Part shown: piece by piece, positions 1 to 64,000 of the stretch | How the letters are laid out: each line of letters starts with the position of its first letter | Position numbering within the stretch: the stretch's first letter is position 1 | NCBI GenBank assembly: GCA_002862305.1 | Contig: PKCS01000044.1 | Location: forward strand, 1 to 64,000 | Source of the DNA: Phycisphaerae bacterium | GTDB lineage: Bacteria > Planctomycetota > Phycisphaerae > Phycisphaerales > SM1A02 | Length of the DNA stretch: 64,000 nucleotides | Direction of reading: 5' to 3' | Program-made: the position numbers and the translations under genes | The notes under the pieces: model-generated | What the model was told of the DNA's origin: nothing | What the model saw: only the letters and a program-made list of their open reading frames with translations | Database searches by the model: none

Positions 1-177
1 GTCGTAGAGCTCGGTCCACGTCGCCTGGTTCTCCTCGGTGTACCCGTCGTATCGCTGGCCGATGTACATCGACGAGGGGTCGTCGAATCCGGGGGTGCCG
101 TAGTTGTCGGCGTAGCTCTGGGCTCGAGCCGCCTCCTGGTCGTCGATCATCTTGTCGTTGAGACTGCCGCTCATCAT
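1..177 (-). CDS. phhA: Aromatic amino acid (phenylalanine 4-) hydroxylase, N-terminal fragment
   Basis: Only the first 59 residues are inside the window; the gene runs off the left edge. The visible stretch ends in YTEENQATWTELYD, which matches the 'Y-[ST]-x-E-x(2)-x-x-W-x-x-L-Y' segment near the start of bacterial phenylalanine 4-hydroxylases, non-haem iron, pterin-dependent enzymes that convert Phe to Tyr. The catalytic 2-His-1-Glu triad would be beyond the edge and cannot be checked. The start ATG at 177 is favoured by a GGAGG placed 6 nt upstream. The call rests on one short motif; another aromatic hydroxylase of the same family is possible. Confidence 0.6.
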   Translation of the reverse strand, partial: MMSGSLNDKMIDDQEAARAQSYADNYGTPGFDDPSSMYIGQRYDGYTEENQATWTELYD

Positions 178-238
178 GGCGAACCTCCGTCCACTGGGTA
201 GTCCACTCTAGCATCACCGACGGCGATCGTTGAAGCGA

Positions 239-859
239 TCACCGGCAAATCAACTGCTTGAGCGCGGTTCGCGCGGATTCCTCGTCGTGGATCTGCCCCG
301 CGACGTCCAGCCTGACCACCTCGAATCGACCCCGCACGTCGAAGCCGAGTGGATCGACTCCCACCATCATCGGCTCGTTCAGCTCGATGTGCTTCTGTTC
401 GAGGCATGCGGACCTCATGCCGTCGATCATCGACTGGTTGGCCCAGCGACAGACCGCGGGCTCGATCCGGTGCAGTACGTTCGGGACGAGCAGTGCATCA
501 CCGTCGTAGAAGACCCCGTCGAGTCGCACCGCGTCGATGTGCATGATCGCCCACCGCACGTCCTCCGGCTCCCCGTGGTAGATCCGCCAGCGATCCGCGA
601 GGCCCCCGTCCCGTCCCTGCTCCTCGAACGACTCCAGGGTCACCATGACGTGCATGGAATGCTCCTCCTCGTCCGGGAGGTGCAGCACGGTGTCCCCCGC
701 GGTGAGCATCGCGACCATGACCGGTGCCACGATCCTTCCCTCGGGCTCCACCACGAACTTGATCGGGAGCACGTTCTCGTCGAACCGGATCAAGCCTTCG
801 AGGTGGCCTCGGAGGAAGGCGAGCGGCTGGCGTATCTGGTCGGTGATTCCGGTCTCCAT
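239..859 (-). CDS. Conserved hypothetical protein, possibly PNPOx-like split barrel
   Basis: A 206-residue soluble protein with no signal peptide or membrane segment. It starts METGITDQIRQPLAFLRGHL and contains a central beta-rich part (FVVEPEGRIVAPVMVAML, residues about 31-50), then WRIYHGEPEDVRW and an HID-x-VR segment. The style (acidic beta strands followed by a W-x(3)-HG motif) recalls pyridoxamine-phosphate-oxidase-like split barrels, but I cannot assign it. It is divergent from aroDE with 33 bp between starts; a TACCAT hexamer lies 9 nt upstream of the ATG. A much longer reading through aroDE on this strand is a high-GC shadow, so the start at 859 is preferred. Confidence 0.6.
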   Translation of the reverse strand: METGITDQIRQPLAFLRGHLEGLIRFDENVLPIKFVVEPEGRIVAPVMVAMLTAGDTVLHLPDEEEHSMHVMVTLESFEEQGRDGGLADRWRIYHGEPEDVRWAIMHIDAVRLDGVFYDGDALLVPNVLHRIEPAVCRWANQSMIDGMRSACLEQKHIELNEPMMVGVDPLGFDVRGRFEVVRLDVAGQIHDEESARTALKQLICR

Positions 860-880
860 GGTGCGTCGATGGTAGCGTGA

Positions 881-886
881 TAGCAT
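881..886 (+). promoter_or_regulatory. Putative -10 element of leaderless aroDE mRNA
   Basis: TAGCAT followed by exactly six bases (all C) and then ATG. The TANNNT-N6-ATG layout recurs at many genes in the window. No clear -35 is visible. Confidence 0.55.
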
Positions 887-892
887 CCCCCC

Positions 893-2506
893 ATGAGCCT
901 CCTCTGCGTCTCCATCACCGTCGCCTCTCCGGAGGACGTCCGCCCCGCCCTGGATGCGGCTTCCGTCGCCCGGGACCAGGGCGCCCGACTCGTCGAGTGG
1001 AGGGTGGACGGGCTCGCCGAGGAGCCCGACGCGCTGGAGCGGATCGGGACCCTGCTCCGCGAGAGTCCACTCCCCGGGATCCTCACCTGCCGGACCAGCC
1101 GGGAGGGTGGCCGCTGGGACGGCACGGACGTCGACCGGGTCTCGCTGATCGAGGCGCTCGGCGTCTCCGAGCATCCACCCCGGTACATCGACTTCGAGCT
1201 CGCGGACTACCTCAGAAGCGCGAACCTCAGGCAGAAGCTGATGCTGGTGGTCGATCACGACCAGCAGGCCCGGAACCTCGAGACCGGGTTGATCCTCTCC
1301 TCGCACGACTTCGAGGGGCGTCCCAACGACCTCACCCAGCGAGTGGCCGCGATGGCCGAGCAGCCCCCGGCCGCGGTCTCGAAGATCGTCTGGCAGGCTC
1401 GCTCGCTGCGGGACAACCTGGAGGCATTCGAACTCCTCCATCATCGATCCAAGCCGACCATCGCCCTCTGCATGGGCCCCTTCGGTGAGATGAGCCGGAT
1501 CCTGGCCCCGAAGTTCGGCGGCTTCCTCAGCTTCGCGAGCCCCGAGGACGCCGAACCCACCGCACCCGGCCAGCTCGGGGTGCAGGAGCTGCGTTCCGTC
1601 TTCCGCTTCGATTCGATCGGGCCCGCCACCCGGACCTACGGCATCGTCGGCTGGCCGGTCGCGGGTTCGTGGAGCCCGGTCGTCCACAACGCGGGGTTCG
1701 ACGCGATCGAACACGACGGGGTCTTCCTCCGGTTGCCCGTCGCCCCCGGCTGGGAACCCTTCAAGGCCACGGTGGGGGCGCTGATCGACCACCGGGGACT
1801 CGACTTCTCCGGGGCGAGCGTGACCATGCCGCACAAGGAACACCTGGTCCGCTTCATTCGCGAGTGGGGGGGGACGCTGGATCCACTCAGCGACTGGTGT
1901 GGTGCGGCGAACACCCTGGTGGTCGAACCTTCCGGCGCGTTGCGCGGCTGCAACACCGACGCGCCCGCCGCCGTCGACTGCCTGCTCGAGGCGATGGCCT
2001 GCGAACGGGACGAGCTGTCCGGAACCCGGATCGCGGTCCTCGGCGCCGGCGGGGTGGCTCGTGCGATCACCGCGGGCCTGCTCGACGCCGGAGCGGACGT
2101 GGTGGTCGCGAATCGAACCCGCGCGCGCGCGGAGGCAATGGTCGAGGAGCTGTCGAGCCGCGCGCCCGACCATGCCGGGATGCTCCGAGTGGGGGATCGC
2201 AATGGTCTCGTCGGCGAGAAGTTCGATGCCTTCGTCAACGCGACCTCGCTCGGCTCGCCCGCCGGTGAACACCCCGAGGATTCACCGCTTCCCGACGACG
2301 TGGTGCTTGATGACGCCACCACGGTCCTTGATTCGGTCTACGCGCCCACCCCGACCCCGCTGCTCCTGCAGGCACTCCAGGGTGGCGCGCGCGTCGCCTC
2401 CGGAGGGTCGATGTTCCTCCGCCAGGCGGAACGGCAGTTCACCCTCTGGACCGGCAGGGAGGTCCCGGCGGGCGTGATGACCGCCGCCCTGGCGTCCCGG
2501 CGCTGA
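893..2506 (+). CDS. aroDE: Bifunctional 3-dehydroquinate dehydratase (type I) / shikimate dehydrogenase
   Basis: A 537-residue fusion that catalyses two consecutive steps of the shikimate pathway: dehydroquinate to dehydroshikimate, then NADPH reduction to shikimate. The AroD half (about 1-235) shows EWRVD at 35-39, the catalytic His in SSHDFEGRP (H138), the Schiff-base Lys in VSKIVWQAR (K164) and the C-terminal APGQLG. The AroE half (about 245-535) shows GWPVAGSWSPVVHN for substrate binding, the catalytic Lys of TMPHKE (K315), CNTDAP (D356), the Rossmann loop GAGGVAR (384-390) and VNATSLGSP. This fusion is known from plants and some bacteria including planctomycetes. The ATG at 893 has no Shine-Dalgarno but a TAGCAT hexamer exactly 6 nt upstream, suggesting a leaderless mRNA. 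aroC lies about 7.5 kb away. Confidence 0.95.
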   Translation: MSLLCVSITVASPEDVRPALDAASVARDQGARLVEWRVDGLAEEPDALERIGTLLRESPLPGILTCRTSREGGRWDGTDVDRVSLIEALGVSEHPPRYIDFELADYLRSANLRQKLMLVVDHDQQARNLETGLILSSHDFEGRPNDLTQRVAAMAEQPPAAVSKIVWQARSLRDNLEAFELLHHRSKPTIALCMGPFGEMSRILAPKFGGFLSFASPEDAEPTAPGQLGVQELRSVFRFDSIGPATRTYGIVGWPVAGSWSPVVHNAGFDAIEHDGVFLRLPVAPGWEPFKATVGALIDHRGLDFSGASVTMPHKEHLVRFIREWGGTLDPLSDWCGAANTLVVEPSGALRGCNTDAPAAVDCLLEAMACERDELSGTRIAVLGAGGVARAITAGLLDAGADVVVANRTRARAEAMVEELSSRAPDHAGMLRVGDRNGLVGEKFDAFVNATSLGSPAGEHPEDSPLPDDVVLDDATTVLDSVYAPTPTPLLLQALQGGARVASGGSMFLRQAERQFTLWTGREVPAGVMTAALASRR

Positions 2507-2617
2507 TCGGCTCGCCACGTGCACGAACCCGCGGCGCGTTCGCGGCAGGCACCCTCCGCAGGTCCCGCGCTCCCTCCTCGCGGTCCTCGAACTGCTGGAG
2601 CAGGGAACTCATGGGAG

Positions 2618-3421
2618 TCAGCCCGAGCCGTGACCCTTCGGTCGAATCGGCCCCGGCATCAGTCTGACCATCAGTTTCCGGGGCAGCAGCCAGAGGAGCG
2701 CCCGGATCGCCCGGTTCGTCCGGCCGATCACCACTTCCGGCCGGTTGCGCTCGCACGCACGCCAGCTTTCCGCGACCACTTCCTCGCTCGTCTTCCACAT
2801 CACCTTCGGGAGCCTGTTCATCTGCTCGCGGTTGCCCAGGACGTCGTGGAACTCGCTCCAGGTGTAGCCCGGGCAGCTCGCGGTGACGTGGACGTTGGTT
2901 CCGCGGTGATCGAGCCAGGCCGCCCAGCTGAAGGAGACCATGAAGCGCTTGACCCCCACGTAGAGACCGCCTGCGGTCTCGGGCGCGAACGACGCGAGCG
3001 ATGCGATGTTGATGATGCGCCCGTAGTCGCGTTCGGCCATCCCCGGCAGGACGGAATGCATCAGCTCGAGCTGGCTGGTCGCCATCACCTCGAGGAAGCC
3101 TCGGACGTCGTTCCACGGGAGTTCGAACGCGCTCTTCTTCAGCGAATAGCCGGCGCAGTTGATCAGGACGTCGACCTCGCGACCGGCGGTCCGGATCCTC
3201 TCGAGGGTCGCCTGCGCGGCGGTGGCTTCCGAGTAGTCGGCGACGATCGTCAGGACCTCGATCCCGTGTCGTCCAACCAGTTCCGCACGGAGTGCCTCGA
3301 GCCGATCCTCCCGACGAGCCGCGATCGCGAGGTCGAAGCCACGCTCGGCCAGGAAGCATGCGAACGCCCGGCCGATTCCGGCGGAGGCGCCGGTCACCAG
3401 CGCCAGCCGGCGCTCGCTCAC
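2618..3421 (-). CDS. Short-chain dehydrogenase/reductase (SDR) family protein
   Basis: 267 residues, the classical SDR size. The NAD(P)-binding TGASAGIG is at 10-17, NCAG (usual NNAG) at 88-91, catalytic Ser141 in NIASLAS, and the Y-x(3)-K pair at Y154 and K158. The positively charged pair in AARRED after beta-2 suggests NADP(H) preference (inference). Residues 220-255 are basic and hydrophobic (ALLWLLPRKLMVRLM), possibly a peripheral membrane contact. The substrate cannot be read from sequence. The start overlaps the hslU stop by 4 bp (ATGA), so the two are translationally coupled. Confidence 0.85.
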   Translation of the reverse strand: MSERRLALVTGASAGIGRAFACFLAERGFDLAIAARREDRLEALRAELVGRHGIEVLTIVADYSEATAAQATLERIRTAGREVDVLINCAGYSLKKSAFELPWNDVRGFLEVMATSQLELMHSVLPGMAERDYGRIINIASLASFAPETAGGLYVGVKRFMVSFSWAAWLDHRGTNVHVTASCPGYTWSEFHDVLGNREQMNRLPKVMWKTSEEVVAESWRACERNRPEVVIGRTNRAIRALLWLLPRKLMVRLMPGPIRPKGHGSG

Positions 3422-4788
3422 AGGACGAACCGTCCGAGGTCCTCGTCCCCGACCACCGCCGCCAGCTTCTCTCGGACGAAGGTGCCGTCGATGGTCACCC
3501 TGGTCTCGCCTCGTGCCACCATCTCCGAGGCGTCGAACGCGATCTCCTCGAAGACCTGTTCCATGATCGTCATCAGTCGTCGCGCCCCGATGTTCTCCAT
3601 CCGCTCGTTGGCCTCCGCGGCGAGATCCGCCATCGCGTCGATCGCGTCCTCCTCGAAGGTGACCTCGAGCTCCTCGGTCGAGAGCAGTGCCGCCTGCTGC
3701 TCGGTCAGGGATGCGTGGGGTTCCAGCAGGATCCTGCGGAAGTCCTCCCGCGTCAGTGCCTCGAGTTCCACGCGGATCGGGAAACGACCCTGGAGTTCCG
3801 GCATGAGGTCGCTGACCTTCGCTCCCTGGAAGGCGCCCGCGGCGATGAAGAGGATGTTGTCGGTGTGGACGATGCCGTGCTTGGTGTTGACCGCGCAGCC
3901 CTCCACGATCGGGAGGAGGTCCCGCTGGACACCCTGGCGACTGACCTCGCCGGAGCCGCCTCGGTCGCTGATCGCGATCTTGTCGATCTCGTCGATGAAG
4001 ATGATCCCGGACTGCTCGGTTCGCTCGAGGGCTCGCTCGAGGATCTTGTCCTGATCGACGAGCTTCTCGGTCTCCTCCTCGGCGAGGATCTGGATCGCGC
4101 GCGCCACGGTGGTGGTCCTGCGGTGCCGGGTCTCGGGCACCAGCTTCTCGAGCATCGAGCCCAGTCCCTGCTCCATCTGGTCGTTCCCACCGCCCATCAT
4201 GGGGATCGTCGGACGCTCTCGGACCATGATCTCGAGCTCCCGGTCATCGAAGAAGCCCTCGTCCAGCTTGGTCCGCATCTTGGCCCGGACCCGATCGTGG
4301 GTCGCTTCCGCCCCCGGGGCTGGTGCTCCGTCGGATGGATCCCGGTCGTCCTGCTCGACCGGGTCTCCGATCGCCTCCCCCAGCAGGAGGGAGACCACGC
4401 GGTCCCGGGCGGCGTCCTCGGCCCGGGAGGCCACCTCCCTGGCGTCGAAATCCCGGATCATCTTGATCGCGGTCTCCAGCAGGTCCCGGACCATCGACTC
4501 GACATCCCGCCCGACGTACCCGACTTCGGTGAATTTTGTGGCCTCCACCTTGATGAAGGGTGCCTCCACGAGCTGGGCGAGCCGGCGGGCGATCTCGGTC
4601 TTGCCCACCCCCGTCGGCCCGATCATCACGATGTTCCGTGGGGTGATCTCATCCGCGATCTCGCGGGATAACCTCATTCTCCTCCATCGGTTACGAACCG
4701 CGACCGCGACCGCCCGCTTGGCGGCCTCCTGTCCGACGATGTGGCGATCGAGCGCACTGACGATCTCGCTGGGTGTCTTCGAGCTCAT
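3418..4788 (-). CDS. hslU: ATP-dependent protease ATPase subunit HslU (ClpY)
   Basis: 456 residues, typical for HslU, the AAA+ unfoldase that feeds substrates to the HslV peptidase. The N-terminal HIVGQEAAKRAVAVA is diagnostic, Walker A GPTGVGKT is at 57-64 and Walker B IFIDEID near 263-269. An acidic insert around 170-200 fits the HslU I-domain. The protein ends DEDLGRFVL, the C-terminal tail that docks into HslV, so a functional HslV partner is expected, yet none is adjacent (usually hslV sits directly upstream). The start is ATG 4788, preceded by TACCAT and exactly 6 nt (leaderless pattern). Confidence 0.95.
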   Translation of the reverse strand: MSSKTPSEIVSALDRHIVGQEAAKRAVAVAVRNRWRRMRLSREIADEITPRNIVMIGPTGVGKTEIARRLAQLVEAPFIKVEATKFTEVGYVGRDVESMVRDLLETAIKMIRDFDAREVASRAEDAARDRVVSLLLGEAIGDPVEQDDRDPSDGAPAPGAEATHDRVRAKMRTKLDEGFFDDRELEIMVRERPTIPMMGGGNDQMEQGLGSMLEKLVPETRHRRTTTVARAIQILAEEETEKLVDQDKILERALERTEQSGIIFIDEIDKIAISDRGGSGEVSRQGVQRDLLPIVEGCAVNTKHGIVHTDNILFIAAGAFQGAKVSDLMPELQGRFPIRVELEALTREDFRRILLEPHASLTEQQAALLSTEELEVTFEEDAIDAMADLAAEANERMENIGARRLMTIMEQVFEEIAFDASEMVARGETRVTIDGTFVREKLAAVVGDEDLGRFVL

Positions 4789-4794
4789 GGATCC

Positions 4795-4800
4795 ATGGTA
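4795..4800 (-). promoter_or_regulatory. Putative -10 element of leaderless hslU mRNA
   Basis: On the minus strand TACCAT, six bases, then ATG. No Shine-Dalgarno is present. Confidence 0.5.
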
Positions 4801-4985
4801 GTTGGGATGGTTCGTCCCGGAGCTCGCCGGGCTTGCCGAAACCCCGGAAACAGCTGATACTCTTCCGTCCGACCGGTACGTGGTGTGCCGGTCTCCCTCC
4901 CCGCGCCGGGGGGGGTACACGTCCACCGTATGGTCCGCAGCCTCCTGTGGAATCTCCCATACCAACTGGAATCGGAAGCTTACCC

Positions 4986-5834
4986 ATGATGAAGACGACC
5001 ATGTGTGGCGTTCTGGCAGCCGGTCTCGCGGCCTCCACCGGATACGCCCAGTCAGTGCACGAACTCCTGGGGATGAACGTTCCCGCGGCCCAGGCCCCCC
5101 CGACCCCCGCCGAGACCGGGCACGCCAGCGCCGAGGAATCGCCCTTCTTCGTCGCCTGGACCGTCGATCCCGTGATCGCGGGGACCACGAACACCAAGGA
5201 AGACGACAGCACCACCACCCAGGGCTTCGCCCTTCAGGGTGGAAAGATCCGCTACAACGTCGGTGTCGGCACCAGCGTCACCTTCGGCTGGCGCATCCCG
5301 GATTCCTACCTGTTCCTCCAGTTCTCCGCCGGGTTCACCTGGAACGGCGTCCAGTCCTTCGATGCCGACATCCAGATCGCCGGCAACCCCGCAGGCAATC
5401 TGTCCGGCGGGTCCGGCCACCTCTACCAGGTCCCGCTCCTCTTCACCCCCGGATTCGAGTTCGACCTCCCCGGCGGCTGGCCGTTCATGAACGGTGCCCT
5501 GATCCGCGTCGGCCCCACGGTCGGTGCCGTCTACCAGGACCTCCAGGTGGACGACATCCGGCGCAACGCCCCGGGTGGTGGTGCGGAGCCGACCTACAGC
5601 TTCGGAGCCGACAACTGGGCGTTCGCCTACGGGGCCTTCGTCGACCTCGAGTTCTTCCTCAGCCACAACATCTCCCTGGTGCTCGGTTACCAGTTCTTCG
5701 CGACCACCAGCATGAACTACGGTCGCCTCGTCGAGACCTCGACGACCGGTGCCGTCGTCACCGGTGGCGACCAGGTGAAGGCCAACTCGACCTACACCAA
5801 CGTGGTCAAGTGCGGATTGAGCTTCTACTTCTGA
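4986..5834 (+). CDS. Predicted outer-membrane beta-barrel protein
   Basis: 282 residues with a Sec signal peptide (MMKTTMCGVLAAGLAASTGYA, cleavage expected after ...GYA-Q). The mature part alternates polar and hydrophobic residues typical of barrel strands, rich in Gly/Tyr/Phe, with segments such as FGWRIPDSYLFLQFSAGF, FAYGAFVDLEFFLSHNISL and LVLGYQFFA. It ends in SFYF, the terminal aromatic that the BAM complex recognises. It resembles OmpW/opacity-type small barrels in size but I cannot name a family. A monocistronic unit: it is followed by two strong hairpins before the dehydrogenase gene. Confidence 0.75.
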   Translation: MMKTTMCGVLAAGLAASTGYAQSVHELLGMNVPAAQAPPTPAETGHASAEESPFFVAWTVDPVIAGTTNTKEDDSTTTQGFALQGGKIRYNVGVGTSVTFGWRIPDSYLFLQFSAGFTWNGVQSFDADIQIAGNPAGNLSGGSGHLYQVPLLFTPGFEFDLPGGWPFMNGALIRVGPTVGAVYQDLQVDDIRRNAPGGGAEPTYSFGADNWAFAYGAFVDLEFFLSHNISLVLGYQFFATTSMNYGRLVETSTTGAVVTGGDQVKANSTYTNVVKCGLSFYF

Positions 5835-5843
5835 TCCACCCCT

Positions 5844-5868
5844 CCGTCCGCGGTCTCTTCGCGGACGG
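5844..5868 (+). terminator. Hairpin downstream of outer-membrane protein gene
   Basis: CCGTCCGCG and CGCGGACGG form a 9-bp stem around a 7-nt loop ten bases after the stop codon. Confidence 0.5.
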
Positions 5869-5886
5869 GGCCTGCTGATCCACCCT

Positions 5887-5914
5887 CAGGGGCCGGGCCT
5901 TCGCCCGGCCCCTG
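5887..5914 (+). terminator. Strong rho-independent-type terminator
   Basis: A perfect 12-bp stem (CAGGGGCCGGGC / GCCCGGCCCCTG) with a cttc tetraloop, followed by attctt. It separates the barrel gene from the dehydrogenase gene at 5945. Confidence 0.75.
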
Positions 5915-5944
5915 ATTCTTGGCACCCGGTGAGGAACCCGATCG

Positions 5945-7474
5945 ATGACCGAGCCCCTCCTGATCGCCGACCAATGGTGTTCCCCGCCCCCGGACGGTGC
6001 GACCTTCCATTCCTTCGACCCCGTCTCCGGGGCCCGGAATCCCGAGCGCTTCCCGGTGTCCGACTGGGCTCAGCTGGAACGGATCGCGGAGGTCGCTCGC
6101 ACCGCCACCATCGCCCTGCGGGAGACCCCGCCCGGACGGATCGCCACCTTCCTGGAGCGATTCGCGGAGGCCATCGAGGGCGAGTCCGACGCACTCGCCG
6201 CGGCCGCGGCCCGGGAGACGGCCCTCCCCCTGGACACCCGGCTGCTGGGCGTCGAGCTGCCGAGGACCGTCGCCCAGCTGAGGGCGGCCGCCGAGGCCGC
6301 CCGGGACCAGTCGCCGGAGGGCTGGCGCCGGCCCCGCATCGACCGGGACGCCGACATCCGCTCGGTGCTCGAGCCCCTCGACGGGGCGGTGCTGGTGATG
6401 GGACCCAACAATTTCCCGTTCGCCTTCAACGCGATCTCCGGAGGGGACTTCGCCGCCGCCCTCGCCGCCGGCAACAGCATCATCGCCAAGGGCCATCCGG
6501 CCCACCCCCTGACCACCCAGCTGCTCGCCCGCTGCGCCGCGAGCGCACTCCGGGACGCTTCCCTCCCCGCGGGGACCGTGCAGTGCTTCTACCACGCGGC
6601 GCACCGGGACGTCGCCCGCCTCATCGAGCACCCGGCGGTGGCCGCGGTGGCCTTCACCGGTGGCGAGTCCGCGGGTCGTGCGGTCAAGTCCGCCGCGGAT
6701 CGGTCCGGCACCATCTGCTCCCTCGAGATGTCGAGCCTGAACCCGGTGGTGCTCTGCCCGGGGCTGGACGAGGAGGAACTCGACGCCTTCGCCGAGCAAT
6801 GGGGCGCCTCCGTGCTGATGGGTTCGGGACAGTTCTGCACCAAACCCGGGATCTGCTTCATGCTCGGGGAGCAGGCGGCGGCCGATCGAGTCGTCTCCGC
6901 GGTCGCGGGCCGATTCTCGGAGTCCCCCGCGATGCCCCTGCTCACCGAGACCCTGGTCCGGGAGCTCGACTCGGGCGTGCAGCAGCTGCAGGACGCCGGG
7001 GCGGTCCTCGAATGCGGGGGCACTCCCGGGGACTCCCCGGGCTTCCACTTCCAACCCACCCTGCTCAGGGTCAACACCCCGACGTTCCTCGAGATGCCCG
7101 TCACGTTCCAGAGGGAGCTCTTCGGTCCGGCCGCGGTGGTGGTCGACTGCGAGGATCGAGACCAGCTCGAATGCTGCATCGGCTCGCTGGGCGGGCAGCT
7201 CACCTGCTGCGTGTGGACCGGCGGACGCCTCCCCGATCCCGCCCTGGGCCGGGACCTCGGCCGGATCCTGCGCCCGCTCTGCGGGCGGCTTCTCCGGAAC
7301 AAGATGCCCACCGGGGTGGCGGTGACCGACGCGATGGTCCACGGTGGGCCGTTCCCCGCGACCGCGCATCCCGGCTTCACGGCGGTCGGACTGCCCGAAT
7401 CGATTCATCGATTCGCGGCCCGTCGCTGCTACGACGGGGTCCCGGAGGACGAGCTTCCCGCGATCCTGAGGTGA
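5945..7474 (+). CDS. Aldehyde dehydrogenase, probable 2,5-dioxovalerate (alpha-ketoglutarate semialdehyde) dehydrogenase
   Basis: 509 residues of the ALDH superfamily. Key residues are visible: PNNFP with the oxyanion Asn156, Lys182 in IIAKGHP for cofactor, FTGG at 237-240, the general base Glu261 (LEMSSLNP) and the nucleophile Cys298 in GSGQFCTKPG. The GxGQxCTxPG context and FPFAFN after the catalytic Asn are typical of the ketoglutarate-semialdehyde dehydrogenase subgroup. It lies tail-to-tail (7 bp between the stops) with a DapA-like gene and a hydroxyproline epimerase, fitting the last step of hydroxyproline degradation to 2-oxoglutarate. AGGAA precedes the ATG. Substrate assignment is inference from neighbours and subgroup motifs. 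Confidence 0.85.
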   Translation: MTEPLLIADQWCSPPPDGATFHSFDPVSGARNPERFPVSDWAQLERIAEVARTATIALRETPPGRIATFLERFAEAIEGESDALAAAAARETALPLDTRLLGVELPRTVAQLRAAAEAARDQSPEGWRRPRIDRDADIRSVLEPLDGAVLVMGPNNFPFAFNAISGGDFAAALAAGNSIIAKGHPAHPLTTQLLARCAASALRDASLPAGTVQCFYHAAHRDVARLIEHPAVAAVAFTGGESAGRAVKSAADRSGTICSLEMSSLNPVVLCPGLDEEELDAFAEQWGASVLMGSGQFCTKPGICFMLGEQAAADRVVSAVAGRFSESPAMPLLTETLVRELDSGVQQLQDAGAVLECGGTPGDSPGFHFQPTLLRVNTPTFLEMPVTFQRELFGPAAVVVDCEDRDQLECCIGSLGGQLTCCVWTGGRLPDPALGRDLGRILRPLCGRLLRNKMPTGVAVTDAMVHGGPFPATAHPGFTAVGLPESIHRFAARRCYDGVPEDELPAILR

Positions 7475-7475
7475 T

Positions 7476-7489
7476 CCCCCGCTAGGGGG
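7476..7489. terminator. Short hairpin between convergent genes
   Basis: CCCCC-gcta-GGGGG just after the dehydrogenase stop, overlapping the stop codon of the opposite gene. Too short to be sure it terminates transcription. Confidence 0.3.
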
Positions 7490-8384
7490 CCGCGTGGTTC
7501 ATCTTGGCCTCCGCGATCGCGAGCAGCGCGGCCTCCCGGGCCGGGCCCCTCAGTGGGATCCGGGGAAGCCGGAGTCGTTCGCTTCCGAGGCCGAACTCCT
7601 GCTGGCAGAGCTTCACGAGGTGCACGAACTCCGGGACCGCGTCCATGCGGAGCAGGGGCAGGAACCACTCGTAGAGGGTCCGGCATTCCTCGACCGGTCC
7701 GTTTCGTGCGAGCTCGAACAGTCGCACGCTCTCCACCGGCAATGCGTTCACCAGGCCGGCGATCCACCCGCACGCGCCCGCCGACACCGCCTCGACCACC
7801 AGGTCGTCGATGCCCGCGAAGATCGCCAGCCGGTCGCCGAGGATCTCCCGTATCGCGGTGATCCGGCGGAGGTCGCCCGAGGATTCCTTGACCGCGTGGA
7901 GGTTCGGGTATCGGTCCGCGAGCACCCCGATCTGGTCCGGTCGAAGGTCCGTCTCGTAGGCGACGGGATTGTTGTAGAGCATCGCGGAGAGGGGGGTCGC
8001 CTGCAGCACCGCGTCGAAGTGCGCCTCCGTCTCCTCCCAGCGGCCCGAATAGGCGTACGGGGGCAGGATCATCAGGCCCTGGCAGCCACTTGCCTCCGCG
8101 GCCACCGCGATCCGCACCGCCTCCGCCGTCGACAGCGCACCCACCGCCGCGATCACCGGAGCTCGTCCGTCGAGCTCCTCGGCGAGTCCCTGCCAGATCG
8201 CCCGCTTCTCGTCCGGCTCCAGCACGCCACCCTCCCCGAGGGATCCCGGGGTGACCAGTCCGGTGCAGCCGGCCTCGACCATCTGTCGTGCATGCCTCCG
8301 CATGAATCCCAGGTCGATCGCACCCTGGTCGTCGAAGGGAGTGGTGATCGCCGGCATCACGCCGATCCAGTCTTCCTTGATCAT
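7482..8384 (-). CDS. DapA-family lyase, probable pyrroline-4-hydroxy-2-carboxylate deaminase
   Basis: 300 residues, a TIM-barrel Schiff-base aldolase/deaminase of the dihydrodipicolinate synthase family. Lys166 (HAVKESSGD) is the Schiff-base residue and Tyr137 (MLYNNP) the conserved Tyr; the GTTGE motif of true DapA is replaced by GSLGEGG (47-53), which argues against dihydrodipicolinate synthase. Directly downstream of the hydroxyproline epimerase on the same strand (29 bp gap, strong GAGGAGG upstream of the ATG), so the likely role is deamination of 1-pyrroline-4-hydroxy-2-carboxylate to alpha-ketoglutarate semialdehyde. Family is certain; substrate is inferred from context. Confidence 0.85.
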   Translation of the reverse strand: MIKEDWIGVMPAITTPFDDQGAIDLGFMRRHARQMVEAGCTGLVTPGSLGEGGVLEPDEKRAIWQGLAEELDGRAPVIAAVGALSTAEAVRIAVAAEASGCQGLMILPPYAYSGRWEETEAHFDAVLQATPLSAMLYNNPVAYETDLRPDQIGVLADRYPNLHAVKESSGDLRRITAIREILGDRLAIFAGIDDLVVEAVSAGACGWIAGLVNALPVESVRLFELARNGPVEECRTLYEWFLPLLRMDAVPEFVHLVKLCQQEFGLGSERLRLPRIPLRGPAREAALLAIAEAKMNHAAP

Positions 8385-8413
8385 GAGTCCTCCTCTGTTC
8401 GCGTGGCTTGCGG

Positions 8414-9391
8414 CTATGAACGCACGATCCCGTGGACGAACGGATCCGCCGGATCCAGGTGCAGCTCGCAGTTCCCGGTGATCCAGGCGCCCCCGGTGAT
8501 GGTCGGCACCACCACGCCGGGTCGCTCCTCCAGTTCACGGTACCTGCCGACGAACCGACTGCCGATGATCGATTCCTGGGCCCATGGCTGTCCGTTCCCG
8601 AGCATCCCGTCCTCCGCGAGGCACGCGAGCTTCGCGCTGAGTCCCGTACCGCACGGGGAACGGTCGTACTCGCCCCCCGGGCAGAGGACGAAGTTCCGGC
8701 TGTCGCAATCGGATCGGCCCGGCTCGTCGAACAGTTCGACGTGGTCGATCACGTGGTAGGTCCGCTCGCCGGTCCCGGGGTCCTCGTGGACGCCGTGGAT
8801 CGCGGCGGCCTCCAGCCCGCGACGGATCTGGAGCGCGTATTCGCGGAGTACCTCGAGGTCGGTGGTGGCCAGTTCCATGCCGTGGTCATCGACGATGAAG
8901 AACCAGTTCCCCCCCCAGGCGACGTCGCCCGTCACCGGGCCGATTCCCTCGATGTCGACCACCACGTCCCGTTGCTGCCGGAAGCTCGGGACGTTCTCCA
9001 CCGAGACCAGCCCGTTCTCCCCGAGGTGGGCCAGGACCGGTCCCACCGGCGTGTCGAGGGTGTAGCTCCCGCGTTGCACCCTCCCCAGCCTCGCCAGGGT
9101 CACCATGACCCCGATCGTCCCGTGCACGCACATGTGCAGGGTGCCGACGTTGTTGAAGAAGATCACGCCCGTCTCCGAGCCTTCCCGTTCGGGCTCCACC
9201 AGGAGGGCTCCGACCAGCGCCTCGTGCCCCCGGGGCTCGCAGACCACCGCTCGTCGGAAATCGTCGAAGCGCGTCCTCAGGTCCGCGGCCTTCTCCGCGA
9301 CCGTCGCGCCCTCGAGCCGCGGGCCGCCCGAGACGACCACCCTCGTGGGTTCGCCTTCGGTGTGACTGTCCATGACTCGAACCGGTTCCAT
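8414..9391 (-). CDS. 4-hydroxyproline epimerase (proline racemase family)
   Basis: 325 residues. The N-terminus VMDSHTEGEPTRVVV and the two catalytic cysteines, Cys88 (HMCVHGTIG) and Cys246 (DRSPCGTGLSAKLACLAEDG), identify the Cys/Cys class of the proline racemase superfamily, which interconverts trans-4-hydroxy-L-proline and cis-4-hydroxy-D-proline. Family members normally read M-C-G-H-G at the first Cys; here Gly is replaced by Val89, which is odd so close to the active site. First gene of a two-gene unit with the DapA-like deaminase. TAACGT stands exactly 6 nt before the ATG, with no Shine-Dalgarno. Proline racemase or 3-hydroxyproline dehydratase activities are less likely because both cysteines are present and the neighbours fit 4-hydroxyproline. 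Confidence 0.88.
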   Translation of the reverse strand: MEPVRVMDSHTEGEPTRVVVSGGPRLEGATVAEKAADLRTRFDDFRRAVVCEPRGHEALVGALLVEPEREGSETGVIFFNNVGTLHMCVHGTIGVMVTLARLGRVQRGSYTLDTPVGPVLAHLGENGLVSVENVPSFRQQRDVVVDIEGIGPVTGDVAWGGNWFFIVDDHGMELATTDLEVLREYALQIRRGLEAAAIHGVHEDPGTGERTYHVIDHVELFDEPGRSDCDSRNFVLCPGGEYDRSPCGTGLSAKLACLAEDGMLGNGQPWAQESIIGSRFVGRYRELEERPGVVVPTITGGAWITGNCELHLDPADPFVHGIVRS

Positions 9392-9397
9392 ATCGAG

Positions 9398-9403
9398 ACG
9401 TTA
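9398..9403 (-). promoter_or_regulatory. Putative -10 element of leaderless epimerase mRNA
   Basis: TAACGT on the minus strand, six bases, then ATG. Confidence 0.5.
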
Positions 9404-9468
9404 CCCGACCCGCTCGCGCCTCGCCCAGCGACATTGGGTATCCTTGATCCAGCCAAGGAGTCTCCGCC

Positions 9469-9984
9469 ATGCAACACCCGAACGTCCCCGCGGCCCTCAG
9501 CTTCGCGACCTTCGCCTCCGGGATCCTCGCCCTCTGCCTCGGTGGCTGCACCACCGTGGACGAGTACCACTCCCCGGTCGAGATCCGGCCGGCCGCCAAC
9601 AGCGAGTTCAAGGGCTGGCAGCGGACCGACTTCCACGTCGGGGGACTGGACACCTGGGTGGCGCCCCAGGCCACGGTGGATCTCGAGGAGATCGAGTTCG
9701 CGGTCGCCTCGACCACCCCCCACGGGGACCACGTCGTGCTCATGGAGTTCACCCCCGAGGGTGCCGAACGCATGCGGTCGCTCTCGACCCGTCGCATGTC
9801 GCGACCGGTGGTCGTCCTGCTCGATGGACGGGTGATCGCCGCCCCGGTGCTCATGAAGCCGGTGGAGGGATCCCTGGTCGTGAACTTCGGCTCCGACAGG
9901 AAGGACGAGAAGGCCGCGCGCGAACTGGCCCGTGCCATCGATCGTCCCCGGAAGGAACCACCCGGCTCCTCGTCCCGGGGCTGA
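9469..9984 (+). CDS. Lipoprotein with SecDF P1-head-like domain
   Basis: 171 residues. Signal peptide with lipobox LGGC (Cys27), so a lipid-anchored periplasmic protein. The mature part contains VVLMEFTPEGAERMRSLSTRR followed by RPVVVLLDGRVIAAPVL and a G-x-L-V-V-N-F-G stretch, the same order as the SecD periplasmic 'head' (beta-alpha-beta: 'eLTpeGa.kf..lT', 'iaivlDg.VisAPvi', 'G...I.G'). A stand-alone lipoprotein version of this head is unusual; function unknown. AAGGAG lies upstream of the ATG and TATCCT (9431-9436) could be the -10. The next gene is aroC, 24 bp downstream, possibly co-transcribed. Confidence 0.75.
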   Translation: MQHPNVPAALSFATFASGILALCLGGCTTVDEYHSPVEIRPAANSEFKGWQRTDFHVGGLDTWVAPQATVDLEEIEFAVASTTPHGDHVVLMEFTPEGAERMRSLSTRRMSRPVVVLLDGRVIAAPVLMKPVEGSLVVNFGSDRKDEKAARELARAIDRPRKEPPGSSSRG

Positions 9985-10008
9985 CCCTTTACCTCGGAGG
10001 TCCTCGCC

Positions 10009-11196
10009 ATGCCCGCACTCAGCTACCGCACCGCAGGGGAGTCGCACGGTCCCGGGATGTTCGCGCTGATCGACGGGATGCCCCAGGGCCTCGAACTCGA
10101 CGTCGAATTCATCAACATGGAACTCCTGCGTCGCCAGGGGGGCTACGGACGGGGCGCCCGGCAGTCCATAGAGACCGACCGCGTGGAGTTCCTGAGCGGC
10201 GTCCGTCGGGGGCACACCACCGGCTCGCCCCTGCTGCTCCAGGTCGTCAACAAGGACAGCCGGCTCGACGACCTCAAGCGCACCCCACCGGTCCATCGCC
10301 CGCGTCCGGGGCACGCGGACCTCGCGGGCAGCGTCAAGTGGCTGACCACCGACTGCCGGGAGACGCTCGAACGGGCCAGTGCCCGGGAGACCGCGGCCCG
10401 GGTGGCCGCCGGTGCCGTGGTCCGCTGCCTGCTCAGGTCGTTCGGGATCGAGGTCTTCGGTTTCGTCCGGGGCGCCCTGGATGCGATCACCGACGTCGCG
10501 CCCGACGAGGACAACTGGCACGAGCTCCGTGCCGCGCGCGATGCCAGCGACGTCTACATCCCCGATGAAGGCACCAGTGAACGATTGCGCGAGGCGATCC
10601 GGCAGGCGAAGTACGACAAGGACACGGTGGGGGGGTTCGTCGAGGCCCACGTCTTCGGGTGCCCGATCGGGCTGGGATCCTGCATGCACTGGGACCAGAA
10701 GCTCGACTCGAGGATCGCGGGGGCGGTGATGGGCATCCAGGCGTTCAAGGCGATCGAGATCGGGCTCGGCCGGGAGTGTGCCCGCCGGACCGGTTCCGAG
10801 GTCCACGACCCGATCGCCTTCGACGAGTCCCGACGCGACCGGCCCTCCATGGGCTACGTGCGGTCCTCCAACAACGCGGGTGGCCTGGAGGGCGGGATGA
10901 CCAACGGCATGCCGGTGGTGGTCACGGGCACCATGAAGCCGATCAGCACCCTGCTCCGCGGCCTGCCGAGCGTGGACCTCAACACCAAGGAGTCCCAGAC
11001 CAGCCAGTACGAGCGTTCCGATGTCAGCGCGATCTCCGCGGCGAGCGTGGTCATGGAGAACGTGGTCGCCTTCGAGATCGGTCGTGCGTTCCGGGACAAG
11101 TTCGCCGGGGACTCGATGACCGAGGTCCGGGCCCAGCACGCCGCGTACCTCGAGCTGGCCCGGGAGCTCTCCCTCGGCACCCCCGAGGAGGCCTGA
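10009..11196 (+). CDS. aroC: Chorismate synthase
   Basis: 395 residues, usual length. Converts 5-enolpyruvylshikimate-3-phosphate to chorismate with reduced FMN. Signatures: SYRTAGESHGPG at the N-terminus, the GYGRGARQSIETD region for FMN/substrate contact, GHADLAGSVKW, RASARETAARVAAGA and the SSNNAGGLEGGMTNG region. A GGAGG 8 nt before the ATG supports this start. It follows the SecD-head lipoprotein by 24 bp and is convergent with the next gene (9 bp between stops). Confidence 0.96.
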   Translation: MPALSYRTAGESHGPGMFALIDGMPQGLELDVEFINMELLRRQGGYGRGARQSIETDRVEFLSGVRRGHTTGSPLLLQVVNKDSRLDDLKRTPPVHRPRPGHADLAGSVKWLTTDCRETLERASARETAARVAAGAVVRCLLRSFGIEVFGFVRGALDAITDVAPDEDNWHELRAARDASDVYIPDEGTSERLREAIRQAKYDKDTVGGFVEAHVFGCPIGLGSCMHWDQKLDSRIAGAVMGIQAFKAIEIGLGRECARRTGSEVHDPIAFDESRRDRPSMGYVRSSNNAGGLEGGMTNGMPVVVTGTMKPISTLLRGLPSVDLNTKESQTSQYERSDVSAISAASVVMENVVAFEIGRAFRDKFAGDSMTEVRAQHAAYLELARELSLGTPEEA

Positions 11197-11205
11197 ATCC
11201 GGGCT

Positions 11206-11850
11206 TCAGCCCACCGGCCCCGCGTAGAGCCACTGCCCGTACCCGATCGTGAAGGCGATGTCCCCCAGCAGTGCATGCTGCAGGTCCGCGATCCACCCCG
11301 AACCGCTCCGCAGGTAGGTGCGCATGAAGATCGCCCCACCCACCAGGGTCAGGAGGGGTGCGGTGAGGTTCAGGAAGATCACGTGCGAGAAGCCGAAGCA
11401 GATCGCACCCACCACGATCATGCCCGCGCCGGAACCCAGCGCGAGCCGGTAGCGTGACGCGAACCACCTCCGGAAGACGATTCCCTGGGGGACCACCGAG
11501 AGCAGCGGGTACGCGACCAGCACGATCACCCAGACCGTGGGATTGTTCGCGGGGAAGGTGAATGCGGGCTGGTCGGAGATCAGCTCGTAGAGCAGGAACA
11601 GCAACGGCCCCCCCGCGAGCACGGTGACCGCCACTTCCACCAGCGCCCGCTTCCTCGACCACGTCCGCGCCCCGGATGGTCCCGTGGTGGTCCCCGACCG
11701 CCGTGTGATCCAGAACAGGAGCAGGCAGCCCGCGGTCGCGAGCCACAGCACCGGCAGCGGCGACACCCTGATGCCGGAGGCCTTCAGGCCGACCAGGCCC
11801 AGGGGGAGGGCGATGAAGAGGGCGACGAGCTCGAGGAGGCGATTCCCCAT
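11206..11850 (-). CDS. CPBP-like membrane protein with degenerate active site
   Basis: 214 residues with about six hydrophobic segments. YPLLSVVPQGIVFRRWFASRYR, FGFSHVIFLN and LQHALLGDIAFTIGYGQWLY match the three motifs of a CPBP intramembrane-protease subgroup whose usual first motif is YPQE-x(2)-[YF]R. Here the Glu is Gly (PQGIVFRR), so the metal/water-activating Glu appears to be lost while Arg and the histidines stay. It may be a non-catalytic homologue. The start at 11850 is chosen because TATCCT lies exactly 6 nt upstream and the first hydrophobic segment follows directly; upstream ATG/TTG in frame (11898, 11904) would add a charged extension. Confidence 0.7.
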   Translation of the reverse strand: MGNRLLELVALFIALPLGLVGLKASGIRVSPLPVLWLATAGCLLLFWITRRSGTTTGPSGARTWSRKRALVEVAVTVLAGGPLLFLLYELISDQPAFTFPANNPTVWVIVLVAYPLLSVVPQGIVFRRWFASRYRLALGSGAGMIVVGAICFGFSHVIFLNLTAPLLTLVGGAIFMRTYLRSGSGWIADLQHALLGDIAFTIGYGQWLYAGPVG

Positions 11851-11856
11851 GGGGTC

Positions 11857-11862
11857 AGGATA
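11857..11862 (-). promoter_or_regulatory. Putative -10 element of leaderless CPBP-like gene
   Basis: TATCCT on the minus strand, six bases, ATG. Supports the shorter start. Confidence 0.5.
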
Positions 11863-11954
11863 ATCAACCTGATCGACATCGATCGCGATCCCCGGCATGG
11901 TCAATCCATGGGTGTCGACTTGAGCTCGGACCGGAAACGAATATGGTCGTGGTC

Positions 11955-13124
11955 ATGAATCCCCTCGTCCTGCCCTCGCTGGTCCTGGCCGCCGCCTGCA
12001 CGGCGTCCCTCCCCGCCGACGTCCTGACGGTGCCCGGAGACCATCCGAGCATCGAGGCGGCGGTGCTCGCCGCCGAAAACGGGGACGAGATCAGGATCGG
12101 GCCCGGGACGTGGTTCGAGAACCTCTACGTGGGCAAGCGCCTGACCTTCGTCGGGGCCGGGCAGGGCCAGACGATCATCGACGGCTCCCGGCCCACGCTC
12201 TACGCCTTCGGGAGCTGCATGGTGGTCACCGGGATCGCCGCCGACGTCCCCGTGGTCACCATCGAGTCCCTGACCCTGCGCAACGGGGCCGGTTCCGAGA
12301 TCTACGGGGTCGTGCGCGGGGGCGGGATCTACAACGAGGGTTCCAGGGTCGTGCTCAACGAGGTGACGATCGAGGACTGCGCCGTCGTGCCGCAGAACCC
12401 CACCGACACCGAGGGGTGGGGGGGAGCGATCTGCAGCTACCTCGGTGACTGCGAGGTCAATTCCTCGATCCTCCGGAACAATTCGAGCTTCACGCGGGGC
12501 GGGGCGATCCTCTGCGACTTCGGCGACGTGGTCATCAACGACACCCTGGTCACCGGGAACACCGCCGCCTTCCAGGGGGGCGCGATCTTCCTGGGTGGCA
12601 ACGCGAGCTCGCTGCAGTGTCGCCGATCCACCGTCTGCGACAACCAGTCCGCCTACGGCGGCGCGCTCGCCCTCTTCGGGTTCTCCGGATTCGAGCTGGA
12701 GGACAGCGCCTTCACCGGCAACCTCGCCGGGGACGGCGCGGCCCTCTACATGGAGGCGACCGTCTCCTCGATCGCGGCCTGCTCCTTCGAGCACAACCTC
12801 CCCGACCCGAACGGCGCGGTGATCCGAATCCTCGACCAGCCCGCCTTCCCGGACGGGGAGTCCATCGAGGTCTCCGGCAGCGTCTTCTGCGACACCGACC
12901 AGGGCGACTGGCGCTCGTTCATCTCCCAGCCGCTTCCCAACCAGTTCGCCGGCACCTGCGGTTCCCCGGCGGACCTCGACCGCGACGGCCTCGTCTCGGG
13001 GGTCGACCTCTCGATCCTCCTGGCCAACTGGGGACCCGTCGGTCCGGGCGTTCGCGGTGACCTCGACTGCGATGGCCTGGTCTCGGGCGAGGACCTCGCC
13101 AGACTGCTCGCCGACTGGTCGTGA
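11955..13124 (+). CDS. Secreted parallel beta-helix protein with C-terminal dockerin-like repeats
   Basis: 389 residues. Signal peptide MNPLVLPSLVLAAACTASLPA; then TVPGDHPSIEAAVLAAENGD-x-I-x-I-GPG, the usual entry to right-handed beta-helix proteins, followed by many short turns (GGGIYNEGS, GGAIFLGGN, YGGALALFG) to about residue 325. The C-terminus has two EF-hand-like repeats: DLDRDGLVSGVDLSILLANWG and DLDCDGLVSGEDLARLLADWS, the dockerin-like tail common in Phycisphaerae exoproteins. Probably a surface or extracellular carbohydrate- or adhesion-related protein; no catalytic site recognised. TATGGT is 7 nt before the ATG at 11955; an in-frame ATG at 11943 is the alternative start. Confidence 0.8.
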   Translation: MNPLVLPSLVLAAACTASLPADVLTVPGDHPSIEAAVLAAENGDEIRIGPGTWFENLYVGKRLTFVGAGQGQTIIDGSRPTLYAFGSCMVVTGIAADVPVVTIESLTLRNGAGSEIYGVVRGGGIYNEGSRVVLNEVTIEDCAVVPQNPTDTEGWGGAICSYLGDCEVNSSILRNNSSFTRGGAILCDFGDVVINDTLVTGNTAAFQGGAIFLGGNASSLQCRRSTVCDNQSAYGGALALFGFSGFELEDSAFTGNLAGDGAALYMEATVSSIAACSFEHNLPDPNGAVIRILDQPAFPDGESIEVSGSVFCDTDQGDWRSFISQPLPNQFAGTCGSPADLDRDGLVSGVDLSILLANWGPVGPGVRGDLDCDGLVSGEDLARLLADWS

Positions 13125-13164
13125 AACCATCCCGTCGCCCGCCCGCCCCGGTCGGCGCGCGGGC

Positions 13165-13170
13165 TAGACT
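13165..13170 (+). promoter_or_regulatory. Putative -10 element of leaderless acylase mRNA
   Basis: TAGACT, six bases, ATG at 13177; the same hexamer and spacing precede radA. Confidence 0.55.
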
Positions 13171-13176
13171 GGTCCC

Positions 13177-15666
13177 ATGAGCAACCCACGATTCCGCGTA
13201 CCTCCGTCGACTCGCCCGGCCCGCCGGTCGATCCTCGTCTCCGCCGCCGCCCTGCTGGCGATCGGCCCGGTCCTCGCCGCGGGATCCGGAACCGACCTGG
13301 TGGACCCCACGGTCCGGACCAGCGGATCCCTCGCCTCGCCTTCGGTCGGGAGCCCGATCACCATCGACTACGACGAGTTCGGGGTCCCCACGGTGGAGGC
13401 CGCGGATCGGGGTGATGCCTACTTCGCGGAAGGCTACCTGCACGCCCAGAACCGATTCACCCAGATGGACCTGAGTCGCCGGTTGTCCGCGGGGGAGCTG
13501 GCCGCGCTGATCGGGCCGGACATGGTCGGTCGCGACCGCGAGGCCCGTGGCTTCCGGATGCGTCGGACCGCGCTCGCGGTGGTGGCGGCGATGGACGACG
13601 CGCAGCGTGCGGTGCTCGCGAGCTACACCCGGGGGGTCAACGCCGGACTGGCCGACCTGCCCTCCCCGCCGCCCGAGTACGCGGTCATCGGGGCCGCCCC
13701 CTCCGAGTGGTCGGAGGAGGATTCGGTCCTGGTGATGCTCTCCTTCATGCGGATGCTCGACTGGACCGCGCAGAGCGAGGCCAGGCACGCGGGGTTCTTC
13801 ATGGCGATGCCGGCCCCCGTCCGCGAGTTCCTCACCCACCCGGTCTCCCGCCTCGACGCACCGGTGTCCACCCTGGAACGTCGGCGCCCCTCGATCCTGC
13901 CGATCCCCTCCCGGGAGGTGATCAGTCTCCGGGAGCTGGAGCCGATCCCGGAAACGGTCGTGGTCCCGCCCGGCGGGGGTGGCCCGCCTCGTGGCGACTT
14001 CGATGGATTCGACGGTTTCGGTGGTGGCGACGACGACGATCCCGGGGAGGACGACGCCCCGGATGCCCGCGATCCCGGGACCCCGGGCTCCAACAACTGG
14101 GCGTTGGCGGGAACTCGCACCGCCGACGGTCGCGCGATCCTCGCCAGCGACCCCCACCTCGGGCTCACCCTGCCCGGGGCCTGGTACCGCATCCGGATGA
14201 CCTGGCCCGACCACGACCTCGTCGGGCTCTCGATCCCCGGGATCCCCGGCGTCATCATCGGATCGAACGGGCACGTGGCCTGGGGGTTCACCAACCTCAC
14301 CGGCGACCTGCAGGACCTGATCCAGCTGGAACTCCATCCCGATGATCCCGGTCGCTACCGGACCGCCGATGGCTGGGAACCCTTCGGGGAGGCCCTCGAG
14401 GTCATCGAGGTCCGGGGGAGCGACCCGGTCTCGCTTCCCCTGCGCACCACCCGGTGGGGGGTGGTGAACGGGACCTATCGCGACGCACGCGGCGTCGAGC
14501 AGGACGCGGTGGTCGAATGGGCGGGACTGCACCCCGAACTCTGCAACTTCAAGCTCTTCGAGCTCGAGGAGGCGCGCACCCTCGAGGACGCCCTCGCGGT
14601 GCTCGGGACCTGGTACGGACCGCCGCAGAACGCGGTCGTCGCGGCCGCCGACGGTCGGGTGGGCTACACCATCACCGGGTTCCTGCCCGATCGCGGCGAG
14701 CTCGACGGGCGACGTCCCTACGGACTCTGGGACGGTACCGAGCCGTGGACCCGTCGTCCCTCCGCCCCGCGTCCGCTGGTGATCGACCCGCCCTCGGGGT
14801 TCGTCCAGACCGCCAACAACCGCACCACCGACCTCGCCGCCTCCCGCCGACTCGGCTACGCCTGGGCACCGCCTTCGCGTGCGCGGCGGATCGCCGACGT
14901 CCTGGCCCTCACCAACGACGCGGACGAATCGGACATGCTCGAGCTGCAGATGGATCCGACGGTGCTCGCCTACGGTCCCTGGCGGACGCTGATCCTGGGG
15001 GTGATTCCCCCCGAGGAGTCGGATCCCGAACTGGCGGCGGCCCGCACGTCCCTTCTGGAGTGGAACGGTCGCGCCGAACTCGACCAGACCGCGGTGTCCC
15101 TGCTGGGGGACGCTCGTGACCGGATGATGGGGGACCTCACGGCCTCGATCCGCGACTGGGCCGAAGCCCGGGGACTGGGAACGGCGATCGTCATCCCGGA
15201 GATCAGCGACGAACCCTACCTGCGGGTGATCGAGGACCGGAAGGCCAACTGGCTGCCGCCCGGACCGGACGCGGACTGGCCCGACTGGATCCGTCGACAC
15301 GTCCGCGAGTCGGTGGCCTCCGGGGCGCTGGTCCCCTGGGGCGAGCGCAACCGGGTGACCCTCGAGAGCCCGCTGGCTCCGATGGCCCCGCCGCCGATGG
15401 ACCGGATGCTCCGGTCCGAACTCGGCCCGCAGTCGGGACACTGGTACGCCCCGAAGGTGCTTTCCGGTGGATTCGGGGCGAGCGCCCGCCTGGTGGTCAG
15501 TCCCGGGCGCGAATCCGAGGGGATCCTGCTCACGCCGGGCGGGCAGTCCGGCAACCCGTTGTCACCCCACTTCCGGGACCTCACCTCCAGCTGGGTCCAG
15601 GGCGAGCCGATGCCCCTGCTTCCGGGACCGGCGGCGGCGTCCTTCACCATCGTTCCCGAGGGCTAG
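13177..15666 (+). CDS. Penicillin acylase family protein (N-terminal nucleophile amidohydrolase)
   Basis: 829 residues. Tat/Sec-like N-terminus with RRSILVSAAALLAIGPVLAAG. The alpha-chain part carries DEFGVPTVEA, AYFAEGYLHAQNRFTQMDLSRR and the beta chain begins at Ser305 (PG-SNNWALAG), the autocatalytically exposed nucleophile, followed by LASDPHLGL and GIPGVIIGSNGHVAWGFTN. The linker just before the Ser (about 265-303) is extremely Gly/Asp/Pro rich (FDGFDGFGGGDDDDPGED), the presumed excised spacer. Family members cleave amides such as beta-lactams or acyl-homoserine lactones; the substrate here is unknown. The leaderless pattern (TAGACT-N6-ATG) fixes the start. Its stop is one base from that of convergent clpB. 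Confidence 0.9.
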   Translation: MSNPRFRVPPSTRPARRSILVSAAALLAIGPVLAAGSGTDLVDPTVRTSGSLASPSVGSPITIDYDEFGVPTVEAADRGDAYFAEGYLHAQNRFTQMDLSRRLSAGELAALIGPDMVGRDREARGFRMRRTALAVVAAMDDAQRAVLASYTRGVNAGLADLPSPPPEYAVIGAAPSEWSEEDSVLVMLSFMRMLDWTAQSEARHAGFFMAMPAPVREFLTHPVSRLDAPVSTLERRRPSILPIPSREVISLRELEPIPETVVVPPGGGGPPRGDFDGFDGFGGGDDDDPGEDDAPDARDPGTPGSNNWALAGTRTADGRAILASDPHLGLTLPGAWYRIRMTWPDHDLVGLSIPGIPGVIIGSNGHVAWGFTNLTGDLQDLIQLELHPDDPGRYRTADGWEPFGEALEVIEVRGSDPVSLPLRTTRWGVVNGTYRDARGVEQDAVVEWAGLHPELCNFKLFELEEARTLEDALAVLGTWYGPPQNAVVAAADGRVGYTITGFLPDRGELDGRRPYGLWDGTEPWTRRPSAPRPLVIDPPSGFVQTANNRTTDLAASRRLGYAWAPPSRARRIADVLALTNDADESDMLELQMDPTVLAYGPWRTLILGVIPPEESDPELAAARTSLLEWNGRAELDQTAVSLLGDARDRMMGDLTASIRDWAEARGLGTAIVIPEISDEPYLRVIEDRKANWLPPGPDADWPDWIRRHVRESVASGALVPWGERNRVTLESPLAPMAPPPMDRMLRSELGPQSGHWYAPKVLSGGFGASARLVVSPGRESEGILLTPGGQSGNPLSPHFRDLTSSWVQGEPMPLLPGPAAASFTIVPEG

Positions 15667-15667
15667 G

Positions 15668-18286
<2,619 letters not shown>

Positions 18287-18446
18287 GTCTCGGGTTCCTT
18301 TCCTGCGCCGTTCCCGACGGCGTTGAACCGGTGCAACGCCCGTGCCCGCCCACCCGCCTCCTGGAGCCAACGAGCGGGGGGGGCGCCTGCCAGAACAGCA
18401 GTCACCCGGACCGGAACGGCCGATTCGTGCCGGACCCGGCTCCGTT

Positions 18447-19349
18447 TCAGAGGTACCGGACCGGGAACCCCTCCGGCAGCACTTCCGGACGGTCCTGCAG
18501 CCAGCTGACCAGCCAGCGGAAGCTGGTGACCAGCCTCGGTCCGGGTCGGTTGAACATCTGGTTCCCGTCCACGAACGCGACGCGGCCCTCCTGCACCCCC
18601 GGGATCATCGACCACCAGTTGGTGTCCTCGAGGACGGCGCGCTCCTCCCAGCAGCGTTCCAGGGAGTACCCGCAGGGGCAGACCACCACCCGTTCCGCCA
18701 TGACCTCGAGGAGGTCCTCCGGGCTGACCTGGCGGGAGTCCTGACCGGCCTTCCCGAGGCTGTGCCGGCCGCCCGCGGCCTCGATGAGCCCCGGGGTCCA
18801 GTGGCCGCCGCAGAACGGGGGATCGGTCCATTCGAGGAAGAGGACCTCCGGCTGGGTCGCGTAGGGATTGACGAAGTCGATCGCCTCCCAGTAGCTCGCC
18901 CGCAGGTCCACCATCGCCCGTTCCGCCTCCGCGGACCGCCCGGCCGCCTCCCCGACCTTCAGCAGGTCGTCGAAGACGTCGAAGATCGTGCGTGGATCAA
19001 GGCTGAGCACCCGGGGTTCCGGCTTCATGGAGCCCGCGATCGACCGCACGGTGTCGAGGTCGATCGAACAGACCTCGCAGAGGTCCTGGGTGAGGACCAG
19101 GTCCGGCTCCAGCTCCCGGAGCAGGTCGCCGTCGAGTTCGTAGAGGGAGTCCCCGCGGGCGAGTGACTCCTTCACCTCCGCGTCGATCTCCGCACTGGTC
19201 CCCGCCCCGGTCCGCTGTCGGGTCAGGACCGGCAGGTGCGAGATCGATCGGGGGTGGTCGCACTCGTGGCTTCGTCCCACCAGCAGGGATTCGCCCCCGA
19301 TCGTGCAGAGAAGTTCGGTCGCGGATGGGAGCAGGCTCACGATTCGCAT
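18447..19349 (-). CDS. Cobalamin-binding protein, BtuF-like (no signal peptide)
   Basis: 300 residues of the class III solute-binding fold (BtuF/TroA helical backbone). MRIVSLLPSATELLCTIGG at the start, VGRSHECDHP, and PDLVLTQDLCEVCS match the cytosolic BtuF-like proteins found in many bacteria; VLFLEWTDPPFCGGHWTPGLIEAAGG is the C-lobe signature. There is no signal peptide or lipobox, so it does not look like the periplasmic component of an ABC importer and no permease genes are nearby. It may bind a corrinoid or metal in the cytoplasm (inference). TAGAAT lies 8 nt before the ATG. Confidence 0.75.
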   Translation of the reverse strand: MRIVSLLPSATELLCTIGGESLLVGRSHECDHPRSISHLPVLTRQRTGAGTSAEIDAEVKESLARGDSLYELDGDLLRELEPDLVLTQDLCEVCSIDLDTVRSIAGSMKPEPRVLSLDPRTIFDVFDDLLKVGEAAGRSAEAERAMVDLRASYWEAIDFVNPYATQPEVLFLEWTDPPFCGGHWTPGLIEAAGGRHSLGKAGQDSRQVSPEDLLEVMAERVVVCPCGYSLERCWEERAVLEDTNWWSMIPGVQEGRVAFVDGNQMFNRPGPRLVTSFRWLVSWLQDRPEVLPEGFPVRYL

Positions 19350-19583
19350 GGTTCCCGATTCTAGTCACGGTTCGATAACCACGTCGAACGGCGTCTTCTG
19401 GACCTTCCTCCGTCCGTCCGACCCGCACCACCCGCAGGACCGGACCCCCACTCCCGGAACCGTCGACTCCCGGCTTGCATGGCGTCGTCCTCGGAACATC
19501 CTGTGGTTGGATCGTCGCTGAGAACCCGCGGACGCGCTTGCCCGCGGCGCTCAGCGAATCGTCCGACATCAGGAGATGAAGAC

Positions 19584-20333
19584 ATGACTCGCACCGGCTT
19601 CGCCACCGGCCTCGGGTGCCTTGCGGCATTCTCCGGGCTGGGAGCCGCCGACATCCTGGTGGATGTTGGCTGCTTCTCGAACATCAATCCGATCCCGTCG
19701 TGTTCCTACGACGGGGACTTCGAGGACCACGTCTCGACCACGGAGGTCGAGGGCTACACCTCGACCCTCGGCTACACCATGATCGACATCGACCTGGGCG
19801 GGATCCTCGCCTCGGTGGGGGGCGGCCGACTGACCGGCATCTCGATCGTCGACTTCGGGGACAATGCCTACGGCTCCCTCAGTCCGGGAGCGGACATCGA
19901 CTACGTCGGCATCACCGGGCTCGACCCGGGCGTCACGGTCCAGGCCGGGTACGGTGGCACCACCGGGGCGCACGCCGGGGAGACCTCCGACGAGCTCTGG
20001 GCGCGCCTCGACACCCTCGACGCCTTCTACGGCGCGAACCACCTCGACGACGCGGTCTACGTCTCCCTCGGCCAGCACGGGGTGCTCGACCTGAGTTTCA
20101 TCCACGCCGGGGTGCCCGATGACGGGGAGGGATCCGGCGGACCCGGCGGACCCGGCCCGGTGACCAATCCCTGGGGATCGCTCGCCTCCCACGAGGGCCT
20201 GCGACTCCAGCTGGTCGAGGTCGGGACCCATGAACGCTTCTCCGTACACCTCCACGTATCGGAGGTCCCGGCTCCCCCGGGGCTGCTGGTGGCGGCCGGT
20301 GGACTGGGCATGATCCGAAGACGGCGTCATTGA
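19584..20333 (+). CDS. Secreted protein with PEP-CTERM-like C-terminus
   Basis: 249 residues. Signal peptide TRTGFATGLGCLAAFSGLGAADI, an Asp/Gly-rich body, and a C-terminal VPAPPG, a hydrophobic stretch (LLVAAGGLGMI) and RRRRH, the layout of PEP-CTERM sorting signals processed by exosortase. The body has DFGDNAYGS and LSPGADIDYVGI, consistent with a surface or calcium-binding domain, but no family is recognised. AGGAG 8 nt upstream supports the start at 19584. It is followed by a strong hairpin (20401-20430). Confidence 0.65.
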   Translation: MTRTGFATGLGCLAAFSGLGAADILVDVGCFSNINPIPSCSYDGDFEDHVSTTEVEGYTSTLGYTMIDIDLGGILASVGGGRLTGISIVDFGDNAYGSLSPGADIDYVGITGLDPGVTVQAGYGGTTGAHAGETSDELWARLDTLDAFYGANHLDDAVYVSLGQHGVLDLSFIHAGVPDDGEGSGGPGGPGPVTNPWGSLASHEGLRLQLVEVGTHERFSVHLHVSEVPAPPGLLVAAGGLGMIRRRRH

Positions 20334-20400
20334 ACCGATGCGGAGCAGGCGCGTCAGTCACGGGAGTCGCTGACGTCCGCTGGACGGTTCGATGAACGAA

Positions 20401-20430
20401 CACGGGGCCGCGCGAAGGCGCGGCCCCGTG
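20401..20430. terminator. Perfect 13-bp hairpin serving the exoprotein gene and/or tRNA-Gln
   Basis: CACGGGGCCGCGC and GCGCGGCCCCGTG pair perfectly around gaag. It sits 67 bp after the exoprotein stop and 9 bp beyond the 3' end of the oppositely oriented tRNA, so it can act as a bidirectional terminator. Confidence 0.65.
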
Positions 20431-20439
20431 TGTCTTGAC

Positions 20440-20509
20440 TGGGGATCCAAGATTTGAACTTGGACTGACGGAACCAGAAACCGTAGTGCTACCGTTACAC
20501 CAATCCCCA
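20440..20509 (-). tRNA. tRNA-Gln (anticodon CTG)
   Basis: On the minus strand the sequence folds into a full cloverleaf: acceptor TGGGGAT/ATCCCCA, D arm GTG-TAACGGTAG-CAC, anticodon stem ACGGT/TCCGT with loop TTCTGGT (anticodon CTG, reads CAG) and T arm CCAAG-TTCAAAT-CTTGG. Position 31-39 is a T-T mismatch, as is often tolerated at the base of the loop. 70 nt, and the CCA end is not encoded. Confidence 0.92.
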
Positions 20510-20616
20510 AGGATCGATCACGGATTATAGAGTCGCGCGGGTGCCTGACAACCACCCTCCTGGAGGGATGACCCCCTTTCTGGCCGCCCCCGCGAGGGGG
20601 CCGCTGCCACGAGCGG

Positions 20617-21435
20617 TCAGGAAAGCAGTTCGGCGAGGGCCCGTCCCGGATCGGGGCGACCCATGAGGTGTTCCCCGACCAGCACGCTGTGGACCCCGAT
20701 CCCCCGGAGGGCCCGGAGGTCGTCCGGGGTCCTGATCCCGGATTCCGAGACCACGTCACCGGGGCGAACCACTCCGTCCGCCACCGTCGCGAGCAACCGC
20801 CCCGTTCGACCGGGATCCGTCTGCATGCGGGTCAGGTCGCGATTGTTGATCCCCAGCAGGGTCCCTTGTCCCGAATCGATGGTCACCAGCCCGAGGACCC
20901 GCTCGAGGTTCTCGGGGGAATGGACCTCCACCAGCACCGAGAGACCCAGGGATCGCGCGTACTCGTGGCACTCCAGCAGGGACCGGTCGTCCAGGCACTC
21001 CGCGATCAACAGCACCGCGTCCGCACCGGCGACCCGGGCCTCGGCCACCTGGTAGCGGTCGATGATGAAGTCCTTCCTGAGGACCGGCAGCGGGACCGCG
21101 CCCCTGACCAGGGCCAGGTGCTCCAGCCGCCCCCCGAAGTAGGGTTCGTCGGTGAGGCAGGAGATCGCCCTCGCCCCCCCGGCGTGGTACCGTCCTGCGA
21201 TGTCCACGGGATCGAAGTCATCACGGATCAGGCCCGCGGAGGGACTGCGCCGCTTGATCTCCGCGATCACGTTCGCCTTCCGATCGCCCGGGTCCGCGGC
21301 CAGCTCCGTCGCGAACGGCCTGATCGCCGGTGCATCGGGCAGTCGTTCCTCGAGGGCCTCCAGTGGCCGCCTGGCGGCGGCCTCCGCGACCTCTCTTCGC
21401 TTGCTGAGGACTATCTCGTCGAGGATTGACTTCAT
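20617..21435 (-). CDS. trpC: Indole-3-glycerol phosphate synthase
   Basis: 272 residues, normal size for monofunctional TrpC, which closes carboxyphenylamino-deoxyribulose phosphate to indole-3-glycerol phosphate in tryptophan synthesis. Signatures: LDEIVLSKRREV, VIAEIKRRSPSAG (catalytic Lys), ISCLTDEPYFGG, VLRKDFIIDRYQV, LGINNRDL and SESGIRTPDDL. No other trp genes are adjacent, but trpS is 1 kb away on the other strand. The nearest good -10, TATAAC at 21494-21499, lies inside the divergent CPBP gene. Confidence 0.96.
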   Translation of the reverse strand: MKSILDEIVLSKRREVAEAAARRPLEALEERLPDAPAIRPFATELAADPGDRKANVIAEIKRRSPSAGLIRDDFDPVDIAGRYHAGGARAISCLTDEPYFGGRLEHLALVRGAVPLPVLRKDFIIDRYQVAEARVAGADAVLLIAECLDDRSLLECHEYARSLGLSVLVEVHSPENLERVLGLVTIDSGQGTLLGINNRDLTRMQTDPGRTGRLLATVADGVVRPGDVVSESGIRTPDDLRALRGIGVHSVLVGEHLMGRPDPGRALAELLS

Positions 21436-21451
21436 CTCATGGGTCCCGCCC

Positions 21452-22393
21452 GTGGTGGCCGTGATCTCCGTCTGGGTGTTCCCGGTCTCCTTGGTTATAG
21501 CCGGTCAACAGCCGGTGACGCCAGAGGAGATCGTCGGGGAGGTCCCTCCCTCCGATCCCCTGATCACGGAGTCCGAACCGTGGCTGGTGGCGACGAGCTG
21601 CGTCCTGGCCCTGGCGATGTCGATCCTGGTGCTTCGCCGCCGCCTCTGGGTCCTCCCCCCCGGGGTCGGGCCCTCGTGGGCGGCTCGCTTCGAGGTCATG
21701 CTGGGGGCCTGGATCGCGATGCTGCTGAGCACCATGATCGGGGCGTTCATCGCGATCCAGATCTTCCAGCCCTCGACCGAGCTCGGCCTGCAGGGCGTGG
21801 GGATGCTGGGCAGCTACCTCCTCCAGATCGTGATCCTGATGGTGGTGGTGGTCGACCAGTGGCGCAATCGCGGCCGGAGCCCGCGCACCGCGACGCCGGT
21901 CGGGCTTTCCCGCGCCGTTCTCTGGGGCCTGTTCGGCTTCGTGGTCGCCCTCCCGGTCAGCCAGTCGCTCGGGATGCTCGCGGGCCTCCTGCAGTCGTTC
22001 TTCTCCGACGCGGAGACCCCGGTGCTCGCCCACGACACCCTGGTGGCGATCAGCCGGGACCCCTGGGCGGGCTGGTCGGTGACCATAAGCCTCCTGGTGA
22101 TCCTCGTCACTCCCTGCCTGGAGGAATTCGCCTATCGCGGGCTCCTCCAGCAGGGCTTCCGCAAGCTGGGGTCCGGTCGCCTCTCCGCCATCATGCTGAC
22201 CTCCCTGATGTTCGTGTTCATGCACGTTCCGAACCTCGACACCGGGTCGATGGTCGAGCCCCTGGTGGCGCTCCTGAGCCTGTCGTTGATCCTCGGCTGG
22301 CTGTACGAGCGGACCGGAAGACTCCTGACCCCGATCCTGGTCCACGCCCTGTTCAATGCGAGCAATCTACTTTTGATGAGCCTCACTCTGTGA
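21452..22393 (+). CDS. CPBP family intramembrane metalloprotease
   Basis: About 313 residues with roughly seven transmembrane segments. The three motifs are intact: TPCLEEFAYRGLLQQGF (EExxxR), MLTSLMFVFMHVP (FxxxH) and LVHALFNASN (HxxxN), as in Abi/CAAX-protease-type enzymes that cleave substrates within the membrane. Long hydrophobic segments include VVAVISVWVFPVSLVIA and LLQIVILMVVVV. No ATG start exists in frame; GTG 21452 (or 21455/21461) is chosen, leaving only 16 bp to the trpC start. An earlier start inside trpC is not excluded. Substrate unknown. Confidence 0.8.
   Translation: MVAVISVWVFPVSLVIAGQQPVTPEEIVGEVPPSDPLITESEPWLVATSCVLALAMSILVLRRRLWVLPPGVGPSWAARFEVMLGAWIAMLLSTMIGAFIAIQIFQPSTELGLQGVGMLGSYLLQIVILMVVVVDQWRNRGRSPRTATPVGLSRAVLWGLFGFVVALPVSQSLGMLAGLLQSFFSDAETPVLAHDTLVAISRDPWAGWSVTISLLVILVTPCLEEFAYRGLLQQGFRKLGSGRLSAIMLTSLMFVFMHVPNLDTGSMVEPLVALLSLSLILGWLYERTGRLLTPILVHALFNASNLLLMSLTL
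21494..21499 (-). promoter_or_regulatory. Possible -10 element for trpC inside the divergent CPBP gene
   Basis: TATAAC in otherwise GC-rich sequence, giving a leader of about 50 nt before the trpC ATG. No leader peptide with Trp codons is visible. Confidence 0.3.
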
Positions 22394-22406
22394 ACCGGTC
22401 ACCTGC

Positions 22407-22412
22407 TACATT
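22407..22412 (+). promoter_or_regulatory. Putative -10 element of leaderless trpS mRNA
   Basis: TACATT, six bases, ATG at 22419. No Shine-Dalgarno. Confidence 0.55.
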
Positions 22413-22418
22413 CCGTCC

Positions 22419-23489
22419 ATGACTTCCGATCGAACATCGAGACCGAGGATCCTGACCGGCGACACCCCCACCGGGAAGCTCCACCTCGGGCACTGGGTCG
22501 GCTCCGTGCGACGTCGCGTGGAGCTGCAGGACTCCCACGACTGCTACTTCATCCTCGCCAACATGCATGCGTTCACCACCCGGGTGGACCAGCCCGGGGA
22601 GATCCGGTCCGACACCCTGGAGATCGTTCGAGACCTGCTGTGCATGGGCATCGACCCCGAGCGAGCCTCGATCTTCCTGCAGAGCGAGGTGCCCGCCATC
22701 GCGGAGCTCACCTTCCTGTTCTCGATGCTGCTGCCCTTCAACCGGGTGATGCGGAACCCCACCCTGAAGGACGAGATCAAGGTCAAGGGCCTCGGCGAGA
22801 ACTACCCGTTCGGGTTCCCGCTCTACGCGGTCGGCCAGACCGCGGACATCCTCGCCTTCCGCCCGGTCGCGGTGCCGGTGGGGGAGGACCAGGTGCCCCA
22901 CCTGGAGCTGACCCGAGAGGTCGCTCGTCGCTTCAACCAGAAGTACTGCGGGGTCGGCGACAAGGTCGAGGACGCGGACCACGTCGAGGAGGGGGGGGTG
23001 TTCCCGGTCCCCGTCGCCGACGTGGGCAAGGTCGGGCGACTGGTCGGCATCGACGGGGCCAACAAGATGTCCAAGTCGCTCAACAACGCGATCTTCATCA
23101 GCGACTCGGCCAAGCAGGTGCAGAAGAAGATCAACAAGATCTTCACCGGTCGCCAGAGCCCCACGGAACCCGGCGACCCGGACAACGTGCTCATGCAGTA
23201 CTGCGAGATCTTCATCCCCGACGAGGAGCGGGTGGCGGAGCTCAGGCGCCGCTACGCCGCGGGCGACGACATCGGGGACGGCCACATCAAGCAGGAGCTC
23301 GGCGCGGCGGTGAACGAGCTCCTGGAACCGATGCGCGAGCGTCGCGCCCGCTTCGAGAACGACTCCGACGTCATCGACGTGCTCAAGCGCGGGACGGTCG
23401 AGGCCAATCGAGCCACCGAGGAGACCCTCGCGATGGCCAAGCAGGCGGCGGGACTCGGGTTCTTCCCCCGGACGCTCCGCCTCGATTGA
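22419..23489 (+). CDS. trpS: Tryptophanyl-tRNA synthetase
   Basis: 356 residues, a class Ic synthetase charging tRNA-Trp. The HIGH equivalent is HLGH (22-25, in TGKLHLGHWVGS) and the KMSKS loop is at 216-220 (GANKMSKSLNNAI). GFPLYAVGQTADILAF and the GEDQVPHLELTREVARRFN region line the active site. TGA stops just before a large convergent hairpin. Leaderless-type start (TACATT-N6-ATG). Confidence 0.97.
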   Translation: MTSDRTSRPRILTGDTPTGKLHLGHWVGSVRRRVELQDSHDCYFILANMHAFTTRVDQPGEIRSDTLEIVRDLLCMGIDPERASIFLQSEVPAIAELTFLFSMLLPFNRVMRNPTLKDEIKVKGLGENYPFGFPLYAVGQTADILAFRPVAVPVGEDQVPHLELTREVARRFNQKYCGVGDKVEDADHVEEGGVFPVPVADVGKVGRLVGIDGANKMSKSLNNAIFISDSAKQVQKKINKIFTGRQSPTEPGDPDNVLMQYCEIFIPDEERVAELRRRYAAGDDIGDGHIKQELGAAVNELLEPMRERRARFENDSDVIDVLKRGTVEANRATEETLAMAKQAAGLGFFPRTLRLD

Positions 23490-23502
23490 GCCCGATGAAC
23501 GA

Positions 23503-23544
23503 CCACGCCACCCGAGCGACCCGAGGGTGGCCCTGGTGGCGTGG
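23503..23544. terminator. Bidirectional terminator between trpS and flgH
   Basis: CCACGCCACC and GGTGGCGTGG form a perfect 10-bp outer stem with further pairing inside the 22-nt loop, lying between the convergent trpS and flgH stops. Confidence 0.6.
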
Positions 23545-23561
23545 TTGCCCCATCGAGTGTC

Positions 23562-24377
23562 TCAGAAGTTGAAGACGAAGTCCGCCAGCTGGGAGAAGAA
23601 TCCCTTGTTCGCGGCCTCCTTGACGAAGCCCGAGTTCTGGATGTTGAGGTCCAGGTCGTAGAGCCTCCAGTGGAGCAGGGTGTCATCGGGGGCGATGTGC
23701 CGCGGATCGCAGATGCCGGTGATCGTCTTGACCGTCATCTCGTTGTCGGTCTTGGTGGTGTGCCTCGACTGGAGGACGAGGTTCCCGTTCGGAAGCACCT
23801 CGATGACGGTGGCGGTGGTCCGGAACGTGATCTCCTCGGTGCTCCCGTAGTCGCCCTCGCCCTCGAAGTCCTTCGCCCCCGCGGCCTCGATCTTCGGGAG
23901 GTTGTCGCCACTGTTCTGGGTGAAGAGGGTCCCGGCGTTGAAGAAGTCCGTCCAGGCCGCCACCTCCACCGCGAGGTCGGTGTCGGTCTCGGTCTCGAGT
24001 TCCTGGGAGCGCTCGACCCTCGCGGCCTCGATGACCACGATGGTGATCTGGTCGTGCTCGTTCCAGGTCTTCAGCGGCATCGGCGAGAACAGGCCCTTGA
24101 AGTCCTTCCCCATCCCCGTCACCGCGCGGGTCCGCGCAGCCCGTCCCGGTTCCGGCTGACCCACCTGGAAGGTCCTCGACGAGGTCGTCTCCTCCTGGTC
24201 GGCACGCTGCTCCGATTCCCGGGCGGCCCTGCTCAGGGAGATGTCGCGTTCCGTGAACGCCTTTCTGGTCGGACTCTCGCGCTCGGTGGTCGCGGACTGC
24301 TGCCCGGCCGCGGAGGCGCCCGCCAGCAGGCCGGCCGCGATGCCGGAGAGGGTGAGCAGGATTCGTCGTTTCGTCAT
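23562..24377 (-). CDS. flgH: Flagellar L-ring protein FlgH
   Basis: 271 residues. The outer-membrane L-ring component of the basal body. LKTWNEHDQITIVVIEAARV, FRTTATVIEVLPNGNLVLQSRHT (the highly conserved 'vLpNGNLvv.G' motif) and ITGICDPRHIAPDDT identify FlgH. The signal peptide (LLTLSGIAAGLLAGASAAGQQ) has no Cys, so the usual lipoprotein anchor of FlgH is missing. Last gene of the operon; flgI (P-ring) does not follow. Confidence 0.9.
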   Translation of the reverse strand: MTKRRILLTLSGIAAGLLAGASAAGQQSATTERESPTRKAFTERDISLSRAARESEQRADQEETTSSRTFQVGQPEPGRAARTRAVTGMGKDFKGLFSPMPLKTWNEHDQITIVVIEAARVERSQELETETDTDLAVEVAAWTDFFNAGTLFTQNSGDNLPKIEAAGAKDFEGEGDYGSTEEITFRTTATVIEVLPNGNLVLQSRHTTKTDNEMTVKTITGICDPRHIAPDDTLLHWRLYDLDLNIQNSGFVKEAANKGFFSQLADFVFNF

Positions 24378-24393
24378 CGTGATTCGCTCCTTG

Positions 24394-25485
24394 TCAGTTG
24401 ATGATCTCGGCGGTGGTGGAGTCGAGGATCACCACCCGTATCGGTCGGGCGTCGCGGGATCGTGCCCCGGGGATGTCCGGGCGGACCTCGATGACCTCCC
24501 CGACGTGCCCCTCCTCGAGGCTTATGCATTCCAGGGCCAGGTTGAACCCCGAGCTTGGCGAGTGGACCCGGATCGGTTCGTTGCGCCGGATCGCGGGCAC
24601 GAAGTCGTCGGCTTCCAGGGGGGCCCCCGCCTTGACGCGCCGGGCGAGCTCGCCGCCCAGGATGGTGTCGAGGATCGAGCGATCGTCCCCGTTTCCGGAG
24701 AGCCTGACCCACTCGGTGCGGCTCTCGATGTCCGACGGCTCGACCCGGGTGCCCCGTTCGAGCGCCTCGCTCGCCCGGACCACCAGTCGCTCGACCTCCA
24801 GGCAGGCCTCGACCTCGATGACCCCTTCATCCTCCATCAGCACGCTGAACCGTCCGGTGCCGTTCCGGAACGCCCCCTGCTGGACCACCCTGGGCCGCAG
24901 GTCCGTCTCGTCCAGCAGGCTCGTGCGCGCGGTCTGAAGGTGGATCCGCACCGCCCGGTTCGACCCTCGCCAGAGTTCCGCCATCCGCATCGCGATCAGG
25001 CCTCGGGGCGAGTCCTCCTCGACGATCTCCCGGGGATCGATGGTCAGGACCGGAAGCGTGGTGGTCGCCACCGGAGCTCGGTCGGAACCCTTCGTTCCCG
25101 ACCCCGTCTCCGCACCGCCGAGTTCAAGGGGCATGCACGCCTCGGGTTCGGTGCCGCCGTGCAGGCGCCGTGAGTGAGGACGAACGATCGACGTCCCGCC
25201 GTTGAGTTCGAGCCTCGCCCAGTTCGCGCCGGCCCGATCCATTGCCCGGGTGACCTCCTCCAGCGTCACCTCCGCCGGACGGGTGGGATCGACCATGCGG
25301 TCCACCACCACCGAGGCGAACCTGCCCGCGTACTCCCCCTCGATGGTCGCGATGTCCCCGAGGGTGATCCGCTCATCGGCGTGCTTCATCCGGGTGCTGC
25401 GCTTGAGCTGTATCGAGTCCCCTGCGAGGTGGGCCGCGGGAATCAGGATCGAGAGGGTGGCGAGGAATGTCCTGGTGTTCATCAT
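24394..25485 (-). CDS. flgA: Flagellar P-ring assembly chaperone FlgA
   Basis: 363 residues, longer than the usual 220-250. Signal peptide at the N-terminus (MNTRTFLATLSILIPAAHLAG). The C-terminal part from about 230 is the SAF-like FlgA domain: VVRASEALERGTRVEPSDIE, LGGELARRVKAGAPLEADDFV and SPSSGFNLALECISLEEGHVGEVIEVR. The N-terminal extension carries a second domain with ITLGDIATIEGEYA. The operon position between flgG and flgH supports the call. Start at 25485, or the second Met at 25482. Confidence 0.88.
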   Translation of the reverse strand: MMNTRTFLATLSILIPAAHLAGDSIQLKRSTRMKHADERITLGDIATIEGEYAGRFASVVVDRMVDPTRPAEVTLEEVTRAMDRAGANWARLELNGGTSIVRPHSRRLHGGTEPEACMPLELGGAETGSGTKGSDRAPVATTTLPVLTIDPREIVEEDSPRGLIAMRMAELWRGSNRAVRIHLQTARTSLLDETDLRPRVVQQGAFRNGTGRFSVLMEDEGVIEVEACLEVERLVVRASEALERGTRVEPSDIESRTEWVRLSGNGDDRSILDTILGGELARRVKAGAPLEADDFVPAIRRNEPIRVHSPSSGFNLALECISLEEGHVGEVIEVRPDIPGARSRDARPIRVVILDSTTAEIIN

Positions 25486-25530
25486 GTCGTTCCGTTCGGG
25501 ATGATTGGTCGGAGGTCTGTCGGATCAGGA

Positions 25531-26337
25531 TCAGAAGCGACGCAGGTTCACGATCTCCTGCAGCGTCTCGTTCGCGGCCTGGATGACCTGGGAGTTCATC
25601 TCGAACGCCCGCTGGGTCTTGATCAACGAGACCAGCTCGGTGACGGGTTCCGCGTTGGACGACTCCAGGAAGAACTGCTTGATCGCCCCGTACCCATCGA
25701 CGTTGGCCTCGGCCACCTCGGCCTCGCCCGATGCGTAGGTCGGGACGTAGATGTTCCCGCCGATCGCCTGGAGCCCCGCGGGGTTGATGAACCGGGCAAG
25801 GGTGATCTGGCCGGCGTTCACGATGCCCGCACCCTCCTGGTACTGGACGTTCCCGAACTCGTCCACGGTCAGGTTGATCGCATCGGAGGGGATCGTGATC
25901 GAGGGCTCGAGCAGGTAGCCGTTGCTCGAGGCCATGATGACCTGGCCGTTCTGGTTGCGGGTGAAGTCCCCGGCCCGGGTGTAGCCGTACCCGTCCATCG
26001 AGGTGCCCGGGGGCAGCTCCACCTGGAACCAGCCGTCACCCATGATCGCGAGGTCGAACGGGTCCTGGGTCGGTTCGAGCGATCCCTGTCCCACGTTCAG
26101 GCTGGTCCCGCTCAGCTGCACGCCGAGTCCCACCTGCAGGCCGGTGGGGTTGGGGGTCCCGTACTCCTCCTCGATCCCGGGTTGGGCCTGGTCGAGGTAG
26201 AAGAGGTCCTCGAAGTTCGCCCGACTGGACCTGAACCCGGTGGTGTTCACGTTCGCGAGGTTGTTCGCGATGACGTCGAGGTTCGTGCTGAGGGCATTGA
26301 GCCCCGTGGAGGCGGTGTTGAGGGAGATTGTGGACAT
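25531..26337 (-). CDS. flgG: Flagellar distal rod protein FlgG
   Basis: 268 residues, usual length. N-terminal ALSTNLDVIANNLANVNTTGF followed by RANFEDLFY is the FlgG rod signature; the central FDLAIMGDGWFQVELP and the C-terminal ELVSLIKTQRAFEMNSQVIQ complete the rod/hook family. It self-assembles into the distal rod crossing the periplasm. Coupled in a minus-strand operon after flgF. Confidence 0.95.
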   Translation of the reverse strand: MSTISLNTASTGLNALSTNLDVIANNLANVNTTGFRSSRANFEDLFYLDQAQPGIEEEYGTPNPTGLQVGLGVQLSGTSLNVGQGSLEPTQDPFDLAIMGDGWFQVELPPGTSMDGYGYTRAGDFTRNQNGQVIMASSNGYLLEPSITIPSDAINLTVDEFGNVQYQEGAGIVNAGQITLARFINPAGLQAIGGNIYVPTYASGEAEVAEANVDGYGAIKQFFLESSNAEPVTELVSLIKTQRAFEMNSQVIQAANETLQEIVNLRRF

Positions 26338-26376
26338 GTTCCACGGCTCCTGTCGGTTCGGGTTGGGCGTGGGGTG

Positions 26377-27150
26377 TCAGACCACGCGTGCGAGTGCCGT
26401 GACGGCCTGGCCGATCATGGCGTCCTGGTACTGGATCATTCGTGAGTTCATCTCGATCTGCCGGGTGAGCTTGATCAGCTCGACCATGCCCGAGATCGGG
26501 TCCGAGGCGCTCTCCTCCAGCGCCCCTCCGACCACCTCGGTCCCGGTGGCGGGGGTCGGTTCGCTGCGGGTCTCGAGCAGGTTCTGTCCCCGGGACCGCA
26601 GCGAGTCGGATGGCGCGTCCACCAGCGCGATCCGTGCGAAGGGGGTGAAGGGCTGGTCGCCGTCGATCAGCTCGCCCCGAGGTCCGAACCCCTGGAAGCG
26701 GAGCTGCTCCTCATCCCCGAGGACGATCCGCCGTGCCTGCTCGTCGAGCACCGCTCGTCCACTGGCCTGGTGCCGGAGCACCCCCGCGGGATCGAAGTTC
26801 AGTCCCCCGTCGCGGGTCAGCAGGCTGGCGTCCGGCGAGTCGCCTTCCAGCTTCAGGAACCCCCGGCCCTTGAGGGCGAGGTCGGTGCGAAGCCCGGTCC
26901 GCTCGATCGAGCCCTGTCGGAGGTCCAGCCCGCTGTAGGCGATCTCCGTCCCGCCCCCGAGCTGGGCGAGCAGCTGCCTGCTGTTGGTCAGGGTGTCCAG
27001 TCGCTGGGGTTCCCGCGCCCGTTCGCCGAGCACCACCGAGGAGGGCTTGAACCCCGTGGTGTTCGCGTTGGCGAGGTTGTTCGCCAGCACGTTCATCCGA
27101 TGCTGGGAGCTGCTGATGCCGTTCGCGCTGAGGTAGAGTCCGTAGTTCAT
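26377..27150 (-). CDS. flgF: Flagellar hook-basal body protein, FlgF-type proximal rod protein
   Basis: 257 residues. HRMNVLANNLANANTTGFKPS at the N-terminus, DLALKGRGFLKLEGD in the middle and MVELIKLTRQIEMNSRMIQ at the C-terminus are hallmarks of the rod/hook family; position immediately upstream of flgG points to FlgF. Its ATG overlaps the stop of a 65-aa ORF by 4 bp (ATGA), indicating translational coupling. Confidence 0.88.
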   Translation of the reverse strand: MNYGLYLSANGISSSQHRMNVLANNLANANTTGFKPSSVVLGERAREPQRLDTLTNSRQLLAQLGGGTEIAYSGLDLRQGSIERTGLRTDLALKGRGFLKLEGDSPDASLLTRDGGLNFDPAGVLRHQASGRAVLDEQARRIVLGDEEQLRFQGFGPRGELIDGDQPFTPFARIALVDAPSDSLRSRGQNLLETRSEPTPATGTEVVGGALEESASDPISGMVELIKLTRQIEMNSRMIQYQDAMIGQAVTALARVV

Positions 27151-27344
27151 GGTCGATCACCGCTCGTTTCGAGGCGTTGGATCCTGGCCAGGTGAAGGGC
27201 CGTGGCCCGGGCCGCCAATCGGTCGATCTCCGCCGTGATCCGACGGTCGCCGAGGAGGTCTCCGGTCGTCTGCTGGGTCCGGTCCGAGCCTCGTTCACGC
27301 CTCCAGGCGTCTCGAAGCTTCCGGCGTAACGAATTGGTCCGCAT
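27147..27344 (-). CDS. Small basic protein heading the flagellar operon
   Basis: 65 residues (MRTNSLRRKLRDAWRRERG...), strongly basic at the N-terminus with a predicted amphipathic helix in the C-terminal half (ITAEIDRLAARATALHLARIQRLE). An AAGGAG 7 nt before the ATG and an ATGA overlap with flgF argue that it is translated. I recognise no family; a regulatory or coupling role for flagellar expression is only a guess from position. Confidence 0.6.
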   Translation of the reverse strand: MRTNSLRRKLRDAWRRERGSDRTQQTTGDLLGDRRITAEIDRLAARATALHLARIQRLETSGDRP

Positions 27345-27663
27345 GTGGGCACTCCTTGCCGTTCGCGGCGCCTCTCGCCGAGGTGCTTGCACGAGGACGT
27401 GCAACTCCCATGCCCGGCTCCCACCCCCGTTCCCGCGTGCTGAGGGCATCCCCCTTGCCGGTGCGCGCGGAAAGCGCGCGCGCAGAAACTGCCGATCCAG
27501 CCCGGGTCCCGATCCTGCACGGCGCGGGCCTCGTGCGCCGATGAAGGGGGTTCCTCCCTAGGGTTCGAGGGCAGCAGTGATTACGACCCGTCCCGGTTCC
27601 CGCGACCGGGGGGAAGCCCGCCCACCCGGACCGAGGACCCGTCCCACGAAGGATCCGACCCCC
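27345..27663. other. Intergenic region between flagellar operon and xerD
   Basis: 319 bp carrying the divergent promoters. It holds an 18-bp inverted repeat at 27387-27404 about 43 bp upstream of the small flagellar ORF and several GC-rich palindromes (e.g. around 27465-27482). I find no convincing sigma-54 or sigma-28 promoter and no further gene. Confidence 0.4.
27387..27404. promoter_or_regulatory. Inverted repeat upstream of flagellar operon
   Basis: TTGCACG-agga-CGTGCAA: two perfect 7-bp arms with a 4-bp spacer, centred about 50 bp upstream of the first flagellar ORF. Candidate operator. Confidence 0.35.
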
Positions 27664-28581
27664 ATGCCCGAGCCTGAACGCTTCGACAAGCCGATCCGGG
27701 ACTTCCTGACCTTCGCCCGCGTCGAGGCGGGCCTGGCGACCGCGACCATCGAGGCCTACCGGCGGGACCTCGGCGACCTGTGCGAGGACCTGGGCGCCCG
27801 GGGGCTCACGGCCCCCCGGGAGGTGTCCGCCGACGACCTGGCCGACCACATGCGATGGCTGGCCCGCGAACGCATGATGCAGGCGACCTCCGTCGCCCGG
27901 CACCTGGCGACGATCCGGGTCTTCTTCCGCTGGATGAATGCCGAGGGATTCATCGACCGGGACCCCGCGCGGGTCCTCGAGCGGCCCACCCGCTGGCGGA
28001 AGCTCCCCGGCGTGGTCAGTCCGATCAAGATGCGGCGCCTGGTGGAGGCCCCGGCACCGGAGCACGGACGACTGTGGCAGCGGGACCGCGCGATCCTCGA
28101 ACTCATGTACGCCGCCGGGCTCCGGGCCTCGGAGGTCGGGCGCATCCGCCTCAACGAGTACCACGAGGAGACGATGCTGCTCACCGTCCACGGGAAGGGG
28201 GAACGGACCCGGGTGGTCCCGATCGGGGAACCCGCCCGGGACGCCACCAACGACTACCTCGCGGAGACCAGGCCCCAGCTGGCCCGGTTCACCGATGGTC
28301 GTGACCAGCACCGGCTGCTGCTCTCCGGCGGCGGGCGTCCCCTCGAGCGGGTCGCGATCTGGCAGATCGTCCGCAAGTACGCCGCGATCTCCGGGCTCGA
28401 GGGGGTCCACCCCCACATGCTTCGCCACAGCTTCGCGACCCACCTCGTCCAGGGCGGGGCGGACCTGCGCGTGGTCCAGGACCTGCTGGGCCATTCGGAC
28501 ATCGGGACCACCCAGGTCTACACCCACGTCGACCGGACCCACCTGCACGACGTGGTGCGGACCTGCCTGCCTCGTGGCTGA
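27664..28581 (+). CDS. xerD: Site-specific tyrosine recombinase XerD/XerC family
   Basis: 305 residues, the length of XerC/XerD, which resolve chromosome dimers at dif together with FtsK. The full catalytic set is present: Arg154 (GLRASEVGR), Lys178 (HGKGER), His251-x-x-Arg254 (HPHMLRHSFATHL), His277 (LLGHSDIGTTQ) and Tyr286 (VYTHVD). N-terminal core-binding SAM-like domain up to about 105. AAGGA upstream of ATG 27664 supports this start. Context and size indicate the housekeeping recombinase rather than a phage or integron integrase; XerC versus XerD cannot be fully settled. Confidence 0.88.
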   Translation: MPEPERFDKPIRDFLTFARVEAGLATATIEAYRRDLGDLCEDLGARGLTAPREVSADDLADHMRWLARERMMQATSVARHLATIRVFFRWMNAEGFIDRDPARVLERPTRWRKLPGVVSPIKMRRLVEAPAPEHGRLWQRDRAILELMYAAGLRASEVGRIRLNEYHEETMLLTVHGKGERTRVVPIGEPARDATNDYLAETRPQLARFTDGRDQHRLLLSGGGRPLERVAIWQIVRKYAAISGLEGVHPHMLRHSFATHLVQGGADLRVVQDLLGHSDIGTTQVYTHVDRTHLHDVVRTCLPRG

Positions 28582-28613
28582 GCGCGCCCACTTGCCTGGG
28601 ACCGACTTGCTGC

Positions 28614-28619
28614 TCTAAT
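28614..28619 (+). promoter_or_regulatory. Putative promoter of leaderless zwf-pgl mRNA
   Basis: TCTAAT, six bases, then ATG at 28626; a TTGCCT at 28592-28597 lies 16 bp upstream as a plausible -35. Confidence 0.55.
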
Positions 28620-28625
28620 GCGTGC

Positions 28626-30167
28626 ATGAACGTCGACCCCTGCGTCATGGTCATCTTCGGGGCCTCCGGTGACCTGACCCATCGCAAGCTGGTGCCCGCG
28701 CTGTACGAGATGTTCTGCCGGGGCATGCTCCCGGCCTCCGGGTGCGTCCTGGGCGTCTCCCGGACCCCGAAGACCGACGAGCAGTGGCGGGAGGAGCTCC
28801 TGCCCTGGGTCCGGGAGCATGCACACGGCTTCGAACCCGGATCGTGGTCGGAGTTCAGCCGGCGGTTGCACTACCACGCAGCGGACGCCACGCGTCCCGA
28901 GTCCTTCCCCGCGCTCTCCGACCGGATCCGCTCCCTCGACGCCGACCACCACGGCGGCGGCAACATCCTCTTCTTCCTCTCGGTGGCGCCCTCCCTCTAC
29001 CAGCCCATCGTCGAATGCGTGCAGGGTTCGGGACTGGTCACCGAGGGCCGGCGATGGTGCAGCCTCGATCCGGAGCAACGTTCCTGGCAGCGGATCGTCG
29101 TCGAGAAGCCCTTCGGTCGCGACGATCGAAGCGCCGCGGAACTGAACCGGGTCCTCGGCCGGGCGTTCGAGGAGGAGTCCATCTACCGGATCGACCACTA
29201 CCTCGGCAAGGAGCTGGTCCAGGGGATCCTCGCGTTCCGGTTCGGCAACACCATCTTCGAGCCGGTCTGGAACCACGTCTACGTCGATCACGTGCAGATC
29301 ACCGCCGCGGAACCGATGGGGGTCGAGGATCGGGTGGCCTTCTACGACGAGACCGGGGCGATCCGGGACATGATCCAGTCGCACCTCTTCCAGATCCTCG
29401 CGTTCGTGGCGATGGAACCCCCGACCCTCTACACCGCCGAACACGTCCGCGCCGAGAAGATCAAGCTCATCGACGCGCTGCGCACCCCCGAGGACGACCA
29501 GATCGATCGCTACTGCGCCCTCGGCCAGTACGGTCCCGCGCCCGACGGCGCCCCGGGATACGCGGACCTACCGGACGTCTCCGACGGCTCGACCACCGAG
29601 ACCTTCGCGGCCCTCGCCCTCTTCATCGACAACTGGCGGTGGACCGGGACGCCCTTCTTCCTGCGGAGCGGCAAGCGCATGCCCCGGAAGGTCACCGAGG
29701 TCGTCATCCAGTTCAAGCCGCCCGCCGCGAACCTCTTCCGGGAACTCCCGGAGTTCAAGGCGGGCCGACGGCTCATGCCCAACCGGATCGTCATGGAGAT
29801 CGCCCCCCGGGAGTCGATACGGGTGCGCTTCGAGTGCAAGGAGCCCGGGCTGGAGTTCCAGCTGGACACCATCGAGATGGACAGTGACTTCCAGCGGGAG
29901 TTCAAGAGCGAGGTCGTGGAATCCTACGGCCCGCTGCTGATCGAGGCGATGCGCGGGGACCAGACCCTCTTCAAGCACCGGCTCGAGGTCGAGGGCGCGT
30001 GGCGGGCGGTGATGCCGTTCCTCGATGATCGTTCCCGTGGGTTGCGTTCGGGGATTCAGGGCAACTATCCTCCGGACAGCTGGGGTCCGGCCTCGTCGGA
30101 CGAACTCCTGGCCCGCTACGCATCGGAATGGAACAACGAGTCCGTTCCCAAGGAAGGAAGCCAGTGA
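28626..30167 (+). CDS. zwf: Glucose-6-phosphate 1-dehydrogenase
   Basis: 513 residues. First enzyme of the oxidative pentose-phosphate pathway. FGASGDLTHRKLVPALY binds NADP at the N-terminus, EKPFGRD and the active-site RIDHYLGKELVQ (about 188-199) are intact, and LRSGKRMPRKVTEV is near the C-terminal half. Its TGA overlaps the pgl ATG (TGATG), so the next enzyme is co-translated. Expression probably from the leaderless promoter just upstream. Confidence 0.97.
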   Translation: MNVDPCVMVIFGASGDLTHRKLVPALYEMFCRGMLPASGCVLGVSRTPKTDEQWREELLPWVREHAHGFEPGSWSEFSRRLHYHAADATRPESFPALSDRIRSLDADHHGGGNILFFLSVAPSLYQPIVECVQGSGLVTEGRRWCSLDPEQRSWQRIVVEKPFGRDDRSAAELNRVLGRAFEEESIYRIDHYLGKELVQGILAFRFGNTIFEPVWNHVYVDHVQITAAEPMGVEDRVAFYDETGAIRDMIQSHLFQILAFVAMEPPTLYTAEHVRAEKIKLIDALRTPEDDQIDRYCALGQYGPAPDGAPGYADLPDVSDGSTTETFAALALFIDNWRWTGTPFFLRSGKRMPRKVTEVVIQFKPPAANLFRELPEFKAGRRLMPNRIVMEIAPRESIRVRFECKEPGLEFQLDTIEMDSDFQREFKSEVVESYGPLLIEAMRGDQTLFKHRLEVEGAWRAVMPFLDDRSRGLRSGIQGNYPPDSWGPASSDELLARYASEWNNESVPKEGSQ

Positions 30168-30982
30168 TGAGTGACGCCGCTTCGGACCCGCACGAGGAGA
30201 TCAGGCCCGTCGAGCTCGGCAACGACGGGTACGTGGCCGATCCCCCCAACCTCCCCGGACACGTGGTGGCCCGCCAGGATCCCGACGACGTCCTCACCCA
30301 CCTGGCCAACGACCTCCTGGACCACGCGCTCCAGTGCGTCCGCGAGTTCGGGCACTTCCACCTCGCGCTCTCCGGCGGACACACCCCGTTCCCGCTCTAC
30401 CAGCGACTGATGACCGATCCCCTCTACCGGGGGCTTCCCTGGGCCCGGACCCACCTCTGGATCGTCGATGAACGCCGGGTCCCCTTCGAGGACGACCTCA
30501 GCAACTACAAGCACATCCATGAGATCTTCGCCGACCACTCCGGAATCCCCGCCAACCAGATGCATCCGATCCAGGCCACGCGCGACGACGCGGACGTGCT
30601 CTACGAGCAGGAGCTGCAGGAGGTGCTGGGCTGGCGGGAGAAGGGGCACGACCGCCTCGACTACGTGCTGCTGGGCATGGGACCCGACGGCCACACCGCC
30701 AGCCTCTTCCCGAACTCCCGCGCGCTGGACGTCGAGGATCGCCTGGTGACCATGAACTCGGGCCCGACGGTGGTCCCCCCGGACCGGGTCAGCATGACCT
30801 ACAAGCTGCTCAACGCCTCGCGAATGATCTGCCCGCTGGTCATGGGCGAGGGGAAGGCCTCGATGATCCACCGGATCGCCACCGGCGACGATCCCTCCCA
30901 CGACGTCCCCATCAAGGGGATCAACCCCGTGGGCGGCGTGCTCCGCTGGTACCTCGACGGCGCGGCCTGCGGGGCGGGCTGA
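30167..30982 (+). CDS. pgl: 6-phosphogluconolactonase
   Basis: 271 residues (SOL/DevB type). LALSGGHTPFPLYQRLM, WIVDERRVPFEDDLSNYKH and DYVLLGMGPDGHTASLFPNS are the family motifs; it hydrolyses the lactone made by Zwf. The start at 30167 overlaps the zwf stop and has AAGGAAGG upstream. The N-terminus is about 25 residues longer than usual (DPHEEIRPVELGND). Tail-to-tail with ruvX, 5 bp between the stops. Confidence 0.95.
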   Translation: MSDAASDPHEEIRPVELGNDGYVADPPNLPGHVVARQDPDDVLTHLANDLLDHALQCVREFGHFHLALSGGHTPFPLYQRLMTDPLYRGLPWARTHLWIVDERRVPFEDDLSNYKHIHEIFADHSGIPANQMHPIQATRDDADVLYEQELQEVLGWREKGHDRLDYVLLGMGPDGHTASLFPNSRALDVEDRLVTMNSGPTVVPPDRVSMTYKLLNASRMICPLVMGEGKASMIHRIATGDDPSHDVPIKGINPVGGVLRWYLDGAACGAG

Positions 30983-30987
30983 ACGGA

Positions 30988-31398
30988 TCAGCGACGGGAG
31001 GCGAAGTAGTCCTCGAGCAGGGCCGCCGCCGCGATCGCGTCGCGGATCCGCTTCTTGCCGGCGTGCGTGCGGCCGCTGCGAGCCATCCTCGAATCCGCCT
31101 CGAAGCTGGTCAGTCGTTCATCCTGCAGGTGCACCGGGAGCCCCGAACGCTCCCCGATCCTGACCGCGGTCTCCCGCATCCGCCGGGCGGCCGGCCCCTC
31201 GCTGTCGTCCATGTTCAACGGGAGTCCCACCAGCAGGGCCTCGGGTCGGTGTGCCTCGACCATCCCCGCCACCGCGTCCATCAGTTCGGCCTCGTTGGCG
31301 TGCTCGATCACCCCGACCGGCTGGGCCAGGCCCAGTTCGACGTCGCCGACCGCGAATCCCGTGCGTCGTCCCCCGATGTCGATGGCGAGCATGCGCAT
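30988..31398 (-). CDS. ruvX: Putative pre-16S rRNA nuclease / Holliday junction resolvase-like RuvX (YqgF)
   Basis: 136 residues, an RNase H-like fold. MLAIDIGGRRTGFAVGD contains the first metal-binding Asp, VGLPLNMDDSEGPAARRMR the central motif and LQDERLTSFEAD the later acidic motif. GGAGGTGAGG upstream of 31398 supports that start over the longer reading. Last gene of ruvA-manC-ruvX. Confidence 0.9.
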   Translation of the reverse strand: MRMLAIDIGGRRTGFAVGDVELGLAQPVGVIEHANEAELMDAVAGMVEAHRPEALLVGLPLNMDDSEGPAARRMRETAVRIGERSGLPVHLQDERLTSFEADSRMARSGRTHAGKKRIRDAIAAAALLEDYFASRR

Positions 31399-31414
31399 GG
31401 ACCTCACCTCCACG

Positions 31415-32491
31415 TCAACGGTGCGATTCCGGTACCGCCCCCGCGAGTCGCTTGACCTCCTCCGCCCGGTCGGCGGGGCAGACCATGATCGCGTCCCCGG
31501 TCGCCACGATCACCAGGTTCTCGCAGCCCACGGCGGTCACCACCCGGGAGGGGTCGTCGGAGACCGCCAGCACCTCGCGGCAGTCCAGGAGGACCGTCGA
31601 TCCCGAGCTTCGATTGCCCTCGGCGTCCGCCTCGAGGGTCCCGGCGAAGCTCGGCCAGCTGCCCACGTCCTCCCAGCGGACCTCCATCGGCACCACGCAG
31701 ATCCCGTGCTCCGGCGAACGGGAGGCCGGCTCCATCAGCCCGTAGTCCACGCTGATCCTGGGCAGGGTGGGGTACACCGCCTCCAGCGTCGACCGTCGGG
31801 TCTCGGCGCCACGGTCCCAGTCCTCGGCGATCCGCTTCAGTCCCTCCGCATGCGCGGGCTGGAACCGCTCCAGGGCCTCCATGACCATCGCGGCACCGAA
31901 GACGAACATCCCGCTGTTCCAGCTGTAGCGCCCGGACTCCAGGTAGGACCGCGCGGTCTCGAGGTCCGGCTTCTCCTTGAAGGCATCGGCCTCGAAGGCG
32001 CCCTCGAATCCGTCCACGGGGTTCCCCCGGGCGACGTACCCGAAGCCGGTCGCCGGCCGGGTGGGGGTGATCCCGAAGGTGACGAACCGCGAGGGGACCG
32101 CCTCGACGAGCGAGAAGCCCAGGTCGACCGCCCGGGTGAACTCCGACTGGGGTTCGATCAGGTGGTCGGAGGTGAGGACTGCGAAGACGGCCTCCGGATC
32201 GGCCTTCCCCAGCACCGCGGCGGTGAGTCCCACCGCGGCGAGGGTGTCCCGTCCGCAGGGCTCGCCGAGGATCTCGATCTCCCCCAGCACGCCCTCGATG
32301 ACGTCCCGGAAGCGTTCCGCGGTGCAGATCACCGTGCGTTCCGGTGCCACGACCCCTTCGAGCCTCGAACTGGCGATCTCCAGCAGGGAACGGCCCTCGA
32401 ACAGCGGCAGCAGCTGCTTGGGTCGCTCGCTCCGGCTGAACGGCCAGAGCCTGGTGCCCGATCCACCCGCCATGATCATCGCGTATCGCAT
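31415..32491 (-). CDS. manC: Mannose-1-phosphate guanylyltransferase
   Basis: 358 residues, nucleotidyltransferase domain only (no C-terminal isomerase). IMAGGSGTRLWPFSRSERPKQLLPL is the pyrophosphorylase signature, and ALTSDHLI / FGITPTRPATGFGY / FKEKPD / WNSGMFVF are typical of GDP-mannose pyrophosphorylases. Makes GDP-mannose for glycans or compatible solutes. Lies between ruvA and ruvX with short gaps (12 and 16 bp), an odd operon mix of DNA repair and sugar-nucleotide genes. Confidence 0.93.
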   Translation of the reverse strand: MRYAMIMAGGSGTRLWPFSRSERPKQLLPLFEGRSLLEIASSRLEGVVAPERTVICTAERFRDVIEGVLGEIEILGEPCGRDTLAAVGLTAAVLGKADPEAVFAVLTSDHLIEPQSEFTRAVDLGFSLVEAVPSRFVTFGITPTRPATGFGYVARGNPVDGFEGAFEADAFKEKPDLETARSYLESGRYSWNSGMFVFGAAMVMEALERFQPAHAEGLKRIAEDWDRGAETRRSTLEAVYPTLPRISVDYGLMEPASRSPEHGICVVPMEVRWEDVGSWPSFAGTLEADAEGNRSSGSTVLLDCREVLAVSDDPSRVVTAVGCENLVIVATGDAIMVCPADRAEEVKRLAGAVPESHR

Positions 32492-32503
32492 CCGTACCGT
32501 CCC

Positions 32504-33136
32504 TCAGTTCAGCTGCTTGAGTCGAAGCGCCCCGGTCACCAGCTGGTCGGCGCTGTCGATGGTGGGGTCCGCCCGGGTGACCCGGTCGATCAGGTCCTCC
32601 GCTCGATTACGAGGTTCGCCGAGCTGGAGCAGGACCGCGAGGGCCTCCTCCACGAACGCCGCGATCGCCTGCGGGGACCCGGTTCCCGCCTCCGCGACGT
32701 GGGCACCCTCGACGAACGGATCCACCTTGTCCTTGAGTTCCACCACGATCGCCTCCGCGGTGCGCTTGCCGACCTCCGGGAGCGACTTCAGCAGGACGAG
32801 GTCCTGTTCCGCGACCGCGCGGGCGATCCGTCCCGCCGGAACCTGCATCACCCTGAGGGCCTTGCGCGCGCCGATCCCCTTCACCGTGGTGAAGAGCTCG
32901 AAGAACGCCCGGTCGCTGGCGCTGCGGAAGCCGATCAGGCGCGGCCGGAAGCTCGAGCCCTGGGCCGCGCCCTCCAGGACGTGGAGGGTGTGCAGTTCCA
33001 CCGTGCCCCCGAGCTCCTGGACCAGCCCTCCGTGATCGGCCGCGGAGACCAGCACCTCGTAGACGAGGCCCCCGCAGCGGACGTGGGCCCGCCCCTCCTC
33101 GACATCGACCAGGACACCTTCGATTCGACTAATCAT
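32504..33136 (-). CDS. ruvA: Holliday junction branch-migration protein RuvA
   Basis: 210 residues. ISRIEGVLVD starts the OB-fold domain; two helix-hairpin-helix motifs are seen (TTVKGIGARKALRVM and SLPEVGKRTAEAIVVELKDK); a flexible linker and the C-terminal RuvB-binding domain (about 155-205) follow. Works with RuvB and RuvC, neither of which is in the window. TACCAT is 9 nt before the ATG. Confidence 0.95.
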   Translation of the reverse strand: MISRIEGVLVDVEEGRAHVRCGGLVYEVLVSAADHGGLVQELGGTVELHTLHVLEGAAQGSSFRPRLIGFRSASDRAFFELFTTVKGIGARKALRVMQVPAGRIARAVAEQDLVLLKSLPEVGKRTAEAIVVELKDKVDPFVEGAHVAEAGTGSPQAIAAFVEEALAVLLQLGEPRNRAEDLIDRVTRADPTIDSADQLVTGALRLKQLN

Positions 33137-33177
33137 GCGCCGCCGATGGTACCACCGCGGGGGACGGTCGCCTCGAC

Positions 33178-33924
33178 TCAGTCCCGGGCGAGGGACGCTT
33201 CGGGGGAAATATCCTCCAGCGGCCACCCGGTGGCCCGATGCAGCCGCTGCCTCAGGTCCTCGGTGATCGCCCGGGCCTTGAGCCCGCGATCCCGGTAGTC
33301 GATCAGCTCCACCACCGTGACCCTGGCCCGGCAGGGTCGCAGCAGCGAGCCGAAGGTCGATCGTCCCGGCCGGGGCCCCTGGCTGTGCATGAGCAGCACA
33401 CTCGCCCCGGTCCGCGCGACGAGGAGCCCGAGCCCCGGCTGGAACGGCTGGACCACCTCCGGGGGACGGGCGATGCGTCCCTCGGGGAAGATGCCCACGA
33501 CCCCGCCCGCACGGAGGATCCGGATCGCCTCCGTCACGGAGGCCCGGTCGCGTTCGCTGAACTCGATCGGGAGGACCCCCAGTCGGTGCCAGAGCGGGCC
33601 CAGCAGGGGGGTCATCATCGCCCTGGACATCATCCAACGAATCCTCAGGTTGCATCCCCAGTTCACCAGCACCGGGTCCAGGCCGCTGGTGTGGTTGCAG
33701 ACCAGGACGAGTCCCGGTTCGGGAATCGGATCGGGAACCCTCTCGAGACCCCTGAATCGGGCTCCCCAGTAGACCCGGACAAGGGGCGCGATCGCGATCT
33801 TGAGGAGTCCGACCACCCGATCGCCCCCGCCTCGCTTCCGGGCGTGCACCCCGACCAGCCAGCCCAGGGCCAGCACCAGCACCACCGCGACGGTCCCCAG
33901 GATCGTTCCTTGAATCCAGTCCAT
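33178..33924 (-). CDS. plsC: 1-acyl-sn-glycerol-3-phosphate acyltransferase (PlsC family)
   Basis: 248 residues with an N-terminal membrane anchor (GTVAVVLVLALGWLVGV, 10-26). The acyltransferase motif NHTSGLD (His78, Asp83) and FPEGR (146-150) are intact. Probably makes phosphatidic acid in the inner membrane; other lysophospholipid acyltransferases of the family cannot be excluded. AAGGG is upstream of the start. Divergent from carB. Confidence 0.88.
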   Translation of the reverse strand: MDWIQGTILGTVAVVLVLALGWLVGVHARKRGGGDRVVGLLKIAIAPLVRVYWGARFRGLERVPDPIPEPGLVLVCNHTSGLDPVLVNWGCNLRIRWMMSRAMMTPLLGPLWHRLGVLPIEFSERDRASVTEAIRILRAGGVVGIFPEGRIARPPEVVQPFQPGLGLLVARTGASVLLMHSQGPRPGRSTFGSLLRPCRARVTVVELIDYRDRGLKARAITEDLRQRLHRATGWPLEDISPEASLARD

Positions 33925-34063
33925 GTGACTCGCCCTTCCCGGTTCGTCGCCCGGCCCCCAGTTGGGGATTGCCTGCGCATTGGCGCCTCACCAGACATCC
34001 CATCGGATACACTGGGACAAGTTTGGGCATTTTCTCCTGGATTCCCCGGAACGATTCGCGCGC

Positions 34064-37519
<3,456 letters not shown>

Positions 37520-37567
37520 TCCTCGATCGGTCCCCGGAATCCACGGACTGCTCGCGCCCCAATTGTT

Positions 37568-37573
37568 TATGAT
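37568..37573 (+). promoter_or_regulatory. Putative -10 of nuoH
   Basis: TATGAT about 30 nt upstream of the GTG start in an AT-rich patch between carB and nuoH. Confidence 0.4.
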
Positions 37574-37602
37574 TGGGCACTCACCAGTCCAGGAGTCCCT
37601 CC

Positions 37603-38886
37603 GTGGTCCTTTCCCCCAACGAAGTCCAGGTCATCGCGTCCCTCGTGGTGGTGGTGGTCCTTCTGCACCTGTTCCTCGGCGGATGCGCCTACTCGATCCT
37701 GCTCGAGCGAAAGCTGAGTGCCTGGATGCAGGATCGGGTCGGTCCCAACCGAGTGGGACCCCACGGCGCCTTCCAGCCGCTGGCCGACGGCCTGAAGTTC
37801 CTCCTCAAGGAGGACTACAACCCCCGCGGGGTGGACAAGTGGCTGTTCCTGCTGGCGCCCGGCTTCATCATGATCCCGGCGATGATCGGCTTCGTGGTGG
37901 TTCCCTTCGCCCAGAAGATCGACGTCACCGGCCTGGTCCAGCTGGTCGGGGTCGCCCAGCCGAACACCGAGTACCTGGTGCGCCTGGTGGGGGCCGACAT
38001 CAACGTCGGCCTGATCTACTTCGTGGCGGTCGGTTCGATCGGGGTCTACGGGGTGGTGCTGGGTGGATGGGCCAGCAACAACAAGTTCTCGTTCCTCGGG
38101 GGACTTCGCGCCAGCGCGCAGATGATCAGCTACGAGATCCCCATGGGCCTCGCCCTGCTGACGATCGTGCTGGTCTCGGGGACCATCAATCCCTTCGAGA
38201 TCATCGCCCACCAGCAGTCGACCGCCTGGAACCTCCTCCAGATGCCGGTGGCCGCGATCCTCTTCTACGTCTGCATGCTGGCGGAGAGCAACCGCGCGCC
38301 CTTCGACCTCGCCGAGGCCGAGAGCGAGCTGATCGGCGGCTACCACACCGAGTACTCCTCGATGAAGTTCGCCCTGTTCTTCCTGGCCGAGTACTACCAC
38401 ATGATCGCCGGCGCGGCGTTCTTCACCATGCTCTTCCTCGGGGGCTGGTCGGTGAACCCCATCGCGGGGATCATCCCCTGGGACTTCACGAACCCCGGCA
38501 ACTTCTGGCTCCTGGGGCTGCTGCAGGCCGCGATCGTGCTGGTCAAGATGGCGGGACTCATCGCGTTCGCGATGGCCATCCGCTGGACCCTCCCCCGATT
38601 CCGCTTCGACCAGTTGATGAAGCTCGCCTGGGAGGGCATGATCCCCACCGCCCTGCTGATGGTGCTCATGTGCTCCCTGTGGATCTTCCTCGGTTGGCAG
38701 GACTGGATGGTCCTCGCCTCGCTGGCGACCATCGTGATCGTCTTCACCGTCCATCCCTTCATGCCCCGGCAGCCGCACCCCAACCGCCGGATCAAGATCA
38801 TCGGCAGTCGGTTCTCCCCCCTCGAGGACTCACCACCGCCGGCATCCGGCAGCGGGATGCCCGTGAACTCCCCGCTCTCGGACTGA
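37603..38886 (+). CDS. nuoH: NADH-quinone oxidoreductase subunit H
   Basis: 427 residues with about eight or nine transmembrane segments. The membrane subunit of complex I at the quinone site: [64 protein letters not shown] and a C-terminal [16 protein letters not shown] are diagnostic. The start is GTG 37603, chosen because AGGAG sits 7 nt upstream. It stands alone: no other nuo gene flanks it in this window. Confidence 0.96.
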
Positions 38887-38935
38887 CCGCTCCCGGGCCG
38901 GGATCCCAACGGCCCTCGCCCCCAGGATGATGCTC

Positions 38936-39142
38936 ATGGGACCGAGATACCTCATCGACGCCTTCACCGGACTGCTCCGGCTCGGCTGGTCCACCCGGTT
39001 CCGCCTGGGCTCCGCCTACTGGAAGTGGCGGGTCGAGACCGCCTTCGGGCCGGAACCCTCCCAGCACCCTCCTCTCTATAGAAGGATGCGGATGGTGCTG
39101 GACTACGCCGCCTGGACCTCCCGGATGCGTCGTCTCCGGTGA
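38936..39142 (+). CDS. Small conserved-looking protein downstream of nuoH
   Basis: 68 residues (MGPRYLIDAFTGLLRLGW...), basic, with an amphipathic N-terminus and a basic C-terminus ending SRMRRLR. An AGGA precedes ATG 38936; in-frame ATGs at 38927 and 38930 are alternatives. It begins 49 bp after nuoH on the same strand. No family recognised; a role linked to nuoH is only positional. Confidence 0.45.
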   Translation: MGPRYLIDAFTGLLRLGWSTRFRLGSAYWKWRVETAFGPEPSQHPPLYRRMRMVLDYAAWTSRMRRLR

Positions 39143-39204
39143 GTCCCCGGCCCGAGCCACCGAAGGCGCTTCCGCCATCCGGTCAGGTTTCCCCGCCCAC
39201 GCTG

Positions 39205-39210
39205 TAGACT
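39205..39210 (+). promoter_or_regulatory. Putative -10 element of leaderless radA mRNA
   Basis: TAGACT, six bases, ATG at 39217; identical in hexamer and spacing to the acylase gene. Confidence 0.55.
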
Positions 39211-39216
39211 GGGCGA

Positions 39217-40728
39217 ATGGCCAAGGACCGGACCAGTTTCCTCTGCAGCGAGTGTGGCGCCGTCCAGGCCCAGTGGGCCGGTCGCTGTCCGGAATGCGGG
39301 GAGTGGGACGTGCTCGCACCCTTCACCGAGCCTGCGGCCGGGACCGATCCCGTCGAGGCGCGGATCGCTTCCACGGACCCCCGGGCCCCGGCCCCGACCG
39401 CACGGCCGATCACCTCCATCGAGCTGGGCGAGGTCCCCCGGATCGCCTCGGGCATCGAGGAGGTCGACCGGGTCCTCGGGGGGGGCTTCGTCCCGGGGGC
39501 CTCGATCCTGCTTGGTGGTGATCCCGGCGTGGGCAAGAGCACCCTGCTCATGCAGATTGCCGGGGCTCTCAGCCAGTCCGGGGGGGTGGTGCTCTACGCC
39601 AGCAGCGAGGAGAGCGCGGCCCAGGTCCGCCTTCGCGCCGATCGGCTGGGCGCCACGTCCCAGTCCGACGCATCGGAACGCCTGCTGGTCCTCGCGGAGA
39701 CCGACCTGGGACGCATCCTCGCGGAGGCCCGTCGCGTCAATCCCCGGATCCTGCTGCTGGATTCGATCCAGATGACGTGGCTGGGGTCCTCCGGGGGCGG
39801 TACCGACGCCTCGCGGGCCGGGGCGGGCGCCGCCAGCCAGCTGAGGCGATGCGCGACCGAGCTGGCCCTGCTTGCCAAGCAGACGGGGATCACGGTCCTG
39901 ATCGTCGGCCACGTGACCAAGGACGGCCAGCTGGCGGGCCCCAAGCTGCTGGAGCACCTCGTCGACGTGGTGCTTGCCTTCGAGGGCGATCGGCACCACC
40001 GACACCGGATCCTCCGGGGGGTGAAGAACCGGTTCGGTTCGACCCACGAGATCGGCCTCTTCCAGATGACCGGCGACGGGCTGGAATCGATGAGCGAGCA
40101 TTCCGTGCACTTCGACGAGGACGAGCGCCCCTCCCCCGGGGCCGCGATCGTGCCCACCCTGGCGGGCAGCCGGTGCCTGCTGGCGGAGATCCAGGCCCTC
40201 AGTGCCACCGGATTCCTGGGTTCCGCGAAACGTCGTGCTTCCGGCCTGGACGCCGCGCGGCTGGCGATGCTGATCGCGGTGCTCGAGAAGCACGGCGGGC
40301 TTCGGCTGGCCGATCAGGACGTGTTCGTCTCGGTGGCGGGGGGGTTGCGCATCCAGGAACCGGCGGCGGATCTCGCCGCGGCCCTCGCCATCGCGGGGGT
40401 GCACGCCGGCCGTGCCCTTCCGCCCGCGACCGCGGTCTTCGGGGAATTGACGCTTTCCGGAAAGGTCCGGCCGGCGTCCGGTGCCGACCAGCGTGTCTCG
40501 GAGGCGATACGACGTGGTGCGCACAGCGTGCTGGTACCTGCCTCTCAGGTCGAGGACCTCCCGCAGGACCAGGCCGTTCGCGTGCACGGAGTTCATCGAC
40601 TCGTCGATGCGCTCGAGCACCTGATCGCACTCCCCTCGAGCCGACTTGAAGGGGCGTTGCCCGGTCAGGTAGAATCGTCCGGCCTTCCTTTGGAAGATGA
40701 TGTGGCCCCCTTCGGGGCCTCACGTTGA
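39217..40728 (+). CDS. radA: DNA repair protein RadA/Sms
   Basis: 503 residues. N-terminal four-Cys zinc finger (C10, C13, C24, C27 in LCSECGAVQAQWAGRCPECG), RecA-like core with Walker A GDPGVGKST, the RadA-specific KNRFG (GVKNRFGS) and a C-terminal Lon-protease-like domain (ADLAAALAIAG, FGELTLSGKVRP). Acts in branch migration of recombination intermediates. Leaderless-type start. The tail (after about 470) runs into two hairpins. Confidence 0.95.
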   Translation: MAKDRTSFLCSECGAVQAQWAGRCPECGEWDVLAPFTEPAAGTDPVEARIASTDPRAPAPTARPITSIELGEVPRIASGIEEVDRVLGGGFVPGASILLGGDPGVGKSTLLMQIAGALSQSGGVVLYASSEESAAQVRLRADRLGATSQSDASERLLVLAETDLGRILAEARRVNPRILLLDSIQMTWLGSSGGGTDASRAGAGAASQLRRCATELALLAKQTGITVLIVGHVTKDGQLAGPKLLEHLVDVVLAFEGDRHHRHRILRGVKNRFGSTHEIGLFQMTGDGLESMSEHSVHFDEDERPSPGAAIVPTLAGSRCLLAEIQALSATGFLGSAKRRASGLDAARLAMLIAVLEKHGGLRLADQDVFVSVAGGLRIQEPAADLAAALAIAGVHAGRALPPATAVFGELTLSGKVRPASGADQRVSEAIRRGAHSVLVPASQVEDLPQDQAVRVHGVHRLVDALEHLIALPSSRLEGALPGQVESSGLPLEDDVAPFGASR

Positions 40729-40752
40729 GCCCTCGGAGGGGCGTCTCCGAGG
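40704..40752 (+). terminator. Two hairpins at the end of radA
   Basis: GGCCCC-cttc-GGGGCC at 40704-40719 lies in the last radA codons and CCTCGGAG-gggcgt-CTCCGAGG at 40731-40752 follows the stop codon directly. Confidence 0.5.
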
Positions 40753-40892
40753 TGCATTTCCTGCCGTACGGCACCAAGAGGGTCAAGAATCTGGCGAATG
40801 CGGATCAACTGGGAAACCGAATAACCCTGCAAAGTCATGCCCAGCCGTTCTTTATGCATCAGTTCGAAGCGAGCGGGCCATGCACACAATTC

Positions 40893-40925
40893 CTTAACAC
40901 TTTCTAAACTGTTTCTGAACAGTCC
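40893..40925 (+). promoter_or_regulatory. Pho-box-like triple 11-bp direct repeat
   Basis: Three contiguous 11-mers: CTTAACACTTT, CTAAACTGTTT and CTGAACAGTCC, sharing C-T-x-A-A-C at identical phase (40893, 40904, 40915). This is the 7-mer plus 4-nt spacer layout of PhoB/PhoP boxes. TACTGT 9-10 bp downstream would be the -10. The downstream gene is an OprO/OprP-like (phosphate-selective-type) porin. Confidence 0.55.
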
Positions 40926-40980
40926 AATTTTACTGTTCCGCCCCATGGGCTTGCCGACATAGGCACCCATGCAAGAGCAA

Positions 40981-41022
40981 CCGTCCAATCCGTACCTCGG
41001 TGGTACGGGCACGAACGGACGG
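40981..41022 (+). promoter_or_regulatory. Nested hairpin in the leader of the first porin mRNA
   Basis: Inner stem CCGTACC/GGTACGG (loop tcggt) enclosed by an outer stem CCGTCC/GGACGG. It ends about 65 nt before the porin ATG. Confidence 0.5.
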
Positions 41023-41086
41023 GTGGATGGATTAGGTCTCGGGTTCGCCTGAGCCGACCCCGAACCTATTCTGGAGAGTCGATCTG

Positions 41087-42574
41087 ATGACGATGATCAG
41101 AACTACCGGGCTCCTTACTGGAGCCATCACCCTGGCGTTCACCGGCATTGCTGGTGCGTCAGACAACGACAACGCGTCCATTGACGCCCTGCGTGCCGAG
41201 CTCAACGAGCTTCGTGCACAGAACAACAGCCTTGTCGCCCGCGTTGATGCGCAGGACGCCGAGTGGCTCAACGAAGAGCGCGCGAGCGAGATTCGTGGCA
41301 TCGTCCAGGACGTCCTGGCCGACAGCCAGAGCCGCACCAGCCTCCAGGACAGCGGCATGATGGCTGGCTACAAGGCCGGCAAGGGCTTCTTCCTGAGCAA
41401 TCAGGATGGCAGCTTCAGCCTCAACGTCAGCGGCCAGCTGCAGACCCGCTGGGTGTTCAACAACAACCCTGATCCCCTCGTAATCGGTGCTGGTGGCGAA
41501 ATCACCAAGCAGAATTCCGAGGAGACGAACTGGGGCTTCCAGGTACGCCGTGCCAAGGTTCGATTCCAGGGCAACGTCGTCGATCCCAGCTGGACCTACC
41601 AGATCAACGGCTCCTTCGAGGGCCCCGACAACGCCCTCGGCAACCCCACCAACGGCGGCACCTTCGAATTCCAGGAGGCCTTCATCGCGAAGGAGCTCGA
41701 GAATGGTCTGGTCCTGACCTTCGGTCAGTTCAAGACCCCCTGGATGCGCGAAGAGCTGGTCGACAGCTCCCAGCAGCTCGCCGTCGAGCGCTCGCTCATC
41801 AACGAGATCTTCAACCAGGATCGTGCCGTTGGCATCATGGCCTCGTACCAGACCGATGACTGGAACATCGCCGCGTCGTACAACAACGGCCAGCGAACCG
41901 CCGTCGAACAGAGCCAGCGCTACACCAACTTCTCCGACAACCCCACCAACTGGTCCTTCTCGGGCCGCTTCGAGTGGAAGATGTCGGGTGACTGGAGCGA
42001 CTTCGACAGCTTCACCAGCTCCCCGGAGCAGCAGGAAGCCATGATGCTCGGTGTCGCCTTCATGGGTCAGCGGTACGACAGCAACGCCGGGAACGCCAAC
42101 TTCCCCGTCTTCCCCGGTGTTGACCTCAACGGCACGACTGTCTGGGGCATCACTGGTGACTTCTCCGCCAAGTTCAACGGATTCAGCCTCTTCGTCTCCG
42201 GCGTCTGGCAGAACTACGACCCCAATAACGACGCCGACAGCTACGACCCCTGGGGCTTCGTGGTCCAGGGTGGCTACTCCCTCAACGACGAGTGGGAGAT
42301 CTTCGCCCGCTACGCGGAAGGCAACGCTTCCGTTGACAAGTTCTCTCAGCAGCAGAATGTCAACACCTTCATCACCGAAGGCGGCAACCCCTCGATCCTG
42401 ACCCTTGGTGCCAACTACTTCATCAACGACAACGTCAAGTTCACCGTTGACTGGGGCATCAACTTCGCCGACGCGCTTGACCTCTTCGGTGCGCCCTCGT
42501 CCGACACCGGATGGGAAAGCTCGGATGGCAGCAGTCAGTGGATCATTCGTGCCCAGCTCCAGCTGCTCTTCTGA
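41087..42574 (+). CDS. Porin 1, phosphate-selective OprO/OprP-like family
   Basis: 495 residues. Signal peptide (TTGLLTGAITLAFTGIAGA), then a coiled coil (about 25-60, SIDALRAELNELRAQNNSL) and the shared motif EIRGIVQDVLADSQSRTSLQ, then an amphipathic barrel starting GFFLSNQDGSFSLNVSGQLQTRW. FGQFKTPWMREELVDSSQQLAVERS and the terminal IIRAQLQLLF are typical of PF07396-type porins. Forms a trimeric outer-membrane channel; the periplasmic coiled coil may contact peptidoglycan (inference). Codon choice is less GC3-extreme than in neighbours, suggesting high expression. Preceded by a Pho-like box. Confidence 0.88.
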   Translation: MTMIRTTGLLTGAITLAFTGIAGASDNDNASIDALRAELNELRAQNNSLVARVDAQDAEWLNEERASEIRGIVQDVLADSQSRTSLQDSGMMAGYKAGKGFFLSNQDGSFSLNVSGQLQTRWVFNNNPDPLVIGAGGEITKQNSEETNWGFQVRRAKVRFQGNVVDPSWTYQINGSFEGPDNALGNPTNGGTFEFQEAFIAKELENGLVLTFGQFKTPWMREELVDSSQQLAVERSLINEIFNQDRAVGIMASYQTDDWNIAASYNNGQRTAVEQSQRYTNFSDNPTNWSFSGRFEWKMSGDWSDFDSFTSSPEQQEAMMLGVAFMGQRYDSNAGNANFPVFPGVDLNGTTVWGITGDFSAKFNGFSLFVSGVWQNYDPNNDADSYDPWGFVVQGGYSLNDEWEIFARYAEGNASVDKFSQQQNVNTFITEGGNPSILTLGANYFINDNVKFTVDWGINFADALDLFGAPSSDTGWESSDGSSQWIIRAQLQLLF

Positions 42575-42602
42575 GCCAGCGATCTGAGCACGTCTTAGAA
42601 TC

Positions 42603-42678
42603 ATCCACCCAACGATCGCCCCTTGGGGCATCGAACGGCTCGGCCGGCCGGTTCCTCGGAACCGGCCGGTTTTCTCAT
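42603..42678 (+). repeat. Porin 3'-end repeat, copy 1
   Basis: About 75 nt beginning catccacccaacgatcgcc and ending in the terminator; a close copy follows the third porin (46309-46384). Confidence 0.75.
42645..42670 (+). terminator. Terminator of porin 1
   Basis: Perfect 12-bp stem CCGGCCGGTTCC / GGAACCGGCCGG with a 2-nt loop, followed by ttttctc. Confidence 0.85.
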
Positions 42679-42772
42679 GCCCGGACCCGTCGCTCAGGGC
42701 CTCCCACGGTGGATTCGTCGCCGGCCGACCCTCATCCCCGGTTCGATTCGTGTACGGTCTGGCAGCGCGTGC

Positions 42773-42784
42773 AATGACGTCATT
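42773..42784. promoter_or_regulatory. 12-bp palindrome upstream of porin 2
   Basis: AATGACGTCATT, perfectly self-complementary, 48 bp before the ATG and about 15 bp after a -10-like TACGGT (42752-42757). Candidate operator. Confidence 0.4.
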
Positions 42785-42832
42785 CCGCGTCCCCCCCTCC
42801 CCCGGTCCCCTCATGCTGGAGTGTTCAAACCG

Positions 42833-44512
42833 ATGAGTCACGCCTCAACCACCCATTTCGCTCTCGCCGCGGCTTCGGTCCTGCTGGCCACCAGCGCCCT
42901 CCATGGGCAGGTCTCCCTCGAGGCCCCGGTCGGTGCCACGCTGCAGGAGGATTCCCTGGAGGCGCTTCGTGCCGACTTCGAGGCACTCCGACGACACAAC
43001 GAGGCACTCGAACGAAGCAACCAGTCCCTCGCGGAACGAAACGAGGCGCTCAGTTCAAGCCTGGCGGTCCAGAACCAGGACTGGCTGGACGCGGATCGAG
43101 TGGCCGAGATCCGTGGCATCGTCCAGGACGTGCTGGCGGACACCCAGGGCCGCACCAGCCTGCAGGACGGGGGGCTCTCGGCCGGCTATTCAGCCGGAAG
43201 GGGATTCTTCATCGGCAGCCAGGACGGGTCCTTCAACCTCAACGTCAACGGCCAGCTCCAGACCCGCTGGGTGTTCAACCGGAATCCCGGGAGCACCCCC
43301 GGGGTCTCGGAGTCTGACTGGGGTTTCCAGGTCCGGCGGGCAAAGGTCCGCTTCCAGGGCAACGTCATCGACCCCTCCTGGACCTACCAGATCAACGGGT
43401 CATTCGAAGGGCCCGACGCCCCCGGTCTGACGATCGGCGGCCCGGTGCAGGGGCCGGGTGGTGGCGCCCTCGTGACCGGCACCATCGGGGTCCGCTCCCC
43501 TTCGAATGGGGGGACGTTCGAGTTCCAGGAGGTGTTCATCGCCAAGCAACTCGAGAACGGCATCGTCCTGACCGTCGGCCAGTTCAAGACCCCGTGGATG
43601 CGCGAGGAGCTCGTCGACAGCTCCCAGCAGCTCGCCGTCGAACGGTCGGTGATCAACGAATTCTTCAATCAGGACCGAGCCGTCGGGGTCATGGCGAGCT
43701 ACCAGTCCGACAGCTGGAGCCTGGCGGGTTCCTACAACAACGGGCAGGCGACCGCCGTCTACCAGGACACCCGCTACACCAACCTCTCCAACAGTCCCAC
43801 CGACTGGGCGTTCTCCGCCCGGTTCCAGTGGAAGTTCACCGGAGACTGGAGCGACTTCGACAGCTTCACCAGCGACAACACCACCGAAACGGCCGTGATG
43901 GTCGGAGTCGCCGCGATGGGTCAGCAGTACGGCCTGAACTCGGTCTTCGCACGGGTGAGGAACGTCAACAACGCAAGTTCGACCGCCGACCTCAGCCTCG
44001 ACTCAACCACGGTCTGGGGGGTGACTGCCGACATCTCCGCCAAGTTCAGCGGGTGGAGCATCTTCGCCGCCGCGGTGTGGCAGTACTACGATCCGACCAT
44101 CCAGAAGCGGGACACGGGTTCGGTCCCCCTGAACGCCTTTAACAACACCCAGAGTTTCGAAAGCTACAACCCCTGGGGCTTCGTGGTGCAGGCGGGGTAC
44201 GCCCTGACTGCCGACGCCGATGGAAACGCCAAGTGGGAGCTCTTCGCCCGCTACGAGGAGGGCAACGCCGCCGATGATCGCTTCGACTCGATCATCCCGG
44301 GGCAGTCGACGGTGGAGGGTGGCACGCCGTCGATCCTCACGGTGGGTGCCAACTACTTCTTCAACGACAACGTCAAGTTCACCGTCGACTGGGGGATCAA
44401 CTTCGCCGAGGAGATGAGCCTCTTCGCCCAGTCCCCCTCCGTCGCCGGCTGGGAATCCTCGGATGCCCCCGACCAGTGGGTCCTTCGTGCCCAGATGCAG
44501 CTGATCTTCTGA
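42833..44512 (+). CDS. Porin 2, OprO/OprP-like
   Basis: 559 residues, paralogue of porin 1. Signal peptide FALAAASVLLATSALHGQ, coiled coil (EALRADFEALRRHNEALERS and onwards, about 37-75), EIRGIVQDVLADTQGRTSLQ, then the barrel. Compared with porin 1 it has extra loops, e.g. a Gly-rich insert around residues 197-222 (GGPVQGPGGGALVTG). The core strand FGQFKTPW equivalent is VGQFKTPWMREELVDSSQQL. Ends VLRAQMQLIF. Start at 42833 chosen because the signal peptide begins there; only a weak GGAG lies upstream. Confidence 0.88.
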   Translation: MSHASTTHFALAAASVLLATSALHGQVSLEAPVGATLQEDSLEALRADFEALRRHNEALERSNQSLAERNEALSSSLAVQNQDWLDADRVAEIRGIVQDVLADTQGRTSLQDGGLSAGYSAGRGFFIGSQDGSFNLNVNGQLQTRWVFNRNPGSTPGVSESDWGFQVRRAKVRFQGNVIDPSWTYQINGSFEGPDAPGLTIGGPVQGPGGGALVTGTIGVRSPSNGGTFEFQEVFIAKQLENGIVLTVGQFKTPWMREELVDSSQQLAVERSVINEFFNQDRAVGVMASYQSDSWSLAGSYNNGQATAVYQDTRYTNLSNSPTDWAFSARFQWKFTGDWSDFDSFTSDNTTETAVMVGVAAMGQQYGLNSVFARVRNVNNASSTADLSLDSTTVWGVTADISAKFSGWSIFAAAVWQYYDPTIQKRDTGSVPLNAFNNTQSFESYNPWGFVVQAGYALTADADGNAKWELFARYEEGNAADDRFDSIIPGQSTVEGGTPSILTVGANYFFNDNVKFTVDWGINFAEEMSLFAQSPSVAGWESSDAPDQWVLRAQMQLIF

Positions 44513-44549
44513 GCCGACCCCCGGCTCGATCGCGACCCACCTCTGAACG

Positions 44550-44576
44550 ACCGCCCGGCTCCGCGAGCCGGGCGGT
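44550..44576 (+). terminator. Terminator of porin 2
   Basis: ACCGCCCGGCTC / GAGCCGGGCGGT, perfect 12-bp stem with cgc loop, followed by ctgtctct. Sequence unrelated to the terminators of porins 1 and 3. Confidence 0.75.
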
Positions 44577-44689
44577 CTGTCTCTCGTCCAGGCCCTCGGG
44601 CGACCAGATGGCGTTTTGTTGAGATCCTCCGAGCGTCGAGTTAAGAATGCTCGAATCGAATCTTTCCAACGTGTAAGGAATGTGATCCA

Positions 44690-44710
44690 TCTTGACGGTT
44701 TTCGTCAAGA
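44690..44710. promoter_or_regulatory. Inverted repeat upstream of porin 3
   Basis: TCTTGACG-gtttt-CGTCAAGA, perfect 8-bp arms, 67 bp before the porin 3 ATG. Either an operator or a leader hairpin. Confidence 0.4.
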
Positions 44711-44777
44711 CCCCGGGATCCGGCTCGTCGATCCGGTTCCGGCCATCCCGAACTGTCCACAATAGAGCGATCACATC

Positions 44778-46280
44778 ATGACTCATGACCTGAAGACCCT
44801 TGCGTGCTGCACCCTCATGGCCCTCCTGGCCGGCACAAGCGTGTCCCACGGCGGCCCTCCACCCGCCGGTCCCGATTCGACGGATTCCATCGAGTCGCTC
44901 CGGGCGGACCTCGAGGCCCTGCGCCTCCACACCGAGTCCCTGGAACAGCGCAACGAGGCGCTCGGGGCCAGCCTCGAGACCCAGAACCGGGACTGGCTCA
45001 ACGCCGAGCGTGCCGCGGAGATCCGGGGGATCGTCCAGGACGTCCTCGCGGACAGCCAGTCGCGGACCAGCCTGCAGGACTCCGGCATGATGGCCGGGTA
45101 CAAGCCGGGCAAGGGGTTCTACATCGGGAACCAGGACGGCTCCTTCTCGCTTCAGATCACCGGACAAATCCAGACTCGCTGGGTGCTGAACTACACCAAG
45201 CAGAGCTTCGCCGATCGAGGCACCAACACCGAGAACAGTCCCAAGACGACCTGGGGATTCCAGATCCGGCGGGCAAAGGTGAAGTTCAAGGGGAACGTGA
45301 TCGACAAGAGCTGGAAGTACGCCATCAATGGTGCCTTCGGGAGTGACGGCATCTTTGATTTCGAGGATGTCATGCTCTCGAAGGTCTTCGAGAACGGCGT
45401 CACGATGACGCTCGGTCAGTTCAAGACGCCCTGGCTGCGGGAAGAACTCGTCAGCAGTTCCCGCCAGCTGGCGGTCGAGCGTTCGGTCGTCAACGAATTC
45501 TTCAATCAGGATCGTGCCGTCGGCCTCTTTGTCGCCTGGAAGAACGACGACTGGTCGCTGGCCGGTTCCTACAACAATGGTCAACGAACGCTGCTCAACG
45601 CCGACGAGCGCTACACCAACTTCCTCGACAACCCCACCAAGTGGGCCTTCTCAGCACGGGCCGAATACAAGTTGTCGGGAGACTGGAGTGATTTCAAGGG
45701 GTTCAACGGTGGAATCGATCAGGATCAGGCCGTGATGATCGGGGTCGCGTTCATGGGTCAGCAGTACAACGATCAGGTGATTGATGGCTCGATTCCAGGT
45801 GCGCCGACCATACCGGTCGAATACGACAACTCCACCGTCTGGGGCGTCACCGCCGACATCTCGGCGAAGTTCCAGAACATCAGCTTGTTCGCGGCCGGAG
45901 TCTTCCAGAGCTATGACACCAAGGGCAGCGAGAAGAATCAGGGATTCGATCTCTCCGAGTATGCACCATGGGGATTCGTGGTGCAGGGAGGCTGGTCGGT
46001 CAATGATGAATGGGAACTCCTCGCTCGCTATGAAAACGGAAACGTCCCGATCGAGGACCTGAAGGTTGCAGGCGCCCCCCTCGACACCCGCGGGGGCGTC
46101 GCCTCGATCCTGACCGTGGGCGCCAACTGGTTCCTCAACAGCAAGGTCAAGTTCACCGCGGACTGGGGAATCAACTTCGCCGACGACCTCAACACCTTCG
46201 ACGATCCCGGGGACGGTTGGCGTGACTCGGGTACCAGCGATGAATGGGTTCTTCGCGCCCAGCTCCAGCTGCTCTTCTGA
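44778..46280 (+). CDS. Porin 3, OprO/OprP-like
   Basis: 500 residues, closest in layout to porin 1. Signal peptide LKTLACCTLMALLAGTSVSHG, coiled coil (SIESLRADLEALRLHTESLE), EIRGIVQDVLADSQSRTSLQ and GMMAGYKPGKGFYIGNQDGS. The barrel includes LGQFKTPWLREELVSSSRQL and ends VLRAQLQLLF. The second half is noticeably less GC3-biased than the flanks. It shares its 3' terminator repeat with porin 1, evidence for tandem duplication of gene plus terminator. Confidence 0.88.
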   Translation: MTHDLKTLACCTLMALLAGTSVSHGGPPPAGPDSTDSIESLRADLEALRLHTESLEQRNEALGASLETQNRDWLNAERAAEIRGIVQDVLADSQSRTSLQDSGMMAGYKPGKGFYIGNQDGSFSLQITGQIQTRWVLNYTKQSFADRGTNTENSPKTTWGFQIRRAKVKFKGNVIDKSWKYAINGAFGSDGIFDFEDVMLSKVFENGVTMTLGQFKTPWLREELVSSSRQLAVERSVVNEFFNQDRAVGLFVAWKNDDWSLAGSYNNGQRTLLNADERYTNFLDNPTKWAFSARAEYKLSGDWSDFKGFNGGIDQDQAVMIGVAFMGQQYNDQVIDGSIPGAPTIPVEYDNSTVWGVTADISAKFQNISLFAAGVFQSYDTKGSEKNQGFDLSEYAPWGFVVQGGWSVNDEWELLARYENGNVPIEDLKVAGAPLDTRGGVASILTVGANWFLNSKVKFTADWGINFADDLNTFDDPGDGWRDSGTSDEWVLRAQLQLLF

Positions 46281-46308
46281 TCGCCTCCCCCTCGAGGCAG
46301 GCTCGAGA

Positions 46309-46384
46309 CATCCACCCGACGATCGCCTTCGGGCATCGGACGGCTCGACCGGTCGGTTCCTCGGAACCGGCCGGTTGTTCTCTG
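46309..46384 (+). repeat. Porin 3'-end repeat, copy 2
   Basis: About 75 nt nearly identical to 42603-42678 (catccacccgacgatcgcc ... ttgttctc). Confidence 0.75.
46349..46374 (+). terminator. Terminator of porin 3
   Basis: CCGGTCGGTTCC / GGAACCGGCCGG, 12-bp stem with one G-T pair, 2-nt loop, followed by ttgttctc. Confidence 0.8.
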
Positions 46385-46535
46385 GTCCTGCCCGGTCCGT
46401 GCCCGACCGCCCGATGCCCCACGCCCGGCCATGCCCCCGACAAGCGCCCCTCGTCCCTCGTGGAGGGTCCACACCGCCGTTCCAGCCCGTTTTCTGGGGT
46501 GTTATGGGGCAGGAGTCCGATAGCACCAAGGATCC

Positions 46536-46558
46536 GTCCCGACGTCGTCGTTCGGGAC
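46536..46558 (+). promoter_or_regulatory. Leader hairpin upstream of porin 4
   Basis: GTCCCGA-cgtcgtcgt-TCGGGAC, 7-bp arms and 9-nt loop, 57 bp before the ATG. Confidence 0.35.
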
Positions 46559-46615
46559 ATCCATCGACCCGGTGCCCGCGGCCTGCCGCCGCGGCACCAC
46601 CCGGAGGTTTCCCAG

Positions 46616-48292
46616 ATGCAGGGCGTGAACGAGATGCAGTCAGGTGTGAGCAGGAAGGCCCCTCGACCCGCCAGGATGTCTTCCTGGCCGACCTTCGCCA
46701 TCGCCCTCTCGGGCACCGTGCTGGCCTTCGCGGCCCCGAGCGGGGCCCAGGACGACGCGGCCAGCGCCCTCGAGGACCGGCTGGACAGCCTGGAGCGGGA
46801 CAACGCGCACCTCCGTGCGGAAGTCGACGCCCTGCGTGCCGAGACCAACCAGGAATGGCTGACCGAACAGCGGGCCACCGAGATCCGGGGCATCGTCACC
46901 GACGTCCTGGCCGATTCCGCCACCCGGACCAGCCTCCAGAACGCCGGGGCCACCGCCGGCTGGAACTCCCAGCTCGGCTTCTACCTCAAGAGTGCCGACA
47001 ACCGCTTCTCCCTCCAGGTGGGGGGGCTGGTGCAGGCCAGGTACATCTTCTCGAACACCAGCGACGGCGGGTTCCGCAACCAGGAGAACCTGGGGAACGC
47101 CGCGATCAATGGGAACGCACAGCAGTACCCAAGTTCCCAGTACGGCTTCGACATGCCCCACACCCGGCTGGTCTTCAAGGGCCACGTCTTCGAGCCGGGC
47201 ATCCGCTACTACCTGCGCACCCAGTTCGCGCCGGTCGACACCTTCACGCCGGGCACCAGCTACATCAATCCGGTGTCCGCCGGTGCCCTGGACGTGCTCG
47301 ATGCCTACGTGACCTTCGACCTCGACAACCAGTGGAGCCTCCGGGTCGGGCAGTTCAAGCTGCCCTTCTCGCGCGAGCGGCTGGTCTCGGTGCAGAACCT
47401 CCTGACCGCCACCACCTCCTTCGTCGACGACATCCAGGGCGTGGGACGCTCCCAGGGCGTGGAGCTCTCCACCCGCGGGGACGACCTCCACTGGTCGGTC
47501 GCGATCTCCGACGGCGGGACCGACAACCTCCTCGCCGGGATCTCGAACAACAGCGGCTACTTCCCGATCGGCACCGCCCCGGTGAATTCGCCCTACTGGG
47601 ATTCGCAGGCGGAATTCTCGATCACCTCCCGCGTCGAGTACAAGCTCGCCGGGACCTGGGACGAGTTCTCGGAGATGACGAGCCCGATGGGCGAGGCGGA
47701 GGGGCTCATGCTCGGCCTGGCCGGTCACTTCCAGACCGGATCGCGGCCCACCACCGACAGCATTCCCGGAGGCATCCCGGCGACCGGGTTGTACAGTTCG
47801 TCCGGAAACAACGAGTGGATGAACGTGACCGCCGACGTGACCTGGAACCTGGGTGGAGCGTCCCTGTTCGGTGCGATCTACTACTCGAACGCCGATACCA
47901 AGTGGAGCCGGCTCTTACTCCCCCAAGGGGGCGGCAACGGGGCACCCACAGTGAACGGAACCACCCGCCTCCTGGGGTTGGTGGTGCAGGGATCGGTGTA
48001 CCTGACCGAGAAGTGGGAGGTCTACGGTCGCTACCAGTTCCTGGATCCCCTCAGCGCGCCCGAAACCAAGCCGCCCGGACCGAACGCGGTACCCGCCACG
48101 TTTTCCTCGCTCAACGCCATCAACCTCGGTGCCAACTGGTACATCGACGGGCAGGACGTCCGCTGGACCTTCGAGATGGGCTACGCGTTCAACCAGGTTC
48201 GGAGCACCAACGCCACGGTCGGCAACGGGTTCCGGCCCACGGACTCCGGGTACGAGTTCGTGCTCCTGACGCAGTTGCAGCTCCAGTTCTAG
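46616..48292 (+). CDS. Porin 4, divergent OprO/OprP-like
   Basis: 558 residues. GGAGG 8 nt before ATG 46616 fixes the start, giving an N-terminus with a long n-region (about 20 residues, basic) before the hydrophobic core WPTFAIALSGTVLAFAAPSGA. Coiled coil ALEDRLDSLERDNAHLRAEVDALRAE (split over about 50-75), then EIRGIVTDVLADSATRTSLQ. The barrel is clearly more distant from porins 1-3 (VGQFKLPFSRERLVSVQNLL) and ends LLTQLQLQF. Probably an older paralogue with different solute specificity. Confidence 0.85.
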   Translation: MQGVNEMQSGVSRKAPRPARMSSWPTFAIALSGTVLAFAAPSGAQDDAASALEDRLDSLERDNAHLRAEVDALRAETNQEWLTEQRATEIRGIVTDVLADSATRTSLQNAGATAGWNSQLGFYLKSADNRFSLQVGGLVQARYIFSNTSDGGFRNQENLGNAAINGNAQQYPSSQYGFDMPHTRLVFKGHVFEPGIRYYLRTQFAPVDTFTPGTSYINPVSAGALDVLDAYVTFDLDNQWSLRVGQFKLPFSRERLVSVQNLLTATTSFVDDIQGVGRSQGVELSTRGDDLHWSVAISDGGTDNLLAGISNNSGYFPIGTAPVNSPYWDSQAEFSITSRVEYKLAGTWDEFSEMTSPMGEAEGLMLGLAGHFQTGSRPTTDSIPGGIPATGLYSSSGNNEWMNVTADVTWNLGGASLFGAIYYSNADTKWSRLLLPQGGGNGAPTVNGTTRLLGLVVQGSVYLTEKWEVYGRYQFLDPLSAPETKPPGPNAVPATFSSLNAINLGANWYIDGQDVRWTFEMGYAFNQVRSTNATVGNGFRPTDSGYEFVLLTQLQLQF

Positions 48293-48304
48293 GGCTCCGG
48301 GACG

Positions 48305-48320
48305 CGGGCGGGATCGCCCG
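48305..48320 (+). terminator. Short hairpin after porin 4
   Basis: CGGGCG-ggat-CGCCCG 12 bp after the stop codon; weaker than the other porin terminators. Confidence 0.4.
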
Positions 48321-48381
48321 TCTGCCGCTACCATCTGGTTGACCCCCGACCAGCCGCCGCCCCCGTGAGCCTCCAGAACCC

Positions 48382-51300
48382 GTGCCCAGCACCGCCGTGC
48401 CAACCTCCGACGCACCCGCCCGCCCGCGCATCCATCGATTCGAGGTGCAGCCCGCGGCCGGGCACACCGATCCGGTGGGGGAGTCGCTGACCCGCAGCCT
48501 TGCCCGGCTCGATCCCGACCATGCCCCTTCCGAGGTCCGCCACGCCGCCATCTACCTGATCGAGGGCGCGCTGAGCATCGAGCAGCTCGACCGGATCGGC
48601 CGGGAGCTGCTGGCCAATCCGATCACCGAGCAGTTCGAGATCGGGGCGGCGCCGATCCAGTCCGGCGTCTCCCTGGTCGAGGTCCATCCGCTACCCGGCG
48701 TGACCGATCCCGCCGCCGAAAGCGTGCAGGTGGCGGTGCAGGCGATGCTGGGCATCGAGGTCGAGGTTCGAACCGGGGATCGCTACGACCTCGTGGGGGT
48801 CGAGCCCGACACCGCGACCGCGCTGATCGAGGCGACCTGCGCGAATCCCGTGGTGCACGACCTGCACGTCGAACCCTACCTGCCCCGCACCTTCCCGCAG
48901 GGGACCGCTCGTCCCTTCGAGGTCCGCGAGGTCCCCATCCGTCACCTCGACGGGGCCGCGCTGGATCGACTCTCCCGCGAGGCCCACCTCTTCCTGAACC
49001 GCACCGAGATGCAGGCGATCCAGGCCTTCTACGAGACGGCGGGCCGTGAACCCCGGGAGATCGAACTGGAGACCCTCGCCCAGACCTGGTCCGAACACTG
49101 CGTCCACAAGACCCTCAAGGCCACGATCAACTACCGCGAGGTCGATCCCGGACAGGGGGTCTCGATCACCGGGACCTCCGAGGACCGCCCGCACCACGTC
49201 CGGATCTCGGACCAGAAGATCCGGATCGACAACCTGCTCAAGTCGACGGTGGCCGCCGCGACCCACGAGCTGATGGACGACGGGATCGACTGGTGCCTGT
49301 CGGTCTTCGTCGACAACGCGGGGATCATCGCCTTCGACAAGGAGCATGCCGTCTGCTTCAAGGTGGAGACCCACAACCACCCCTCCGCGATCGAGCCCTA
49401 CGGTGGTGCCGCGACCGGAATCGGGGGCTGCATCCGCGACATCATGGGAACCGGACTCGCGGCCCGGCCGGTGGCCGCGACCGACGTGTTCTGCGTCGCT
49501 CCCCCCGACATCGCCTCCATCCCCAAGGGGTGCCTGCACCCCACCCGGGTGCTTCGGCAGGTCGTCGCGGGGGTCCGAGACTACGGCAATCGCATGGGCA
49601 TTCCCACCGTCAACGGCGCGGTCTGGTTCGACGACAAGTACGTCGGCAATCCGCTCGTCTACTGCGGCTGCATCGGGGTGATGCCCCGCTCGGCGGTCGA
49701 GGGCGCCCCCGGCCGCGGGGACCGGATCATCGCGCTGGGTGGTCGTACGGGCCGGGACGGCATCCACGGGGCCACCTTCTCCTCCGCGGAACTGACCGAC
49801 ACCCATGCGGATGAGTTCAGCCACGCGGTCCAGATCGGCAATCCGATCGTGGAGAAGACCGCGCTGGACGCGATCCTCGCCATGCGCGATGAACACGGCG
49901 GATGCCTCTTCACCGCGATCACCGACTGCGGGGCCGGCGGCTTCTCGAGCGCGGTGGGGGAGATGGGGGAGGCACTGGGCGCGACCGTGACCCTCGAGAC
50001 CGCTCCCCTGAAGTACTCCGGCCTCACCCCGACCGAGACCTGGATCTCCGAGGCACAGGAACGGATGGTGCTCGCGGTCCCCCGCCACAACCTGGTACGG
50101 CTGGCGGAGATCTGCGAGGAGTACCAGGTGGAATTCGCGGACATCGGGGAGTTCGGGAACGACCAGCGTGAGCTGGTCCTCCTCCACGCGGACCAGGAGC
50201 TCGGGCGGCTACCCATGAAGTTCCTGCACGATGGGGTGCCCATGCCCACCCGGGAGGCGATCTGGGATCCCGAGTGGGCGAGGAAGACCTACCACCACAT
50301 CGACGTCAGCAAGGCCGCGCTCAGCAGCGACATCCCGGTCGGTGGCTCGCTGCTGGACGAGACCGCGCTCCTCCTCTCGCACCCCAACATCGCGAGCAAG
50401 GAGTGGATCATCCGCCAGTACGACCACGAGGTCCAGGGCGGTTCGGTGGTGAAGCCGCTGGTCGGGATCGGTGGGGGGGGGCCTTCCGATGCCGCGGTGA
50501 TCCGCCCGGTGCTCGAATCCGCCACCGGGCTCGCGATCGCCAACGGCATCGCCACCGGGCTCGCGGTCGATCCCTACCTGATGGGACTGGCCGCCATCGA
50601 CGAATGCGTCCGCAACCTGGTCTGCGTCGGCGCGGATCCCGACCGCATCGCGATCCTCGACAACTTCTGCTGGCCCGGCTGCGACGACCCGCACTGGCTG
50701 GGCAGCCTGGTCCGCGCCGCCGAGGCCTGCTACGACGGCGCCAAGGCCTATCGCACCCCGTTCATCTCCGGCAAGGACTCCCTGAACAACCAGTTCACCA
50801 CCGAGGAGGGGCAGTCCATCCGGATCCCCCCGACCCTCCTGATCTCCGGGATGGGGATCGTCGAGGATTCGGACCGCGCGGTGACCATGGACCTCAAGGC
50901 CAAGGGCAACGTGCTGCTGCTGGTGGGCCTCACCAGCTACACCCTCGGTGGGTCCCACTACGCCGCCCTCGCGGGGCTGGTGCAGGGGGACCTCCCCCTC
51001 GTCGACCTCGAGGCCGGTCCCGCCAACGCGCGCGGCGTCGCCGAGCTGATCCGTACGGGGATGGTCCGCGCCGCCCACGACGTGAGTGACGGGGGGCTCC
51101 TGGTCGCCATCGCGGAGATGGCCTTCGCCGGGGGGCTGGGGGTCCAGGTCGACCTCAACATGGTGCCGGTCGACGATGACGTCGACCAGGTGGAGCGCGC
51201 GTTCGCCGAGACCCCGTCACGCTACCTCCTGGAGCTCTCGAGGAAGGACGTCTCCAGGGCCCAGAAGATCCTCGGCGGCGTCCCCTCCGCGGTGATCGGG

Positions 51301-51423
51301 AAGATCAGGGACTCCGGGAAGATGGAGATCGTGAACAACATCGATCCCTGCGAATGCAGCCTCGAGTTCCTGCGGGACGCCTGGTCCCGTGGCTGCGACC
51401 GGGCGCTGGGGGAGGAATCATGA
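48382..51423 (+). CDS. purL: PurS-PurL fusion: phosphoribosylformylglycinamidine synthase synthetase subunit
   Basis: 1013 residues. The N-terminus has two PurS-like repeats (about 17-95 and 98-175), recognisable by the repeated FEVQPAAGHTDPVGES and VEVHPLPGVTDPAAES; the rest is a PurL of about 800 residues with AQTWSEHCVHKTLKA, FKVETHNHPSAIEPYGG, ITDCGAGGFSSAVGEMGE, SGKDSLNNQF and AHDVSDGGLLVAIAEM. It converts FGAR to FGAM with ammonia from PurQ. The start is GTG 48382 (no SD; TACCAT -10-like at 48329-48334), so the N-terminus is uncertain. The stop overlaps the purQ ATG (ATGA). Confidence 0.92.
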   Translation: MPSTAVPTSDAPARPRIHRFEVQPAAGHTDPVGESLTRSLARLDPDHAPSEVRHAAIYLIEGALSIEQLDRIGRELLANPITEQFEIGAAPIQSGVSLVEVHPLPGVTDPAAESVQVAVQAMLGIEVEVRTGDRYDLVGVEPDTATALIEATCANPVVHDLHVEPYLPRTFPQGTARPFEVREVPIRHLDGAALDRLSREAHLFLNRTEMQAIQAFYETAGREPREIELETLAQTWSEHCVHKTLKATINYREVDPGQGVSITGTSEDRPHHVRISDQKIRIDNLLKSTVAAATHELMDDGIDWCLSVFVDNAGIIAFDKEHAVCFKVETHNHPSAIEPYGGAATGIGGCIRDIMGTGLAARPVAATDVFCVAPPDIASIPKGCLHPTRVLRQVVAGVRDYGNRMGIPTVNGAVWFDDKYVGNPLVYCGCIGVMPRSAVEGAPGRGDRIIALGGRTGRDGIHGATFSSAELTDTHADEFSHAVQIGNPIVEKTALDAILAMRDEHGGCLFTAITDCGAGGFSSAVGEMGEALGATVTLETAPLKYSGLTPTETWISEAQERMVLAVPRHNLVRLAEICEEYQVEFADIGEFGNDQRELVLLHADQELGRLPMKFLHDGVPMPTREAIWDPEWARKTYHHIDVSKAALSSDIPVGGSLLDETALLLSHPNIASKEWIIRQYDHEVQGGSVVKPLVGIGGGGPSDAAVIRPVLESATGLAIANGIATGLAVDPYLMGLAAIDECVRNLVCVGADPDRIAILDNFCWPGCDDPHWLGSLVRAAEACYDGAKAYRTPFISGKDSLNNQFTTEEGQSIRIPPTLLISGMGIVEDSDRAVTMDLKAKGNVLLLVGLTSYTLGGSHYAALAGLVQGDLPLVDLEAGPANARGVAELIRTGMVRAAHDVSDGGLLVAIAEMAFAGGLGVQVDLNMVPVDDDVDQVERAFAETPSRYLLELSRKDVSRAQKILGGVPSAVIGKIRDSGKMEIVNNIDPCECSLEFLRDAWSRGCDRALGEES

Positions 51424-52223
51424 GCGTCCGGGCACTGATCATCACCGCGCCCGGCATCAATTGCGACGCGGAGCTCGCCCATGCCTTCCGGGAGGCGGGG
51501 GCCCTCGTCGACACCCTTCCCCTGCTCAGGCTCTCCCGGCACCCCGCCCTGGTCGACGGCTTCAAGCTCATCGGCCTGCCGGGCGGGTTCAGCTACGGGG
51601 ACGACATCGCCGCCGGCCGGGTCCTGGCGACCCTGATCCGCAAGCAGCTCTACCCCGCCCTGGTCGCGGCCATCGAACGCGGCTGTCCCATGATCGCGCC
51701 GTGCAACGGATTCCAGGTCGCGGTCCAGGCGGGACTGCTTCCCGGCCCCCCCCCGGGCGGGGAGTGGCCCCCGGAGCCTGCACAACCCTCGGTCGCGCTG
51801 TCGATCAACTCGAACGCCACCTTCCGTGACTGCTGGACCCCGGTCGAGGTGCCCGAGGACTCCGCCTGCATCTGGACCAGGGGGATCGACTTCGACGGTC
51901 CGCAGGGGGTCCTGCCCTCCGCCCACGGGGAAGGTCGCTTCATCTCCGCGGACCCGATGCTCAGGCAGCTCGGGTTGTCGCGACAGATCGCCCTCTGCTA
52001 CCGGGAGGGATCGAACTTCAACGGTTCCAGCCGTCGGATCGCGGGCATCTGCGATCCCAGCGGGTTGGTCCTCGGACTCATGCCCCACCCGGAACGATTC
52101 ACCCGGTGGACCCAGCACCCGGAATGGACCCGACTGGATCCCGCCCTGCGCTCCCAGACCCCCCCGGGGCTGCAGATGTTCAGGAACGCCGTCGAGCACG
52201 CCGCTTCGGTCGGGGTGGCGTGA
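51420..52223 (+). CDS. purQ: Phosphoribosylformylglycinamidine synthase glutaminase subunit
   Basis: 267 residues, class I glutamine amidotransferase. ITAPGINCDAELAHAF at the start, GGFSYGDDIAAGRVLAT, the nucleophile Cys in APCNGFQVAVQ and the His/Glu of LMPHPERF are all present. Supplies ammonia to the PurS-PurL protein encoded immediately upstream with overlapping codons. AGGAGG-like (ggaggaatc) lies upstream of the ATG. Confidence 0.96.
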   Translation: MSVRALIITAPGINCDAELAHAFREAGALVDTLPLLRLSRHPALVDGFKLIGLPGGFSYGDDIAAGRVLATLIRKQLYPALVAAIERGCPMIAPCNGFQVAVQAGLLPGPPPGGEWPPEPAQPSVALSINSNATFRDCWTPVEVPEDSACIWTRGIDFDGPQGVLPSAHGEGRFISADPMLRQLGLSRQIALCYREGSNFNGSSRRIAGICDPSGLVLGLMPHPERFTRWTQHPEWTRLDPALRSQTPPGLQMFRNAVEHAASVGVA

Positions 52224-53089
52224 ACGGACGTCCGAAGGCTCCGACGGGCGTTCCAGCAGCGGACCTGCCGCGGACCTGCCGCCACTGCGACTACGACCTT
52301 CGCGGACTCCCGGTCATGGCACCCTGTCCGGAGTGCGGCACCCCGGGCTCCGAGGATCCGCACTTCTACACATCCTTCGATGCCTGCGGCCGACGAATCG
52401 TCCTCGGGTACGCCTGGCGCCTGACGGTGCTCGCCCTGGTCGCGGTGGTCCTCGTCCCGGCCACCTACCTGCTCCTGCCCGCATCCCAGCCCGCGTTCGT
52501 CCTCGCCGTCTGCCTGCTCGGACTCGCCTGCGCCCTGCTGGTCGCGCCGCCCTGGCGGGAATCGATCGCCGCGCAGCATCGACTGCAGGCCGCGGACCCG
52601 ATCTGCCGGGCGGCTCGGTGGGGCGGGACGGCCTGGCCGGTGGTCGCCACGGTGGCCGTCGTCCGATCGGGCAATCCACCTCCGGCGGTGGTCATGGCCG
52701 CGCTCCTGCTGCTGGGGACCCTCCACTTCTCCTGCGTGCTCGGCGTCCTCGAGCGCCTCGCCGGCTGGATGAGGGACTCCCTCGTGGTGCAGGCACTCCG
52801 CGTCGCGCAGGTGGCCTGCCTGCTGACCGCCCTCGGATGGCTCGCGAGTTGCCTCGCCGCCGGCCTGCCGGAGTTCGGTCGCCTCGAGCTGGTGTCCGGA
52901 CCCCTTCGCGCGCTCCGCCTCCCCTGCATCGCGATCGGGCTCTCCCTGCTGGTCCTGTCGCTGGCCTGCCTGGCGAAGACGGCCCTTGCCAACGTGCTTC
53001 ACTACCACGAGAACTACCGGATCGAGATGCGTAGACTCGACCGGCTGCGTCGGGACCAGCGCTCCCTGCAATCCCGGCTGCCCGACTGA
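52220..53089 (+). CDS. Zinc-ribbon multi-spanning membrane protein
   Basis: 289 residues. N-terminal four-Cys ribbon (C20, C23, C36, C39; CRHCDYDLRGL then CPECG) followed by about six hydrophobic segments (e.g. LTVLALVAVVLVPATYLLL, FVLAVCLLGLACALLV) and a basic C-terminus (IEMRRLDRLRRDQRS). The C-x2-C-x-Y-x-L-x-GL layout is shared with the protein at 60531-61196. Start GTG 52220 overlaps the purQ stop (GTGA), so it is coupled to the purine genes. Function unknown. Confidence 0.7.
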   Translation: MNGRPKAPTGVPAADLPRTCRHCDYDLRGLPVMAPCPECGTPGSEDPHFYTSFDACGRRIVLGYAWRLTVLALVAVVLVPATYLLLPASQPAFVLAVCLLGLACALLVAPPWRESIAAQHRLQAADPICRAARWGGTAWPVVATVAVVRSGNPPPAVVMAALLLLGTLHFSCVLGVLERLAGWMRDSLVVQALRVAQVACLLTALGWLASCLAAGLPEFGRLELVSGPLRALRLPCIAIGLSLLVLSLACLAKTALANVLHYHENYRIEMRRLDRLRRDQRSLQSRLPD

Positions 53090-53135
53090 CCGGGACCACC
53101 TGAACGGACCCGGCCCCAACCCGCAAGGAACCACG

Positions 53136-54044
53136 ATGCTCGGATCCCATCTCTCGATCGCCGGCGGCATGGTCAACGCACTCCAGGAGGCCGGGGAACT
53201 CGGCATGGACTGCGTGCAGGTCTTCACCAAGAACCAGCGCCGCTGGGTCGCGCCGCCCCTCGCGCAGTCGGACGTCACCGATTGGATCGATCGACTCGAA
53301 TCGATGGGTTGGGCGGATCCCGCCGACCTGCGCACCGTCAGCCACAACAGCTACCTGGTGAACCTGGCCTCCCCGGATCCCGAAGGCCGCCGGAAGTCCC
53401 TGGCGCTGCAGCGCGACGAGATCGAACGATGCGAGGCGTTGCGAATCCCCCTGCTGGTCTCCCATCCCGGTGCGCACCTGGGTGCCGCCCGCAAGCCACG
53501 TGAACCCAATCGGCTCGGGGTCGCCCCCACCGCCGACGAGCAGGCGGGACTCCGGCGCATCGTGGAGGCCCTCGACCAGCTGCATTCGGAGACGTCCGGC
53601 GCACGGACCATCACCTGCCTGGAGACCACGACCGGGTCGGGCACCAATCTCGGCTACGACTTCGGCCACCTCGGCTTCATCCGCTCGGAGGTCCGGGAGC
53701 CCGAGCGGGTGGCGTTCTGCCTGGACACCTGCCACGTCACCGCCGCGGGCTACGACATGGCCGACGATGCCTCGGCCGCCGAGGTCCTCGATCGATTCGA
53801 CGAGGCGTGCGGGCTCGCGCACCTCATGGTCCTCCACCTCAACGATTCGGTCGGCGCGCTCGGCTCGCGCCTGGACCGGCACGCTCACATCGGGGAGGGG
53901 TGCTGTGGCGAGAGCTGCTTCCGCGCAGTTATTGGCCATCCGCTCCTCGCCACCCGCCCGATGATCCTGGAAACGGCGAAGGAACCCGCCCCCGATGGCC
54001 GAAAGTGGGATGAAGTGAATCTCGAATACCTGCGGGGTCTTTGA
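53136..54044 (+). CDS. nfo: Endonuclease IV (AP endonuclease)
   Basis: 302 residues, TIM-barrel with three zinc ions. LGSHLSIAGGMVNAL at the start, VFTKNQRRW, LVSHPGAHLG, LDTCHVTAAGYDM and HLNDSVGALGSRLDRHAHIGEG supply the metal ligands. Repairs abasic sites. AAGGAA 5 nt upstream supports ATG 53136. Confidence 0.95.
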   Translation: MLGSHLSIAGGMVNALQEAGELGMDCVQVFTKNQRRWVAPPLAQSDVTDWIDRLESMGWADPADLRTVSHNSYLVNLASPDPEGRRKSLALQRDEIERCEALRIPLLVSHPGAHLGAARKPREPNRLGVAPTADEQAGLRRIVEALDQLHSETSGARTITCLETTTGSGTNLGYDFGHLGFIRSEVREPERVAFCLDTCHVTAAGYDMADDASAAEVLDRFDEACGLAHLMVLHLNDSVGALGSRLDRHAHIGEGCCGESCFRAVIGHPLLATRPMILETAKEPAPDGRKWDEVNLEYLRGL

Positions 54045-54105
54045 GATCAACTATCGTCTTGACCGATCCGGCGACCTCGAAGCGAGTATCGTCCCTAGGA
54101 ACTCC

Positions 54106-55134
54106 ATGAAGGCCATCCCCTCCATCCGAATCATCGCCCTGTCGCTCGTCGGTCCCTGCTTGACGGCCGGCTGCGTCAACACCGACACCGCGGTGGTGCG
54201 CACTTCCCGACCCGCGATGACGGCCTTCAGCCGGACCACCGAACCCACCGAAAGCCAGGTGCAGGACCTGGTCGTCGCCGAACGGTTCGTGGAGGCGGGG
54301 CAGTACCAGGAGGCGATCCGGCTCTACGAGGAACTGCTCGCCCAGAACCCGACCCTGGTCGATGCCTACCTCGGCCTGGGTTCGGTCTACCAGCGCACCG
54401 ACAACCTCGCCGCGGCGGAAGTCAACTTCGCCCGGGCCGCCCGCCTCGAGCCGGACAGCTTCGACGCCCAGGCCGGCCACGGCATGGTCCTGCAGTCGCT
54501 CAAGCGGTACCCCGAGGCGGTCGCCGCCTACCAGCGGGCACTCCTGATCGACTCGACGAGCCTCCAGGCGAACCTCGGCGCCGCGAAGTCCCTCGTCGAG
54601 ATGCGTCGACCCAAGGCGGCGCTGCGCTTCGCCCGGGAAGCGGTCCGCCTGGCCCCCGAAGACGTCACGGTCAGGATCGACCTCGCCGACACCCTGCAGC
54701 GGGCCGACCTGCCCGACGAGGCGATCGACGAACTGGAGGTCGCGGTCGAACTCGATGAGATCGACGATGCCCTGCTGCTCAGGCTGGTGGGCGCCTACAT
54801 CGAGGCAGGCCGCTGGCAGGAGGCGGCGAATGCCGGCGAGACCCTGGTCGAGATCGCACCCAGTCCGGTCGCCTACGAGCACCTCGGTCGCGCGTTCTTC
54901 CGACTCGGGGATTCCGAATCCTCGATGCAGGCCTATCGCGAAGCGGTCGAACTCGATCCCGACCACTGGCCCAGCCTCAACGGTGTCGGGGTCAACGCCC
55001 TGAACGCGTGGCTGCGCAGCGACCGATCCGACGTCGAGATGGCACTGGAAGCCCGCTCCGCGTTCTATTCAAGCCTCCGGGTCAACCCCGACCAGCCCAA
55101 GGTCGTGGAGATCCTCACCAAGTACCCGATCTGA
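54106..55134 (+). CDS. TPR-repeat lipoprotein
   Basis: 342 residues. Signal peptide with lipobox LTAGC (Cys24). From about 50 to 320 a chain of tetratricopeptide repeats (e.g. EAGQYQEAIRLYEELLAQNP, AEVNFARAARLEPDSFDA, YPEAVAAYQRALLIDS). A periplasmic or outer-membrane-anchored scaffold, partner unknown; similar to PilF/YfgM-type proteins in form only. AGGA lies before the ATG. Its TGA overlaps the queF ATG. Confidence 0.8.
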   Translation: MKAIPSIRIIALSLVGPCLTAGCVNTDTAVVRTSRPAMTAFSRTTEPTESQVQDLVVAERFVEAGQYQEAIRLYEELLAQNPTLVDAYLGLGSVYQRTDNLAAAEVNFARAARLEPDSFDAQAGHGMVLQSLKRYPEAVAAYQRALLIDSTSLQANLGAAKSLVEMRRPKAALRFAREAVRLAPEDVTVRIDLADTLQRADLPDEAIDELEVAVELDEIDDALLLRLVGAYIEAGRWQEAANAGETLVEIAPSPVAYEHLGRAFFRLGDSESSMQAYREAVELDPDHWPSLNGVGVNALNAWLRSDRSDVEMALEARSAFYSSLRVNPDQPKVVEILTKYPI

Positions 55135-55502
55135 TGCCCGACACCCAGCTGCTCGAATTCTTCGATTCCCCGTCCGACACCCCGTTCGTCATCGAACACG
55201 TCAACGAGGAGTTCACCTCCGTCTGCCCCAAGACCGGTCACCCCGACTTCGGGACCATCATCCTTCGCTACCAGCCTGCGGCGGTCTGCGTGGAGCTCAA
55301 GAGCCTCAAGATGTACTACCAGTCCTTCCGCAACGAGGGCATCTTCTACGAGGCGGTCACCAACCAGATCCGCGACGACCTGGCGGCCACCATGAGCCCG
55401 GTCTGGCTGCAGGTGGTCACCGACTGGAAGGGCAGGGGGGGAATCCGCTCCCGGATCACCGCCCAGCACGGCGAGGTGCCCGCCTCGCTCCATCCCGCCT
55501 GA
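55134..55502 (+). CDS. queF: NADPH-dependent 7-cyano-7-deazaguanine reductase QueF
   Basis: 122 residues, the short unimodular QueF that reduces preQ0 to preQ1 for queuosine in tRNA. FTSVCPKTGHPDFG holds the nucleophile Cys31 and Asp38, and the QueF motif ELKSLKMYYQSFRNEG (E54-x-K-S-L-K) binds substrate. Starts inside the stop codon of the TPR lipoprotein (TGATG), so co-translated; no other queuosine gene is present. Confidence 0.95.
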   Translation: MPDTQLLEFFDSPSDTPFVIEHVNEEFTSVCPKTGHPDFGTIILRYQPAAVCVELKSLKMYYQSFRNEGIFYEAVTNQIRDDLAATMSPVWLQVVTDWKGRGGIRSRITAQHGEVPASLHPA

Positions 55503-55965
55503 CCCCCGGGCCGGCCCTGCGTCCCGGGGACCCGGGCGGTGTGCAGGAGCTGTGGACAGTCCCCGTTCCGCCAAATTCAGGATTCCTGGCCCTTCCTCCC
55601 GGCGAGGGTTCGGCGGCGGCTTCCGCCTGCGAGCGGCGGATCAGGAGGATGACGCGGGATTTTCGCCCGGACCCCGCGATCGGGCGCCCTCGCGGACCCC
55701 GCCGTTCCGGACCCGCTCGGTTGCGGGAGGGCGCGTCTGACCCGATACTACCCGATCAGCCGTGAACGGCTGCTGCTGCTGCAGTCTCCTCAGTTTCGTC
55801 CGAGCCGGCCCGATGCCCCACCCCGCCCGCTCGTCTCCCGCCTCGAGCTGGATCAACGAAAACCGGAGCGGTGATCCCGCAGCTGGAGTCGTTCCATTCA
55901 CCGTCATGGAGTCGTCTGCATGACCTTCGCACTCGATCAAGCGCATGAGCGCAGGGAAGTCCACC
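55503..55965 (+). other. Control region upstream of transketolase
   Basis: 463 bp with no convincing gene. A -10-like GATACT/TACTAC near 55744-55751 is followed by CAGCCGT-ga-ACGGCTG (55757-55772), a near-perfect 16-bp palindrome at the expected transcription start, then a run of GCT repeats and a long leader with AGGGAA near the ATG. Confidence 0.45.
55757..55772. promoter_or_regulatory. Palindrome at probable tkt transcription start
   Basis: CAGCCGT-ga-ACGGCTG, perfect 7-bp arms with a 2-bp centre, directly downstream of a -10-like sequence. Operator-like spacing. Confidence 0.35.
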
Positions 55966-57942
55966 ATGTCCTTTGCAGCAGCCGTCCACGCCAAGGCGAT
56001 CCAGCTCGACCGGACTTCACTCGAGATCACCGCCGAAGCCGGCGCCGGTCACCCGACGTCCGCGATGAGCCTCGGTCACATCGTGACCGTCCTGATGTAC
56101 CACTCCATGCGCTGGGTGCCGTCCCACCCCCGCTATCCCTCCTCCGATCGCCTGGTGCTCTCTGAAGGCCATGCGGTCCCCATCGTGTACGCCGCCTGCG
56201 CCGACCTCGGCGTCGGCATCGGCAAGGACGGCGACCTGCGCCCCATGACCATGGACGACGCGATGACCCTGCGCGACATCGAGTCCCCGATCGACGGCCA
56301 CCCGAACCCCGTCGAGGGGTTCCCGTTCTTCGACGCCGCGACCGGGTCCCTGGGCATGGGCCTGTCGGTCGCCGCCGGGCTGGCCCTGGCCGCCCGTCAC
56401 GACCAGATCGACAAGCAGGTCTACTGCATCATCGGCGACGGTGAGTCCCGCGAGGGGCAGGTGTGGGAGGCGGTCGACTTCATCGTCGACCACCAGCTCA
56501 CGTCCGTGGTCCCGATCTTCAACTGCAACTCGTTCGGCCAGGCCGACCGGGTCTCGAACCAGCAGAGCTCCGGGGTGATCGCCAAGAAGCTCGAGGCCGC
56601 GGGATTCATCGCCCAGGTGATCGACGGCCACGATCCCGACGCCATCCTCGCCGCGGTCGAAGTCGCGCGAACCAACGCCGAGAAGGGGGCCCAGGGCTGT
56701 CCGGTCGCGATCGTGGCCGACACGATCAAGGGCTGGGGATCGCCCATCTGCCAGGGTGGCGGCTGGCATGGCAAGCCGGTCACCGGGGAGAAGCTGGAGG
56801 CCGCGATCGATGAGCTCGAGAGCCTGCGCAACCAGCTCACCTCGACCCTGAGCATCGGTGACGAGCTGACGATCTACCCGCCGGAGGAGAGCACCCACGA
56901 GTCGCCCGCCCCCGCGGATGCCCCGACCTTCTCCGAGGCGATGAAGCAGTTCGACATGTCCTCGACCCTCGCCACCGGGAAGTTCGCCACCCGGCGTGCG
57001 TTCGGGGTCGCGCTCCGGGCGCTCGGCCACGTGAACCCCTCGGTGGTGGTGCTCGATGCGGACGTCAAGAACTCGACCTTCACCGAGTGGTTCGGCAACG
57101 ACCGCGACCTCGCGGACCGGATGTACGAGTGCAAGATCGCCGAGCAGAACATGGTCTCCGTCGCCGCGGGACTCTCCGCCGGCGACAAGGTCCCGTTCAC
57201 CGCGACCTTCGCGAAGTTCTTCGCCCGCTCCTACGACCAGATCGAGCTCGCCATCAACAGCGGCGCCAACGTCAAGATGGTCGGTTCGCACTCCGGGCTC
57301 GGACCCGCATCCGACGGACCCAGCCAGATGGCGCTTTCCGACGTCTCCTGGTTCAGGTCGTTCACGACCACCAAGGACCACCGGGGGAATCCCGCGTGCT
57401 ACGTGCTGCAGCCCGCCGACGCCTTCGCGGCCTACGGGCTGACCCAGGTGATGGCCGATTACCACGGGGCCTGCTACATGCGCACCGCTCGACCCGACGT
57501 CGAGTTCCTCTACGACGACTCCACGGTCTTCAACCTGGGCGGACTCGAGGTGCTGACCCGGGGCCGGGATCTCCTGATCGTCTCCGCGGGCTACATGCTC
57601 CACGAGTGCAACAAGGCCCTGGAGCTGCTCGACAAGGCCGGGATCGACGCATCCCTCATCGACCTCTACTCGATCCCGTTCGACGTCGATGCCCTGCTCG
57701 ACGTCGCCAACGAGAACGGCGGCATGATTCTCACCGTCGAGGACAACTACGGTGGTGGGATCGGCTCCGCGGTCGCGGATGCCGTCACCGAGTCCGGTGA
57801 CGGGTTCACCATCGAGCAGATGCACGTTCGGTCGATCCCCAAGTCCGCCCGCACCGTCGACGACGAGCTTGCACACCTCGGTCTGCGATCCGTGGACGTG
57901 GCGCGTCGGGCGGCGCGCATGCTCGGGGTGGCGACCGTCTGA
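55966..57942 (+). CDS. tkt: Transketolase
   Basis: 658 residues, full length: TPP-binding half (EAGAGHPTSAMSLGHIVTVL, GDGESREGQVWEA, NCNSFGQAD) plus pyrimidine-binding half (YECKIAEQNMVSVAAGLS, FARSYDQIELA) and C-terminal domain (LTVEDNYGGGIGSAVAD). Transfers two-carbon units in the pentose-phosphate pathway and thus links to zwf-pgl. GGGAA upstream favours ATG 55966 over the in-frame ATG 55945. Sequence style (SIDLYSIPFDVDALL) is of the type found in archaea, animals and planctomycetes. Confidence 0.93.
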   Translation: MSFAAAVHAKAIQLDRTSLEITAEAGAGHPTSAMSLGHIVTVLMYHSMRWVPSHPRYPSSDRLVLSEGHAVPIVYAACADLGVGIGKDGDLRPMTMDDAMTLRDIESPIDGHPNPVEGFPFFDAATGSLGMGLSVAAGLALAARHDQIDKQVYCIIGDGESREGQVWEAVDFIVDHQLTSVVPIFNCNSFGQADRVSNQQSSGVIAKKLEAAGFIAQVIDGHDPDAILAAVEVARTNAEKGAQGCPVAIVADTIKGWGSPICQGGGWHGKPVTGEKLEAAIDELESLRNQLTSTLSIGDELTIYPPEESTHESPAPADAPTFSEAMKQFDMSSTLATGKFATRRAFGVALRALGHVNPSVVVLDADVKNSTFTEWFGNDRDLADRMYECKIAEQNMVSVAAGLSAGDKVPFTATFAKFFARSYDQIELAINSGANVKMVGSHSGLGPASDGPSQMALSDVSWFRSFTTTKDHRGNPACYVLQPADAFAAYGLTQVMADYHGACYMRTARPDVEFLYDDSTVFNLGGLEVLTRGRDLLIVSAGYMLHECNKALELLDKAGIDASLIDLYSIPFDVDALLDVANENGGMILTVEDNYGGGIGSAVADAVTESGDGFTIEQMHVRSIPKSARTVDDELAHLGLRSVDVARRAARMLGVATV

Positions 57943-57963
57943 CCGCGGTCGCGAGGGTCCCCT

Positions 57964-59550
57964 TCATTCGTGGTGGCCACGGTCCCTCAGGACCCGGATG
58001 ACCTCCTCGCCTACGTACATCCGGGCGATCACCCCGGTCTCGAGGCTGCCCGAGCCCTCGACGATCTTGATCCAGTCCCGGGCCTCGGTGCCGGCCGATC
58101 GGTCGACGGAGTCCGCGAGGACCAGGATGCCCCGGTCCCGGTACCGTTCGTCGCGATCCCCGACCATGATCCTTGCACGCTGCTGGAGCAGGCCGGCCTG
58201 CCGCGGATCCTCCGCCACCCGCCTTGCGAGGTCGTGTCGAGCCCATCGATCGACCTGGGCGGGTCGAATCCCACCCTCCGAGGGATCGAACGGCCACCAT
58301 GCCCGCCGGTCGAGTCCCGGCAGCCCGCCGAAGGTCGCACAGAGCTCGTGCCACCGAGATCGAGGAATCCCTTCGCCGAAGAGGACGCGGGCCCGCATGA
58401 CCTCGCCCTCCACGTCGAGATGGACCAGCTCGCGCTCGCTTCCCAGGGCGGAACGCAGGGCCGGCCGCGAGGTTCCCCCCTCGTGACGGAAGGCATCCCG
58501 ATCCCGGTACAGGTCGATGGTCCCCAGTGCCCCGAAGGACGTCGCGTCGGGGGAGACCGCCCACGCGTTCGAGAACACCTCCGGATGCTCCATCAGGAGA
58601 TTCAGCACCCCGTGGCCTCCCTGCTGCTCTCCGACCAGGAGCCTCGCGTCAGCGTCGGGGATGGTACGGAACCGGACGTCCAGCCAGGGAATGAACTCCT
58701 CGACCAGTGCGCGTCCGCGTGGGCCGTGCAGGTCGGAATCCACGAAGAAGTGGTGGCCGTGCTCGGTGTCCTTCTCGAGGACCACCCAGATCACCTGTGG
58801 AAGGACCCTCCGGGTCGTCGGCATCTCGACCAGGTCCGCGATCGACGCCGCACGCGTTCTCGCTTCCTCGGTCCCGGTGATCACGTACACCACCGGCCAG
58901 AGCCGCCGCTCCGCACTGAGATCGTGGTATCCATCGGGCAGGACCACGTAGGCACGGTGCGTCACCTCCTGTCGGTGTCCTCCCGGGAGTCCACGATTCG
59001 AAAGCAGTTCGCTGCCCAGCTCGACCTCCAGCACGCCCGGATCGGGCCTGGGGTCGCTGGTGGTCTCGACCAGCACGTCATCCAGCCCGAGCGAGACCGG
59101 CTCATCCCGGTCCTTCCCCAGCAGGACGCGACTCCCCTCGCCCCGGACCATGATCGGATCCACGTCCCGATCGTCCACGATCACCAGGGTAGGGATCGCG
59201 ATGAATTCACCCTCCAGCTGGTTCCAGTCCTCGGGAAAGCTTCGTGCCGGCGCCCGGAGTTCCAGCAACCCGAGGAGCCGGTCCAGCGTCACCGACTCGG
59301 AGCCGAGCTCCCAGGTGGCCACCGGCGCGCTGACGCGGAGGATCGCCTCCTCCTCGGCCCCGCCTCCGTAACCGCCGTGAGCCGGCAGCAGGTCGATGAT
59401 CATTCTCGAGTCCTCGAGGGTTTCGAGTCCCTCGAGACGGGCGAGGATGGTGGGGGGGACCTCAACCTCGAACCGACTCGGCTCCGGCTCCGCCACCTGA
59501 GGATGGGGTGCGAGCAGGCTGGTCGAGAGCAGGAGGAGCAGGGAGGTCAT
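57964..59550 (-). CDS. Secreted esterase-fold (alpha/beta-hydrolase) protein lacking the nucleophile Ser
   Basis: 528 residues. Signal peptide MTSLLLLLSTSLLAPHP. After an N-terminal beta domain (to about 190) comes an enterochelin-esterase-like domain: YVVLPDGYH, WPVVYVITG, WVVLEKDTEHGHHFFVDSDLHGP and LLVGEQQGGHGVLNLLMEHPEVFSNAWAVSPDATSF. Homologues normally read GHSSGG at this nucleophile elbow; here it is G307-E-Q-Q-G-G, so Ser309 is replaced by Gln. It is probably non-hydrolytic or uses another chemistry. TATTTT stands 8 nt before the ATG. Confidence 0.75.
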   Translation of the reverse strand: MTSLLLLLSTSLLAPHPQVAEPEPSRFEVEVPPTILARLEGLETLEDSRMIIDLLPAHGGYGGGAEEEAILRVSAPVATWELGSESVTLDRLLGLLELRAPARSFPEDWNQLEGEFIAIPTLVIVDDRDVDPIMVRGEGSRVLLGKDRDEPVSLGLDDVLVETTSDPRPDPGVLEVELGSELLSNRGLPGGHRQEVTHRAYVVLPDGYHDLSAERRLWPVVYVITGTEEARTRAASIADLVEMPTTRRVLPQVIWVVLEKDTEHGHHFFVDSDLHGPRGRALVEEFIPWLDVRFRTIPDADARLLVGEQQGGHGVLNLLMEHPEVFSNAWAVSPDATSFGALGTIDLYRDRDAFRHEGGTSRPALRSALGSERELVHLDVEGEVMRARVLFGEGIPRSRWHELCATFGGLPGLDRRAWWPFDPSEGGIRPAQVDRWARHDLARRVAEDPRQAGLLQQRARIMVGDRDERYRDRGILVLADSVDRSAGTEARDWIKIVEGSGSLETGVIARMYVGEEVIRVLRDRGHHE

Positions 59551-59672
59551 CCAAGACCAAAATACCCGGGTTCCTCGTCCGAGGTGCGGAATATGGCACA
59601 GTGTGGGACAATTGGATGCCGATACAGGATGAACCACCGCCTCGTCATCGGTGTCCCCCCGGAACCTCCCTC

Positions 59673-60530
59673 ATGCGCCCCGACCGCCGACCGAACCAAC
59701 TCCGTCGCCTTCCCATCGGCCCGTTGCTGCTGGTCGTCGCCGGCATGACCGTCGGCTGCACCGGCACCAACCACCCGGAGCGCGTCGCCAAGACCACCAC
59801 CGGGTCGGTTCGTGCCAAGCTTTCCGGCGTGGAGCAGAAGCGGGACGACCTCGTCCAGTTCCGGGCGCGCACCCCGATCGACGTGATCGTCGAGTCGTTC
59901 GCGGGCGACGTGGTGGTGATCGCGGATCCCAGCACCGAGGTGACCACCGTGCAGCTGGTCCGGGAGGCCCACCACGGCTACCTCCGGGGGTTCGAGCCCG
60001 TGGAGGCCCTCGAGTACCTGTCCTGGGATTCGAGACTCGATCCCGGGCCCGGCCCCGTCGAGACCCTGCGGATCGAGACCAGCTACTCGGGACCCGAACC
60101 GTGGTACATGCGTGCCCACCTCCGAATCGAGACCCCCCGGCTCGATCGCGTCCGGGTCCGGACCACCCGGGGCCTGGTCTCGGTGCGCAACAACACCGGC
60201 CCGGTCGACATCGAGACCAACCTCGGTGACGTCACCATCGCCACCCGGCATCCGCTCCGCGATGCGGCTCGGATCCTCGTCTCGGAAGGGAGCGTCGACT
60301 ACCGGGTGCCGGGCGGCTCCACCGGTGAATTCGACCTCGCCGTGGTCGATGGTTCGATCCAGCTCCGGGTCACCGAGGGACGACTGCGCTTCACCGACGG
60401 GCCGAATGACGAGCAGACGGTCAATGCGACCCTGGACGGCGGCCGGAACCCCGTCCTGATCCGGACCACCGAAGGCGACATCCGGGTCGCGGTGGTGGAG
60501 GAGCCCCTCTCCTTCGGCCCCTGGCGCTGA
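59673..60530 (+). CDS. Adhesin-like lipoprotein (DUF4097-type beta-helix)
   Basis: 285 residues. Hydrophobic signal (IGPLLLVVAGMTVGC, Cys29; the lipobox is non-canonical). The C-terminal half has the repeating short strands of the DUF4097 family (DRVRVRTTRGLVSVRNNTG, PVDIETNLGDVTI, VDGSIQLRVTEGRLRF), in which polar 'GxVxV' turns stack into a small beta-helix. Role unknown. Its stop abuts that of the convergent zinc-ribbon gene (no spacer). Confidence 0.65.
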   Translation: MRPDRRPNQLRRLPIGPLLLVVAGMTVGCTGTNHPERVAKTTTGSVRAKLSGVEQKRDDLVQFRARTPIDVIVESFAGDVVVIADPSTEVTTVQLVREAHHGYLRGFEPVEALEYLSWDSRLDPGPGPVETLRIETSYSGPEPWYMRAHLRIETPRLDRVRVRTTRGLVSVRNNTGPVDIETNLGDVTIATRHPLRDAARILVSEGSVDYRVPGGSTGEFDLAVVDGSIQLRVTEGRLRFTDGPNDEQTVNATLDGGRNPVLIRTTEGDIRVAVVEEPLSFGPWR

Positions 60531-61196
60531 TCAGCCCTCACGACCCCCGCCCGGATCCGATCCGTGCTCGGACCGCTCCCGCAGGATCCGGTTGCATCGT
60601 GCCACCAGTTCGCGCATGTCCTCCCTCGATCGCCCCTTGAGCCAGAGCGAGGGGCTTCGGCGCCTGAACAGGTCGATCGAGCTCCATCGCCTCCGGAGCT
60701 TCAGCAACCTCCACCCGCCCGGGATGAAGGGAAGCTGCCATGGTGTCCGGAAGCCCTTGATCTCCTCCCAGGGAACCGCGGTGAGCATGCCACCCGAGCC
60801 CCGTATGGTGTGCAGCCCCTTGGGTCCGAGCACCCAGCGGAGGTTGCCACCGTGCTTCCGGCCGTGCGACACCGCGAGCAGCCCGGAGCCGAGCAGGATG
60901 AGTCCGGTGACGCTGCACACGTTCACCGCCGAGAGGAGTCCGGCCTGGAGTGGATCGAGAATCAGGTCCGAGAGTCCGGCCAGGAGGATGAGTCCACCCA
61001 GTACCAGAGGCATCGCCGGGCCGCCTCGATTGGTGGAGCCGGTGATGACCAGTTCCTCCCCGTAGGTGGCCCCGCACTCCGGACAGCGCCCGCGCGCCTC
61101 CAGCCCCGTCAGTTCGTAGCCGCACCCCGTGCAGTGCGACTCGACGAATCGGTCGATCCCAGCGGGTTCCTCCGTGATCGAATACTCTTCAGGCAT
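60531..61196 (-). CDS. Zinc-ribbon membrane protein with PH-like domain
   Basis: 221 residues. N-terminal ribbon with C22, C25, C38, C41 (CTGCGYELTGLEARGRCPECG), two hydrophobic segments (AMPLVLGGLILLAGL, VCSVTGLILLGSGLLAVS), then a soluble beta-rich part (WVLGPKGLHTIRGSGG, VPWEEIKGFR) that looks like a bacterial PH domain and a basic helix. The ribbon pattern matches the protein at 52220. Its ATG (61194-61196) overlaps that of the divergent rlmE by two bases; a GGAG 7 nt upstream, inside rlmE, could serve as Shine-Dalgarno. Confidence 0.65.
   Translation of the reverse strand: MPEEYSITEEPAGIDRFVESHCTGCGYELTGLEARGRCPECGATYGEELVITGSTNRGGPAMPLVLGGLILLAGLSDLILDPLQAGLLSAVNVCSVTGLILLGSGLLAVSHGRKHGGNLRWVLGPKGLHTIRGSGGMLTAVPWEEIKGFRTPWQLPFIPGGWRLLKLRRRWSSIDLFRRRSPSLWLKGRSREDMRELVARCNRILRERSEHGSDPGGGREG
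61083..61084. other. No separate feature
   Basis: Nothing beyond the zinc-ribbon codons is seen at this position. Confidence 0.02.
61083..61086. other. No separate feature
   Basis: Nothing beyond the zinc-ribbon codons is seen at this position. Confidence 0.05.
61183..61188 (+). promoter_or_regulatory. Putative -10 element of leaderless rlmE mRNA
   Basis: TACTCT, six bases, ATG at 61195. It lies inside the coding region of the divergent zinc-ribbon gene, whose start codon overlaps that of rlmE. Confidence 0.6.
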
Positions 61197-61839
61197 GAAG
61201 GAACTCCACGATCACTTCTTTCGAAAGGCGAAGAAGGAATCCTTTCGATCTCGTGCAGCGTACAAGCTGATCGAAATCGACGACAAGCGGAGAATCCTCG
61301 GCAGGGGGGACCTGGTGGTCGACTGCGGTGCGGCACCCGGCTCCTGGCTGCAGGTCGCCTCTGGTCGCGTCGGCCCCCGCGGGCGGGTGCTCGGGATCGA
61401 CCTCAAGGCCATCGATCCCAACGGCCTGCCCAGCAACGTCCAGGTGGTGGAGGGTGACGTCTTCGAGGCGGACGCCCCGGACCTGCTCGGCGGCAAGGCG
61501 GATTCCGTCCTCTCGGACATGGCCCCGGATACCACCGGCTCCCCCTCGGCGGACCAGTTCCGGTCCGCCCGCCTCTGCGAGCAGCTGCTGGACCGGCTTC
61601 CCGGGTGGCTCCGTCCCGGCGGTGCCTGCGTCATGAAGGTCTTCGAGGGGGAGGCGTACCCCGAGCTGCTCAAGCGGGCAGGGGCCTGCTTCGAGCGCGC
61701 CAAGGGCTACAAGCCCGCCGCCTCCCGCGCGGAATCCGTGGAGATGTTCCTGGTCTGCACGGGCTTCCTCGGAGACTCGGCCCCGGGGGCAGGTTCCGTG
61801 CCCGCCCGGCCCCGTCCCCAGCGACCCGCCGGATGGTGA
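61195..61839 (+). CDS. rlmE: 23S rRNA 2'-O-methyltransferase RlmE (FtsJ/RrmJ)
   Basis: 214 residues. SFRSRAAYKLIEID holds the first catalytic Lys (K24), VVDCGAAPGSWLQVA the SAM-binding motif, VLSDMAPDTTG Asp108 and CVMKVFEGE Lys148, i.e. the K-D-K-E tetrad of ribose methyltransferases. Methylates U2552 in the A loop of 23S rRNA. The start codon shares CATG with the divergent gene, and TACTCT-N6-ATG suggests a leaderless mRNA. The C-terminal 20 residues (PARPRPQRPAGW) are a non-conserved tail. Confidence 0.95.
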   Translation: MKELHDHFFRKAKKESFRSRAAYKLIEIDDKRRILGRGDLVVDCGAAPGSWLQVASGRVGPRGRVLGIDLKAIDPNGLPSNVQVVEGDVFEADAPDLLGGKADSVLSDMAPDTTGSPSADQFRSARLCEQLLDRLPGWLRPGGACVMKVFEGEAYPELLKRAGACFERAKGYKPAASRAESVEMFLVCTGFLGDSAPGAGSVPARPRPQRPAGW

Positions 61840-62007
61840 CCCCGCACCTCGATCCCCGATGAGCCGCGCGGATTCCGCCGGCAGTATCTGCCGATGCGCC
61901 AGGTCCAGGCCTCCCGATCGGGGCTGGCTGCTGCCGATCGGGGCCACCACGACTGGCGCCGGGTTTGCTGTGGTCCTGCAGCATCATCGAAGTACAGGAG
62001 ATACCAC

Positions 62008-62760
62008 ATGCAGATCGACACCAACCCCCAGATCAAGCCGCTGCCCCTCGGAGACCTCCAGTCGGGGGCCCAGCCCCTGAAGACCGCGCCACCCGCCCAG
62101 GGCCAGGAGCAGTTCAGCGTCGGCCTGCTGAGCACCTCCTCGGCGGCGGAGGACGGTTGCTGCGGGTTCGTCAACCCGATCAACATGGATGACTTCATGG
62201 CCGCCTGGGGCAGCGAGGACGCCGAATTCGACCTCGACAACACCGGAGTGGTCGATGGAGCGGACCTGGCCCTGTTCCTGGGGCTCGGCGCCCAGCAGGA
62301 GAACCCCGTCGCGCTGATCGAGGAGTCCTGGGGCAGCCAGGGTGATGCCTCGACGGACCTCAACGGCGACCAGGTGGTCGACGGGAGCGACCTCACCCTC
62401 GCCCTGGCCCAGGCCACCGAACCCGCCCTGTCCTCCTCCGAGACGGAGCTCAAGCCCCTTCACGACCTGCTCGAGAACTGGGGCACCGATTCCCCCGAGA
62501 GCGACATGAACCAGGACGGGGTGATCAACGGGCAGGACCTGACCATGTTGCTGGCCGCCAACACGAATCGCAGCATGACCTTCGAGAACGGTTTCCCGAC
62601 CTCCGCCTACGCGGATCGGGTCATCGGCATCTTCGAGAAGATGGGCTTCAAGGGCGCCCCGCCCTCGAACCTCGGTGAGGTGGTCGACGGCCTGAACATC
62701 CATCCCATCAACGCCAAGGCGCTCACCATCGAGCTCCTGAACCAGTACAAGCGGTCCTGA
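62008..62760 (+). CDS. Dockerin-like EF-hand repeat protein without signal peptide
   Basis: 250 residues. AGGAG 8 nt before ATG 62008 defines the start; the N-terminus (MQIDTNPQIKPLPLGDLQSG) is polar and has no signal peptide. Three EF-hand-like repeats follow: DLDNTGVVDGADLALFL, DLNGDQVVDGSDLTLALA and DMNQDGVINGQDLTMLLA, with a CC pair near residue 48. Such repeats are normally at the C-terminus of exported proteins, so a cytosolic or non-classically exported calcium-binding protein is odd. The C-terminal 60 residues (YADRVIGIFEKMGF) are helical. Function unknown. Confidence 0.7.
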   Translation: MQIDTNPQIKPLPLGDLQSGAQPLKTAPPAQGQEQFSVGLLSTSSAAEDGCCGFVNPINMDDFMAAWGSEDAEFDLDNTGVVDGADLALFLGLGAQQENPVALIEESWGSQGDASTDLNGDQVVDGSDLTLALAQATEPALSSSETELKPLHDLLENWGTDSPESDMNQDGVINGQDLTMLLAANTNRSMTFENGFPTSAYADRVIGIFEKMGFKGAPPSNLGEVVDGLNIHPINAKALTIELLNQYKRS

Positions 62761-62810
62761 TCCTCCCGCGACGCCTCCCCCATCGGGTCGGCGCGGCACC
62801 CCGGTGTCGT

Positions 62811-63428
62811 TCAGTCGTTGCGCAGCCGTATGGCCACCGCCGGCGGGAAGTTCGCGAGCACCAGCTCTCGCTCGCAGCTGTACCGTCGACTCAACGACTT
62901 CCCGTGCGCCCCGATCCGCCTGATCCGCTCACGGCCCTTGGGACCCACGAAGGGGGCCCGCATCCGTCGCACCGCGGCGTACTCGAAGTAGGCGAGTTCC
63001 CCCCGATCCGCGATCAACGCGATCAGCTTCCTGAAGATCGACCTCGACAGGGCGGGGGGGAAGTTGTTGAAGGGCAGCCCGCACACGATGAAGTCCACCG
63101 GGTCCTCGAGCTCGAGGTCCTGAACCGGTCCGCGGTGGAGGATCACCGTACGCCCGGGGTGGCGCGTCCGGTACCCGGCCAGGAGGTTCGCCTCCAGCTG
63201 CTCGCAGAAGACCTCGTTGATCTCGGCGAGGTGGTACTCGTCCCCGTCCCGGAGGGACTCGAGGATGACCCGGGTGAACGGGCCGTTGCCCGGTCCCACT
63301 TCCAGGATCCGTCGGGGGCCCTCCTTGTCGCGGAGGGATCGACTCATCGCCATCCCCAGGGCACGCGAGGAGGGCCACACCGATCCGGTGTGGTGCATGT
63401 TCCTGATTGCCTCGAGGATGAAGGCCAT
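62811..63428 (-). CDS. SAM-dependent methyltransferase, PmtA-like
   Basis: 205 residues. MHHTGSVWPSSRALGMAM before the SAM fold is typical of PmtA-type phospholipid N-methyltransferases and rRNA-dimethylase relatives; ILEVGPGNGPFT (42-52) is motif I and VCGLPFNNFPPALS the motif IV equivalent ('S-x-L-P-F/L'). The most likely substrate is phosphatidylethanolamine, giving methylated PE or phosphatidylcholine, but this is inference. AGGAG 6 nt before ATG 63428 and TATGAT at 63451-63456 support the start and promoter. Confidence 0.75.
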   Translation of the reverse strand: MAFILEAIRNMHHTGSVWPSSRALGMAMSRSLRDKEGPRRILEVGPGNGPFTRVILESLRDGDEYHLAEINEVFCEQLEANLLAGYRTRHPGRTVILHRGPVQDLELEDPVDFIVCGLPFNNFPPALSRSIFRKLIALIADRGELAYFEYAAVRRMRAPFVGPKGRERIRRIGAHGKSLSRRYSCERELVLANFPPAVAIRLRND

Positions 63429-63450
63429 GGCGGTCTCCTGGGATGGACAG

Positions 63451-63456
63451 ATCATA
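63451..63456 (-). promoter_or_regulatory. Putative -10 of the methyltransferase gene
   Basis: TATGAT on the minus strand in an AT-richer patch, about 22 nt before the ATG; the Shine-Dalgarno AGGAG lies between them. Confidence 0.45.
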
Positions 63457-63553
63457 CTTGACCGCCAAATGAAAACGACCATGTCCGGACCCGCCGGTCA
63501 TGATCGTCGTTCATTTTCCCTCTTTTCCGCCCGCGAGACCCCGAGGTCGCGCC

Positions 63554-63802
63554 TCAGTCGGAATGGGTGCGCTTGGGCCGGGCCTTCAGCATCGGGCCGC
63601 TGTGGTCGAACATCGAGGTCGGCAGCGTGGGTTCGCCGATCATCTCGTGCTCGTTTCGGACTTCCCTGGCCCCCTCCGTGACCGGTCGGGGGTTGGTCAC
63701 GAAGTTCTCGCGCTGCTCCCGCGCACGGTCGATCGACCGGTCCATGGCCGAGAGGATGTTTCGCAGTCGTTTCAGCTTGTCGTCGTTGTGTGCAAAGTTC
63801 AT
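63554..63802 (-). CDS. Small hypothetical protein
   Basis: 82 residues, charged and soluble. The N-terminal half (DDKLKRLRNILSAMDRSIDRAREQREN) is a predicted helix, the rest is extended with Pro (EPTLPTSMFDHSGP). AGGAGGTG 7 nt before the ATG is among the best Shine-Dalgarno sites in the window, supporting translation. No family recognised. Confidence 0.55.
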   Translation of the reverse strand: MNFAHNDDKLKRLRNILSAMDRSIDRAREQRENFVTNPRPVTEGAREVRNEHEMIGEPTLPTSMFDHSGPMLKARPKRTHSD

Positions 63803-64000
63803 GGTTGCTCACCTCCTGGTCCCAATGTCGGCCCGGTCGAGGGGTGGCTTTCGTCGTACTCCGCACTCCTCGGGATGACGTGACCGGACCTGCCCGCACA
63901 GGCCGCAAAAGACCCGGTACCCGCCTCCCAGGCTGACATTTTGGACCGTCCTCGAAGAGGGGCCTCGCCCGGTGCGGTACACTGTGCGGTACTCCGCTCC
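63803..64000. other. Right-edge intergenic sequence
   Basis: No gene seen. The last 30 bases carry two copies of gtgcggtac 12 bp apart (near 63970-63992), with TACACT between, possibly the promoter of a gene beyond the edge. Confidence 0.3.

Follow-up and report, generated by a model that had tools for sequence, protein, structure and literature searches.

What switches on the porin gene that begins at position 41087 of this planctomycete DNA, and is phosphate the signal? We analysed the whole stretch of 64,000 nucleotides (the window), its draft genome and the genomes of relatives. Judged from sequence, positions 40893-40936 very probably form a PhoB-activated Pho-regulon promoter that drives porin 1 through a conserved leader, which as a whole is the best explanation of the locus. 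The promoter has the following features, all on the forward strand.

40893-40903 (+): Pho-box repeat 1, CTTAACACTTT (sequence, genome pattern scan, matrix score).
40904-40914 (+): Pho-box repeat 2, CTAAACTGTTT (sequence, genome pattern scan, matrix score).
40915-40925 (+): Pho-box repeat 3, CTGAACAGTCC, in the place of the -35 (the same evidence and comparison with orthologs).
40931-40936 (+): -10 hexamer TACTGT (the same in five porin promoters).
40882-40892 (+): position of a decayed fourth, upstream repeat, GCACACAATTC, in phase and of low score in the window.
40943-40945 (+): predicted transcription start, 7-9 nt past the -10; the RNA model begins at 40944.

A Pho box requires at least two head-to-tail half-sites with an 11-bp period; the porin promoter has three and its orthologs have four. 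The original prediction had described three in-phase 11-mers at 40893-40925 followed by TACTGT, and both its positions and its letters were exact. Five nucleotides (AATTT) lie between repeat 3 and the hexamer, so that the -10 is 5 nt from the last 11-mer and 9 nt from the last 7-mer. The further claim that this is the spacing of pho promoters held for the fixed short distance but not for its exact value, since 9 nt is near but unequal to the 10 bp of E. coli. The pattern (CTNAACN5)x3 had only one perfect match in the 2.67-Mb draft genome, the porin site, and the runner-up had 2 mismatches.

The promoter is followed by a run of porin genes.

41087-42574 (+): porin 1, Porin_O_P (PF07396), 495 aa, the target of the promoter (Pfam).
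42642-42671 (+): strong terminator-like hairpin and then a T-rich stretch, after porin 1 (-32.1 kcal/mol, z -4.5).
42836-44512 (+): porin 2, PF07396, no Pho box upstream (Pfam, matrix scan).
44778-46280 (+): porin 3, PF07396, no forward-orientation Pho box upstream (Pfam, matrix scan).
46616-48292 (+): porin 4, PF07396, start uncertain, no Pho box upstream (Pfam, matrix scan).

The four PF07396 genes are in tandem with porin 1 first, the genome has no others, and Pho repeats precede porin 1 only. The assignment of the downstream gene to the phosphate-selective porin family was borne out (Porin_O_P, E 4.5e-20, 72.7 bits against a gathering cut-off of 20.9). Membership of Porin_O_P alone is no proof of phosphate selectivity, which is only a possible property of porin 1, since this protein showed no detectable sequence match to solved structures, OprP included. 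Strong terminator-like hairpins come after porins 1, 2 and 3, and porin 1 is therefore probably transcribed by itself. A consensus promoter and terminator scan missed the Pho promoter and these three hairpins, which were revealed by folding. Between porins 2 and 3, at 44637-44689 (-), two weak Pho-like matches of 12.8 and 9.7 bits lie 33 bp apart.

The original prediction missed that the leader between promoter and porin 1 is a covarying two-hairpin RNA.

40944-41092 (+): structured 5' leader RNA, full model R2 including the start codon (fold, covariation).
40944-40971 (+): hairpin 1 (fold; 7 of 7 pairs changed on both sides among relatives).
40981-41022 (+): hairpin 2, CCGTCC...GGACGG with an inner stem and the loop GTGG (fold, covariation, RNAalifold).
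41023-41029 (+): GTGGATG, unpaired and near-invariant, past hairpin 2 (alignments).
41029-41072 (+): third, variable hairpin ahead of the ribosome-binding site (fold; length and sequence poorly conserved between genera).
41073-41078 (+): ribosome-binding site GGAGAG (sequence; GGAGAG in most relatives).

The approximately 150 nt from the -10 to the porin are strongly conserved, and the hairpins showed compensatory changes among just three sequences. The core consists of hairpin 1, hairpin 2 (CCGUCCGG ... CC-loop-GUGG ... GGACGG) and the unpaired GUGGAUG. A covariance model of the three sequences matched 41 of 181 family members, once in each. Pair statistics for 30 loci (31 rows, one of them a stray antisense match) showed changes on both sides in 34 of 43 pairs, a count that none of 500 shuffles reached; 91.6% of alignment cells paired, against 28-45% when the partner was slid by 1-3 columns. 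RNAalifold supported 21 pairs in the cleaned alignment, which had been fitted to the first model, and 15 of the 21 had double changes; a structure-free MAFFT alignment recovered the same core. In a sample of 400 genomes of the order, the rebuilt model matched 82, which belong to two families; a sample of 392 genomes of the phylum gave matches in members of these two families only. The first-look search filters lose weak matches, so these figures and those for the motif are lower bounds.

The next gene was porin-type in all strong leader matches examined. Eight downstream genes were searched by Pfam, of which six were PF07396 and two (L120 and L167) were under detection and share an N-terminal signature. 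Leader loci of Porin_O_P-type mRNAs in relatives are L097-L126 and L157-L172. We found no Rfam family at E<=1 for the window region or at E<=0.5 for 15 loci of relatives, and the covariation supports the leader well as a conserved structured RNA that is absent from Rfam. A second match of model R3 in G042 (C143, E 0.002) was weak, preceded no porin and was taken as chance. A long-range pairing of 5' UCAUC with 3' GGAUGA was rejected, with the distal strand invariant; judged by eye, the 5' strand changes together with its local strand (CAUC/GAUG, CACC/GGUG, CAAC/GUUG).

In most loci inspected, read by eye, a TATRAT-like -10 sits 6-8 nt upstream of hairpin 1, and the leader RNA therefore seems to start at the transcription start. 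Pho boxes were found before 5 of the 30 leader-porins inspected, in the window's genus and one other, where they replace the TATRAT-like promoter. Because only these five loci have a Pho-box promoter, the leader looks like the wider and probably the older feature, and Pho control seems to have been added in some of the family's members, an order of events that we infer from the counts and not from a tree.

The leader could be a sensor (a riboswitch or protein-binding element) and not a passive mRNA stabiliser, which would be compatible with Pho control. Specific recognition is suggested by the near-invariant unpaired GTGGATG and the conserved GTGG loop, and the leader sits directly ahead of the ribosome-binding site. 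However, we saw neither a conserved terminator nor an alternative fold that would mask the start, the leader has no Rfam relative, and its gene context is porins only, none of which names a ligand. A sensor is thus possible but rather doubtful. Equally tentative is the suggestion of a new cis-acting RNA class that might sense a signal or bind a dedicated factor and control the porins of the order, and that would form a two-input phosphate-porin switch where a PhoB promoter precedes it. By analogy with known leaders, we prefer the stabiliser as the probable role.

The link of the promoter to phosphate came from pstS. In the upstream regions of pstS from 29 related genomes, with the window's own genome excluded, a de novo search returned the tandem motif CTTAACRCAAT CTTAACAC; unseeded, the tandem motif cCTTAACgCaATCTTAACAc reached 499 bits, against 318-322 in shuffles. 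The scoring matrix was made from 23 of the relatives' pstS sites, with the genome's own sites excluded. By this matrix the porin site scored 21.0 and 19.2 bits in two overlapping registers, the top two scores in the window, and the genome's own pstS and phoB sites scored 17.8 and a weak 11.5 bits, respectively. No score of 17 or more occurred in 5.35 Mb of order-2 Markov sequence. The own pstS site reads CGTAACCGAAT CTTAATGTTCT CCTAACGATTA GTGTT CAGAAT, and its gap between repeat and hexamer equals that of the porin site. The whole-genome scan used the repeat pattern with mismatches, not the matrix, and at up to 3 mismatches gave 20 matches, one directly upstream of pstS and one upstream of phoB. 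The original prediction had set repeat matches near phosphate genes as its test, and these were present before the own pstS at the same spacing, weakly before phoB, and before pstS in relatives; as expected of a Pho box, the same motif precedes a core Pho gene in this genome and in others. A sequence-only covariance model (R1) of the 20-bp Pho box had no match in the own genome; this model was too short, and the matrix and pattern scans were therefore used for the Pho box.

We also scanned 181 family members. The best tandem matches inspected, a selected set on which the family-wide gene assignment rests, precede pstS (seven genomes), a porin (G069) and phoU (G079). A loose 28-base pattern with 3 mismatches gave no clear excess over its reversed control across the family, and its value is therefore in which genes its best matches precede.

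Several other sites were observed. Pho-like tandem repeats at L132, L142 and L144 and at L137 and L143 of relatives stand before DUF3450-like or beta-propeller-like exported proteins, which, named by inspection, are candidate further members of the Pho regulon. A strong match of 19.5 bits at L032:12354-12373 (+) lies at the pstB/phoU junction, at the pstB stop codon, and is oriented opposite to the pst operon, whose genes are on the other strand. Divergent pairs of Pho-box-like arrays at G048:C22:12815-12881 and G023:C122:9867-9964 face apart, as in shared control regions. A Porin_O_P gene is near pstS on the same strand in G013, G017 and G024.

When 41 Pho sites from genomes across the order were aligned on the last repeat, NAN3T stood exactly 8 nt past the last 8-mer in 28, and any other offset occurred in at most 3 of the 41. 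The hexamer was not used in finding the sites, so this fixed offset speaks independently for a genuine PhoB-type promoter, in which the last repeat replaces the -35 at a fixed distance to the -10.

On contig C79, phoB, phoR and the beginning of pstS run in one direction, and the end of contig C17 carries the remainder of pstS and then pstC, pstA, pstB and phoU. The division of pstS over the two contig ends (L034:1-706 on C79, and L032 on C17) points to C79 and C17 as adjacent contigs, and the locus is therefore probably phoB-phoR-pstSCAB-phoU, interrupted by an assembly break. The best named models were of the PhoB and PhoR/PnpS type, and we counted both proteins as encoded, although their scores were below the NCBIfam equivalog cut-offs (PhoB 211.9 against 296.2; PhoR 286.8 against 334.2). 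A whole-genome search for the OmpR/PhoB DNA-binding domain (Trans_reg_C) returned a single gene, phoB, which is an unusually small set for a 2.67-Mb genome. If that regulator family reads the 11-bp site, PhoB is therefore the sole candidate that the assembly offers; as the draft is 97% complete, a second OmpR-type regulator could lie in the missing part.

OmpR/PhoB-family regulators bind tandem sites alike; PhoB could not be told from the others by the layout alone, and the tandem 11-bp repeats might be the operator of another, non-phosphate regulator. This is very unlikely, since the sole Trans_reg_C protein of the genome is encoded with phoR and pstS and the same motif precedes pstS across the order. 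PhoB is thus preferred as the regulator of the porin promoter.

The porin promoter was also compared between relatives. SP135 and TMED75 (nearest named records a Phycisphaerae bacterium and an unclassified planctomycete, respectively) belong to the same genus as the window genome, and G097 and G010 to another genus. The two named records place the window in the planctomycetes and most probably in the Phycisphaerae. The porin 1 protein is 70% identical in SP135 and 83% in TMED75. Their orthologous promoters have four in-phase repeats, 5 nt and TACTGT, with CTAAACGATTC (SP135) and GTTAACAATTC (TMED75) aligned to the decayed 40882-40892, and the G097 and G010 promoters have the same layout of repeats, 5 nt and TACTGT. 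SP135 and TMED75 correspond to G002 and G003 (identical leader sequences), and their porin sites were entered once among the 41. TACTGT is identical across the five porin promoters; the genomes of relatives are not independent samples and counts across them are to be read accordingly.

The same comparison bears on a dyad operator for a dimeric repressor, either ACTGTT-TCTG-AACAGT (within 40908-40923) or GAACAGT-N8-ACTGTTC (40917-40938). Both inverted repeats are truly present in the window, but the first is disrupted in SP135 and TMED75, and the second is kept merely as the last repeat plus the -10, with G010 reading TACTGTCC, one arm shorter. The relatives conserve additional upstream direct repeats instead, and by comparison with the SP135 and TMED75 promoters we rejected the palindromic operators as extremely improbable. 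Chance AT-rich direct repeats in the spacer of a GC-rich genome have a negligible likelihood: the spacer upstream of porin 1 is AT-rich (44-48% GC) and 6 of 100 window shuffles likewise gave two loose matches, but the chance of the porin site computed at that local composition is ~1e-6 per position, and the site is kept in five genomes and common to pstS, with repeats and spacing conserved elsewhere.

The direct repeats are thus best read as a Pho box, for which we propose the following mechanism. The signalling steps from PhoR to PhoB-P are established for PhoBR systems, and under phosphate limitation PhoR would phosphorylate PhoB here. PhoB-P would bind the 11-bp repeats head-to-tail, stand in for the -35 and bring RNA polymerase to TACTGT, a poor -10, and porin 1 would be induced together with pst. 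Activation as the direction of control is what we infer, and phosphate may pass through the channel. The transcript would begin at or next to the leader, whose conserved two-hairpin part spans 40944 to about 41030. The mRNAs of abundant outer-membrane proteins are protected or tuned by their 5' leaders, and by analogy with ompA the leader most likely does the same for the porin mRNA.

Our literature search found no Pho box described for this planctomycete order, and the present sites give it a testable definition with a half-site that is cyanobacteria-like and not E. coli-like. Porin 1 is a candidate for a porin made under phosphate starvation, in marine bacteria whose growth phosphorus plausibly limits. 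The leader is a well-supported RNA element new to Rfam, found on outer-membrane channel genes, a class in which leader RNAs have a known importance.

In the Pho box of E. coli, tandem repeats with an 11-bp period replace the -35 at a fixed short distance to a TAN3T-type -10 (PMC1906773, PMC3348028), a distance quoted as 10 bp (PMC1906773). The planctomycete sites share with this PhoB box (pstS, phoA, phoE) the tandem 11-bp layout and the predicted control of pst and an outer-membrane porin, but their half-site is CTKAACRC and not the E. coli consensus, they have two to four repeats, and the -10 is ~1 bp nearer (9 against 10 bp from the last 7-mer). The cyanobacterial SphR box, CTTAACCT, has 8 bp and a 3-bp linker in at least three copies upstream of pst genes (PMC1906773). 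It is nearly the same in sequence and likewise stands before pst genes, but belongs to a distant phylum, and the planctomycete site is in addition linked with a Porin_O_P gene and with a structured leader. Porin 1 is in the same Pfam family as Pseudomonas OprP and OprO, and OprP is a Pho-regulated channel; in contrast to these, porin 1 has no sequence-level match to solved structures, an N-terminal coiled segment and a place among four tandem paralogs. The mRNA of E. coli ompA, which encodes an abundant outer-membrane protein, has hairpins at its 5' end as the porin mRNA does; the sequences are unrelated, and in the porin leader the fold and the unpaired GTGGATG are conserved within the planctomycete order.
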